From: Flavobacteriales bacterium
Lineage (GTDB): Bacteria > Bacteroidota > Bacteroidia > Flavobacteriales_D > Sanyastnellaceae
Direction of reading: 5' to 3'
Assembly: GCA_002862785.1 (NCBI GenBank)
Contig: PKDZ01000087.1
Location: 1-45,556 of the forward strand
DNA length: 45,556 bases
This document shows, piece after piece, positions 1 to 45,556 of this stretch; position 1 is the stretch's first letter, and every line of letters begins with the position of its first letter. A model generated the notes under the pieces. It was not told the origin of the DNA. It searched no databases and worked only from the letters and a program-made list of their open reading frames with translations. The translations under genes were made by a program, and so were the position numbers.

Positions 1-9
1 TCGTCTTAT

Positions 10-25
10 ATGACTTTGCAATTTT
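10..25 (+). repeat. 16-bp near-repeat, copy 1 (upstream of regulator)
   Basis: This 16-mer matches positions 482-497 at 14 of 16 bases (ATGACTTT, two differing bases, then AATTTT). One copy lies just upstream of the GbsR/MarR-like gene and the other just upstream of the ferritin gene. It may be a second regulatory element or a trace of promoter duplication. The sequence alone does not show which. Confidence 0.45.
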
Positions 26-41
26 CAATATTTACTGAAAT
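22..41. promoter_or_regulatory. Candidate operator, copy 1 (TTTTCA-N8-TGAAAT)
   Basis: An imperfect inverted repeat with 6-bp arms (5 of 6 pairing) and an 8-bp spacer ends 9 bases before the GTG start of the regulator gene. A closely similar element with perfect arms lies immediately before the ferritin gene (554-573). A two-fold symmetric site with this spacing suits a dimeric winged-helix repressor. Inference: the regulator encoded between the two sites binds both, controlling itself and ferritin. Only proximity and similarity support this. Confidence 0.5.
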
Positions 42-50
42 ATTTGTCCC

Positions 51-485
51 GTGGATCCATCCGGGCTCGAAGAATTCTCTGCGGCAGCCAACTTCTTCCT
101 CGAAGAATGGCCGGCGATTCTCAAGCCCTGGGGGTTCACCCGCACGGCCGGATTGATCCACGGCACCCTCCTCATTCACTCAACTCCCTTGACTGCGGAC
201 GAGATTCTCGCCTCCACCGGTGCCAGCCGTGGCGGGGTCAGCACCCAGCTGAACACCCTCCACCAGGCCGGACTCATCGAGCGGATGCGCCTCCTCGGAG
301 AAAGACAGGAGCGGTTCAGCCCAATCCGGGACGGACGCCTGATTCGGGCCGCCCTCCTGGCCCACTTCGAACAAAACACCCTGAGGCCCATGAAGCTCCT
401 CGAACACACCCTCACAGCCATTGCCGGGAAAGAAGACCTGTCGTGGTTGGGCGCCCTGCATGACTTGGGTCAAAACGACACATGA
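51..485 (+). CDS. GbsR/MarR-like winged-helix transcriptional regulator
   Basis: A protein of 144 residues starting at GTG; no in-frame ATG gives a complete N-terminus. The first ~45 residues are helical (FFLEEWPAILKPWGFTRTAG), followed by a winged helix-turn-helix at about residues 48-80. The recognition segment reads ASRGGVSTQLNTLHQAGLIE, and a basic wing (RMRLLGERQERF) comes next. This order matches the GbsR branch of the MarR superfamily, which are dimeric DNA-binding proteins responding to small molecules. The C-terminal third is a short helical dimerisation segment. The ligand cannot be inferred. Both this gene and the ferritin gene downstream are preceded by a similar inverted repeat, so autoregulation plus control of ferritin is a reasonable inference. 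The flanking non-coding DNA is AT-rich compared with the rest of the window. Confidence 0.8.
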   Translation: MDPSGLEEFSAAANFFLEEWPAILKPWGFTRTAGLIHGTLLIHSTPLTADEILASTGASRGGVSTQLNTLHQAGLIERMRLLGERQERFSPIRDGRLIRAALLAHFEQNTLRPMKLLEHTLTAIAGKEDLSWLGALHDLGQNDT

Positions 486-497
486 CTTTCGAATTTT
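482..497 (+). repeat. 16-bp near-repeat, copy 2 (upstream of ferritin)
   Basis: Second copy of the element at 10-25, overlapping the stop codon of the regulator gene (TGA at 483-485). Fourteen of sixteen positions agree. It opens the AT-rich 89-base gap before the ferritin gene. Confidence 0.4.
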
Positions 498-553
498 AAT
501 TGGTATAAAGCACATAATATCAATTAATTAAATACACTTCATTCTCCCATTTA

Positions 554-573
554 ATTTCATTTATTTCTGAAAT
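554..573. promoter_or_regulatory. Candidate operator, copy 2 (ATTTCA-N8-TGAAAT)
   Basis: A perfect inverted repeat with 6-bp arms and an 8-bp spacer ends one base before the ferritin ATG. It occupies the place where a ribosome-binding site would be, so a bound protein would block transcription elongation or initiation, and the RNA could also fold across the start. It agrees with the site at 22-41 at 15 of 20 positions. Confidence 0.5.
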
Positions 574-574
574 C

Positions 575-1072
575 ATGATTGACACACAGATTGAACAGGC
601 CCTGAATGACCAGATTGCCATGGAGGCGCGCTCCTCCCATTTCTATCTCGGCATGGCCACCTGGGCAGAGACCAGCGGATTGAACGGCACCGCCGCCTTC
701 CTCTACCGACACAGCCACGAGGAGCGGGAGCACATGCTCAAGCTCATTCGGTTCGTCAATGAGCGTGGCGGAACCGCCCACATCCCCTCGTTGGATGCTC
801 CCGCAGCGGAATTCAGCGGACTGCACGCAGTCTTCACCACGCTGCTCGAGCATGAAACCAACGTGACCGCCAGCATCAATGAAGTCGTGGACCTCTGCTT
901 GTCCAGGAAGGACTACACCACCCACAACTTCATGCAGTGGTACGTTTCCGAGCAGATTGAGGAAGAAGCCCTCGCCCGGACCATCCTCGACAAACTCGCC
1001 ATGATCGGTTCCGACAGCGCGGGTCTCTATCTCTTCGACAGGGATCTGGAACAACTCGAACCGGAGGCCTGA
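575..1072 (+). CDS. ftnA: Ferritin (FtnA-type iron-storage protein)
   Basis: A 165-residue bacterial non-haem ferritin. Ferritins assemble into 24-subunit shells in the cytoplasm, oxidise Fe(II) at a di-iron ferroxidase centre and store the ferric mineral. Visible family features are the opening helix with LNDQIAMEARSSHFYLGMA, the metal-ligand segment HSHEEREHMLK in helix B, GGTAHIPSLDAP between helices, and the EQIEEEALARTILDKL stretch supplying further glutamates. Length is normal. The start is ATG with no Shine-Dalgarno sequence; an inverted repeat abuts it. It follows the GbsR/MarR-like gene by 89 AT-rich bases, suggesting local control instead of, or beside, a Fur-type regulator. Confidence 0.96.
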   Translation: MIDTQIEQALNDQIAMEARSSHFYLGMATWAETSGLNGTAAFLYRHSHEEREHMLKLIRFVNERGGTAHIPSLDAPAAEFSGLHAVFTTLLEHETNVTASINEVVDLCLSRKDYTTHNFMQWYVSEQIEEEALARTILDKLAMIGSDSAGLYLFDRDLEQLEPEA

Positions 1073-1117
1073 TTTCGAGGCTATGGCCTGATTATTTTGC
1101 GGTTTAGCGGCTCCCTC

Positions 1118-1756
1118 ATGTGGCGTTCCCTCCTCGGCTGTTCTTTCCTCGGATGCTCTCTGCTTCCCACCCCTGCGATGGCAGCAATGGATGGCAATGG
1201 AAAGGTGTTGGAGCGGGTGTCTGAGTCCACGGGAATCCGTGTCGAGGCGGATGACCCCGAAATCGACCGCTCTCCCATCTGGGCCATTCAATACCGCCGT
1301 TACCTGTATCTGCTCGGGCGGGAGATGTTCTGGCCTGAACTGGCCGCGAGGGAATCGTTTCGCATCGCCGTCGTCGGCTGGCCCGATCTCGCAGACAACC
1401 TCAGTTCCAAGCTGGATGGTCGCGCCATCGCTGGACTTCCCGTGGACATCGTGCCCCTCGATGCGGCCGGACTGGCGGCCGAACGCGGGGACTTTACCGT
1501 GCTGTTCCTCGGAGGAACCGGAGGCGATCCTGAGACGAATGCCGAGATGCAACAGGCTGTGACCCGTTGGAACCGGAAGGGCAACAAGGAGGCCTTGATC
1601 ATCACGGACGGAGGGAGCATTTCAGGGTTTGACCTGATCCTTCGGCGCAGGAAGGTGGGCGATGAGCCCCAACTGTGCATTGTCCAGGATACGGAAGGCC
1701 TTGCCGCCAAGGGCATGACCCTCCCAGCACCGTTCCTTCAAAAGCTGTGTCCATGA
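1118..1756 (+). CDS. YfiR-like (DUF4154) exported protein
   Basis: A 212-residue protein from the ATG at 1118; a TTG at 1097 would add seven residues. The N-terminus is a signal peptide (SLLGCSFLGCSLLPTPAMA, cleavage near AMA/A). The mature part resembles the YfiR/HmsC family: an early YRRYLYLLGREMFWPE segment, then FRIAVVGWPDLADNLSSKL, GRAIAGLPVDIVPLD, a hydrophobic FTVLFLGG strand, ALIITD, and a C-terminal GMTLPAPFLQ in place of the family's GLxISSKLLxL. In Pseudomonas, YfiR is a periplasmic repressor of the membrane diguanylate cyclase YfiN. No GGDEF gene is present here. Instead the gene overlaps a TPR-like gene by four bases (ATGA) and leads to a HAMP/PP2C phosphatase, which I infer to be its signalling partner. 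The family call rests on pattern, not on a search. Confidence 0.62.
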   Translation: MWRSLLGCSFLGCSLLPTPAMAAMDGNGKVLERVSESTGIRVEADDPEIDRSPIWAIQYRRYLYLLGREMFWPELAARESFRIAVVGWPDLADNLSSKLDGRAIAGLPVDIVPLDAAGLAAERGDFTVLFLGGTGGDPETNAEMQQAVTRWNRKGNKEALIITDGGSISGFDLILRRRKVGDEPQLCIVQDTEGLAAKGMTLPAPFLQKLCP

Positions 1757-2649
1757 GCCGCTGGATTTCCGCCATCCTTCCTCTTGTTGTGGCGCTCGCC
1801 CTCCTCCCCGGATGGAGCTGGGCCCAGGGGCCTCTGACCCGTCAGGCAGTGGCGCTCGCAGAGGACGAGCGGTTTGAAGAAGCCGAAGCCATCATCGAAC
1901 GGGCCCTGAACACGGCCGAGGCCGGTGACGCCACCGCCTGGTATGTCCACGCCTTCATCGAGAAATCGCTCTTCGTGGTCCGCGACGGCCGGAATCCCGA
2001 TTCTCCCTCCCGGGTGGCAGCCACGCGATCAGCACTGGAGTGCACGCGGCTCGATGGTTCCGGTGAGCTGGAGGACAAACGGACCGCGCTGCTGACGTTC
2101 CTGGCCGATACGCACCTGGAGGACGCCCGTGACGCCGTCCGGACGAGCCGTCCGGGGGATGGCACGCGCGCCCACGCCCACCTCGAAGCCCACGCGGCCA
2201 TCCAACGCGTTCTCGACCCCTCATGGGATCCTGAACCCGACGCCGTCCTGCTCGACCAAATGCTCGCGGAGCATGCCTTCGCCCAGGCCGAGGAGAAAGA
2301 GCGCTCCGGTGCGGGCCCCTGGTTTGACTGGGGGCGAACCTGCTACAAGCGGGCGGCACTCAGGGGGCCAGATCGATTCCGCTCCCTGTTCAACCTCGCG
2401 GTTCACACCTACAACCAAGGAGTGCGTCAATTCAAAGCGTCCGAGGGCGACCTCGATGCCGCGGATTCGGCGCTGAGGGACGCGTCCGTGCTGTGGAACC
2501 TGGCCGCAACCGGGCTCGAGCAAGCGATTCAGGCGGATTCCGATCGCGCCGCTGGGTACGAGGCACTGGCCGTCGTGTCTGAGGCCCTGCTGAACCGGGA
2601 CCGAGTCGAATGGTGCCGGACCCATCTGGCCGAATTGGGCGGGGGCTGA
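1753..2649 (+). CDS. Exported TPR-like protein
   Basis: A 298-residue protein with a clear signal peptide (LPLVVALALLPGWSWAQ). The rest is almost entirely helical and rich in Ala, Glu, Asp and Arg, with paired-helix patterns such as AVALAEDERFEEAEAIIERALNTAE (residues ~32-55) and a final YEALAVVSEALLNRDR that resemble tetratricopeptide repeats. No enzyme motif is seen. The ATG overlaps the stop of the YfiR-like gene by four bases, and only one base separates its stop from the phosphatase start. Translation of all three is probably coupled. A likely role is an extracytoplasmic scaffold linking the YfiR-like protein to the sensor part of the phosphatase; this is inference. Confidence 0.72.
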   Translation: MSRWISAILPLVVALALLPGWSWAQGPLTRQAVALAEDERFEEAEAIIERALNTAEAGDATAWYVHAFIEKSLFVVRDGRNPDSPSRVAATRSALECTRLDGSGELEDKRTALLTFLADTHLEDARDAVRTSRPGDGTRAHAHLEAHAAIQRVLDPSWDPEPDAVLLDQMLAEHAFAQAEEKERSGAGPWFDWGRTCYKRAALRGPDRFRSLFNLAVHTYNQGVRQFKASEGDLDAADSALRDASVLWNLAATGLEQAIQADSDRAAGYEALAVVSEALLNRDRVEWCRTHLAELGGG

Positions 2650-2650
2650 C

Positions 2651-4477
2651 ATGCGCAACTGGTTCCACTCCATCGGGGCACGGATCTTCGCCGGATTCGG
2701 CCTCTTCATCGCGACGCTCGCCGTCTTCTTCGTGCTCACAGCCCGCACGACGAAGACACAAGCACGCCTGCTCGACGAGTCCGCGGCGCTCGACGAAGCC
2801 AAATCCGATGTCGCCAAACTGCAGCAGAGTGTAGAGGCCATGCGCGCCTATTCCTTGCTCGTGGCCAGGCTCCCAGAGCCGGTCCACCTTCACGTCGACG
2901 CCCACCATTCCCTCGACCAGCATCAGGCCGGCTTTGCCGCCAAGCTCGCTGAACTCCGAGAACAGGCTCCCGATCAGGAAGGACTCCACCAGCGCCTGTA
3001 CCACAACCACCTCGCCATGGATGCCCTGCTCGACCACCTGCAGGGCCTCGTGCCACCGGGCACCCGGAAGGCCGACTTCGACGCCAACTTCGACACCATG
3101 GTCCGGGTCGATGAGATTCTCGACAACCCCTTCGACCCGGGAGAGGACCTCAGCTCCCGCCTCGACTCTGTGGAAGCCGGCCTCACGGCGCTCGATTCGC
3201 ACTTCGAACAGGCCATCCGCATCACGGATGATGAGGTCGAGGCCAGCGGACGCCGTCTCGATGCCCTCGTCCGGTGGATTTCCCTGTTCGTGCTGCTGGC
3301 CGGTCTCGCCATCGCCGCCGGGGTGACCCGCGCCATCCGCCGTCCCCTGCGCAAGGTCCGGGCCCGGCTCATGTACCTGTCCCGGGGCGTGGACCACCCC
3401 TTCCCGATGCGCGCGAGGAAGGACGAAATCGGAGAAATGGCCGAGGCTCTGGACCGGTTGGCCACCGGTCTCAAGCGGACCCGGGAATTCAGCGCCGCCG
3501 TCGGTCAGGGACGCTTTGATGCGGAGTATACCCCGTTGAGCGAAGAAGACATCCTCGGCAAGACGCTCATCGCCATGCGCGACGACCTCGCCAGTTACGA
3601 GCGCGAGATGGAAGCCAAGGTGGAGGAGCGCACAGAGGTCCTCAAGCGACAGACTGACCAGCTGGAGTCCCAAGGGGAGGAAATCCGCAAACTCTACACC
3701 GACCTGACGTCCAGCATCGATTATGCCCGGCGCATCCAAGGCGCCATCCTGCCCAGCGACACCTTGCGGAAGGGGGTCTTCGACCGACAATTCGTCCTCC
3801 ACATGCCGCGTGATGGCGTCAGTGGGGACTTCCCTTGGTTCCATAAACTGGACGCCTGGCGCCTCATGGCGGCAGTAGACTGCACGGGCCACGGCGTCCC
3901 CGGGGCCTTCATGAGCCTGCTCGGGCACAATGCGCTGCAACACATCGGCAAGGTCTACACCCAACCGGGCAAGATCCTGGACCGGCTCAACGAGATGGCC
4001 CGGAACGTCCTCCACCGAGGAGAGGACAGCAGCCTCGAAGCCAAGGACCAAGTCCCCGACGGCATGGACCTCGGACTCGTTTCCATCAACCTCGAGGAAC
4101 GAAAGATGGAATTCGCCGGCGCCAACGCTCCAGCCTATCTCGTCCGGAACGGAGAGGTCACCGAGCTCAAGCCGGACAAGCGGGCCATCGCCAGTTTCGA
4201 GCCGGGCGAGTTCCGGTTCAACACCCAGGTCGTGTCCCTCGAGGATGGCGATATGGTGTACTGTGCCTCGGATGGCTACCCCGACCAGTTTGGCGGTCCT
4301 CGGGGGAGGAAGTTCATGCGCAAACGGTTCCGCGGACTGCTGGCGGAGCTGTCCGCCCTGCCTGTCGAACGCCAAGAGGAGGAACTGAGGCATCGCATCG
4401 AGGCCTGGCGCAATGAGGCCGATGAGGAACAAGTGGACGACATCCTCGTCTGCGGCGTCCGCATCCGACTCGGCTAA
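2651..4477 (+). CDS. HAMP-domain PP2C/SpoIIE-type serine phosphatase, membrane-anchored
   Basis: A 608-residue signal-transduction protein. An N-terminal membrane helix (about 10-31) is followed by a helical extracytoplasmic domain of roughly 180 residues. A second membrane helix lies at about 213-232, then a HAMP domain (RAIRRPLRKVRARL onward), a long coiled coil (YEREMEAKVEERTEVLKRQ) and a C-terminal PP2C/SpoIIE domain. Phosphatase motifs are visible: GVSGDFPW (metal-binding Asp), AAVDCTGHGVPGAFMSLLG, MDLGLVSINLE, GDMVYCASDGYPDQFGG and DDILVCGVRI. Such proteins dephosphorylate serine on STAS-type anti-sigma antagonists or related targets. No STAS or anti-sigma gene is in the window, so the substrate lies elsewhere. 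Gene order after the YfiR-like and TPR-like exported proteins suggests they feed into its outer domain. Confidence 0.93.
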   Translation: MRNWFHSIGARIFAGFGLFIATLAVFFVLTARTTKTQARLLDESAALDEAKSDVAKLQQSVEAMRAYSLLVARLPEPVHLHVDAHHSLDQHQAGFAAKLAELREQAPDQEGLHQRLYHNHLAMDALLDHLQGLVPPGTRKADFDANFDTMVRVDEILDNPFDPGEDLSSRLDSVEAGLTALDSHFEQAIRITDDEVEASGRRLDALVRWISLFVLLAGLAIAAGVTRAIRRPLRKVRARLMYLSRGVDHPFPMRARKDEIGEMAEALDRLATGLKRTREFSAAVGQGRFDAEYTPLSEEDILGKTLIAMRDDLASYEREMEAKVEERTEVLKRQTDQLESQGEEIRKLYTDLTSSIDYARRIQGAILPSDTLRKGVFDRQFVLHMPRDGVSGDFPWFHKLDAWRLMAAVDCTGHGVPGAFMSLLGHNALQHIGKVYTQPGKILDRLNEMARNVLHRGEDSSLEAKDQVPDGMDLGLVSINLEERKMEFAGANAPAYLVRNGEVTELKPDKRAIASFEPGEFRFNTQVVSLEDGDMVYCASDGYPDQFGGPRGRKFMRKRFRGLLAELSALPVERQEEELRHRIEAWRNEADEEQVDDILVCGVRIRLG

Positions 4478-4491
4478 GGGAGGAAGAATTC

Positions 4492-6294
4492 ATGGCAAGC
4501 GATCAGCAGGAGAAAACAAGAATCCTGGGTCACATCGACCGCCTGCAGGAGGAGTTGTGGAACCGCTTGGGGCCCGCCAACTCCCTTGTGCTGCTCGCGG
4601 GACTGATTGGCATGGCCGCCGGCCTGCTCGCCGTGCTGCTCAAGAACGGAGTCGGTTGGCTCCGGTCTCTTCCGGAAGCAGCTGGCGGTGAGGGTGCCCC
4701 GGAATTCCTCTTCATCCTGCCGATCATCGGTCTGATTCTGACCCACGTTCTGGTCCGCAAAGGATTCGGCGGTCGTCACCCCGGGCCGGGCATTCCGGCG
4801 ACCCTGCACGCCCTGTCGCGGTTGCGGGCCCGTCTCTCGCGCATGTCCATGGTCAGCCCGGCCGCCACCTCCCTCATGACCGTGGGATTCGGAGGCAGTG
4901 CGGGCCTCGAGGCTCCGGCCGTTCAAGGCAGTGCGGCCATCGCGTCAGAAGTCGCGGAACGCTTCAACCTCGACTACCGGCATCGGCTCGTGCTCATTGG
5001 GTGTGCGGCCACCGCTTCCCTCGCCGCCATGTTCAAGGCCCCACTGGCCGCCATCGTTTTTGCGGTCGAGGTCATCATGATCGACCTCACCACAGCGAGC
5101 CTTGTTCCCCTCCTCATCGCCTCCCTGTCTGCCCTCCTCACAGCCACCCTCTTCATCGATCCGGAGGAACTCATGCAAGCCGGGCGGTCCTTGCCGCGAT
5201 GGGATGGGGCTGTGCTGGTCTACCTGCCGTTTGCCGTCCTGTGCGGGTTCGCCTCCGTCTGGTTCAGCAGCGTGTACCGCGTCACCGGCAACCTCATCCG
5301 CCGCTTCCGCCACCCTGGAGCCCGCATCCTCGTTGGAGGGGGACTCATCGGGGCCGTGCTCCTCGCGTTCCCTTCCCTTTACGGTGAAGGCTTCGAGCTG
5401 ATCAATGACCTGTTGCGCAACCGGTTCGACGGCCTTGATCCAAGGGGTCGGGGCGACCTGATTCCCGGCACCGCGAGCCGGTTCCTGCTCGTGATGGCCA
5501 TCCTGTGGGCGTGCAAGCCCGCGCTCACCGGGCTGACCGTCGGCGCTGGCGGCGTCGGAGGCATCTTCGCCCCCGCCCTGGTGAGTGGTGCCCTGCTCGG
5601 AGGCATTTTCCTGTTCGCCACCGACCTCCTGTTCCCGAGTTGGCATCTGATCGGGGGGCACTTCGTGCTGGCCGGCATGGCGGGACTCATGGCCGGAATC
5701 CTGCGCGCACCGCTCACCGCCATCTTCCTCGCGGCCGAGGCCAGCGGGGGGTACGACCTCTTCATCCCGCTGATGCTCACCAGTTCGATTGCCTTCCAGA
5801 CGGCCCGATGGATGCGCCCGAACAGCATCTACACCCAGGAATTGGCCGACCGTGGCGAATTGATCACCCACGACAAGGACAAGGCCGTGTTGACCCTGAT
5901 GAAGCTCGCTGACCAACTCGAGCGAGACTTCGACCCTGTGCGCGCGGACATGACGCTCGGCAAGCTGGTCGAGGTGGTGGCCCGCAGCCGACGCAACATC
6001 CACCCCGTCCTTGGGCCTCGGGGAGAACTGGTGGGCATCGTCCCCCTTGAAGAGATCCGGGGGGTCATGTTCGACCGGACGCGGTACGACGCCCTCACGG
6101 TGCGCGACCTGATGGTGGTGCCGGCTGCGACCCTCGACCTCCAGGAGCACATGGATTCGGTCATGGACAAATTTGATCGGACACGGGCGTGGAACCTGCC
6201 GGTGATGGACAACGGCCGCTACGCGGGATTCGTCAGCCGCTCCCGCCTCTTCGGCGCCTACCGTGCCTGGCTGCAGGAGGTGTCCGAAGACTGA
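4492..6294 (+). CDS. CLC-family chloride channel/transporter with C-terminal CBS pair
   Basis: A 600-residue inner-membrane protein with about ten hydrophobic helices followed by a cytoplasmic C-terminal CBS region (about 480-590). The CLC hallmark reads GSAGLEAP (residues 136-142); Glu140 is in the position of the gating glutamate of CLC antiporters, so Cl-/H+ exchange is plausible. A second hallmark is GGIFAPALVSGALLG. CBS domains usually sense nucleotides. The start is preceded by GGGAGGA (4478-4484), 7 bases before ATG, a strong Shine-Dalgarno sequence in a window where almost no other gene has one. It lies 14 bases after the phosphatase gene and may share its transcript. Confidence 0.94.
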   Translation: MASDQQEKTRILGHIDRLQEELWNRLGPANSLVLLAGLIGMAAGLLAVLLKNGVGWLRSLPEAAGGEGAPEFLFILPIIGLILTHVLVRKGFGGRHPGPGIPATLHALSRLRARLSRMSMVSPAATSLMTVGFGGSAGLEAPAVQGSAAIASEVAERFNLDYRHRLVLIGCAATASLAAMFKAPLAAIVFAVEVIMIDLTTASLVPLLIASLSALLTATLFIDPEELMQAGRSLPRWDGAVLVYLPFAVLCGFASVWFSSVYRVTGNLIRRFRHPGARILVGGGLIGAVLLAFPSLYGEGFELINDLLRNRFDGLDPRGRGDLIPGTASRFLLVMAILWACKPALTGLTVGAGGVGGIFAPALVSGALLGGIFLFATDLLFPSWHLIGGHFVLAGMAGLMAGILRAPLTAIFLAAEASGGYDLFIPLMLTSSIAFQTARWMRPNSIYTQELADRGELITHDKDKAVLTLMKLADQLERDFDPVRADMTLGKLVEVVARSRRNIHPVLGPRGELVGIVPLEEIRGVMFDRTRYDALTVRDLMVVPAATLDLQEHMDSVMDKFDRTRAWNLPVMDNGRYAGFVSRSRLFGAYRAWLQEVSED

Positions 6295-6321
6295 CCCCAT
6301 TGACAAATGCCCCCCCGGGCC

Positions 6322-6337
6322 GATGACGACCGTCATC
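6322..6337. promoter_or_regulatory. Perfect inverted repeat GATGACG-AC-CGTCATC
   Basis: A 16-bp perfect inverted repeat with 7-bp arms and a 2-bp centre, in the 95-base gap between the CLC gene and the di-haem peroxidase gene, 53 bases before the peroxidase ATG. The 2-base centre is too short for a stable RNA hairpin loop, so a protein-binding operator is more likely than a terminator. The cognate regulator is unknown. Confidence 0.4.
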
Positions 6338-6389
6338 CGAAGAGGCGAGAGGACCCGCTTGATTCGCGGAGTACCTCATCGCTTCGCCC

Positions 6390-7784
6390 ATGTCGATCCA
6401 TGATTCCCATCGCACCCTCTGCCCCGTGGCCGGTCTTCTGGTCATGTTGCTTGCCTTTCCTTCCTGCAATCCAAGCAATTCGGTAAACCCCGAGCCCGTT
6501 TCGAAGGACTTCCAATTGCTCGCGACCATCGTGGACGCCATGGGCGAACAGGGGTACCAACAACTCCGGATGCCCAACCCTGAGGAATACGCCGCCATCC
6601 CCCAAGACCCCAACAATCCCTTGACCGTCGACAAGGTCAAGCTGGGCCGCATGCTCTTCCACGAGACAGCCTTGGGGACCCAGGCCCGAGAGGAATCCGG
6701 AATGGGCACCTTCAGCTGTGCGAGCTGCCACCACGCCACGGCGGGCTTCCAAGCCGGGGTCCAACAAGGACTCGGCGATGGTGGTGTCGGCTTCGGCATC
6801 CGGGGGGAAGGCCGCGTGATCTCTGACGCGTACCAACCCAATGAAATCGACCGGCAGCCCATGCGGTCCCCCACCGCAATGAATGGTGCCTTCACCCCCG
6901 TGACCCTGTGGAACGGGCAGTTCGGTGCGGCCGGGCCCAACGTGGGCACCGAAGCCAACTGGACCTCAGGGACCCCGATTGCCGTCAACTACCTCGGCTA
7001 CCTCGGACTGGAAACGCAGGCCATCGCCGGCCTCACGGTCCACCGCATGGCCCCGGACGCCGCCTTCTTCGACGCCCTGCCCGGTTATGTTCCTCTCTTC
7101 GACGCCGCCTTTCCTGACTTCGCAGAAGATCAACGGTACACGGTCGAGACGGCGGGGCTCGCCATCGCCGCCTACGAGCGCACGATCATGGGCTACGAGG
7201 CCCCGTTCCAGCAATGGTTGCGCGGCCAGCATTCCGCCATGACGGAAAGCCAGAAGAACGGCGCGATGGTCTTCTTCGGGGCGGCCCAATGCGGCACCTG
7301 CCACAACGGTCCCGGCCTGACCGACGGCGGTTTCCACGCCCTCGGAATGCCCGATATGCCGGGCATCGAAGCGCTGGATGCCGGAGAACAGAACTACGGT
7401 TTATCCGGTGCGGACCTCGCCCTCGGGCGTGGCGGCTTCACCGGACAGGAGGGAGACAAGCACGCCTTCAAGACGCCACAGCTGTACAACCTCAAAGACA
7501 GCCGATTCTACGGACACGGCGGCTCGTTCTACACCCTGACGGAGGTGATTCAATACAAGGTGGACGGCGAGCCGGCCAAGGCAGAAGCCGAGGATTACCT
7601 CTCTCACGACTTCCAGCCGCTGGAGTTGACCGCGCAACAACAGCACGACCTGCTGGACTTCCTGCAAGACGGTCTGCACGACCCCCATCTGGACCGGTAC
7701 GTTCCGAACAGCGTATTGAGCGGGAACTGTTTCCCCAACAGCGATCCGCAATCGTCGATCGACCTCGGCTGCGAGCCAGGGTGA
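6390..7784 (+). CDS. Di-haem cytochrome c peroxidase/MauG-family lipoprotein
   Basis: A 464-residue protein with a lipoprotein signal (LLVMLLAFPSC; Cys26 would be lipidated). Two c-type haem motifs are present: CASCH (Cys110, Cys113, His114) and CGTCH (Cys301, Cys304, His305). The framework is that of bacterial cytochrome c peroxidases and MauG-like proteins: LGRMLFHETALG, RSPTAMNGAF, NGPGLTDGGFHALG and FKTPQLYNLKDS. Such enzymes reduce H2O2 or oxidise a partner protein in the periplasm. I cannot distinguish peroxidase from MauG-like chemistry. Cytochrome c maturation would be needed from genes outside the window. It converges with the M43 protease gene, with four bases between the two stops. 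Confidence 0.93.
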   Translation: MSIHDSHRTLCPVAGLLVMLLAFPSCNPSNSVNPEPVSKDFQLLATIVDAMGEQGYQQLRMPNPEEYAAIPQDPNNPLTVDKVKLGRMLFHETALGTQAREESGMGTFSCASCHHATAGFQAGVQQGLGDGGVGFGIRGEGRVISDAYQPNEIDRQPMRSPTAMNGAFTPVTLWNGQFGAAGPNVGTEANWTSGTPIAVNYLGYLGLETQAIAGLTVHRMAPDAAFFDALPGYVPLFDAAFPDFAEDQRYTVETAGLAIAAYERTIMGYEAPFQQWLRGQHSAMTESQKNGAMVFFGAAQCGTCHNGPGLTDGGFHALGMPDMPGIEALDAGEQNYGLSGADLALGRGGFTGQEGDKHAFKTPQLYNLKDSRFYGHGGSFYTLTEVIQYKVDGEPAKAEAEDYLSHDFQPLELTAQQQHDLLDFLQDGLHDPHLDRYVPNSVLSGNCFPNSDPQSSIDLGCEPG

Positions 7785-7788
7785 GCCC

Positions 7789-9891
7789 TCAGCGGGTCAC
7801 GATGAGCCGCTCGACCTCCCTGCGGGTCGCCGTGCGAAGCTCAATCAGGTGCACCCCGGGGTTCAGGCCGTCCAACCGGATGACCTGGCCGGCCCCCTCG
7901 CGCAAGGTCAGAGACCGCTCAAGGCGTCCTGCCGCATCCCGGACGAGCAGCTGGGCCTCCCCGCCCGGCCACAGGGCTTCTACGGTCACTTCGCCCGGGC
8001 TCGGATTCGGATAGACTCCGAGTTGGAACGGAGCGGATTCGACGATCGGCTCGAGGCCCAGCACGTTGCCCAGCGAATCCACGCCATAGACGTTGATGTC
8101 ATCCAGGAAAACATTGTTGCCGCCCTTGGATTCGAACTCGAACCGGATGCGGAGGTTGGGCACCATGTAGACCTCATTGGTCACCTCCTCGATGTGGCCC
8201 GCCCATTCGTCCGTGCCGGACGGATAGAAGTTGCCTCCGTGGTCCGGAGCCGTCGCCAGATCAATCAGACCGCGGTGGAATTCCCGCGTGTTCCATGTCT
8301 CGCCACAGTCCCGGCTGACCTGGAGCTTGAGCCGATCGTCTGTCTCGCCGGTCGTCCGGTGGCTGTAGGCGTATTTGTAGCCGATCATCACCGCGGCCAT
8401 GCCCCCGGCATCATAGGTGGTGGACGTTGTCCGGGTGATGTCCCCGGTCACGTTGTTGCGGTTGCGGACATAGAGCGAACGGGCGCCCGAATAGCCGGTC
8501 GTTTCCCGGATCTGCCAGGGTTGACCGGACTGCGTCTGCACTTCCCACTGGTCCTCCGACCACGGTCCCACACCAGGCTCGAAGCCTTCCTGCCACACGG
8601 CGGGCAGCATGCCGTGGTCCATGACGGTGATGACGACAGGGTTCATCGACGTGATGGATCCGTTGGAATTGGACACCGTGAGGTAGACCTCGAACTCCCC
8701 GGCCTCGGCGTATTGGTAGATCGGGTTGCGGTGCAGGCTGTCGATGCTTCCCGCCAAAACGGTGCCATCCCCGAAGTCCCACGACCAAGCCTCCACCCCG
8801 AAAAAGCTCTGGTCAGTGAATTGGATGTCCTCGCCAATGCAGACTTCAATGCGGTCCACGGCGAACTCGGCACTGCAGAGCAGTTCCTCTTCGAACACGC
8901 CCGTTTCCTGGAGGTTGGTGGGCGTCCACAGTTGGTTGCGGTCGGCGACGCTGCTGTTCAGTGCCGCCCGCATCCGCGCCCGCTGGCCAAGGGTGTACAT
9001 CCGGCCGCAGTAGCTGTATTCCATGTAGTTCTGGACATTGTCCAGCGTCCCGCAGGTGGTCCGTTCCAGGTCGCAGAACCCGACCGGACTGCCCAGACAG
9101 AGGGGGGTGTCCTCGACCCCGTCATCGGAGTCACAGTTGTCGGGTTGGTTGGGATTGTTGGTGCTCCCCCAGGTGTGGGGCAGATTGAGCCAGTGCCCGC
9201 ACTCGTGGGTGAGGGTGCGGCTCCTGTACGGATTGCTCGTACCAATGCTCCCGACGTACTCGTGCTTGAGCACGATGCCATCGGTATTCGCCCCCCACTC
9301 GGAAGGGTAGTTGGTGTACCCTGCTGCGCCCGCTGCCTCAGCACAGACGTACACGTTCATGTAGCTCGCCCGGGGCCAGTTGATGAGCTGCTTCATCTCA
9401 TTGGTGCCCTCGTAAGTCAAGGGGCTCACGAGGCGGTTGATTCCGGAGTGGCAGATGCCCTCGGGGTCGCGCTTGGCGAGACGGAACTCGACGTCCACGT
9501 CGGCAGCGATGTCCACAAATCCGGCCACAATCTGTCCGGCGTCGGCGTTCATCAGACGGAAATCCGTATTCAAGACCTCCATCGCATCCCAGATCTGCTC
9601 GTTGGAAATGTTTTCGGGCCCGTTGTCATGAATGACGTGGAACACCACCGGGATGATGTAGAGCTCATCGTCCCCTCCACCTCGCTGGAGCAGCTCGTTG
9701 GCCGCGGCACGCGTGTCCAACTCACGGGCGGCCCGGGCCTCAGCTTCGCCCGGATGGGCGGCATCGAAAGCGGTCTGGGCCTCTCCCTGTCCACAAGGCA
9801 GGGGCAACTGGGCCTGGGCCACGTTCGGGACGAGGAGGGTCAGGAGAACGAGGGCGGGGCTCAACAGTGAGCGGAATCTTGCGTACTTCAT
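7789..9891 (-). CDS. Secreted M43 (pappalysin-like) metalloprotease with PKD and T9SS sorting domains
   Basis: A 700-residue exported protease starting at the ATG at 9891, directly before a signal peptide (LLSPALVLLTLLVPNVAQAQ). A propeptide runs to about residue 75. The zinc site is HECGHWLNLPH: His229, Glu230, His233 and His239. Asn replaces the usual Gly between the second and third histidines. A NYMEYSYC segment supplies the Met-turn. A PKD-like domain follows (SWDFGDGTVLAG), then a beta-sandwich region ending in VFLDDINVYGVDSLGNV. The C-terminal YPNPSPGEVTVEALWPGG...GVHLIELRT tail is a type A sorting signal of the type IX secretion system. It is probably released or anchored at the cell surface to degrade external protein. 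Confidence 0.93.
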   Translation of the reverse strand: MKYARFRSLLSPALVLLTLLVPNVAQAQLPLPCGQGEAQTAFDAAHPGEAEARAARELDTRAAANELLQRGGGDDELYIIPVVFHVIHDNGPENISNEQIWDAMEVLNTDFRLMNADAGQIVAGFVDIAADVDVEFRLAKRDPEGICHSGINRLVSPLTYEGTNEMKQLINWPRASYMNVYVCAEAAGAAGYTNYPSEWGANTDGIVLKHEYVGSIGTSNPYRSRTLTHECGHWLNLPHTWGSTNNPNQPDNCDSDDGVEDTPLCLGSPVGFCDLERTTCGTLDNVQNYMEYSYCGRMYTLGQRARMRAALNSSVADRNQLWTPTNLQETGVFEEELLCSAEFAVDRIEVCIGEDIQFTDQSFFGVEAWSWDFGDGTVLAGSIDSLHRNPIYQYAEAGEFEVYLTVSNSNGSITSMNPVVITVMDHGMLPAVWQEGFEPGVGPWSEDQWEVQTQSGQPWQIRETTGYSGARSLYVRNRNNVTGDITRTTSTTYDAGGMAAVMIGYKYAYSHRTTGETDDRLKLQVSRDCGETWNTREFHRGLIDLATAPDHGGNFYPSGTDEWAGHIEEVTNEVYMVPNLRIRFEFESKGGNNVFLDDINVYGVDSLGNVLGLEPIVESAPFQLGVYPNPSPGEVTVEALWPGGEAQLLVRDAAGRLERSLTLREGAGQVIRLDGLNPGVHLIELRTATRREVERLIVTR

Positions 9892-9908
9892 GATCTCTGC
9901 AGGGGTGG

Positions 9909-9940
9909 GAAAGGTACTCCGGACTCCCCTCCTCTGCCAA
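9909..9940 (-). promoter_or_regulatory. Candidate Bacteroidota promoter for the M43 protease gene
   Basis: On the minus strand TACCTTTC (9916 to 9909) is one base away from the TAnnTTTG -7 consensus of this phylum. A TTG (9940 to 9938) lies 21 bases upstream, in the expected place for the -33 element. The -7 box is 18 bases upstream of the ATG at 9891. Support is by consensus match only. Confidence 0.4.
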
Positions 9941-9997
9941 GGTGGGTCTATGGAGTGTCCCTCCATGGGAACAACCGCGCAGCGGTACTTTCGTTGC

Positions 9998-10489
9998 ATG
10001 CGACGAACCGATTCCCACCCCAGCCGTCACGGCATGATGCTGGCGGCCACCTTTGCCATGGCCCTCACCGCCTTCGGATGCCAAGATTCTGGGACGACAC
10101 CACCGGCTTCGACCATCGCGCAACCTGGAAACGCCATCGCCCGGGACATCAGCAATTCCGAGCTGAAAGCCCTCCTCGCTGACCGGGCCGATCTGCTCCT
10201 CATCGATGTGCGAACAGACCGCGAATGGGAAGATGGCCACATTCCGGGAGCGGCCTTCCTCGACTTCCTGGAGAACGACTTCGAGGAGCGGGCCTTCGCC
10301 CTGCCGAAGGACCGGCCCATCGCCCTTTACTGCGCTGCAGGAGGGCGCAGTGAGGATGCCATGAAGAAGATGGAGAAGGCGGGATTCCGCGAATTGTACA
10401 ACCTGCGCGGCGGATTCTACGGCTGGGAGGATGGCGGTGAGACCGTCTCCAATGAGGCTCCGACCGCCCTGCCCGCCAAGGGGGACTGA
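9998..10489 (+). CDS. Rhodanese-domain lipoprotein
   Basis: A 163-residue protein from the ATG at 9998. A lipoprotein signal (AATFAMALTAFGC) places it in the envelope, probably facing the periplasm. The mature part is one rhodanese domain: LLLIDVRTDREWEDGHIPGA, then the active-site loop YCAAGGRS with the catalytic Cys, and a closing LYNLRGGFYGWEDGG. The loop fits a sulfurtransferase; the sulfur donor and acceptor are not evident. It is transcribed divergently from the M43 protease across a 106-base gap and converges on gldH with ten bases between their ends. An ATGGAG-TGTCC-CTCCAT inverted repeat at 9950-9966 lies in the divergent gap and could be regulatory. Confidence 0.9.
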   Translation: MRRTDSHPSRHGMMLAATFAMALTAFGCQDSGTTPPASTIAQPGNAIARDISNSELKALLADRADLLLIDVRTDREWEDGHIPGAAFLDFLENDFEERAFALPKDRPIALYCAAGGRSEDAMKKMEKAGFRELYNLRGGFYGWEDGGETVSNEAPTALPAKGD

Positions 10490-10499
10490 TGGCCACCCG

Positions 10500-10982
10500 T
10501 CAGGGCGTGGTCTGATCGAACAGGGAAAACCGCAGCTCGGCCATGCCGGGCAGCGGATCCCGGCGCATGGCATGCACGACACGAAGCGTGTAGTCCCCCT
10601 CAAGGGGGAAGGCCACGCCCCGTTTGTACCCGATGCGCTGGTCAATCCAACGTGAGCCCTCCCCATACCACCGGCCATCCGGGGCCGCCAGCGGACACTC
10701 CAGTGTGTCGGTCAGGGTCCGGCCATTCGGATATTCCAGCTGGACGAAGAGGTACAAGTTGGAAAAGGGGTAATCCGCTCCATGCCGCAGCCCGAACTGC
10801 AGGTCATGCCGGTGGTCGGGATGGTCGACCCGAAATTCCATCACCGCCGTATCGGTGGCCATCCAACCCACCGGATCGAGGTCGACGGCATCGGCGGCGA
10901 CCGGGGCTGGACCGCACCCGGTCATGGCCCACAGGGCCAACAGGATCGCAGAAAGCGGAAAGATCGAATGGGCGGTCCTCAT
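10500..10982 (-). CDS. gldH: Gliding-motility lipoprotein GldH
   Basis: A 160-residue lipoprotein (signal LLALWAMTGC). The body follows the GldH pattern: an early DTAVMEFRVDHPD, then NLYLFVQLEYPNGRTLTDTLECPLAAPDGRW, YKRGVAFPLEGDYTLRVVHAMR and a final LPGMAELRFSLF. GldH is required for gliding and full type IX secretion function in Flavobacterium; it is also found in non-gliding relatives. Its ATG overlaps the ricT stop by four bases, and the holB-ricT-gldH order agrees with what I recall for flavobacteria. The presence of a T9SS-targeted protease nearby fits a functional secretion system. Confidence 0.88.
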   Translation of the reverse strand: MRTAHSIFPLSAILLALWAMTGCGPAPVAADAVDLDPVGWMATDTAVMEFRVDHPDHRHDLQFGLRHGADYPFSNLYLFVQLEYPNGRTLTDTLECPLAAPDGRWYGEGSRWIDQRIGYKRGVAFPLEGDYTLRVVHAMRRDPLPGMAELRFSLFDQTTP

Positions 10983-12241
10983 GACGCGGTCGACGGGCCC
11001 TTGCGGTTGCGACGCTTCTTGCGGCGGCGGCCGGAATTGCCTCCTCCTTCGCTTTTCTGGGCGGCGGAAGCGTCTCCTCCATTGCGGCCGGAATTCTGTC
11101 CCCGGCGGGGCGACCCGCCCTTGCGACCCTTGCGTCGGCGACCCGACGGGGAGTCGAAGCGATTGAGATCATCCTGGCCCACCACGTCTCCGAACAGGGC
11201 ATCTTCCGGCGCAGCTTCGGCCTGTACGGCATAGCCTGTCAAGTCATCCGGCTTCTCACCGCGCTCGTTCATCGCCATGATTTCCCGCACATCCTCGAGC
11301 TCGATGGGCACCGGAGACGCACTGGGCTCGTCGAAATACTGGAACCACATCTTGCCACCGAAGATGTCGGTCTTGAAATGCCCCGCCTTGCCCTTGCGGG
11401 TCAACAGCTTGGTGCTCGGAGGGGGGAACTGGGCCACGGCCTCCTTGTACTGGTCCAATTCGAAGTTGAGACAGCACTTGAGTTTGCCGCATTGGCCAGC
11501 CAGCTTCTGAGGATTGAGTGACAATTGCTGGTACCGGGCCGCCCCCGTGGAGACGCTCCGGAAATCGGTCAGCCAGGTCGAGCAGCAAAGCTCCCGGCCG
11601 CACACGCCGATGCCGCCCAAACGGGCCGACTCCTGCCGTGCACCAATCTGGCGCATCTCGATGCGGACCTTGAAGGCCGCCGCCAGGGACCGGACCAGTT
11701 CGCGGAAGTCCACACGCTGCTCCGCGGTGTAGTAGAACGTGCATTTGCTTCCGTCGCCTTGGAACTCCACATCCCCGAGCTTCATCTCGAGCCGGTGCTC
11801 GGCCACGATTTTCCGCGCCTCGGAGAGCGTATCGTCCTCCCGGTTGCGCGCGCCCTGCCAGGTCGTGATGTCCTCCATGGTCGCCTTGCGCACGACCCGT
11901 TTGATTTCGTGGGTGTCCTTGACGCCCTTCGATTTCATCTGGGCCCGAACGAGCTCGCCTGTGAGCGAGACGATGCCCATGTCCTCGCCGGGATTGGCAT
12001 CCACCACCGCCACATCCCCGGTCTGGACCCGCCGGCCCTGACCGATGCGGAAATAGCCTTTGCGGTTTCGCTTGAACCGGATTTCCACGATGTCGAATGG
12101 CCGCTGGCCTTCTGGAATGGGCACCCCTTCGAGCCAGTCGAAGACGGTCATCACATCACAACCGCAGTTGCCGCAATTGCCATTGGACCGACAGCCCAAC
12201 GGCTTGCCGTCCTCGCCTTTTCTGCATGATGCACAGCCCAT
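10979..12241 (-). CDS. ricT: RicT/YaaT-like PSP1-domain protein
   Basis: A 420-residue cytoplasmic protein. I place the start at the ATG at 12241 (MGCASCRKG), because relatives begin with a Cys-rich stretch; 17 further residues upstream are possible. The N-terminus carries many cysteines (CASC, CGNCGC). The PSP1 core follows, with GGIGVCGRELCC and QCGKLKCCLNFEL, the cysteine clusters that in Bacillus RicT hold an iron-sulfur cluster in the RicA/F/T complex acting on RNA maturation. The last ~80 residues are low-complexity and strongly basic (KGRKGGSPRRGQ, GRRRKKRRNRKG), suggesting RNA contact. No RicA or RicF homologue is in the window. It is translationally coupled to gldH. Confidence 0.92.
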   Translation of the reverse strand: MGCASCRKGEDGKPLGCRSNGNCGNCGCDVMTVFDWLEGVPIPEGQRPFDIVEIRFKRNRKGYFRIGQGRRVQTGDVAVVDANPGEDMGIVSLTGELVRAQMKSKGVKDTHEIKRVVRKATMEDITTWQGARNREDDTLSEARKIVAEHRLEMKLGDVEFQGDGSKCTFYYTAEQRVDFRELVRSLAAAFKVRIEMRQIGARQESARLGGIGVCGRELCCSTWLTDFRSVSTGAARYQQLSLNPQKLAGQCGKLKCCLNFELDQYKEAVAQFPPPSTKLLTRKGKAGHFKTDIFGGKMWFQYFDEPSASPVPIELEDVREIMAMNERGEKPDDLTGYAVQAEAAPEDALFGDVVGQDDLNRFDSPSGRRRKGRKGGSPRRGQNSGRNGGDASAAQKSEGGGNSGRRRKKRRNRKGPSTAS

Positions 12242-12261
12242 CTTCCCTTTGCTCGCGGTTC

Positions 12262-12283
12262 CCCTCCGAAACACACCGGAGGG
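12262..12283 (-). other. Stem-loop upstream of ricT
   Basis: Perfect 7-bp arms (CCCTCCG and CGGAGGG) with an 8-base spacer sit in the 74-base gap between the holB-like stop and the ricT start, 20 bases before the ricT ATG. There is no following T-tract, so it does not look like an intrinsic terminator. An mRNA-processing or translational element is possible. Confidence 0.35.
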
Positions 12284-12315
12284 CTTTCCCAAGATAGGAC
12301 GGGGCCGGTCCGGAC

Positions 12316-13449
12316 CTACTTCGGACGATGAAGAAGTTCCATCATCGCCATGCTCAAATCCAGGAAGACCGTTCGGCCGTAAACGTTGCCGGCCACTTCG
12401 CGCGCCGCGCGCTCCAAACCGGCCTGCATGTCGACGACGTTGGCGTGGTGGATGTAGGGGGCAAACTTCTCGGCAAAGGCCCGCTCCGCCGCGCGCAAGC
12501 GGACGGCGTCATCCGCCCCGTAATTGCCCACGATGCACTGGCGGACCATGTGGAGGGCATAGGCGAGGAAGGCCTTCTGGGGCTCGCGGCCAAGGTCGTG
12601 GAACCGGTCCGCCATGCCGGCGGCCTTGCGCCCATCCCGGGCGAAGCAGGTCCGCATCCACTCGACGAACATCTCGAACTCCTCGGCGGCATCGCTTCGG
12701 ACGAGCCGTCGCGCTTGGGCGAGATCCCCTTCGCACAACGCCACGGCATCTCGGACAGTGTCGGGCTCAGCCCCTTCCGCCGCCAGCTGCTCGGCAATCG
12801 ACCCCGAATCGATGGGGGGAATGGGGATGATTTGCGTGCGCGACAGGATGGTAGCAAGCAGGGCTTCTGTGCTGTCCGCCAGCAAGACGAAGAGGGTTTT
12901 CTTCGGCGGTTCCTCCAGCAGCTTGAGCAATTTGTTGGCCGTGTCGACCCGCATGAGGTGGGCGCCCCATATGATCTGGACCTTCCAACCGCCGGCGTGC
13001 GCTGTCAAGGACAGCCGACGGAGGATGTCCGCAGCTTCGTGGACGGAGATGAACGGCTGTTTGTTGCCCAGCGCCATCCGCTCGCGGAGGTCCTGCATGT
13101 CGAAATGAGGACCCGACTCCCGAAGCAATCCACGCCACACGTCGACCTGGTCGCTGCTCAGCGCCTTGTCCTTGCCCGGCGGTTTGGCGACAGGAAACGT
13201 GAAATGCAGATCCGGATGCTGCAGCTGGTCATGCTGCTGGCAGGAAGGGCAGGTCCCGCATGGTTTCGCCTGACCGGTTGTGGCCTGACAATGGAGCCGC
13301 CGTGCCAAGTTCAAAGCGAGGGCCAATCCACCGCGCCCGGGCGCACCGGTCAGCAGGATGGCGTGGGCGAGGGATCCGGCATCGGCATGGTGCGCGAGCC
13401 TGGCGGCCAATGCCTCCTGTCCGATTGCCTCCGTGAGCACCTCTGCCAT
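12316..13449 (-). CDS. holB: DNA polymerase III delta-prime subunit (HolB-like clamp-loader)
   Basis: A 377-residue AAA+ protein. The N-terminal segment IGQEALAARLAHHADAGSLAHAILLTG is typical of clamp-loader subunits. The P-loop is degenerate (GAPGRGG, no lysine), as in delta-prime, which does not hydrolyse ATP. A zinc module follows (Cys54, Cys64, Cys67, Cys70). Later come KVQIIWGAHLMRVDTANKLLKLLEEPP and the SRTQ motif bearing the arginine finger that acts on a neighbouring subunit. The C-terminal collar is weakly conserved. The protein belongs to the replicative clamp loader. Its gene lies directly upstream of ricT and gldH on the same strand. Confidence 0.9.
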   Translation of the reverse strand: MAEVLTEAIGQEALAARLAHHADAGSLAHAILLTGAPGRGGLALALNLARRLHCQATTGQAKPCGTCPSCQQHDQLQHPDLHFTFPVAKPPGKDKALSSDQVDVWRGLLRESGPHFDMQDLRERMALGNKQPFISVHEAADILRRLSLTAHAGGWKVQIIWGAHLMRVDTANKLLKLLEEPPKKTLFVLLADSTEALLATILSRTQIIPIPPIDSGSIAEQLAAEGAEPDTVRDAVALCEGDLAQARRLVRSDAAEEFEMFVEWMRTCFARDGRKAAGMADRFHDLGREPQKAFLAYALHMVRQCIVGNYGADDAVRLRAAERAFAEKFAPYIHHANVVDMQAGLERAAREVAGNVYGRTVFLDLSMAMMELLHRPK

Positions 13450-13468
13450 GGTCCGAAGATAGCGGGCC

Positions 13469-15918
13469 TCAAGCGGCCGGCCTCCACCGCAATCCCACCC
13501 TCATATCCCGTCCTGGGGCGCTGATGCCCGAGGCGAACACCTTGTAGTGCCGGTCGAGCAAGTTGTGGATGCCGCAACTGAACGTGGTGCGTTCGGTGAG
13601 CCGCAGATCCACATCGAAGCCCAACGTCCACCACGCCGGGGTGCCTTCCGGCGTCGCCTCGGCCAAGTTGTCCGTCGCCCCCGGTCCGTAGTCCTCGACC
13701 CGCTTCCACCCGCTCCAGCGGAGGTGTGCATCGAACGTCAACCACTCCCCGCTTCGACTCGCCGCCACCAAACCGAAGGCCGGGGGAATGTGGGAAAGGG
13801 GCTGGCCCTCTGAATTCCGGCCTCGGGTCAGGTTGAGGGTCGCTCGCCACCTCCATCCGTCAGCGGCGCGGTAATGGGCATGCCAGTGCATGCCGCGGAT
13901 CAAGCCCCGGCCGACATTGGCATTGACCTGAACCTGGTTGGTGTCCCCTTCCGCGACCAGCGTTCCGATTATCGTGCCATCCGACGCGATGAACGCCGTG
14001 TCCACCGCCTGGATGGCATCGAGGAGCAGGGTGCTGAACCCGCTCCCCTGCAGGGTCAACTTGTGATCCCGCGTCCTCCAGTACCCCCCAACTTCCGCAC
14101 TATACAGCCGTTCGGGAAGCAGGCTGTCGGCGGGGATGATCACGAATCCATCCTTGGCCCTCACCTTGCCCACGTCGTCCACGTTGGGGTTCCGGAAGGC
14201 GGAACTCAAGACGGTGTGGCCGCCCCATTGATGGTGACCGGTCCAACGGAGTGTGGTGCTGCCCGTGAGGGCGCCCCGTTGGTACCCCACATTGCTGAAG
14301 GAGCTGAACCCGACCCCGGTGACGGGAATGGGCAGTCCGTCCTGCGGCTCGAACCGGGCATCCAACCACCCTCGCGTGTACCGGGCCGCCGTATGCAGTT
14401 TCCAGGAATTCCAGCGGCGAGAGAGTCCGCCATAGGCCGAAACGGACCCCATTTCCGCGCCGCCGTTCGGGTACCGGGTGAGCGTCGCGGTGTCCAACCG
14501 TTGGCCATCCACGCGACGCTCCGTCCATGCCGCAGAGCGCACGCGTTGGTGGTCCCAATGGGCGCCATAGGTAATGTCCCAAGGGCCAAGGCGATGATCG
14601 AGGTCCACCTGGACACCGAACACATCCACGTGTTCTTCCTGGACTTCCCGGTCCTGCTCTCCGAACCGGGCTTTGAGTCGCGTCTCCTCCACTTGCTGCC
14701 AATACGGAGTCAGCGTCACCCTGCCCAGCCCACGGATCCGGGAATGGAAATGCAAGGCCGCCAAGGACCGGCGCTGGGGGCCGTACGCCCATTGGGCCCA
14801 TTTGGGAGCCCCATCGGCCGTCACATCATTGAGGCGGTCGAACCGCGGAACCTCGGAGCTCGTGCTGTGCTGCAGGTTGAGGATCACGTGCCGCTCCATG
14901 CCGCCGAACCGGAATTTCTGGACCACGTCCGTCTGGTGGTATCCCGAGCCCGGCTGCAGGTGGGCGATCCCATTGCTGTCGGCCACATCGACGATGGCCT
15001 GACCGTCTACTTCCGTGCGGACCGACCAGGGCACCCGGCCCCAATCCGCGTATCCGTGGGGCCTCCATCGGCCCATGCGCAAGTCTCCATATCGCCTGTG
15101 CGTCATGCTGGTGAAGGAGTGAAAGGCCCGGCCTCCGGCCTCAGCATCCGCATGGAACAGCGGGCTCCGAGCTGCAGAACTGAACCCCCATTGGGCACGG
15201 CCCCTGGCTCCGACCCGCCAAGCCGGATTGCGCGTCCGGTAATGAATGACCCCGCCGAGGGCATCACTCCCAAATTGGACCGACCCCGCCCCGTGCCGCA
15301 CCTCAACGCCGGACACGGCGAAGGGGTCCACGGTCAAGGCGTTCTGAAGATGCCCGCTCCGGTAGATGGCGTTGTTGAGCCGAATGCCATCGACCACGAG
15401 CAAGATGCGGTTGGCTTCGAAGCCGCGCAAGATGGGCGATCCCCCTCCCTGCTGGCTCTGTTGGACCAGCACCTGCCCCGATTCCCAGAGCAGCGTGGCG
15501 GCATTGGAGGGGACCTCCCGGGCGATGGACATGGCCGAGATCCGGCTGACGGTCTCCGCCCCCATGGTTTGCCGGGCCGGCTCGACCGAGGCCACAATGA
15601 CTTCGGAGAGATTGATGGACTCCGGGGCCAACTGGACCGCCAAATCCGCCGACCGGGCCGGCATCGCCACCGCCCGAGACCCGAACCCAAGGCTGCGGAT
15701 CTCCAAGGTGTCGCCCTGCCGGATCACGCTGTCGAGCTGAAGACGCCCCTCCAAGTCGGTCACGCGCGCGGTGCCCACATTGTTGAGGATGACAGCCGCA
15801 GGGACGGGATTGCCCTCCTCGTCCTGCACCTCAATGACCTGCGCCCCCAATCCGAGTGGGCCGGCCAGACCGGCAATCAGGAGGACGGCTGGCAGCAGGA
15901 TCTTTCCCCAAGCTTCAT
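13469..15918 (-). CDS. TonB-dependent outer-membrane receptor (apparent 1-base frame defect at the start)
   Basis: An outer-membrane receptor of about 816 residues: signal peptide (ILLPAVLLIAGLAGPLGLGA), carboxypeptidase-like beta-sandwich (VIEVQDEEGNPVPAAVILNN to about residue 100), plug domain (GGGSPILRGFEANRILLVVDG, RLNNAIYRSGHLQN, VRHGAGSVQFGSDALGG) and a beta-barrel ending LGLRWRPAA-like. The plug resembles haem/haemoglobin-type receptors, but the substrate is not proven. The natural start, ATG at 15918, overlaps the recO stop (ATGA) but is out of frame; one extra G in the GGGG run at 15906-15909 would give MKLGGKILLPAVLL, an ideal signal peptide. In the frame as read, the next ATG upstream lies deep inside recO. 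Either the base call is wrong, the gene is damaged, or another start is used. Confidence 0.85.
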
Positions 15919-16655
15919 TCCGCCAGCACGGTCCGCAAGACGTCCCACGAACGGAGCGCCTTGGGCGAGGACAGGTGGAGTTGGAGGTAGTGCACATGAT
16001 GGAGCACGAGCCGGTTTCGAACATCGGACGGGATCGATTGGGACCGCACCGTAGCAATTTCCGTGCCTTGAATGCGAAGAAACGCGGTGGCATCCGATGG
16101 CGAAAGGAAATCGTCCCCGATCGGCGGACCGGATTCCCACTCGGCGCTGGCCAGATTGAACCGGCCCATGCCAGGCGGAGCCACCACCGGGGCATCGGGC
16201 TGAAGGCCTTGAACGTGAACCGCTTCCACGAGGAAGGCCAAGTGGAGCCGGGTAAAGGAGTCCTCGGTCTCCAAGGCCTCCGCCGTCCGCCACAGCGCAT
16301 CGAACAGGCCAGGGTGCGGGGCATCGGATTCCACTGTGCGCAGGACCACCTCCGCGAGAAACATCGCCACCGCCGAGCGCGGAACCTCAAGCAAGGTGCG
16401 CTGCTGGGGCAGTGGCCGGTCCGCCCGGTCGAACCGGTGAAGATCCCCTTTCAGAGTGCGCAGGCCCAAGAGATGAAGCATGGACAACGGGGCGTGGAGG
16501 TGTTTGGCCCGCCGGGCGCCCTTGGTGCCCTCCCGAACCAGGCACCCAATGATGCCGTGCTCCCGGGTGAAAACCTTGAGGATGGCCACCCCGTCCTTGT
16601 GCCGGGTGGTGCTCAGGGCAATGGCCAGCTCGATGTGTCCCCCCTCGCCGCTCAA
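15915..16655 (-). CDS. recO: DNA repair protein RecO
   Basis: A 246-residue protein fitting RecO, which with RecR loads RecA on SSB-coated single strands in gap repair. The N-terminal OB-fold region reads ELAIALSTTRHKDGVAILKVFTREHGIIGCLVRE, followed by a helical region and a C-terminus (SWDVLRTVLAE) like other Bacteroidota RecO. The zinc-finger cysteines of some RecO proteins are absent. No ATG fits; the start appears to be TTG at 16655, overlapping the stop of the upstream ATPase gene as TTGA. Its own stop overlaps an ATG at 15918 that should begin the receptor gene. Confidence 0.85.
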   Translation of the reverse strand: MSGEGGHIELAIALSTTRHKDGVAILKVFTREHGIIGCLVREGTKGARRAKHLHAPLSMLHLLGLRTLKGDLHRFDRADRPLPQQRTLLEVPRSAVAMFLAEVVLRTVESDAPHPGLFDALWRTAEALETEDSFTRLHLAFLVEAVHVQGLQPDAPVVAPPGMGRFNLASAEWESGPPIGDDFLSPSDATAFLRIQGTEIATVRSQSIPSDVRNRLVLHHVHYLQLHLSSPKALRSWDVLRTVLAE

Positions 16656-18130
16656 TCCTCGTCCTCGTCGGGTTCGAACAAGTTGCCAATCAGGTCCCCG
16701 AAGGTGACATCGCTGCCGACGACAGACTGGCCGATCTCATTGTAGGCGGCCAACCCATGAAGCACGAACTCCATGTTGGCCAAGGCCTCCTCTCCTTCGA
16801 TTCCAGGACAGTATTTGCCCACCACCTCGCGCAGGCCTTCCACAGACTCGAGGGCGGCGGCGTATTCGGCATCACTCTGGTCCCGCAAGACCGTCACATC
16901 GTGTCGATTGAACCACGCCACAATGGATTGGTAGGGGTCCTCCACCTTGCCCCGCTTGACGGATTCAAGGTCGGGGAAGATGGTCGGAAACTCCCGACGG
17001 ATGGCCTTGCTGACGAGGGCGAGCGCCACGCCCGCAGCCCCCTCCTGCTCGCCTTCGTAGACCAGCTCCACCTTGCCGTTGACCGCCGGCACCACGGACA
17101 GCAGGTCCGTCACACGCACGGTTGTGCGCTCGGCCCCATTGCGGAGGGCGCGCAATTCCCCGGCCGCGACCAGGTGCTCCAGCGCACTGATCGGCAAGCG
17201 GGCGGACACGCCACTCTTCTCGTCGATGTACTCGCTCTCCCGGGCCTCGAAAGCGATCCGCTCCAACACCCGGCGCACCACATTCGGCACGCTCACCCGC
17301 TCGGACTGGCCCGGCTGCCAGGTCGCCTCCTGATTCGTGATGGACATCGCGTCCTCCAACGAAGCGGGGTAGTGCGTCAGGATTTGGCTCTGGATGCGGT
17401 CCTTGAGCGGGGTGATGATGGCGCCCCGGTTCGTGTAGTCCTCCGGGTTGGCCGTGAAGACGAACTGGATGTCCAGGTCGAGCCGCATCTGGAATCCGCG
17501 GATTTGGATGTCGCCCTCCTGGAGGATGTTGAACAGGGCGACCTGGATGCGGGGCTGCAGGTCCGGCAGCTCATTGATGGCGAAAATGCAGCGGTGGCTG
17601 CGCGGGATGAGCCCGTAATGCAAGGCCTTCGGGTCACTGTAATCGAGGCCCTCGTTGGCCGCCTTGATGGGGTCGATGTCTCCGATGAGGTCGGCCACGC
17701 TCACGTCCGGTGTGGCCAATTTTTCCACGTAGCGCTCGCTCCGGTGCATCCATCCGATGGGGGTGTCGTCCCCGCCGGCGTCGACGAGGGCCCGCCCCTG
17801 TTCAGTGATGGGAGCCAAGGGGTCTTCGGGTAGCGGCGCAACCGGAAGGATGGGCACCCACTCGTCGAGCAGGTCCGTCAGGCCCCGGGCAATGCGCGTC
17901 TTGGCTTGACCCCGCAAGCCCAGCAGATTCATGCTGTGGCCTGCGAGCAGGGCGCGCTGCACATCGGGCAAGACGGTGTCGTCGTAGCCAACGATGCCCT
18001 CGAACAGCGGGGCGCCGGACTGGAGGCGGTCGATGAGGTTGGCCCGGATTTCCGCGGAAATGGACCGCGGGATGTAGCCGGAGGCGCGCAGGGCACCGAG
18101 GGTCTGGATGTCAGGAGCGTTTTGGGACAT
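16652..18130 (-). CDS. MoxR/magnesium-chelatase-like AAA+ ATPase
   Basis: A 492-residue ATPase starting at the ATG at 18130 (an ATG at 18148 would add six residues). Walker A is GLRGQAKT (residues 71-78). The Walker B/Mg-chelatase insert reads CIFAINELPDLQPRIQVALFNILQEG, the ring-forming beta-hairpin reads IQIRGFQMRLDLDIQFVFTANPEDYTNRG (sensor 1 Asn), and PLKDRIQSQILTHYP follows. This is the layout of MoxR and ChlI/BchI ATPases, which remodel protein or metal-cofactor complexes together with a VWA-domain partner. Such a partner is encoded seven bases upstream. No porphyrin genes are near, so a role in chlorophyll-type synthesis is unlikely. The target is unknown. Confidence 0.88.
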   Translation of the reverse strand: MSQNAPDIQTLGALRASGYIPRSISAEIRANLIDRLQSGAPLFEGIVGYDDTVLPDVQRALLAGHSMNLLGLRGQAKTRIARGLTDLLDEWVPILPVAPLPEDPLAPITEQGRALVDAGGDDTPIGWMHRSERYVEKLATPDVSVADLIGDIDPIKAANEGLDYSDPKALHYGLIPRSHRCIFAINELPDLQPRIQVALFNILQEGDIQIRGFQMRLDLDIQFVFTANPEDYTNRGAIITPLKDRIQSQILTHYPASLEDAMSITNQEATWQPGQSERVSVPNVVRRVLERIAFEARESEYIDEKSGVSARLPISALEHLVAAGELRALRNGAERTTVRVTDLLSVVPAVNGKVELVYEGEQEGAAGVALALVSKAIRREFPTIFPDLESVKRGKVEDPYQSIVAWFNRHDVTVLRDQSDAEYAAALESVEGLREVVGKYCPGIEGEEALANMEFVLHGLAAYNEIGQSVVGSDVTFGDLIGNLFEPDEDED

Positions 18131-18137
18131 GGTGGCG

Positions 18138-19259
18138 TCAGCGGGCACGGCCGCGGCGGTTGCGTTCGAAGTCGGCGAAAATGGTGTCGCCCAGGCCCTT
18201 GAGGCCCGTGAAGAAGGCCCGGCCGTTGTTGGCCTCGGTGAAGTCCGAGACGAACTCCTGCAGGGCGGGGTCCGTGGCGATCATGAAGGTGGTGATGGGA
18301 ATGCCCAGCTTCCGGCACTGACGAGCCAGATTGTGGCATTTCCCGGTGATGTAGGGGTCAAGGCCCCAACTGTTCTTGTAGTAGCCGTCGGGCTCCTTGA
18401 GACAGCTCGGTTTGCCGTCGGTGATCATGAAAATCTGGCGGTTCGGGGTCTTCCTCCGGCGCAGGATGTCCATGGCCCGCTCGAGGCCGGCGACGGTGTT
18501 GGTGTGGAAGGGCCCCACCTGCAGGTACGGCAAATCGGCAATGGAAATCTCCCACGCATCGTCTCCGAAGACCACGATGTCGAGGGTGTCCTTGGGGTAC
18601 TTGACCATGACCAGCTCGGCCAAGGCCATCGCGACCTTCTTGGCTGGAGTGATCCGGTCTTCGCCGTACAGGATCATGCTGTGGCTGATGTCAATCATCA
18701 GCACGGTCGACGTGGTGCTCCTGTGCTCCCGGTCCTCGACGACGAGGTCATCCTCGGTCATGCAAAATCCGCCCCGGCCACTTCGGGCCCCAGGTCCATG
18801 GTGGATCTGGGCGTTGCGCAACGAGGCCCCGAAATCGACCTGGTCCAACTTGTCGCCGAAGCGGTAAGGCCGGCGGTCCTCGTTGGGTTCGTCGCCCTGA
18901 CCGCGCTCCTTGGTCCGGTGGCGGCCCTGCGCGCCTTTCCTGAGGTTGCCGAAAATCTGGTCGAGGGCACGTCGTCGCATGTGCTGCTCGCCCCGCGAGC
19001 CGAGCTGAATGCTTCCCTTGCCAGAATCGGTGGCCTCCCTCAGGTACCCCTTGGCCTTGAGCTCCTCGATGAAATCGTCAAGGGTGTAGTCCGGTTCGGT
19101 GAGTCCGTATTGGTCATCCAACGCCTTCATCCAATCCAGCGCCTCGTCCACATCCCCACTGGTGTGGGTGATGACCTCCGTGAACACCTCAAGCAGGCGT
19201 TCGAAGGCCGAGCGCTGGTCCCGGTCGGGACGGAGTTCGTGGAATTGGAGGCCGAGCAT
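18138..19259 (-). CDS. VWA-domain protein, partner of the MoxR-like ATPase
   Basis: A 373-residue protein from the ATG at 19259. The first ~110 residues are helical, and a charged linker (KGAQGRHRTKERGQGDEPNEDRR) follows. The C-terminal half is a von Willebrand A domain with MIDAS motif MIDISHSM (Asp190, Ser192, Ser194), then TNTVAGLERAMDIL and IFMITDGKPSCLK. No signal peptide or membrane segment is seen, so it is cytoplasmic. Mg-chelatase D and CoxE-like VWA proteins act as adaptors that bring substrate to a MoxR ring. Adjacency to that ATPase supports the same here. The gene is divergent from ispG across 182 bases. Confidence 0.88.
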   Translation of the reverse strand: MLGLQFHELRPDRDQRSAFERLLEVFTEVITHTSGDVDEALDWMKALDDQYGLTEPDYTLDDFIEELKAKGYLREATDSGKGSIQLGSRGEQHMRRRALDQIFGNLRKGAQGRHRTKERGQGDEPNEDRRPYRFGDKLDQVDFGASLRNAQIHHGPGARSGRGGFCMTEDDLVVEDREHRSTTSTVLMIDISHSMILYGEDRITPAKKVAMALAELVMVKYPKDTLDIVVFGDDAWEISIADLPYLQVGPFHTNTVAGLERAMDILRRRKTPNRQIFMITDGKPSCLKEPDGYYKNSWGLDPYITGKCHNLARQCRKLGIPITTFMIATDPALQEFVSDFTEANNGRAFFTGLKGLGDTIFADFERNRRGRAR

Positions 19260-19368
19260 GAAAGGAGTCGAAGCTAAGGAGGGAACCCGTCCGGCCCGGG
19301 GCGGTTCAACCCGCAGCCACAAACTCACAACAGACGGGAACCAACGAACAGGGCGCCGCCGGGGATGT

Positions 19369-19376
19369 TACCTTTC
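19369..19376 (+). promoter_or_regulatory. Weak candidate -7 element for ispG
   Basis: TACCTTTC differs at one position from TAnnTTTG and lies 66 bases upstream of the ispG ATG. No TTG is found at the expected -33 distance, so the call is weak. The same octamer occurs before the M43 protease gene. The rest of the 182-base divergent gap shows no other clear element. Confidence 0.22.
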
Positions 19377-19441
19377 AAAGTGAAACGGAGACGCATTCCA
19401 TTCCCGTCTGAATCCACCCTGAACCTCCTGTTGTCCACCCC

Positions 19442-21418
19442 ATGACTGAGGATACGACCCACCGAGACGCCCGCAGGATGCCCACTCGGCCCGTCCGAAT
19501 CGGCGGAGTCACCGTGGGTGGAGACACGCCCATCGTCCTCCAATCGATGACCACGGCGGACACCCTCGACGTGGACGCCACCGTCGCCGAATCCTTGCGC
19601 ATGATCGAAGCGGGTTGCCAGATTGTGCGCATCACAGCCCCCAGCAAACGGGAGGCGGAAGCCCTGGGGGAGATCCGCGCCCGGCTCGACGAGAAGGGCC
19701 ATGCGGGCGTTCCGCTCGTCGCCGACATCCACTTCACCCCCAACGCGGCCGAAATCGCGGCGGACCACGTGGAGAAGATCCGGGTCAACCCCGGCAACTA
19801 CGCGGACAAGAAAAAATTCGAGACCCACGACTACACTGAGGCGGCCTATGCCGATGAACTGGCCCGCATCCGCGACCGCTTCACCCCGCTCGTCCGCAAA
19901 TGCAAGTCACTGGGCCGGGCCATGCGCATCGGCACCAACCATGGTTCCCTGTCTGACCGCATCCTGAGCCACTACGGGGATACCCCGCTGGGGATGGTCG
20001 AAAGCGCCATGGAATTCCTGCACATCTGCCGGGATGAGGATTACCACGACATCGTGCTGTCCATGAAGGCCAGCAACCCTCAGGTCATGGTGCAGGCCTA
20101 CCGCCTCCTCGCCGACCGAATGCGCGACCAGGGCATGGCTTACCCGCTCCATCTGGGGGTCACCGAAGCCGGCGAAGGAGAGGACGGCCGCATCAAGAGC
20201 GCTGTCGGAATTGGTGCCCTGCTCGCCGAAGGCCTGGGCGACACCGTCCGGGTCTCTCTGACCGAACCGCCGGAAGCGGAAATTCCCGTGGCCCGACTGC
20301 TGGTGGAACTGGCCGAAAAGGGGCGAAACGGCGCCGACCCGATGGCCGACTCCACCCCCACACCCGACGGACACAACCGGTATGGCTACACACGCCGAGA
20401 CACCATGGCGGTGGGGGCCATCGGAGGGAGCCAAGTGCCGGTCGTCTGCCACGACCTGACCGATCGACCCTTGACCCCGGCCGGCCTCTTCGGACTCGGT
20501 CACCGCTACCAGACGGACCTGGACAAATGGGCCGCAGACGATGCCGCCTGCGATCTCATCTTCATCGGAGACCGCACCTGTCGCTTCGCCCTTCCCGGAT
20601 GGCTCTCGGCCATCCAGGACTCAGACACCTGGATGCAACACGGAGGCCGCCTCGAGCGGCACCACCCACTCTGGACGTCTGCCGATTTCACCCAGGCCCA
20701 GCGAGGTGGTCATCTCGACCCGCAGCTCAATCTGCTCGCGCTCGACGCCGACGATTTGACTGTGGACCGCGTCGATGAACTTTCCCGAATGGAAGGAGCC
20801 CCGGTGGTGCTCTTGCTGTCCACGACCCGCCCCAATGCCCTGCGCTCGTTGCGCGCCGCTTTTTTCCGCCTGGCCAACGCCGGGTGCATCCTGCCGGTCA
20901 TCGTGCGACAAGACTTGCGCGGCTTCTCGGCCGACGCCTTGCAACTCAAGTCGGCGGCTGATCTGGGCGGCCTGCTCCTCGATGGCTTCGGAGATGGCGT
21001 CTGGATTGCGGGTGATGTGGGATTGGACGGGGGGCTAAAGGCCTTGAACCGGACGGCCTTTGGCATTCTGCAAGCGACCCGGACGCGCATCAGCAGAACC
21101 GAGTACATCAGCTGTCCCTCTTGCGGACGCACCCTGTTCGACCTTCAGGAGACGACCGCCAAGATTCGCGCCGTCACCGACCACCTCAAGGGCATCAAAA
21201 TCGGCATCATGGGGTGCATCGTGAACGGCCCGGGCGAGATGGCCGACGCCGACTACGGCTATGTCGGAACCGGCCCAGGCAAGATTACCCTCTACAAGGA
21301 AAAGGAGGTGGTTCAGCGCAACATTCCCGAGGACGAGGCGGTCGACGCCCTCATCGAGCTCATCCGCTCACACGGGGACTGGGTGGAGGCGCCGGCGAGA
21401 GCCAGCTCTTCTGCTTGA
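19442..21418 (+). CDS. ispG: 4-hydroxy-3-methylbut-2-enyl diphosphate synthase IspG (GcpE), three-domain form
   Basis: A 658-residue enzyme of the MEP isoprenoid pathway that converts MEcPP to HMBPP using a [4Fe-4S] cluster. The N-terminal TIM barrel contains VRIGGVTVGGDTPIVLQSMTT, LVADIHFTPNAA, KIRVNPGNYADKKKF and LHLGVTEAGEGEDGRIKSAVGIG. The C-terminal domain carries the cluster cysteines CPSC (Cys558, Cys561) and GCIVNGPGE (Cys592). The ~270-residue insert between them is the extra domain known from plants, Chlamydia and Bacteroidota; common bacterial IspG is about 370 residues. The 3' end overlaps the convergent lspA gene by 59 bases. Confidence 0.97.
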   Translation: MTEDTTHRDARRMPTRPVRIGGVTVGGDTPIVLQSMTTADTLDVDATVAESLRMIEAGCQIVRITAPSKREAEALGEIRARLDEKGHAGVPLVADIHFTPNAAEIAADHVEKIRVNPGNYADKKKFETHDYTEAAYADELARIRDRFTPLVRKCKSLGRAMRIGTNHGSLSDRILSHYGDTPLGMVESAMEFLHICRDEDYHDIVLSMKASNPQVMVQAYRLLADRMRDQGMAYPLHLGVTEAGEGEDGRIKSAVGIGALLAEGLGDTVRVSLTEPPEAEIPVARLLVELAEKGRNGADPMADSTPTPDGHNRYGYTRRDTMAVGAIGGSQVPVVCHDLTDRPLTPAGLFGLGHRYQTDLDKWAADDAACDLIFIGDRTCRFALPGWLSAIQDSDTWMQHGGRLERHHPLWTSADFTQAQRGGHLDPQLNLLALDADDLTVDRVDELSRMEGAPVVLLLSTTRPNALRSLRAAFFRLANAGCILPVIVRQDLRGFSADALQLKSAADLGGLLLDGFGDGVWIAGDVGLDGGLKALNRTAFGILQATRTRISRTEYISCPSCGRTLFDLQETTAKIRAVTDHLKGIKIGIMGCIVNGPGEMADADYGYVGTGPGKITLYKEKEVVQRNIPEDEAVDALIELIRSHGDWVEAPARASSSA

Positions 21419-22001
21419 GGATGATCCAAGCCACCCCACAAGTGATGGCCACGTCGGCGATGTTGAAGATGGGGGGGAAGACTTCGTAGCCGACCCATGA
21501 CTCCACCGGCCACCAGGAAGGCCACGTCACCGTGATGTGCAACATGTCGACCACATTGCCCCGAAACCAAGGCGCATAGGCACCCCAGTCTCCCTGCCAG
21601 GACCACGTCCCAGGCTGCGCGAACGAGCTCCGCGTGAACAGCTTGCCGTAAAACACGCTGTCCAGAATGTTGCCGGCCGCACCGGCGAGGATGAGGGCCA
21701 AAGCACGGCGGAATCCGCGCGGCGACCCCGTCCGCCCCATGCGGGCCAGTTGAATCGATAGGAACACGACCGCCACGATGCGGAAGGCTGTCAGCACGTA
21801 CTTGCCGGTCGCGCCGGGCAGCGCCCAACCAAACGCCATGCCGTCGTTTTCGATGAACTGGATGTCAAAAACGCCCGGAATCCAAGTCGCCTTCTCAGCG
21901 AGCGCAAAGGAGAGCTTGATGCCCACCTTGACCGCCTGGTCCACGACCAACACGGCGGCCACGATCCACGCCGCATAAGCAGGCCGGGTGTCGGAACTCA
22001 A
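21360..22001 (-). CDS. lspA: Lipoprotein signal peptidase LspA
   Basis: A 213-residue inner-membrane aspartyl protease that removes signal peptides from prolipoproteins. Four hydrophobic helices are visible, together with VVDQAVKVGIK, IENDGMAFG, AGAAGNILDSVFYG (catalytic Asp114) and FNIADVAIT (catalytic Asp183). The loop VVDMLHITVTWPSWWPVESW is typical of this phylum. No suitable ATG exists; the start appears to be TTG at 22001, overlapping the traR stop as TTGA. The last ~20 residues (SPAPPPSPRVSG) extend past the membrane core and are encoded in the segment shared with the ispG 3' end. Client lipoproteins in this window include gldH and the rhodanese protein. Confidence 0.93.
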   Translation of the reverse strand: MSSDTRPAYAAWIVAAVLVVDQAVKVGIKLSFALAEKATWIPGVFDIQFIENDGMAFGWALPGATGKYVLTAFRIVAVVFLSIQLARMGRTGSPRGFRRALALILAGAAGNILDSVFYGKLFTRSSFAQPGTWSWQGDWGAYAPWFRGNVVDMLHITVTWPSWWPVESWVGYEVFPPIFNIADVAITCGVAWIILKQKSWLSPAPPPSPRVSG

Positions 22002-22381
22002 CGCCGCTGGTCCTGCTGGTTCTTCGCCTCGATGGACATCGTGGCGTGCGGCACGAGACGCAGGCGTTCCTTGGCGATGAGCTTGCCCGTCACGCGGCAG
22101 ACCCCGAAGGTCTTGTTCTTGATGCGAAGCAAGGCATTCTCAAGGTTCATGATGAACTTCCGTTGCCGGGCCGCGAGCTGGGCCGTCTCCTCCCGGCTCA
22201 TCGTGTCACTGCCGTCCTCCATCATCTTGAAGGTCGGGGCCGTGTCCTCGGTCCGGTTGTCGTCCTCATAGGACAGGGAACGTTGCAATTGGTCGAAATC
22301 CGAGCGGGCCTGTTCCAGCTTGCTGTGGATCAGCTCTTCGAATTCCTTCAGGTCTGAGTCGGAGTAACGCGTATCCGCCAT
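21998..22381 (-). CDS. TraR/DksA-family protein with degenerate zinc finger
   Basis: A 127-residue protein with an N-terminal helical coiled coil (LKEFEELIHSKLEQARSDFDQLQRSL) and a C-terminal segment GVCRVTGKLIAKERLRLVPHAT corresponding to the DksA zinc-finger region. The protein contains a single cysteine (Cys95), so the four-Cys zinc site of classic DksA cannot form; in Bacteroidota homologues this is usual. DksA-type proteins bind RNA polymerase through the secondary channel and modulate initiation. The gene lies three bases after ileS and overlaps lspA, giving an ileS-traR-lspA operon. Confidence 0.88.
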   Translation of the reverse strand: MADTRYSDSDLKEFEELIHSKLEQARSDFDQLQRSLSYEDDNRTEDTAPTFKMMEDGSDTMSREETAQLAARQRKFIMNLENALLRIKNKTFGVCRVTGKLIAKERLRLVPHATMSIEAKNQQDQRR

Positions 22382-22384
22382 GGT

Positions 22385-25300
22385 TCATTGAATGGCGACC
22401 ATGGACATCGCCACAGTCAATTCGGGTTCCAATTCCTCTTCCTTCGCCTCCGGCCCCACTGGGCCCCATTCCACTCTCTCTGCGAGGGTCTCGGCCCGAA
22501 TATAGTCCAAATTGGAAGCCACGGAATCCTGCAATTCCTGCGGCCCCTCGAGGGTCAGTGCAATGCGGTCGGTCACCTCCAATCCGGCGTCCTTCCGCTG
22601 CTGTTGGATGCGGTTGACGAGCTCACGGGCGAGGCCCTCGGACCGCAGTTCAGGAGTGATCTCGATGTCGAGTGCGACGGTCACGCCTCCCTCGCCGGCC
22701 ACGAGCCAGCCCGGAATGTCCTCCGTCTGCACCTCGACGTCGTCGAGCAGCAGTTCCACGGGACCGTCCTCGAGCTCGAGGTCCAGCTTGCCTTGGCGTT
22801 CCAACTCGCGGATGGCGTCCTGATCGAGCTGTCCGATGGCGGCGGCCACCGCCTTCATGCGCTTGCCATAACGGGGGCCGAGCTTCTTGAAGTCGGCCTT
22901 CAGGCGCTTGGTCAGGATGTCGCTGTCCTCGGCGAGGGGCTCCACAGCCTTGACGTTCACCTCCCCCTGGACGAGTTCAGCCACGGCTTCCAGCCGCGCT
23001 CCGAATGCGGCATCCATCACGGGAACGAGGATGCGGCCTAGCGGTTGGCGGACGCGAATCTTCTCCCGCTTCCGCAGGCTGAGGGTGAGCGAACTCAAGC
23101 GTTGGGCCAGGTCCATCCGGGCCTCCAGCTCAGCGTCCCGCAACCCGTCCTGCATGGCCGGCCAGTCGGCGAGGTGCACGGAATCCGCACCTCCCAGGTC
23201 CTGCCAGAGGCGGTCCATGAAGAAGGGGGCGATCGGCGAAGCGAGCAGCGACACGGTGCGCAGGCACTCGTGCAATGTGGCGTAGGCCGCAGCCTTGTCG
23301 GCGTCTGAATCGCTCTTCCAGAACCGCCGGCGACCCAACCGGACGTACCAGTTGCTCAGGTCGTCCACCACGAAGGACTGCACCAGGCGGCCGGCCCTCG
23401 TGGGTTCGAAGCTGTCCAAGGCCTCTTCGACTCCGGCGATGCAGGTGTGGAGCCGGCTCAGGATCCACCGATCGAGTTCCGGACGGTCCGCGACGGCGGG
23501 GGCCTCGGACTCCGGAGTCCATCCATCGATGCCGGCGTATAGGGCGAAGAAGGCGTAGGTGTTGTGCAACGTGCCGAAGAACTTCCGCTGCACCTCACCG
23601 ATGCCCTCGGTGTCGAAACGCAAGTTGTCCCACGGCTGCGCGTTGGTCAGCATGTACCAGCGCGTAGCGTCAGGGCCGTAATGGGCCAAGGTCTCGAACG
23701 GATCGACCGCATTGCCCAGGCGCTTGGACATCTTCTGGCCGTTTTTGTCGAGGACGAGGCCATTGGAGACCACCGTCTTATAGGCCACCTGGTCGAACAC
23801 CATCGTGGCGATGGCATGGAGGGTGTAGAACCATCCGCGGGTCTGGTCGACACCTTCGGCAATGAAATCCGCCGGGAAGGCCAGCCCGCCATCGGGCCCC
23901 TCGACGCGGTCGCGGTTCTCGAAGGGATAATGCCATTGGGCATAGGGCATGCTGCCGGAATCGAACCAGACGTCAATCAGGTCGGCCTCACGGTGCATCG
24001 GGCGGCCATCGGCCGCTTTCAATACAATGCCATCCACCACGTGCTTGTGAAGGTCGATGCGGGCGTAGTTCTCTTCGGACATGTCCCCCGGCACGAAATC
24101 CGGGAAGGGGTGCGCGTCCATCAGGCCGGCTTCCACCGCCTCGGTGCAGGCCGTGTACAGTTCCTCCGCGGAGCCGATGCAGCGCTCCTCGGCACCGTCC
24201 TCGGTCCGCCAGATGGGAATCGGAATGCCCCAGTACCGCGAGCGGCTGAGGTTCCAGTCGTTGAGGTTCTCCAGCCACTTGCCAAAGCGCCCTGTCCCGG
24301 TGGCCGCCGGCTTCCATTGGATCGTGTCGTTGAGCTCCCGCATGCGGTCCTTGGCCGCGGTGGCGCGGATGAACCAGCTGTCCAGCGGGTAATAGAGCAC
24401 TGGGCGGTCCGTCCGCCAGCAGTGCGGGTAGCTGTGCTTGTACTTCTCGACGAGGAAGGCACGTCCGCGGGTCTTCAGATCAATGGCGATCTCGACGTCC
24501 ACTGACTTCTCCGGCGCATCGCCGTCGTGGTACTCCTGCTTGACATAGCGACCGGCCAGCGGCCCGCATTCCGGACGAAGGCGACCCTGCAGATCGACGA
24601 GCGGAACGCCGTTGCCCATGCCATCGTCGACCAGCAGGGGGGGCACTCCAGCGGCCTGAGCGACCCGGGCATCGTCAGCACCGAAGGTCGGGGCGGTGTG
24701 CACGATTCCGGTGCCGTCCTCCGTGGTGACGAAGTCGCCCGGAATCACCCGGAACGCCTCTTCCGGCGCCTCCATCGGCTGGGCCCAATCGATCAGCTGC
24801 TCGTACCGCAGGCCCACCAAGTCGGCGCCCGTCACCGTGGCGAGCACCTCCGATTCCGGGGCTTTCTTGTCCCCGAAATGCTTGCCGTGCAAGGCGGCGG
24901 CGAGCACCACAACACCCGCCTCGCCAGTGTACCGGTTGGCGGTCTTGACGATGTGGTACTCGATGTTTTCGCCGATGGTCAGGGCGGTGTTGGACGGCAG
25001 CGTCCACGGCGTGGTGGTCCAGGCCAGCAAGTCCACTGGCAATGGGCCCGCCCCGCCGCCGGCCATGGCGCGCACCCGGTCCGCGCTGTCCGGCAGGAGC
25101 CGGAACTGGGCCACCACGGTGGTGTCGGTCACGTCGCGGTAAGCGCCAGGCTGGTTGAGCTCGTGGCTGCTGAGTCCCGTGCCGGCCTTCGGGCTGTAGG
25201 GCTGGATGGTGTAGCCCTTGTAGAGCAGGCCCTTGGCGTGCATCTGGGAGAGCAACCACCAGACGGACTCCATGTATTTCGGCTCGTACGTGACGTATGG

Positions 25301-25744
25301 TCGCTCCATGTCGACCCAGTACCCCATGCGGCGGGTCAGGTCGTTCCACTCAGCGGTGTACCGCATGACGGACTCACGGCAAGCCGTGTTGTACTCCTCC
25401 ACGGAAATGGAGCGTCCGATGTCCTCTTTGGTGATGCCGAGCGCCTTCTCAACGCCGAGCTCCACGGGCAGTCCATGGGTGTCCCATCCGGCTTTGCGCT
25501 CCACCCGCTCGCCCTTGAGGGTGCGATACCGGCAAAACAGGTCCTTGAGGGCCCGTGCCATGACGTGGTGGATGCCGGGCTTGCCATTGGCCGAGGGAGG
25601 CCCCTCGAAAAACACGAATCGCTGGCCTTCCGGCCGGGAGTCCACACTGCGCTGGAACACATCGCCCTCCTCCCACTGCTGCATCACCTCTTCGGCGATC
25701 GCGGGCAAATTGAGGGGGCCTCGTTCAGGGAAACGTCGGGTCAT
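22385..25744 (-). CDS. ileS: Isoleucyl-tRNA synthetase
   Basis: A 1119-residue class I synthetase. The opening EGPPSANGKPGIHHVMARALKD contains the HIGH-equivalent, and GWDTHGLPVE follows. The editing (CP1) domain spans roughly residues 190-420, with WTTTPWTLPSNTAL. Next come DVWFDSGSMPYAQWHYP and the KMSKS loop as GQKMSKRLGN. The C-terminal region (TPELRSEGLARELVNRIQQQRKDAGLEVTDRI) is of the eukaryote-like type and lacks the zinc finger of E. coli IleS. Enzymes of this type are known to be less sensitive to mupirocin; that is a family inference. It is the first gene of the operon with traR and lspA, 78 bases after the pyk stop. Confidence 0.97.
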   Translation of the reverse strand: MTRRFPERGPLNLPAIAEEVMQQWEEGDVFQRSVDSRPEGQRFVFFEGPPSANGKPGIHHVMARALKDLFCRYRTLKGERVERKAGWDTHGLPVELGVEKALGITKEDIGRSISVEEYNTACRESVMRYTAEWNDLTRRMGYWVDMERPYVTYEPKYMESVWWLLSQMHAKGLLYKGYTIQPYSPKAGTGLSSHELNQPGAYRDVTDTTVVAQFRLLPDSADRVRAMAGGGAGPLPVDLLAWTTTPWTLPSNTALTIGENIEYHIVKTANRYTGEAGVVVLAAALHGKHFGDKKAPESEVLATVTGADLVGLRYEQLIDWAQPMEAPEEAFRVIPGDFVTTEDGTGIVHTAPTFGADDARVAQAAGVPPLLVDDGMGNGVPLVDLQGRLRPECGPLAGRYVKQEYHDGDAPEKSVDVEIAIDLKTRGRAFLVEKYKHSYPHCWRTDRPVLYYPLDSWFIRATAAKDRMRELNDTIQWKPAATGTGRFGKWLENLNDWNLSRSRYWGIPIPIWRTEDGAEERCIGSAEELYTACTEAVEAGLMDAHPFPDFVPGDMSEENYARIDLHKHVVDGIVLKAADGRPMHREADLIDVWFDSGSMPYAQWHYPFENRDRVEGPDGGLAFPADFIAEGVDQTRGWFYTLHAIATMVFDQVAYKTVVSNGLVLDKNGQKMSKRLGNAVDPFETLAHYGPDATRWYMLTNAQPWDNLRFDTEGIGEVQRKFFGTLHNTYAFFALYAGIDGWTPESEAPAVADRPELDRWILSRLHTCIAGVEEALDSFEPTRAGRLVQSFVVDDLSNWYVRLGRRRFWKSDSDADKAAAYATLHECLRTVSLLASPIAPFFMDRLWQDLGGADSVHLADWPAMQDGLRDAELEARMDLAQRLSSLTLSLRKREKIRVRQPLGRILVPVMDAAFGARLEAVAELVQGEVNVKAVEPLAEDSDILTKRLKADFKKLGPRYGKRMKAVAAAIGQLDQDAIRELERQGKLDLELEDGPVELLLDDVEVQTEDIPGWLVAGEGGVTVALDIEITPELRSEGLARELVNRIQQQRKDAGLEVTDRIALTLEGPQELQDSVASNLDYIRAETLAERVEWGPVGPEAKEEELEPELTVAMSMVAIQ

Positions 25745-25822
25745 GGCTGGGTGGCGGAACGCGGGGAATGGGCCCGCCTCCGGTCGCGCGAAGATAACCC
25801 GGACCCTTGCCGCTTGGAAGGA

Positions 25823-27268
25823 TCAGATTTCGCTGACCTTGAGCATGTTGGACATCCCCGCCTCGGCAATGGGCATGCTGGCCACGTGGATGATGCGGTC
25901 CCCGTCCCCGACGGCCCCCTCGCGCTGGAGGATGGTCTTGACGTCGGAAATGGTGTGGTCCGTGGAAATCATCTTGTCGTAGTGGTGGGCGACCACACCC
26001 CAGCACAGCGCGAGCTGACCGAGGATGTTTCGGTTGCCCGTGAACACGTGAATCGGAGCATTGGGGCGCTGGCTGGCCACCTTGTAGGCGGTGTACCCAC
26101 TGAAGGTCATGGTCACGATGGCCTGCGCACCGATTCGCTGGGCCAGCTCACAGGCATTGTAACAGATGGCGTCTGTCACCAACCGCTCAGGTCGGACATG
26201 CCGCTGCTCGCGGTGGGTATAGTAGATGCGCGGCTCCTTCTCGATTTCGGTGACGATGGCACGCATGGCCTTGATGACCTCGATGGGGTGCTTGCCCACG
26301 GAGGTTTCTCCGCTCAGCATGACGGCGTCCGCCCCATCGAATACGGCGTTGGCCACATCGGTGACCTCGGCCCGCGTCGGCGCAATGTTGTCCACCATCG
26401 ACTCCATCATCTGGGTGGCCACGATGACGGGCTTGCCCGCGCGCTGACACAGCTCGATGGTCCGCTTCTGGATCATGGGAACCTGCTCCATGGGGACCTC
26501 CACACCCAGGTCGCCCCGGGCGATCATCACCGAATCGGCGGCCTTCACGATGCCCTCGAGGTCGTCCACCGCCTCAGGCTTCTCCACCTTGGCCACAATT
26601 CTGGCATGGCTGCCCGCCTGCTGGATGCGCTCCCGCAGGTCGATGACATCCGCCGACGAACGGACGAAGCTCAGTCCGATCCAGTCCACGCCGATGCTCA
26701 AGGCGAACGCCAGGTCCTCCTGGTCCTTCTCCGTCAGGCTCGGCAAACTGATGGCCGTAGACGGCAAGTTCAAGCCCTTCCGGGAATGAAGAATGCCGCC
26801 GTGTTCGACCGTGCACACCACCGTGTCGACGCCGTTCGTCTCGTCCACGCGCAGGCGCAATTTGCCATCGTCCAACAGCACGGGCTCCCCGGCCTTGACG
26901 TCGGCCGCGAACTTCTCATAGCGGGTCCAGGCCACCTCGGCATTGCCGGTGCCCTCGCCCACCTTGATGGTCAACTGGGCGCCATTCACGAGTTCGGCGC
27001 CGTCCTCCATCATGCCCACGCGCAACTTCGGGCCCTGCATGTCGGCCAGCAGTGCCGTGTGCGTCCCCAGTTGGGCGTCGATGGCCTTGACCTTCTCCAC
27101 CGTGGCCGCGTGGATGGCGTGCTCCCCGTGGGAGAAGTTGAGGCGGATGACGTTGACCCCTTCCCGGATCAGACCCTCTAGAACCTCGGACGACGTGCTG
27201 GCTGGGCCCACGGTGGCCACGATTTTGGTGAATTTCTGAGACATCTCGCGTGCGTTTGATTCATTCAT
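25823..27268 (-). CDS. pyk: Pyruvate kinase
   Basis: A 481-residue enzyme that makes pyruvate and ATP from phosphoenolpyruvate and ADP. Family motifs are KIVATVGPAS, IREGVNVIRLNFSHGEH, LLADMQGPKLRVG, the B domain (about 85-175), the signature IVAKVEKPEAVDDLEGIV, IARGDLGVEVPMEQVP, ATQMMESM and MLSGETSVGKHP. The C domain ends at IIHVASMPIAEAG. The ATG at 27268 overlaps the upstream gene by eight bases; the ATG at 27244 (MSQKFTKIVATVG) would give a length nearer other pyruvate kinases. It ends the rnc-IPExxxVDY-pyk cluster. Confidence 0.96.
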   Translation of the reverse strand: MNESNAREMSQKFTKIVATVGPASTSSEVLEGLIREGVNVIRLNFSHGEHAIHAATVEKVKAIDAQLGTHTALLADMQGPKLRVGMMEDGAELVNGAQLTIKVGEGTGNAEVAWTRYEKFAADVKAGEPVLLDDGKLRLRVDETNGVDTVVCTVEHGGILHSRKGLNLPSTAISLPSLTEKDQEDLAFALSIGVDWIGLSFVRSSADVIDLRERIQQAGSHARIVAKVEKPEAVDDLEGIVKAADSVMIARGDLGVEVPMEQVPMIQKRTIELCQRAGKPVIVATQMMESMVDNIAPTRAEVTDVANAVFDGADAVMLSGETSVGKHPIEVIKAMRAIVTEIEKEPRIYYTHREQRHVRPERLVTDAICYNACELAQRIGAQAIVTMTFSGYTAYKVASQRPNAPIHVFTGNRNILGQLALCWGVVAHHYDKMISTDHTISDVKTILQREGAVGDGDRIIHVASMPIAEAGMSNMLKVSEI

Positions 27269-27683
27269 AATGCAGCACCGCATGACCCTCGACGCTGGAT
27301 GCCTCCACGGGGAAGCAGGCAGCGACGCGGCGCATGGAGCGCAAGGAGTCCATCAACCGCTCCGCCTGTTCACCGATCATGGATTCGATGCGCAGCAGGT
27401 AGTCGAAGTGGACGAGGGTGGGGATCATTGCCCCTTCCGGCGACCGGTTCCAGACGACATCGAAAGACCAGCCTCCGAATTCATCCTCATGCCGCCAGAC
27501 ACAGTGTCGGGTGGGCGGCCGCTTCTTGTGGGTCACTTCAAGCTCGATGTGGAAGGCGAGTTCAGTGCCCAGCTTTTGATTGAGGTTCCAGCAGAAACGA
27601 TGACCGGCATCGGCGCAACTCACCCCGAGAAAATCGAAGGGCAGGTCCTCTTCCTCGATATCGAGTCGAAGGGTCGTAGCCAT
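27261..27683 (-). CDS. IPExxxVDY family protein
   Basis: A 140-residue protein of unknown function, recognised by its position between rnc and pyk and by the motif MIPTLVHFDYLLRIE, a variant of the IPExxxVDY signature in which Glu is Thr and Val is Phe. The N-terminal half is predicted beta-rich (TLRLDIEEEDLPFDFLGVS, ELAFHIELEVTH). No signal peptide, membrane helix or catalytic motif is visible. The gene starts 29 bases after rnc and its last eight bases overlap pyk. Homologues are confined, as far as I know, to Bacteroidota. Confidence 0.82.
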   Translation of the reverse strand: MATTLRLDIEEEDLPFDFLGVSCADAGHRFCWNLNQKLGTELAFHIELEVTHKKRPPTRHCVWRHEDEFGGWSFDVVWNRSPEGAMIPTLVHFDYLLRIESMIGEQAERLMDSLRSMRRVAACFPVEASSVEGHAVLHYE

Positions 27684-27712
27684 GGTGCGCGATTAGGGCA
27701 TTTGCGTCACCC

Positions 27713-28417
27713 TCATTCGTCGCCGAAGATATGACGGCAGGCCTCGCGGGCCGCGGCCTGCTCAGCCGTTTTCTTAGAGGGGCCGTCGGCGGTTCCCATC
27801 ACCTTCCCTCCGACCTTGACCTGCATCTGGTAGCGGTTTTCGCCCTCCCGCTTGAACTCCCGAATGACCTTGAACTCCACGCGCCGCTTGCGTTTCTGGC
27901 CCCACTCGTGAAGCTTGCTCTTGAAATCAACCCGCGCCTGGATCCGCTGGTCGAGGTCAAACCGCTTCAACAACTTCAGGACGCCTTTCTGGGTCTTGGT
28001 GAACCCTTTGTCGAGGTACACGGCCCCCACAAGGGCTTCCATGGCATTTCCGCGCAGCGAAGCGTGGACGGCTCCCCGTCCCGTCTGGGCATCCAACAAG
28101 TGCTCGACCCCAATCTCCTGTCCGAGCAGATTCAGCGATTCCCGGCTCACCAGCCGCGACTTCATGCGGGTCATCTCCCCCTCGTCCCCACTCGGAAACT
28201 TGCGGAACAACATGTCGACGACAATCATATCGAGCACAGCATCCCCGAGGAACTCGAGGCGTTCGTTGCTCGGCAGTTCATTCCTCTGGCATGCCACGGA
28301 ACTGGAGTGCCGGAGGGCCTCCTCGTAGGGGGCGAGGGAATGGACGCGGACGCCGAAGTGACGGCGAATGAAGCGTTTGATGCGGGCTTCCCGGGAGGTC
28401 TTGCCCAGAAAGATCAT
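27713..28417 (-). CDS. rnc: Ribonuclease III
   Basis: A 234-residue double-strand-specific endoribonuclease that matures rRNA and processes structured RNAs. The catalytic signature is NERLEFLGDAVLDMIV (Glu55, Asp59), with the second acidic cluster in GNAMEALVGAVYLDKG. A C-terminal double-stranded RNA-binding domain runs from about residue 165 (DFKSKLHEWGQ) to the KKTAEQAAAREACRHI end. The start ATG at 28417 overlaps the fabF stop by four bases, so acpP, fabF and rnc form one unit, an order common in bacteria. Confidence 0.97.
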   Translation of the reverse strand: MIFLGKTSREARIKRFIRRHFGVRVHSLAPYEEALRHSSSVACQRNELPSNERLEFLGDAVLDMIVVDMLFRKFPSGDEGEMTRMKSRLVSRESLNLLGQEIGVEHLLDAQTGRGAVHASLRGNAMEALVGAVYLDKGFTKTQKGVLKLLKRFDLDQRIQARVDFKSKLHEWGQKRKRRVEFKVIREFKREGENRYQMQVKVGGKVMGTADGPSKKTAEQAAAREACRHIFGDE

Positions 28418-29664
28418 CCGAATTTGCGGACGATGACCGAGGCGTTGTGTCCGCCAAACCCGAAGGTGTTCGACAGCGCGGCGCGAACTGGGCGCTCCTT
28501 CTTCACGTTGAAGGTGTAGTCGAGGGCCTGGTTCAGCGCCGGGTCCGGATCAGTGGAATTGATTGTGGGAGGGATGACATCCTCCGTCACGGCCATGATG
28601 CACGCCAGCGTCTCGATGGCACCCGCCGCACCGAGCAGGTGACCGGTCATCGACTTCGTGCTGGAGATGCTCAACGCCGTGGCATGGTCCCCGAATACCT
28701 CTTCAATCGCCTTGACCTCGGCGATGTCCCCCAGCGGGGTGGACGTGCCGTGGACGTTCACATAGTCGAGCTCGTCTGCAGACATGCCGGCGTCGTCCAA
28801 CGCGGCCCGCATCACATTGCGAGCGCCCAATCCTTCCGGGTGGGGAGCCGTCAGGTGGTGGGCGTCGGCCGAGGCACCGCCTCCCATCACCTCGCAGATG
28901 ATGTGGGCCCCGCGGGCCTGGGCGTGCTCCAAGGATTCCAGCACCAGGGCACCCGCTCCTTCACCCAGGACGAATCCATCGCGGTGGACATCGAACGGAC
29001 GCGAAGCCACTTCGGGCTCCTCATTGCGGGTGGACAGTGCCTTCATGGCGCTGAATCCTCCAATGCCCGCCTCGACCACAGCCGCCTCGGCGCCTCCGGT
29101 CACCATGGCATCGGCCTTGCCGTACCGGATGGCATTGAAGGCGTCGATGATGGCGTTGGTGGCACTGGCACAGGCAGAAACGCAGGCGTAGTTGGGACCC
29201 CGGAACCCAAACTCCATGCTGATGTGACCGGCAGCGATGTCGCCGATCATCTTCGGAATGAAGAACGGATTGAAGCGGGGCGTCCCATCGCCCTCGACGA
29301 AGTTCTGGATCTCCTGCTGGAAGGTCAGGATGCCTCCGATGCCGCTGCCGAAGATGACTCCCACCCGGTCCGGGTCGGGCTCCGCCTCAGCAAGTCCGGA
29401 GTGTGCCACGGCCTGGCGGGCCGCCACGATGCCGTACTGGGCGTACGGATCGAGCTTTCGCTGCTCCTTGCGGTCGAAATGTTCGGCGGCGTCCCAGCCC
29501 TTCAGTTCACAGGCGAACTGAGTCTTGAACTTGGACGCATCGAAGCGGGTAATGGCACCGGCTCCGCTGACTCCCTTTTTCAGGGCGTTGAAATAGGCGG
29601 GAACGTCATTGCCTAACGGAGTCAGACAACCCATTCCCGTGACGACGACACGGTTCAGCTCCAT
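28414..29664 (-). CDS. fabF: Beta-ketoacyl-ACP synthase II (FabF)
   Basis: A 416-residue condensing enzyme of type II fatty-acid synthesis that joins acyl chains with malonyl-ACP. The Cys-His-His triad is visible: CVSACASATNAI (Cys165), VHGTSTPLGD (first His) and SMTGHLLGAAG (second His). The N-terminus RVVVTGMGCLTPLGND and the C-terminal NTFGFGGHNASVIVRK are typical. It lies seven bases downstream of acpP and overlaps rnc by four bases. Confidence 0.98.
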   Translation of the reverse strand: MELNRVVVTGMGCLTPLGNDVPAYFNALKKGVSGAGAITRFDASKFKTQFACELKGWDAAEHFDRKEQRKLDPYAQYGIVAARQAVAHSGLAEAEPDPDRVGVIFGSGIGGILTFQQEIQNFVEGDGTPRFNPFFIPKMIGDIAAGHISMEFGFRGPNYACVSACASATNAIIDAFNAIRYGKADAMVTGGAEAAVVEAGIGGFSAMKALSTRNEEPEVASRPFDVHRDGFVLGEGAGALVLESLEHAQARGAHIICEVMGGGASADAHHLTAPHPEGLGARNVMRAALDDAGMSADELDYVNVHGTSTPLGDIAEVKAIEEVFGDHATALSISSTKSMTGHLLGAAGAIETLACIMAVTEDVIPPTINSTDPDPALNQALDYTFNVKKERPVRAALSNTFGFGGHNASVIVRKFG

Positions 29665-29671
29665 GCGGGGC

Positions 29672-29905
29672 TTACTTCGCGTTTTCGATGTACTCGATGG
29701 CTTGGCCGACGGTGCCGATCTTCTCAGCTTGGTCGTCCGGGATGGCGATGTTGAATTCCTTTTCGAATTCCATAATCAGCTCGACGGTGTCGAGAGAGTC
29801 CGCCCCGAGGTCGTTGGTGAAACCAGCGGCGTCGTTCACTTCAGATGCATCAACGCCGAGCTTGTCGACGATGATGGCGGTCACTTTTTCGCGGATATCA
29901 GACAT
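29672..29905 (-). CDS. acpP: Acyl carrier protein
   Basis: A 77-residue acidic protein from the ATG at 29905. The phosphopantetheine attachment site is [10 protein letters not shown] (Ser37). Length and charge match primary-metabolism ACP. It carries the growing acyl chain for fabF next door. The 133 bases upstream contain a possible promoter. Confidence 0.98.
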
Positions 29906-29930
29906 GATGAGTGTAGTTGCGAATGCGGTG

Positions 29931-29938
29931 CAAAGAAA
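29931..29938 (-). promoter_or_regulatory. Candidate -7 element for acpP
   Basis: The minus strand reads TTTCTTTG, one base from TAnnTTTG, 25 bases upstream of the acpP ATG. No TTG is seen at the usual -33 position. The surrounding gap (29906-30038) also holds an A/T run at 29944-29950 and an 8-bp palindrome TCAATTGA at 30031-30038 next to the stop of the upstream gene. Confidence 0.3.
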
Positions 29939-30038
29939 ACGCCTTTTTTTCCGAGTGGCCTCCCCTCTGAGGACCGCATTGGAAAACTTGCTCACGGCCC
30001 CGATGTGGAGTAGGGCTAAGGTGCTTTTAATCAATTGA

Positions 30039-30737
30039 CTACACCCCGTCCTCGTGGGCATCTGGTCGGTAGTGGAACAGGATTTCGTTTAACGGTTTCC
30101 GAGAAAGATTCGGCACTCTGGCATCATCGGCGGGCCAACCAACTGGGATGTTGAGGAAGGTGCGCTCATTTTCAGGCCGTTCGAGGAGCTCAGCCAAGAA
30201 GTTCATCGGAGACGGGGTGTGGGTGAGGGCGGCCAGGCCCGCCTCGTGGAGGGCAGCCAGCAGGAAGCCCACGGCAATTCCGCAGCTCTCCTGGACATAG
30301 TAGTTGGGGTTTTTCTCCCCGGTCACTTCATCCCGGTCAAACACTTTGCGGAACACGATGATCAGCGCCGGCGCCTCTTCGATAAAGGGCTTGATGTGGT
30401 CGGTTCCGAGGGGCTCCAGATCGACCAGCCATTTCCGGGACATGCGGCCATGGTAGCTCCGGTATTCCTCCTCCTCCACCGCCGTGCGGATGCGCTGCCG
30501 CAGGGCGGGGTCGGTGACGATGCAAAAGGACCACGGCTGCTTGTGGGCGCCGCTGGGTGCCGTCCCCGCGATGTGGACGGCGCGCTCGAGCACATCCAGC
30601 GGAACGGGGTCCGGGCTGAAATGCCGAATGCTGCGTCGAGCCTCCATGTGCGCGTGCATCGCGTCGAGGCGGCGGCGCATCTCCCCCTCGCCATGACGTG
30701 GCAGGGAATAAGGAACGTGCTCGTCGTGCCCGCTCAT
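30039..30737 (-). CDS. Iodotyrosine-deiodinase-like (IYD) nitroreductase-fold flavoprotein
   Basis: A 232-residue FMN protein of the nitroreductase fold. Flavin-binding arginines are in [13 protein letters not shown], followed by [15 protein letters not shown]. The segment [23 protein letters not shown] closely parallels the substrate-lid region of mammalian IYD. Glu91, Tyr95 and Lys116 have the same spacing as human Glu157, Tyr161 and Lys182, which hold the amino-acid zwitterion of halotyrosines. A TxTP motif (THTPSP) and [14 protein letters not shown] also match. IYD reductively removes iodide, bromide or chloride from halotyrosine; bacterial forms, including one from Bacteroidota, have been studied. 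The ATG overlaps the mlaF stop by four bases. The alignment is from memory. Confidence 0.85.
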
Positions 30738-31495
30738 GTGTTGCGGAGTCGGTTGCGGATGTCCTTCATGAGGTCCGACGCGTAGACGAACTCGTCCAGC
30801 GAAGCCACCCCGCTGTCCAAGATGCCCTTCCGGTCTCCCTGCCAGGCCACACGGCCCTCGTGGAGGAAGTGGATGTTGTCCCCGATTTCGATCACGCTGT
30901 TCATGTCATGGGAAATGACCACCGTCGTCGTGCCGTACTCGGACGTCAGGTCCTTGATCAAGTTGTCAATCACAATGGCCGTCTGCGGATCGAGCCCAGA
31001 GTTGGGTTCGTCGCAGAAGAGGTACTGTGGGCGCCCTACGATGGCCCGGGCGAGGGCCACGCGCTTCTGCATGCCGCCGGACACCTCGGCGGGAAACCGG
31101 TTCTCCGCCCCGTCCAACTCTACGCGCTTCAAGCACTCCATAGCCCGCTCGCGCCGCTCCTCCGCGGTCATGTCGCTGAACATGCGCAAGGGAAATTCGA
31201 CGTTTTCCAGTACCGTCATGCTGTCAAACAGGGCGCCGCCCTGGAAGAGCATGCCGATGCGACGACGAACCGCCTCCCGCTCCTTCCGGTCGAGATCGGA
31301 GAACACCACGTCGTCGTATTGCACGCGGCCCGCATCGACCTCGAGCAGGCCCACGATGCACTTGGTGAGCACCGATTTGCCCGAACCGCTCCGGCCGATG
31401 ATGAAGTTCACCTGGCCCGCATGGAATTCCGCGTCGATGCCGTGAAGCACCGTCTTGTCCCCGAAGGACTTTTCGACGCCGCGCACCCGGATCAT
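30734..31495 (-). CDS. mlaF: MlaF-type ABC transporter ATP-binding protein
   Basis: A 253-residue ATPase of the Mla phospholipid-transport family. Walker A is GRSGSGKS (residues 34-41), the Q-loop lies in GMLFQGGALFDSMTVLENV, the signature is VSGGMQKRVALARA, Walker B is YLFCDEPNSGLD and the switch His is in VVISHD. The ALFDSMTVxENV stretch is characteristic of MlaF/Mkl proteins. It couples ATP hydrolysis to lipid movement between inner and outer membrane, working with the MlaE permease just upstream (four-base overlap). A substrate-binding MCE protein (MlaD) is not in the window. Confidence 0.94.
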   Translation of the reverse strand: MIRVRGVEKSFGDKTVLHGIDAEFHAGQVNFIIGRSGSGKSVLTKCIVGLLEVDAGRVQYDDVVFSDLDRKEREAVRRRIGMLFQGGALFDSMTVLENVEFPLRMFSDMTAEERRERAMECLKRVELDGAENRFPAEVSGGMQKRVALARAIVGRPQYLFCDEPNSGLDPQTAIVIDNLIKDLTSEYGTTTVVISHDMNSVIEIGDNIHFLHEGRVAWQGDRKGILDSGVASLDEFVYASDLMKDIRNRLRNT

Positions 31496-32229
31496 GTCAG
31501 CAGGAGTTGGGTGATGACAAGGTTGGCCACCATGACGATGACCACGCTGTAGACGACCGCCTTGGTGCTCGACCGGCCCACCTCGCGCGCTCCGCCAGAC
31601 GTGTAGTACCCATGGTAGGCGCTGACACTCGTGATGATCAGGGCGAATACGCAGGTCTTGATGAGCGCATAGGCCACGTCGAAGGCCCGGAAATCCACTT
31701 GGAGACCGTATTCGAAGTCCGCATAGGTGCTCAGGTCAGCGAAATCGCAGATGAACGCACCGGCCCCGATGCCAAGCACCATGGAGATGATGACGAGAAA
31801 GGGGAAGATGAACAGGGCGGCGAGCAGCTTGGGCAGGACCAAGTGGGAAATGCTCCGGACCCCCATCACCTCGAGCGCATCGATCTGCTCGGTGACCTGC
31901 ATGGTGCCGATCTGGGAGGCGATGTTGGACCCCACCTTGCCCGACAGGATGACCGGGATGATGGTCGGGGCGAACTCGAGGATCATGGTCTGTCGCACCG
32001 TGAAGCCGATGGTGTAGGCGGGGATCCATCCGCTGACTTGGTGGGCCGTCTGGATGGCGATGACCGCCCCCATGAACAGGCTGAGCAGAGCGACGATGCC
32101 GACGCTTTGTACGCCGATGGCCTCGAGTTCCACGGCCGTGGCCTGGGCAAACACCCGGCCCTTCTGCGGCCGGCGCAGGGCCGCGGCGAGGAACGAGAAA
32201 TAGCGTCCGATGTGGTGGAGGATGCCCAT
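31492..32229 (-). CDS. mlaE: MlaE-type ABC transporter permease
   Basis: A 245-residue integral membrane protein with about five or six hydrophobic helices. The MlaE/YrbE pattern is present: FMGAVIAIQTAHQV, LEFAPTIIPVILSGKVGSNIASQIGTMQVTEQIDALEVMG, LPKLLAALFIFPFLVI and a late GVFAL-like/YYTSGGAREVGRSSTKAVV segment. It forms the membrane core of the phospholipid transporter with MlaF. It begins the mlaE-mlaF-IYD-like unit. The 228 bases upstream, up to the manC stop, contain no supported gene. Confidence 0.93.
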   Translation of the reverse strand: MGILHHIGRYFSFLAAALRRPQKGRVFAQATAVELEAIGVQSVGIVALLSLFMGAVIAIQTAHQVSGWIPAYTIGFTVRQTMILEFAPTIIPVILSGKVGSNIASQIGTMQVTEQIDALEVMGVRSISHLVLPKLLAALFIFPFLVIISMVLGIGAGAFICDFADLSTYADFEYGLQVDFRAFDVAYALIKTCVFALIITSVSAYHGYYTSGGAREVGRSSTKAVVYSVVIVMVANLVITQLLLT

Positions 32230-32416
32230 GCCGTCCCGACGAAGGTACGGAGCCCAGTGCGCTGACGATTGTCATCTCCCACACCCTCCTCCATCAGTGG
32301 GGAGGGGCAAGAACCGGCGGATGTTTGGGTCAGCGGTCAAGGGAGATTCTCTGCCGCCCCGGTGAACCGCAAGCCGGCCCCAATTGCGACCACATAGATC
32401 TCCTCATAGTCCACCG

Positions 32417-32439
32417 CACCGCGCCGCCCCGGCGTGGTG
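32417..32439 (-). terminator. GC-rich stem-loop downstream of manC
   Basis: Ten-base arms (CACCGCGCCG and CGGCGTGGTG on the plus strand, one G-T position) enclose a 3-base loop, starting 18 bases after the manC stop. No T-tract follows on the minus strand, so it may only stabilise the 3' end. The rest of the gap at 32230-32457 shows no convincing gene. Confidence 0.35.
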
Positions 32440-32457
32440 CGCTGCGTTTCCGGCAGG

Positions 32458-33552
32458 TCAGACCAGCGGCTCGCCCTTCTCCGCCTTGAGACGGGACACG
32501 AGCTGCTTGACCCACTGCTCCTCGTCACGGGGACAGATGAGCAGGGCATCGGGGGTGTCGACCACGATGAAATTCTCGAGCCCCTTGGCCACGATGAGCT
32601 TGCGGCCCTCCGCGGCCACCATCAACCCCTTCGACCCCTCTGTGATCAGGGTGGCGCCAGAATTGGCGTGGGCCTCGCCCTCCTTGTCCAGCGTGTCGTA
32701 CAAGGAGCCCCAAGTGCCGAGGTCACTCCATCCGCAATCGCTGAGCACGACGCCCACATTGGGCGCCTTCTCCATGATCCCGTAGTCGATCGAGATGTTT
32801 TCTGCAGCCCCGTAGATGGCGAGGATCGCGTCCTCCTCGGCGCTGGTGCCGAGGTCTGCCTTCCGCTCTTCAAACAGGGCGTGCAGGTCTGGCATCTGAT
32901 TCTCGAACCGGTCGAGAATGGTCTGCACGGACCACACGAAGATGCCTGCATTCCAACAGAAGTCCCCCGAAGCAAGGAACTGCTCGGCCAGGGCGCGGTC
33001 AGGCTTCTCGGTGAAGGTCCGGACCTGTCTGAGCCGGTCGTCCTCCGCACCCGGAAGGTCCTCATATTGGATGTAGCCGTAACCTGTGTCGGGGCGGGTG
33101 GGCGTAATGCCGAGCGTGAGCAACTGGTGGCTGTCCGAGGCCCGATTCACGGCGACGGAGAGCACGTCGCGGAACCCGTCCTCGTCTGCGATCAAGTGGT
33201 CAGCGGGAGCGACCACCATGGTGGCCTCAGGGTCTCGCTGGACAATCCGCTGGGCGGCATAGGCGAGGCAAGGAGCGGTGTTCCGCATGAACGGTTCGCA
33301 CAGGACCTGATCTTCCGGGATTCCCGGGAGCTGTTGGAGAATGTCCGCCTTGTACCGAGCGTTGGTCACCACATACATCCGGTCAGCCGGCACCATGGGC
33401 TCGAGCCGATCCGCCGTCATCTGGATGAGGGTCCGCCCATGATCCAGAATGTCCAAGAACTGCTTCGGGCGACCCGAACGGCTCATCGGCCAGAAGCGTG
33501 AGCCGACGCCGCCGGCCATGATGACGGCATAGGTGTGGTCGTGTTGGGCCAT
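32458..33552 (-). CDS. manC: Mannose-1-phosphate guanylyltransferase
   Basis: A 364-residue nucleotidyltransferase making GDP-mannose from mannose-1-phosphate and GTP, a precursor for surface polysaccharide. The pyrophosphorylase motif reads [25 protein letters not shown]. Further family features are VVAPADHLI, GYGYIQYE, VRTFTEKP, FCWNAGIFVWS, SIDYGIMEKAPNVGVV and GWSDLGTWGSLY. It lacks the C-terminal phosphomannose isomerase domain of longer ManC/AlgA proteins. Its first 70 bases overlap the 3' end of a small lipoprotein gene in another frame. Confidence 0.94.
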   Translation of the reverse strand: MAQHDHTYAVIMAGGVGSRFWPMSRSGRPKQFLDILDHGRTLIQMTADRLEPMVPADRMYVVTNARYKADILQQLPGIPEDQVLCEPFMRNTAPCLAYAAQRIVQRDPEATMVVAPADHLIADEDGFRDVLSVAVNRASDSHQLLTLGITPTRPDTGYGYIQYEDLPGAEDDRLRQVRTFTEKPDRALAEQFLASGDFCWNAGIFVWSVQTILDRFENQMPDLHALFEERKADLGTSAEEDAILAIYGAAENISIDYGIMEKAPNVGVVLSDCGWSDLGTWGSLYDTLDKEGEAHANSGATLITEGSKGLMVAAEGRKLIVAKGLENFIVVDTPDALLICPRDEEQWVKQLVSRLKAEKGEPLV

Positions 33553-33760
33553 GTCGCGTCCGTGTGGGGGTTCAGCGGCGGCAAAGTTAGTCCTTCCTCC
33601 GAGGGCTTGGTCTCACCAAAGGAGGGACAGGTCTTGCACTTCGGCTTCTTCTTGCGTTTGGGACGGTAGACATTCCGATGCGGACTGCAGTCCGCAAGAA
33701 GCAAGGCGAGGATGGCCAGGCCGAGGACGCGGAGTCCAGTGAAACGAAGGAGGCTTGCCC

Positions 33761-33764
<4 letters not shown>
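33483..33764 (-). CDS. Small putative lipoprotein with basic and CxxC motif
   Basis: A 93-residue protein. The signal [16 protein letters not shown] ends in a lipobox Cys, followed by a strongly basic stretch ([16 protein letters not shown]) with a CxxC pair and a Pro/Thr-rich tail. The ATG at 33764 overlaps the fumC stop by four bases, the same coupling seen at true genes nearby, which supports it as real. The tail runs 70 bases into manC in a different frame. I do not recognise a family; short basic CxxC lipoproteins are common in Flavobacteriales. Confidence 0.6.
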
Positions 33765-35155
<1,391 letters not shown>

Positions 35156-35169
35156 GGTGCAGTGGGTGT

Positions 35170-36276
35170 TCACGCCTCGCTGGCGGATTTCTCCGCGGCG
35201 GCGTGCATGAGATTGGCCTTCAGCATGGCCTCGATGTCACCGTTGAGTACGGCGTCCGTGTTGGAGGTTTCGTAGCTCGAACGCAGGTCCTTGACCATCT
35301 TGTATGGCTGGAGCACGTAAGAGCGGATCTGGGACCCCCATTCGATCTTTTTCTTGCCCGCCTCGATCTCGGCGCGGGCTTCGTTGCGCTTGGCCATCTC
35401 CATCTCGTACAGCTGGGACTTGAGGAGCTGGATGGCCTTCTCCTTGTTGCCCAGCTGCGAGCGGGTCTCGGTATTGTCGATGATGATGCCCGTCGGCTTA
35501 TGGCGCAGGCGGACGCCTGTCTCCACCTTGTTCACGTTCTGGCCGCCCGCCCCACCGGAGCGGAATGTATCCCAGGTGATGTCGGCGGGGTTGACCTCGA
35601 TTTCGATGCTGTCGTCCACCAGCGGATACACATAGACCGAAACGAAGGAGGTGTGGCGGCGCGCCTGGGAGTCGTAGGGGCTAATGCGCACCAGTCGGTG
35701 GACCCCATTTTCTCCTTTGAGCATGCCAAAAGCATAGTCTCCATCCACCTCCATGGTGATCTGTTTCACGCCCGCCACGTCGCCATCCTGCCGGTCGATC
35801 TCTTTGACCTTGAACCCGGACTTGTCGGCATACATGGTGTACATCCGGAGCAACATGCCTGCCCAGTCGCAAGACTCGGTTCCTCCAGCACCGGCGGTAA
35901 TCTGGACAACGGCGTTCAACCCGTCCGCCTCGTCGGACAGCATCTGCTTGAACTCGAGCTCTTCGATCTTCTCGATCAGGTCGGCATGTTGGGCCTGGAC
36001 CTCCTCCTCCGTGCTCTCGCCCTCCTTGAAGAACTCATACAGCACCTGCAGGTCCTCGACGGCCGTCTCGGCCGCCTCGTATTCTTCTACCCAGGCCTTT
36101 TTGCCCCGCATGCGGCGCATGACCTTTTCGGCTTCCTTGGCGTCGTTCCAGAACTCCGGATCTTGGGTCAGCTTTTCATCCTCCTGGATATCGATGCGCT
36201 TCCTGTCGATGGCGAGGTACCCTTTGAGGGCCTCCACGCGGTCACGGGAATTCTGGATCTGGTCTGCCGTCAGCAT
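35170..36276 (-). CDS. prfB: Peptide chain release factor 2
   Basis: A 368-residue release factor. The GGQ motif is [10 protein letters not shown] and the codon-recognition tripeptide is SPY ([15 protein letters not shown]), where E. coli has SPF; Tyr here is usual in Bacteroidota as I recall. The start is ATG at 36276, preceding [23 protein letters not shown]. In many bacteria an in-frame UGA and +1 frameshift follow the GYL region. Here the frame is continuous, so that autoregulatory frameshift is absent. The gene lies 11 bases after recX. Confidence 0.96.
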
Positions 36277-36287
36277 GAACGCCAAAG

Positions 36288-36728
36288 TTAGTCGGCATCC
36301 ATGGCCTCGAGCGCACCGCGGGCGGACTCGTATTCGAACCCCTTGCGAACGAGGGCGGCGAGGGCCTTCTCGTCCGGGGCATCGGGTCGGACCTGACGCC
36401 ACGCGCGCAGGGCCCGTCTGGCCGCCGCCTCGACCTCCTGCCGACCCAGCGCCTCGATGCCCGAGCGGATGATAACGGAATCAAGGCCGTGTACCTGCCT
36501 GAGGGCGGACCACACCTTGGCCGGCCCCCAGTTCTTGAGGACGATGTGGTCATGGATGAAGGCTTCGGCGAACCGACTGACATTCACGTAGTCCTCCTTC
36601 ATCAGCGCCGCCAGTTCCTCCTGGGCCTCTCCCACCACACCCCAATCCGAGAGCTTCCTCAGGACCTGTGCGGGAGACCGCTCCCCCCTCGCACACCAAT
36701 TTCGTATCTTCGAAGAGACTTCTTTCAT
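36288..36728 (-). CDS. recX: Regulatory protein RecX
   Basis: A 146-residue basic helical protein with the RecX three-helix repeats: [56 protein letters not shown] and a third near [20 protein letters not shown]. RecX binds and restrains RecA filaments. No recA is in the window. It heads the minus-strand run recX-prfB-fumC-lipoprotein-manC, and a 22-bp inverted repeat sits seven bases before its start. Confidence 0.88.
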
Positions 36729-36735
36729 CCCAACC

Positions 36736-36757
36736 TCCGTGCCAAACTACGCACGGA
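36736..36757. promoter_or_regulatory. Inverted repeat TCCGTGC-N8-GCACGGA in the recX/DUF349 divergent gap
   Basis: Perfect 7-bp arms and an 8-bp spacer (CAAACTAC) in the 91-base gap between the divergent recX and DUF349 genes, seven bases from the recX ATG. It could be an operator acting on recX and its operon, or a 5' RNA hairpin. The regulator is unknown; the E. coli-type LexA box is not matched. Confidence 0.42.
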
Positions 36758-36819
36758 TGCACACTGTACACTGACCACGCACTCGACGGGAACGCCCGAC
36801 GAAGCCCAAACGAAACGCC

Positions 36820-38553
36820 ATGAAAGCCGAGATCAACCAACGCATCGCCGCGTTGCTGGAAAACCCGGAAATCGAAGCCGTCCGCGTCGAAGTGCGCACC
36901 GCCTTCGAAGTGTATCGCGATGCGCGTGAAAAGGATGTCAAGGTCCAGAAGGAAGCCTGGGACAAGGAAGAGCGGCCCGCCCCGGAGCCCGGCGAGGAAC
37001 CCATCCGGTTCGAATACCAGGCCGACGAGGAAGACACCCGAAACAACGAGATGTATGCCGCCTTCCGCGAGCGGGAAAAGGCATGGAGGGAAAAGGTGGC
37101 CGCCGAACAGCGCGCCAACCTCGAGAAGAAGCAGACCATCCTCGGCAAACTGAAGGAATTGGTCGCCAACGAGGAGAACATCGGCAAAATGTTCGACGCC
37201 TTCAACACATTGACCGAAGAATGGAATGCCGTGGGAAATGTGCCCGGGGATCAGTACCGGGAATTGCATGACCAATGGCACCGGCTGCGGGACGAGTTCT
37301 TCTACAATGTCAACATCTACAAGCAGCTGCAGGACCATGACCTGCAGATCAACCTGAAGAAAAAGGAGGACCTCATCGCACAGGCGAGCCAACTCGAGTC
37401 CGTGAGCGACCTCAAGGAGAAGGAGATGCTCGCCCGAAGCTACATGAAGGCCTGGTTCGATGTCGGACCCAGCCCGCGCGAGACCTATCAGGAAGTGGCC
37501 GACACTTTCTTCGGCCACACCCGGGCTGCGCTCGATGCCGTCAAAGCCCACTATGACTCCATCCGAGAAGGATTCCAGAAAAACCTCGAGGCCAAACAGG
37601 CCCTCGTCGAGGAGGTGCGGACCCTCCTGGAGGAGGAGGTGGTGGAAGCCACAGCCTGGCCGGCCCAGGCCGAAAAGGTCAAGGACGTGCAGAAGCGCTG
37701 GAAGATGGTCGGATTCGCCGGGCGCAAGGACGATCAGGAAGTCTGGGAACAATTCCGCGGGCTGTGCGACCTGTTCTTCCAAAAGCGGGATGCCGCCTTT
37801 TCCGATGTGCGAGAGGCCCAGAAAAAAGTCAAGGAACGCAAAGAGGCCATCGCCAAGGAAGCGGCTGAACTGGCGGAGAGCGAGGATTGGAAGGCCACCT
37901 CAGACCGGCTCATCGCCCTGCAGAAGGAGTGGAAGGACCTCGGTTCTGCCGGCCCCCGAGACGAGAATCGGTTGTGGCGGAAGTTCCGCGGTGCCTGTGA
38001 TACCTTTTTCACCGCCCGGAAATCAGTGTATGCCGACCGCGACAAGGAGCACAAGGCCAACCTGAAGAAGAAGGAGGCCCTGATCGTGGAAATCGAGGCC
38101 TTCGAGCTGTCCGGCAAGCACGGGGATGACCTGACGTCCCTCAAGGAATACTCCACGCGCTGGGCCGAAAGCGGTCACGTGCCGCGCCGGGCCTTCGAGC
38201 AAATTGTGGAGCGCTATCGCGCCGCCATGGATGCCAAGTATGACGCTTTGGGGGCCAAGCGGAGCGAACGGTCCGTCGAAGCCTACAAGAGCCGGGTCGA
38301 GAGCATGGTCCGAGGCGAGGGGGCCGAGCACATGGCTCGGAAGGAGGAGCGCATGATGCGGGAGAAAATGGACCGACTCCGCAAACGTGTGGCCCAGTAC
38401 GAGAACAACATGGGCATCTTCACTGGAAAGGGGGCCGCTTCCATCATGGCCGACCTTCAGAAGAAGATCGAGGCCGACAAACGCGAAATGGACGAAATCA
38501 GACGCAAGCTCAAGATGCTGCGCGAGGCTCGTCAAGCGAATCAAGCGGACTGA
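36820..38553 (+). CDS. DUF349-domain coiled-coil protein
   Basis: A 577-residue, highly charged, helical protein built of repeated DUF349-type units, each containing a KxxxxxWKxxGxxxRxxxxxxWxxFRxxCDxFFxxR-like pattern: NTLTEEWNAVGNVPGDQYRELHDQW (about 125-150), KRWKMVGFAGRKDDQEVWEQFRGLCDLFF (about 290-318) and QKEWKDLGSAGPRDENRLWRKFRGACDTFF (about 367-396). A long C-terminal coiled coil follows. No signal peptide or catalytic motif is seen. The function of DUF349 is not settled. The last 44 bases overlap the convergent response-regulator gene. Confidence 0.88.
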   Translation: MKAEINQRIAALLENPEIEAVRVEVRTAFEVYRDAREKDVKVQKEAWDKEERPAPEPGEEPIRFEYQADEEDTRNNEMYAAFREREKAWREKVAAEQRANLEKKQTILGKLKELVANEENIGKMFDAFNTLTEEWNAVGNVPGDQYRELHDQWHRLRDEFFYNVNIYKQLQDHDLQINLKKKEDLIAQASQLESVSDLKEKEMLARSYMKAWFDVGPSPRETYQEVADTFFGHTRAALDAVKAHYDSIREGFQKNLEAKQALVEEVRTLLEEEVVEATAWPAQAEKVKDVQKRWKMVGFAGRKDDQEVWEQFRGLCDLFFQKRDAAFSDVREAQKKVKERKEAIAKEAAELAESEDWKATSDRLIALQKEWKDLGSAGPRDENRLWRKFRGACDTFFTARKSVYADRDKEHKANLKKKEALIVEIEAFELSGKHGDDLTSLKEYSTRWAESGHVPRRAFEQIVERYRAAMDAKYDALGAKRSERSVEAYKSRVESMVRGEGAEHMARKEERMMREKMDRLRKRVAQYENNMGIFTGKGAASIMADLQKKIEADKREMDEIRRKLKMLREARQANQAD

Positions 38554-38944
38554 TTCTGTCTTCGAGATAAGCCTGGTGCAACTCGCGCAACCGTCCGGGA
38601 AGGCGGAAGCGGTCGTATTGCTTGTCCAGCACATCCAGCACATCGAATTCGCGGGTCAATTCGCGCAATTCTTCAATGCCATGCCCGGTGAAGAAGACCA
38701 CCGGATGCGTCAGATTCAAGCTCCGCATCAACTGAAGGAATTCCACACCGTCGATGGACGGCATCACCGAATCGAGCAGGATCAGGTCCAGATTCTGCGT
38801 GGTGAGAATGCTGACCGCCTCGAGGGCATCGCTGGTCGTTTCCGTGTGGATGCCTTCCTTCACCAGTTGAAGCTGGGTCAGGGTCAGGGCCATCTCATCA
38901 TCGTCTAGGTACAGGACGCGGAGAGGAGCAATGGTGTCGGACAT
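38510..38944 (-). CDS. Single-domain response regulator
   Basis: A 144-residue receiver protein without an output domain. The acidic pocket is DDD (residues 14-16), the phospho-acceptor is Asp58 in LDLILLDSVMP, the switch Thr is Thr86 (FFTGHG) and the conserved Lys is Lys108 (VLDKQYD). A short C-terminal extension of about 25 residues follows. It would act by protein-protein contact or as a phosphorelay carrier; no histidine kinase is in the window. The gene lies 27 bases after the deacetylase gene on the same strand and overlaps the DUF349 gene end. Confidence 0.92.
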   Translation of the reverse strand: MSDTIAPLRVLYLDDDEMALTLTQLQLVKEGIHTETTSDALEAVSILTTQNLDLILLDSVMPSIDGVEFLQLMRSLNLTHPVVFFTGHGIEELRELTREFDVLDVLDKQYDRFRLPGRLRELHQAYLEDRISPLDSLDEPRAAS

Positions 38945-38971
38945 GGGGGATTCAATTTCGGCACATCGCCC

Positions 38972-39640
38972 TCAACTGCCCGACTTGCTGCGGACCATAT
39001 GGCTGTCGGAATCCTCCGGTGAATGCGGACGTTCCATGGCGAGGGGGGCGCTGGCCCAGCCTTTTTCGGCGAAGACATTCAGGATTCCGGGCAGCAGCTC
39101 CTTCAGTCGAGGACCCGCCTTGGTACTGTCGTGCAGGACCACGATGGCCCCGGGCCGCAGGGCCCGCTCGGTCGCCAGCTGACATTCCTCAGGACTGCGT
39201 CTGGGGTCGAAGTCCCCGGTCAACACGGTCCACATGACGATTCGGCTTCGCCGGGCAATGGCTTTCGCCTGCGTCGAGGCGATGCGGCCATAGGGCGGTC
39301 GAAACAGACCGGAGCCGGTGAGCTTTTCGCATTCTAGGTACGACCTCAGGTAGGCCCGGTTCGGGGTGGTCCAACCCGATTCATGTCGCATGGTGTGATT
39401 GCCCCAGGCGTGACCCTCTCGGCGGATCCGGTCGAACACCTCGGGATGGCGCTCGATGTTCTCGCCGACGCAGAAGAAGGTGCCCTTCTGTCCGGTCCGC
39501 GCCAACTCATCCAGCACGAAAGGGGTCCACTCTGGATGGGGGCCGTCATCAAAGGTCAGATGCAAGGGCGTTCCTGTACCTTCCCAGACGAACTCGGGCA
39601 AGAGGGAGGGCAAGGCCTTCGGGACACGCGTGCTGTACAC
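38972..39640 (-). CDS. Polysaccharide deacetylase family protein (NodB homology domain)
   Basis: A 222-residue carbohydrate esterase family 4 protein. The motifs appear in order: LTFDDGPHPE (catalytic and metal Asp), NHTMRH (metal histidines), RPPYG, WTVLTGDFDPR and IVVLHDS. No ATG fits; I propose the GTG at 39640 (MYSTRVPKALPSLLPEFVWEG), which matches the short N-terminus of flavobacterial homologues as I remember them. No signal peptide is evident. It is divergent from leuS across 99 bases. Confidence 0.88.
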   Translation of the reverse strand: MYSTRVPKALPSLLPEFVWEGTGTPLHLTFDDGPHPEWTPFVLDELARTGQKGTFFCVGENIERHPEVFDRIRREGHAWGNHTMRHESGWTTPNRAYLRSYLECEKLTGSGLFRPPYGRIASTQAKAIARRSRIVMWTVLTGDFDPRRSPEECQLATERALRPGAIVVLHDSTKAGPRLKELLPGILNVFAEKGWASAPLAMERPHSPEDSDSHMVRSKSGS

Positions 39641-39739
39641 GGGGCCAAGTTCGTCATGACGGTGCGGAATCGAGCAGGACACACAGGAACGCTGCGGACT
39701 TTCGGCCCGGGGTATCTTCGCGCCACATCGCTCAGGGCA

Positions 39740-42547
39740 ATGGAATACGACTTCAAGGCCATCGAGGCCAAGTGGCGGGCCAAATGGACCGAACAGGAAA
39801 CCTACCGCGCCGAGGAGGTCGTCGACCGACCGAAGTACTACGTGTTGGATATGTTTCCCTATCCAAGCGGGGCGGGACTCCACGTGGGACACCCCCTTGG
39901 CTACATCGCCTCGGACGTCATCGCCCGCCACAAGCGGCAGTGCGGATTCAACGTTCTGCACCCTCAGGGCTACGACAGCTTTGGCCTGCCCGCCGAGCAG
40001 TACGCCATCCAGACCGGCCAGCATCCGGCCATCACGACCGAGCAGAACATCGCCCGCTACCGCAGTCAACTCGACCTGCTCGGCTTCAGCTACGACTGGA
40101 GCCGGGAAGTGCGCACGAGCAGCCCGGACTACTACCGCTGGACGCAGTGGATTTTCGCCCGCCTGTTCGAGCATGGATACGACCACGCGGCGGGCAAGGC
40201 CCGGCCGATTGCGGCCTTGGTTGACGTCTTGGCAGCGAAGGGAAACAAGGAGCTGGACTGGGCCGTGGGCGATGACACCTTGAAAGAGGCGGGAACGGTC
40301 CTGTGGGGAGACGATTTCGACGGGGCATTCTCGGCTGACCAATGGAACGTGCTGGATGAAGCCGGTCGCAGCAGCATCCTCATGGCCTACCGATTGGCCT
40401 ATCTCGCCGACAGCGAGGTCAACTGGTGCCCGGCCCTGGGCACCGTGCTCGCCAACGACGAGGTCGTCGGCGGCCTCAGCGAAAGGGGCGGTCATCCCGT
40501 TGTGCGCAAGAAGATGCGCCAGTGGATGATGCGCATCACGGCCTACGCGGATCGCCTTCTTGACGGTCTCGATACCATTGATTGGTCAGACAGCATCAAG
40601 GAGGTCCAGCGCAATTGGATCGGCAAGAGCACGGGTGCCCAACTTCGCTTTGCCATCCAGGACCACCCCGACCACCACATCGAGGTCTTCTCCACCCGAC
40701 CGGACACCCTGCACGGGGCCAATTTCCTCGTGCTGGCCCCGGAGCACGAGCTCGTCGACGCCATCACGACCGACAGTCAACGCGCCACCGTGTCGGCCTA
40801 CCAGCAAGAGACCGCCGCCCGCAGTGAGCGGGAGCGCATGGCCGGCGACCGCGGTGTGACCGGTTGCTTTATCGGCGCCCACGCGGTGCACCCCCTGACC
40901 GGGGACGCGATGCCGATCTGGATCGCCGACTACGTCTTGGCCGGCTATGGTACGGGCGCCGTCATGGCCGTCCCGGCCGGCGACCAGCGCGACTGGGAGT
41001 TCGCCAAGGCCTTCGACCTGCCCATCCCGCCCATCTTCGAAGGGCACGACATCGACAGCGGTGCCGAGTCCGACAAGCAGTCCGTGCTGTGCAACAGTGG
41101 AGATTGGAATGGCCTGACGTGCAACGCCGCCCTGCCCCGCGCCATTGCCGAGACCGAGGCCGCGGGCTTCGCCAAGCCCCGCGTCAACTTCCGGCTGCGT
41201 GACGCCGTCTTCAGCCGCCAACGCTACTGGGGCGAGCCCTTCCCCATCTGCTATGTGGACGGCATCCCGCAGCTCATCGAGGACGAGCAGGTCCTCTTGC
41301 CCGACGTCGACGCCTACCTGCCGACCGAGACTGGAGATCCGCCACTGGCCCGGGCCGAACAATGGAACGTGAGCCGGGGTGACCGCATGGAGTACAACAC
41401 CATGCCGGGTTGGGCCGGATCAAGCTGGTACTTCCTGCGCTACATGGACCCGCACAACGAAGACGCCTTCTGCGACCGGGTCAAGAGCGACTACTGGGGC
41501 CAGGTCGACCTCTATGTCGGCGGGGCGGAGCACGGCACGGGTCACCTCTTGTACAGCCGCTTCTGGACGAAATTCCTGTTCGACCTCGACCTCATCGGGT
41601 TCGACGAGCCCTTCGCCAAGATGATCAACCAGGGCATGATCCTGGGGCGCAGCAGTTTCGTGTACCGCATCGAAGGAACGAACCGCTTCGTCACCTTCGA
41701 GCAGCGCAAGGACCACCGCACCCAGCGCTTGCACGTGGACATCAGCCTCGTGAAAAACGACGTCCTCAACCTCGAGGGCTTCAAGGCGTGGCGCCCCGAG
41801 TTCGCCGACGCGGAGTTCGTGCTCAACGACGCCGGAGAGTACCGCTGCGGCAACGAGGTGGAGAAGATGTCCAAGTCCAAATTCAACGTGGAGAACCCGG
41901 ACGACCTGGTCGAGCGCTATGGCGCGGACACCCTGCGATGCTACGAGATGTTCCTCGGACCGCTCGAGCAGGCCAAACCGTGGGACACGCAGGGCATCAA
42001 TGGGGTGCACGGCTTCTTGCGCAAGCTGACCCGCCTGTACCGCGATGCCGACGGAAACGCCCTCATCACCGACGGTCTGCCATCCGCCGAGGCCGAACGT
42101 GCCCTCCACAAGACCATCAAGAAGGTCACGGAGGACTTGGACCGCCTCAGCTGGAACACCGTTGTGAGTGCCCTCATGATCGGGGTGAATGAGTTGACCG
42201 AGCTCGGTTGCCACGACCGCGCCGTTCTGCAACCGCTGTCTGCCATCGTGGCGCCATATGCACCTCATCTGGCAGAAGAGCTGTGGGAAGCGTGCGGCGG
42301 GAACGGATCCGTCGTGGATGCCCCCTGGCCGAAGTGGGATGCCGATAAGTTGGTGGAATCCGAAGTGACCTATCCCGTCCAGTTCAATGGCAAGGTGCGC
42401 TTCCAGTTCGCCGTGGCAGCCGACGCAGCTCCGGCCGATGTGGAGGCGGCGGTGCTCGCCGATGAGCGCACCGGAAAGCAACTCCAAGGCCGCACGCCGA
42501 AGAAGGTGATCGTGGTGCCGGGTCGCATCATCAACATCGTGGGCTGA
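39740..42547 (+). CDS. leuS: Leucyl-tRNA synthetase
   Basis: A 935-residue class I synthetase from the ATG at 39740 (MEYDFKAIEAKWRAKW). The HIGH motif is HVGHPLGYIASD in PSGAGLHVGHP, the editing domain contains RPDTLHGANFLVLAPEHEL and YGTGAVMAVPAGDQRDWEFA, and the KMSKS loop is VEKMSKSKFN. The C-terminal anticodon-binding region ends with VQFNGKVRFQFAVAAD and KVIVVPGRIINIVG. Other in-frame starts upstream would extend into the deacetylase gene on the other strand and are unlikely. Confidence 0.97.
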   Translation: MEYDFKAIEAKWRAKWTEQETYRAEEVVDRPKYYVLDMFPYPSGAGLHVGHPLGYIASDVIARHKRQCGFNVLHPQGYDSFGLPAEQYAIQTGQHPAITTEQNIARYRSQLDLLGFSYDWSREVRTSSPDYYRWTQWIFARLFEHGYDHAAGKARPIAALVDVLAAKGNKELDWAVGDDTLKEAGTVLWGDDFDGAFSADQWNVLDEAGRSSILMAYRLAYLADSEVNWCPALGTVLANDEVVGGLSERGGHPVVRKKMRQWMMRITAYADRLLDGLDTIDWSDSIKEVQRNWIGKSTGAQLRFAIQDHPDHHIEVFSTRPDTLHGANFLVLAPEHELVDAITTDSQRATVSAYQQETAARSERERMAGDRGVTGCFIGAHAVHPLTGDAMPIWIADYVLAGYGTGAVMAVPAGDQRDWEFAKAFDLPIPPIFEGHDIDSGAESDKQSVLCNSGDWNGLTCNAALPRAIAETEAAGFAKPRVNFRLRDAVFSRQRYWGEPFPICYVDGIPQLIEDEQVLLPDVDAYLPTETGDPPLARAEQWNVSRGDRMEYNTMPGWAGSSWYFLRYMDPHNEDAFCDRVKSDYWGQVDLYVGGAEHGTGHLLYSRFWTKFLFDLDLIGFDEPFAKMINQGMILGRSSFVYRIEGTNRFVTFEQRKDHRTQRLHVDISLVKNDVLNLEGFKAWRPEFADAEFVLNDAGEYRCGNEVEKMSKSKFNVENPDDLVERYGADTLRCYEMFLGPLEQAKPWDTQGINGVHGFLRKLTRLYRDADGNALITDGLPSAEAERALHKTIKKVTEDLDRLSWNTVVSALMIGVNELTELGCHDRAVLQPLSAIVAPYAPHLAEELWEACGGNGSVVDAPWPKWDADKLVESEVTYPVQFNGKVRFQFAVAADAAPADVEAAVLADERTGKQLQGRTPKKVIVVPGRIINIVG

Positions 42548-42692
42548 CGCCCTTCTGTCCCAAAGCGGCCCCCTTACAAATATCGTTGAAAATCTATTTT
42601 TCTTCGACGAAATTCGATTTATTTGCGATTGGAGGAATAAATGGCGATATTCGTGCGCACTTATCCGCACTTGAATCAGATATAATCTCGCC
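42548..42692 (+). other. AT-rich intergenic region before the giant surface-protein gene
   Basis: This 145-base gap is markedly richer in A and T than its surroundings. TTTATTTG at 42618-42625 is one base from the phylum -7 consensus, 67 bases before the ATG. Overlapping short palindromes TTCGACGAA and CGAAATTCG lie at 42603-42616. No terminator for leuS is clear. Confidence 0.3.
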
Positions 42693-45556
42693 ATGGTTCC
42701 CTATCGCCTTCTGCTCAGCCTGTTCCTGACCACCACCTGCCTGGCCCTCCAAGCCCGCCCCATGCTTTCCTCTCCAGCCCCCGAGGGCTATGAAATCGCG
42801 ACCGAGGTCGTGACGGAGGACATCGGCATGCTCATCGGCGCCTTGGGCGTCACCGACCTCACGGGTTACAGCTGCACCCGGCTCTACGTCATCATGAACA
42901 ACGAGGACGACTTCATGTCCTCCGTGTCGGGTGACGCCCTGAATCCGACCTACATCAACACGACCACGGATTTCTACCACGCCGCCCTCGGTGCCGGCAC
43001 TCCGAATGGCATCAACAGCCTGCTGTTCCCGGTCTACCCCGACCTCGCTTATGACAGCTGGGTCACCATCGGTCTTGAAGGCGTGCCCAATGCGGCCATT
43101 GGCGAAGCGAGCATCAGCACGGTCCAGGCCACAGACAACCCCTGGATGACCAACTTCGACCCGGGCGGCGGATTGCCCGGCGACAACGTCGCAATTGATG
43201 ACATGATTGGCGGCGCATGGTACGCTTTGAACGGCGATGCCAACGGCATTGCCGGTGCCGATCTGCAGGTCTTGATCGGCCAGTTCACCACCACCGGAGA
43301 ACTCAGCGGACAGGTCTATTGCCAGGTGTTCATCAATGGCAATGGACAGACCGAATTCCGAGACACCTTTTTCTTCGGTGCGGATGCCGAGGTCGAAGGG
43401 TGCACGGATCTTGAGGCCTGCAACTTCGATGCGGAAGCCACGACCAACGACGACTCCTGTGAATACCCCGAGGCTGGATACGATTGTGATGAGAACTGCC
43501 TGAACGACGCCGATGGCGACGGAGTCTGTGACGAATTCGAAGTTCCGGGCTGCCAGGATGGGTTGGCCTGCAACTACAATGCGGATGCCACGGATGACGA
43601 TGGCTCTTGCTTCTATGCTGCCGCTGGCTACGACTGCGACGGCACCTGTCTCGCCGACGCCGATGGCGACGGGGTCTGTGACGATTTCGAAATCGGCGGA
43701 TGTACCGATGCAACGGCCTGCAACTACAACAGCGAAGCTACGGATGACGATGGATTCTGTGAGTACACTTCCTGCGCCGGCTGTCTGGACGCCCCGGCCT
43801 GCAACTATGATGAAGACGCATCCATCGACGACGGCTCCTGCACCTATGCCGATGCCGGATACGACTGCGACGGCAACTGCCTCGCGGACGCCGATGAGGA
43901 TGGGGTCTGTGATGAATTCGAGATCGACGGCTGCACCGATGCGGCGGCCTGCAACTATGATGACGACGCCACCGACAACGATGGCTCCTGCACCTATGCC
44001 GACGCCGGGCTGGACTGCGATGGAAACTGCCTCGAGGACGAAGATGGAGACGGCATCTGCGACGGGGATGACCCCTGCAACGAGCCCGACCTGAGTCCGG
44101 CCGTGCTGCCCATTGTTCCCGCCACCTTCATCGCCGAGGTCACCCTCAACGGACAGACCGTGACCGGCATGACCGTCTTCGCCACCGTGGACGACGAGAC
44201 CGTGGGCGTGAATGAGGCCTTCGATTTCGAAGGTGCTTCCTGGATCAGCATGACCCTGTACGTCTCCCCGGGAGACGAGGTCGAATTCAACCTCTTCGAC
44301 CCCGCCGCCTGCGAGATGTACGACCTCGATTTCGAGGTGACCGTGACCGAAGAAGGCGAGGAGCTGTCCACGTTTGATGCTCCCGGCGACCTTCCTTTCC
44401 TGGGGGACGACGCGGTGCTCGGCTGCACCGATGCGGACGCTTGCAATTATGATGACGAGGCCAACGTGGACGACGGTTCCTGCGAGCTGCCCGAAGACGG
44501 CCTCGATTGCCAAGGCAACTGTCTGGAGGATGCCGACGGAGACGGCATCTGCGACGGGGACGAGATTCCCGGATGCACCGACGACACGGCCTGCGACTAT
44601 GACGCCACCGCCACCGACGACGACGGTTCCTGCACCTACCCGATTGACATCTACGGAACCGATACCGTGGATTGCAATGGAGACTGCCTCAACGACGTTG
44701 ACGGAGACGGCATCTGCGACGAAGAAGAGACGGTCGGCTGCACTGATTCGGAGGCCTGCAACGGCGGAGACTTCACCGACACCGACAACAGCCTCTGCTT
44801 CTATCCCGAGGACGTGAACGGCGGCCTCGACTACCTCGATTGCGACGGCAACTGCCTGAACGATGCCGATGAAGACGGAGTCTGCGACGAGGAGGAAGTT
44901 GTCGGCTGCCAGGATGAACTGGCCTGCAACTACGACGAGGACGCCACCGACGCCGGTGCGTGCGACTACGCTGAGAACGGCCTCGACTGCGATGGCAACT
45001 GCCTTGAGGACGAGGACGGAGACGGCGTGTGTGACGGTGACGAGATTGCCGGCTGCACGGATGAGGACGCGTGCAACTTCAATGGCGATGCCACCGACGA
45101 AGACGGTTCCTGCGAATACGCCGAGGAGGCTTTGGATTGCGACGGCAACTGCCTGAACGATGCTGACGGAGATGGAATCTGTGACATCTATGAAATCAGT
45201 GGCTGCACCGATGAGGGCGCCTGCAACTTCGATGCAGATGCCACCGACGATGATGGCTCCTGCGAATACACCAGCTGCGCCGGTTGTACCGATGCGCTGG
45301 CCTGCAACTACGATGACGATGCCACCCTGGACGACGGCTCCTGCACGTTTGCCGAGGAGGGCCTCGACTGTGACGGCAATTGCCTCGCCGACACCGACGG
45401 AGATGGCATCTGTGACGGCGATGATCCGTGCAACGAGCCCGACATGGACGTCGTCGTCTTGCCTGTCATCCCAAACACCCTGATCGCGGACGTGACGTTG
45501 GACGGGATGCCCATCGTGGGCGCCACCATCATCGCCACGGCTGACGGCCTCGTGGT
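42693..45556 (+). CDS. Giant secreted Asp/Cys-rich repeat protein (3' end outside window)
   Basis: The frame from the ATG at 42693 stays open to the window end, giving at least 954 residues. A signal peptide (LLLSLFLTTTCLALQA) is followed by an N-terminal domain of about 210 residues (GYEIATEVVTEDIG to QTEFRDTFFFGADAE). Then come two blocks of alternating modules: type A, GCTDxxACNYxxxATxDDGSCxY (12 copies), and type B, GLDCDGNCLxDxDGDGICDxxEI (10 copies), whose DxDxDGxxD core resembles calcium-binding loops. A non-repetitive domain (about residues 465-575) separates the blocks and begins to recur at the window end. Such modules occur in huge adhesin-like T9SS cargo of marine flavobacteria. 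An adhesive or surface role is likely but unproven. Confidence 0.9.
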   Translation, partial: MVPYRLLLSLFLTTTCLALQARPMLSSPAPEGYEIATEVVTEDIGMLIGALGVTDLTGYSCTRLYVIMNNEDDFMSSVSGDALNPTYINTTTDFYHAALGAGTPNGINSLLFPVYPDLAYDSWVTIGLEGVPNAAIGEASISTVQATDNPWMTNFDPGGGLPGDNVAIDDMIGGAWYALNGDANGIAGADLQVLIGQFTTTGELSGQVYCQVFINGNGQTEFRDTFFFGADAEVEGCTDLEACNFDAEATTNDDSCEYPEAGYDCDENCLNDADGDGVCDEFEVPGCQDGLACNYNADATDDDGSCFYAAAGYDCDGTCLADADGDGVCDDFEIGGCTDATACNYNSEATDDDGFCEYTSCAGCLDAPACNYDEDASIDDGSCTYADAGYDCDGNCLADADEDGVCDEFEIDGCTDAAACNYDDDATDNDGSCTYADAGLDCDGNCLEDEDGDGICDGDDPCNEPDLSPAVLPIVPATFIAEVTLNGQTVTGMTVFATVDDETVGVNEAFDFEGASWISMTLYVSPGDEVEFNLFDPAACEMYDLDFEVTVTEEGEELSTFDAPGDLPFLGDDAVLGCTDADACNYDDEANVDDGSCELPEDGLDCQGNCLEDADGDGICDGDEIPGCTDDTACDYDATATDDDGSCTYPIDIYGTDTVDCNGDCLNDVDGDGICDEEETVGCTDSEACNGGDFTDTDNSLCFYPEDVNGGLDYLDCDGNCLNDADEDGVCDEEEVVGCQDELACNYDEDATDAGACDYAENGLDCDGNCLEDEDGDGVCDGDEIAGCTDEDACNFNGDATDEDGSCEYAEEALDCDGNCLNDADGDGICDIYEISGCTDEGACNFDADATDDDGSCEYTSCAGCTDALACNYDDDATLDDGSCTFAEEGLDCDGNCLADTDGDGICDGDDPCNEPDMDVVVLPVIPNTLIADVTLDGMPIVGATIIATADGLV
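43398..44087 (+). repeat. Repeat block 1 of the giant surface protein (modules A1-A5, B1-B4)
   Basis: In-frame tandem modules in the order A B A B A (TSCAG linker) A B A B, ending in DPCNEP. Type A carries three Cys and type B three or four, so disulfides are likely in the exported protein. After A3 the B module is replaced by the short linker TSCAG. Confidence 0.85.
44421..45440 (+). repeat. Repeat block 2 of the giant surface protein (modules A6-A12, B5-B10)
   Basis: In-frame modules in the order A B A B A B A B A B A (TSCAG linker) A B, again ending in DPCNEP. A8 is divergent (ACNGGDFTDTDNSLC) and A9 is shortened. The DDPCNEPD end point recurs 1353 bases (451 codons) after that of block 1. 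Confidence 0.85.

Follow-up and report, generated by a model that had tools for sequence, protein, structure and literature searches.

Regulator and ferritin genes and their shared inverted repeat

The window, i.e., the whole stretch of DNA analyzed, comprises 45,556 bases and is an entire contig (G000:C17) of a 2.44 Mb genome that is 98.5% complete; as the contig starts at base 1, DNA 5' of this position is absent. Among named relatives, Flavobacteriales MAGs are the nearest, and some of them are labelled Crocinitomicaceae; a plasmid search returned 15 distant matches, none of them covering 80% of the query. Close to the start of the window lies the gene of a GbsR/MarR-like regulator, followed by that of a non-heme ferritin (Table 1). 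The ferritin domain was recognized in the latter, and its score with the PRK10304 equivalog model is below the cut-off. Two further ferritin-family genes are carried by the source genome, on contigs C63 and C5, and TTCA-N8-TGAA was absent from the stretches read near them. One Fur homologue was also found in this genome.

Table 1. Features at the regulator–ferritin locus, in window coordinates.
Feature	Position	Strand	Remarks
16-mer, copy 1	10..25		Unconserved as a paired element; overlaps the -33 candidate
Operator 1, TTTTCAATATTTACTGAAAT	22..41		Core TTTCA-N8-TGAAA at 23-40; before the regulator gene; kept in relatives
Putative -7 element, AATATTTG	39..46	+	5/6 to TAnnTTTG; overlaps the 3' end of operator 1
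GbsR/MarR-like winged-helix regulator	51..485	+	144 aa, GTG start; MarR_2 match, profile match, predicted fold
16-mer, copy 2	482..497		Overlaps the regulator stop codon; unconserved; rejected
Operator 2, ATTTCATTTATTTCTGAAAT	554..573		Core at 555-572; directly before the ferritin start; in 15/15 ferritins of the genus that have the regulator upstream
Non-heme ferritin	575..1072	+	165 aa; PF00210 131.7 bits; PRK10304 140 bits, cut-off 178

The regulator was assigned to the MarR superfamily by PF12802 (MarR_2), with 27.5 bits at a cut-off of 27, a threshold under which the regulators of some relatives fall. Its model (mean pLDDT 87.2) shows helices plus two strands of the wing (76-80 and 87-91). 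A profile from 25 relatives gave Mj223 (1ku9) as the top match (E 3.2e-22), and the same structure headed the fold search with VIA-align (Z 14.4, 133 aligned, rmsd 4.1) in a tie with 5jbr (14.3) and 4nb5 (13.9), the next one reaching 11.2, while in Foldseek 5jbr and 1ku9 were equal (E 1.3e-06). Sequence and predicted fold thus place the protein in the Mj223-like GbsR family. In the window regulator and its sub-clade the C-terminus is about 25-30 residues short compared to many relatives, inside the presumed dimerisation region, and model confidence drops to 56-73 in the last blocks of the window regulator. With the equivalog model of CudC, the GbsR of a choline system, the regulator scored 23.8 bits against a cut-off of 218; in the genome search this model gave 22.4, and B. 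subtilis, Deinobacterium and M. jannaschii were matched too. The neighbors that define the GbsR, OpuAR/OpcR/YvaV and CydE sub-groups were not encountered among the inspected relatives, and no cydAB-like frame was recognized by eye beside the regulator in the inspected loci. The neighbors observed were kbl, DAO oxidoreductase, ferritin, TIGR01777, membrane proteins and a methyltransferase, as called by eye and by a family search of nine frames, with the upstream side of the window lying off the contig. The regulator is therefore GbsR-like, yet outside every described GbsR sub-group.

According to the initial annotation, the two genes are preceded by inverted repeats that agree at 15 of 20 positions, and both the coordinates and this count proved exact. 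The core of operator 2 ends 2 nt 5' of the ferritin ATG, and TTTCA-N8-TGAAA was found in just these two places of the window. The spacers are AT-rich (72% and 78% A+T). In first-order Markov sequences modelled on the two spacers, the simulated chance of a site was 0.0004 for 50 nt and 0.0011 for 89 nt, and both sites together appeared in none of 20,000 simulations. A whole-genome search for more copies, suggested along with the annotation, returned five matches to the unrestricted TTTCA-N8-TGAAA and two to the AT-centred TTTCANW6NTGAAA, a pattern picked after the sites of the locus had been seen; these two are operators 1 and 2. A wider regulon in the source genome was rejected, the other three matches being located inside frames on C7 and C40 and between converging 3' ends on C5. 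The C7 match is also present in 8/17 genus genomes, in a frame that we take to be threonyl-tRNA synthetase.

A second shared element of 16 bp had also been claimed. Its copies do agree at 14/16 positions, but at least 14/16 was reached in 1.4% of 4,000 simulated spacer pairs, the ferritin-side copy begins one base 5' of the regulator stop codon (483-485) and runs into it, and this copy is absent in the closest relative (L101). The 16-mer was thus discarded as chance-level and unconserved. On the regulator side a part of it (TTGCAA) is kept, covering a possible -33 promoter box. Bacteroidota promoters have a -7 element of the consensus TAnnTTTG and a -33 box; going by this general consensus, the kept part is probably the -33 promoter region, and we take TTTG at 16-19 as the candidate -33 box of the regulator gene.

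Conservation of the operators alongside the regulator

Among the 17 genomes of the genus, 14 carry the regulator, amounting to 15 regulator–ferritin loci with the two copies of G087. Ferritin is the gene right after the regulator, save in G087, where the two are separated by the gene of an ABA4-like membrane protein. TTCA-N8-TGAA with at least five A/T among its eight central positions ends 2-5 nt before the start of every one of the 15 ferritins that follow a regulator in the genus, loci that are related by descent and do not represent 15 independent trials; the simulated chance is 0.0008 per sequence, and the exact TTTCA/TGAAA arms are found in 9/15. The motif described for a single pair is thus present in every orthologous pair of the genus, and it also lies upstream of the 14 genus regulator genes with readable upstream DNA (14/14). 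Regulator identity to the window drops to 32% and the spacers diverge, with the operator being retained. In the ferritin operator of G087 (L102/L103, one genome) the outer arm bases have changed symmetrically, giving ATTCA-N8-TGAAT, as expected if the site belongs to a dimer. At L013/L107 (G099:C53:430-808) the regulator is split over two frames by a mutation or an assembly error, and both operators are intact. G091 and G094, two members of the genus in which the regulator is missing, show a DAO oxidoreductase adjoining ferritin (and kbl upstream in G091) and are devoid of the site. Since both branch outside the 15 site-bearing ferritins in the ferritin tree, loss of regulator and site together is indistinguishable from their never having been gained, and co-loss is unproven. 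G085, in which ferritin is cut by the contig end, was left out of this judgement.

At the family level, the site with exact arms and any centre was found in 34 of 40 ferritin loci with the regulator, compared to 0/25 loci with none in the fetched stretch, a definition that covers G004, whose regulator and two operators sit on another contig. These 65 loci, one per genome, come from 65 of the 80 genomes of the family in which ferritin was matched. The six regulator-bearing loci without the exact site are L007, L017, L026, L027, L070 and L093; of these, L017 and L093 are truncated by the end of a contig and L007 carries the TTCA form. A similar picture emerged from 80 named ferritin loci, 30 of which have the regulator: a start-codon site with at least six of eight central positions A/T was present in 14/30, all genus members, and in 0/50 of those without it.

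The AT-centred pattern was also scanned in 37 genomes, in which 38 of the 44 sites coincided with the regulator locus, and seven genomes lacking any regulator match contained a single such site in total. Five of the six off-locus sites are inside frames, i.e., three in one frame type, presumably sufS-like, one in a second, presumably murF-like, and one in another. The sixth (L200, G048:C2:3151267-3151284) lies just upstream of a long secreted-protein-type frame, which may be a further target in that genome. The any-centre pattern proved noisier: it matched 65 times in the 17 genomes of the genus, 22 times at the locus, and a reversed-pattern control gave 15 matches. Since the AT-centred sites are mostly at the regulator locus, it appears that the regulator would act mainly locally. 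Throughout the genus, strong support was thus obtained for the proposed local regulator of the MarR/GbsR type, with one symmetric site at its own gene and another at ferritin, and the motif follows the regulator across the 65 family loci.

Other putative clients of the module in Flavobacteriales

Outside the genus, the regulator is preceded by its own operator in 16/16 named loci, and a site at the ferritin start was found in 0/16. The operator was also detected at most 100 nt upstream of 20/20 regulators from four other Flavobacteriales families, with a second exact site at most 650 nt downstream in 16/20 (simulated chance 0.0017 per 100 nt); these 20 are the best-scoring among 35 non-family genomes with a match, a non-random sample that shares one locus (L226 = L123) with the named set. 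Their flanks of 1.5 kb, which would show a near ferritin alone, contained one in 1/20 (L226). In loci outside the genus a second operator often precedes a TIGR01777 oxidoreductase, small membrane proteins, a methyltransferase or a DoxX-like protein; one genus has it before a kbl-like gene upstream of the regulator. The start codon lies exactly 3 nt past the TGAA arm in 12 of 14 non-ferritin client rows, several of which are near-identical, a placement as tight as that at ferritin.

Some of these loci deserve a separate description. In L148, L155, L164, L168 and L169 a perfect operator is located about 2.9 kb upstream of ferritin, its TGAA 3 nt before the kbl-like start, and about 40 nt downstream of the promoter-like TAATTTTG (TAATTTCG in L169). 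In L222-L241, from the other families, the second operator stands before varied genes, including TIGR01777-like frames and frames with a DCPLCR thiol motif; those starting with DCPLCR are presumably DCC-like.

In genus g18, ferritin follows the regulator by about 60-80 nt without a site of its own, which suggests that the two genes form an operon. A ferritin match was absent in seven regulator-bearing g18 drafts that are 63-91% complete (G050, G051, G052, G057, G060, G066, and G067), and the operator was retained in 4/4 inspected ferritin-less g18 genomes. In L181-L184 (G051, G052, G067, and G057) the kbl-like gene, the DAO oxidoreductase, the operator and the regulator are kept in the same order with ferritin missing, i.e., the regulator outlives its presumed client.

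TTTCA-N8-TGAAA is therefore the predicted autoregulatory operator of this GbsR-like subfamily, with ferritin as its putative client in this genus. Given that the operator is found at regulators of other families with other clients, the most fitting view is that of a widespread autoregulator with ferritin as a client specific to this lineage. The idea of a repressor dedicated to ferritin fits this genus; it does not extend to the loci elsewhere, with their other clients, the 16 named loci free of ferritin-start sites and the seven ferritin-less relatives.

Promoters, proposed repression and relation to known systems

In L105, L106, L108 and L110 a 6/6 match to the -7 element directly follows the operator, while in L119, L128, L135 and L143 the -7 element is found about 17 nt after it, placing the operator near the expected -33. 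Both arrangements fit autorepression by occlusion. In all eight loci the -7 element is just 3-5 nt from the regulator start, which suggests that the regulator mRNA is leaderless there. Upstream of the ferritin operator no promoter was recognized, the matches to TAnnTTTG being weak and inconsistent. As a clear ferritin promoter was not found, occlusion and roadblock are both possible at this site.

The arrangement expected of an autoregulated local repressor, namely the same operator at its own promoter and at a client gene, was observed at the level of sequence. We propose that the GbsR-like protein encoded at 51-485 would bind TTTCA-N8-TGAAA as a dimer. At 22-41 the bound protein would cover part of the putative -7 element and silence its own gene, while at 554-573, where the site occupies the final 20 bases ahead of the start codon, it would prevent transcription initiation or halt the polymerase in its first steps. 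A presumed inducer or a redox change would free the protein, so that regulator and ferritin would rise together. We consider it quite probable that such an autorepressing dimer also blocks ferritin transcription, and that the module works elsewhere with other clients.

It could be argued that the same protein occupies both sites and activates ferritin, as the direction of control is unreadable from a sequence and some MarR-family proteins act as activators. However, the positions of the sites, against the start of ferritin and on the -7 or near the -33 of the regulator gene, are suited to blocking. Moreover, the characterized members GbsR, OpcR, OpuAR and CydE are repressors, according to the accessible parts of the respective papers (PMC7396694; PMC6207618), and we regard activation as unlikely.

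Alternatively, the sites may belong to Fur, PerR, OxyR or a similar regulator, with the GbsR-like gene being a mere neighbor, and a Fur homologue does exist in the genome. Ferritins are often controlled by Fur or OxyR. Nevertheless, the site is missing from all 25 family ferritin loci with no regulator in the stretch, it also occurs ahead of regulator genes that have no ferritin close by, and its TTTCA/TGAAA arms are, in our view, unlike a Fur box. Fur control alone would leave unexplained why the site tracks the GbsR-like gene, and this possibility appears very improbable.

Still less credit can be given to a leader RNA hairpin controlling translation of ferritin. The position directly 5' of the start and the pairing of the arms in 4/6 folded regions would agree with it, but the six regions (five ferritin, one regulator) fold no better than shuffled sequences (z +0.3 to +1.1), no Rfam match was obtained, and in several regulator genes the repeat is upstream of the putative -7 element and hence presumably untranscribed. 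Beyond the weak pairing of the arms nothing supports this reading, and it was rejected. Finally, a chance likeness of two AT-rich stretches, conceivable at 72% and 78% A+T and of the kind seen in the 16-mer part of the claim, is already contradicted by the 0/20,000 simulations and the 15/15 conservation at ferritin, and its probability is practically negligible.

Repression by the GbsR-like protein is in line with what has been described for its family. In the accessible part of one study, B. subtilis GbsR is reported to repress from AT-rich inverted repeats that lie beyond the transcription start, i.e., as a roadblock, and OpcR by covering the -35, so that both modes exist in the family; expression of the GbsR and OpcR genes is affected by autoregulation (PMC7396694). 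A survey of the GbsR family from 2018, as far as its accessible text goes, mentions Bacteroidetes members without a consistent neighborhood or regulatory role (PMC6207618). From our results, these members would gain an operator and an autoregulatory layout, with ferritin as a concrete client in one genus, and the role and inducer of Bacteroidetes GbsR-like proteins become directly testable. In these marine bacteria, ferritin is probably under a local repressor whose family is known above all for the control of salt stress. In a more far-reaching scenario, which we put forward tentatively and consider rather doubtful, an old Flavobacteriales repressor module re-uses its operator before adjacent genes and has captured ferritin in this genus under a non-iron signal. 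If true, iron storage would respond to a non-iron cue, e.g., an osmolyte-like, redox or photo-oxidative one, and the operator would be re-used before whichever gene adjoins, often right against the start codon.

No paper on GbsR-type control of ferritin was found in the open-access literature, a body that leaves most subscription papers outside, and a MarR regulator was not found in the accessible part of a review on bacterial iron detoxification (PMC7762939), where the word occurred twice, as an author name. BmoR of Bacteroides fragilis is, by its description, a Bacteroidota MarR-type repressor that acts on an inverted repeat and is linked to redox balance; its repeat has the pentanucleotide TTTCC instead of TTTCA, and in the accessible text of that paper ferritin is mentioned just in a cited title (PMC6158253). 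Mj223, the template for GbsR modelling in the accessible part of the family survey (PMC6207618), is archaeal, and the window regulator is C-terminally shorter. The resemblance to CydE of Alishewanella, as presented in the same part, lies in a GbsR-type repressor of the adjacent operon (cydAB) with an oxygen/redox link (PMC6207618). With GbsR, OpuAR and OpcR of Bacillus, as described in the accessible parts of two papers, our regulator shares the MarR winged helix, the Mj223-like fold, an operator made of AT-rich inverted repeats in or close to the promoter, proximity to its presumed targets and a predicted autoregulation (PMC6207618; PMC7396694). It differs from them in that its putative client is ferritin and theirs are osmoprotectant uptake or synthesis, and in the arm spacing, which is 8 bp here and 4 bp for GbsR at gbsAB, as given in those parts. 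Our system is thus best filed with the known GbsR-type repressors beside osmoprotectant and cydAB genes, as a new case with its own operator type and, in ferritin, an unusual client.
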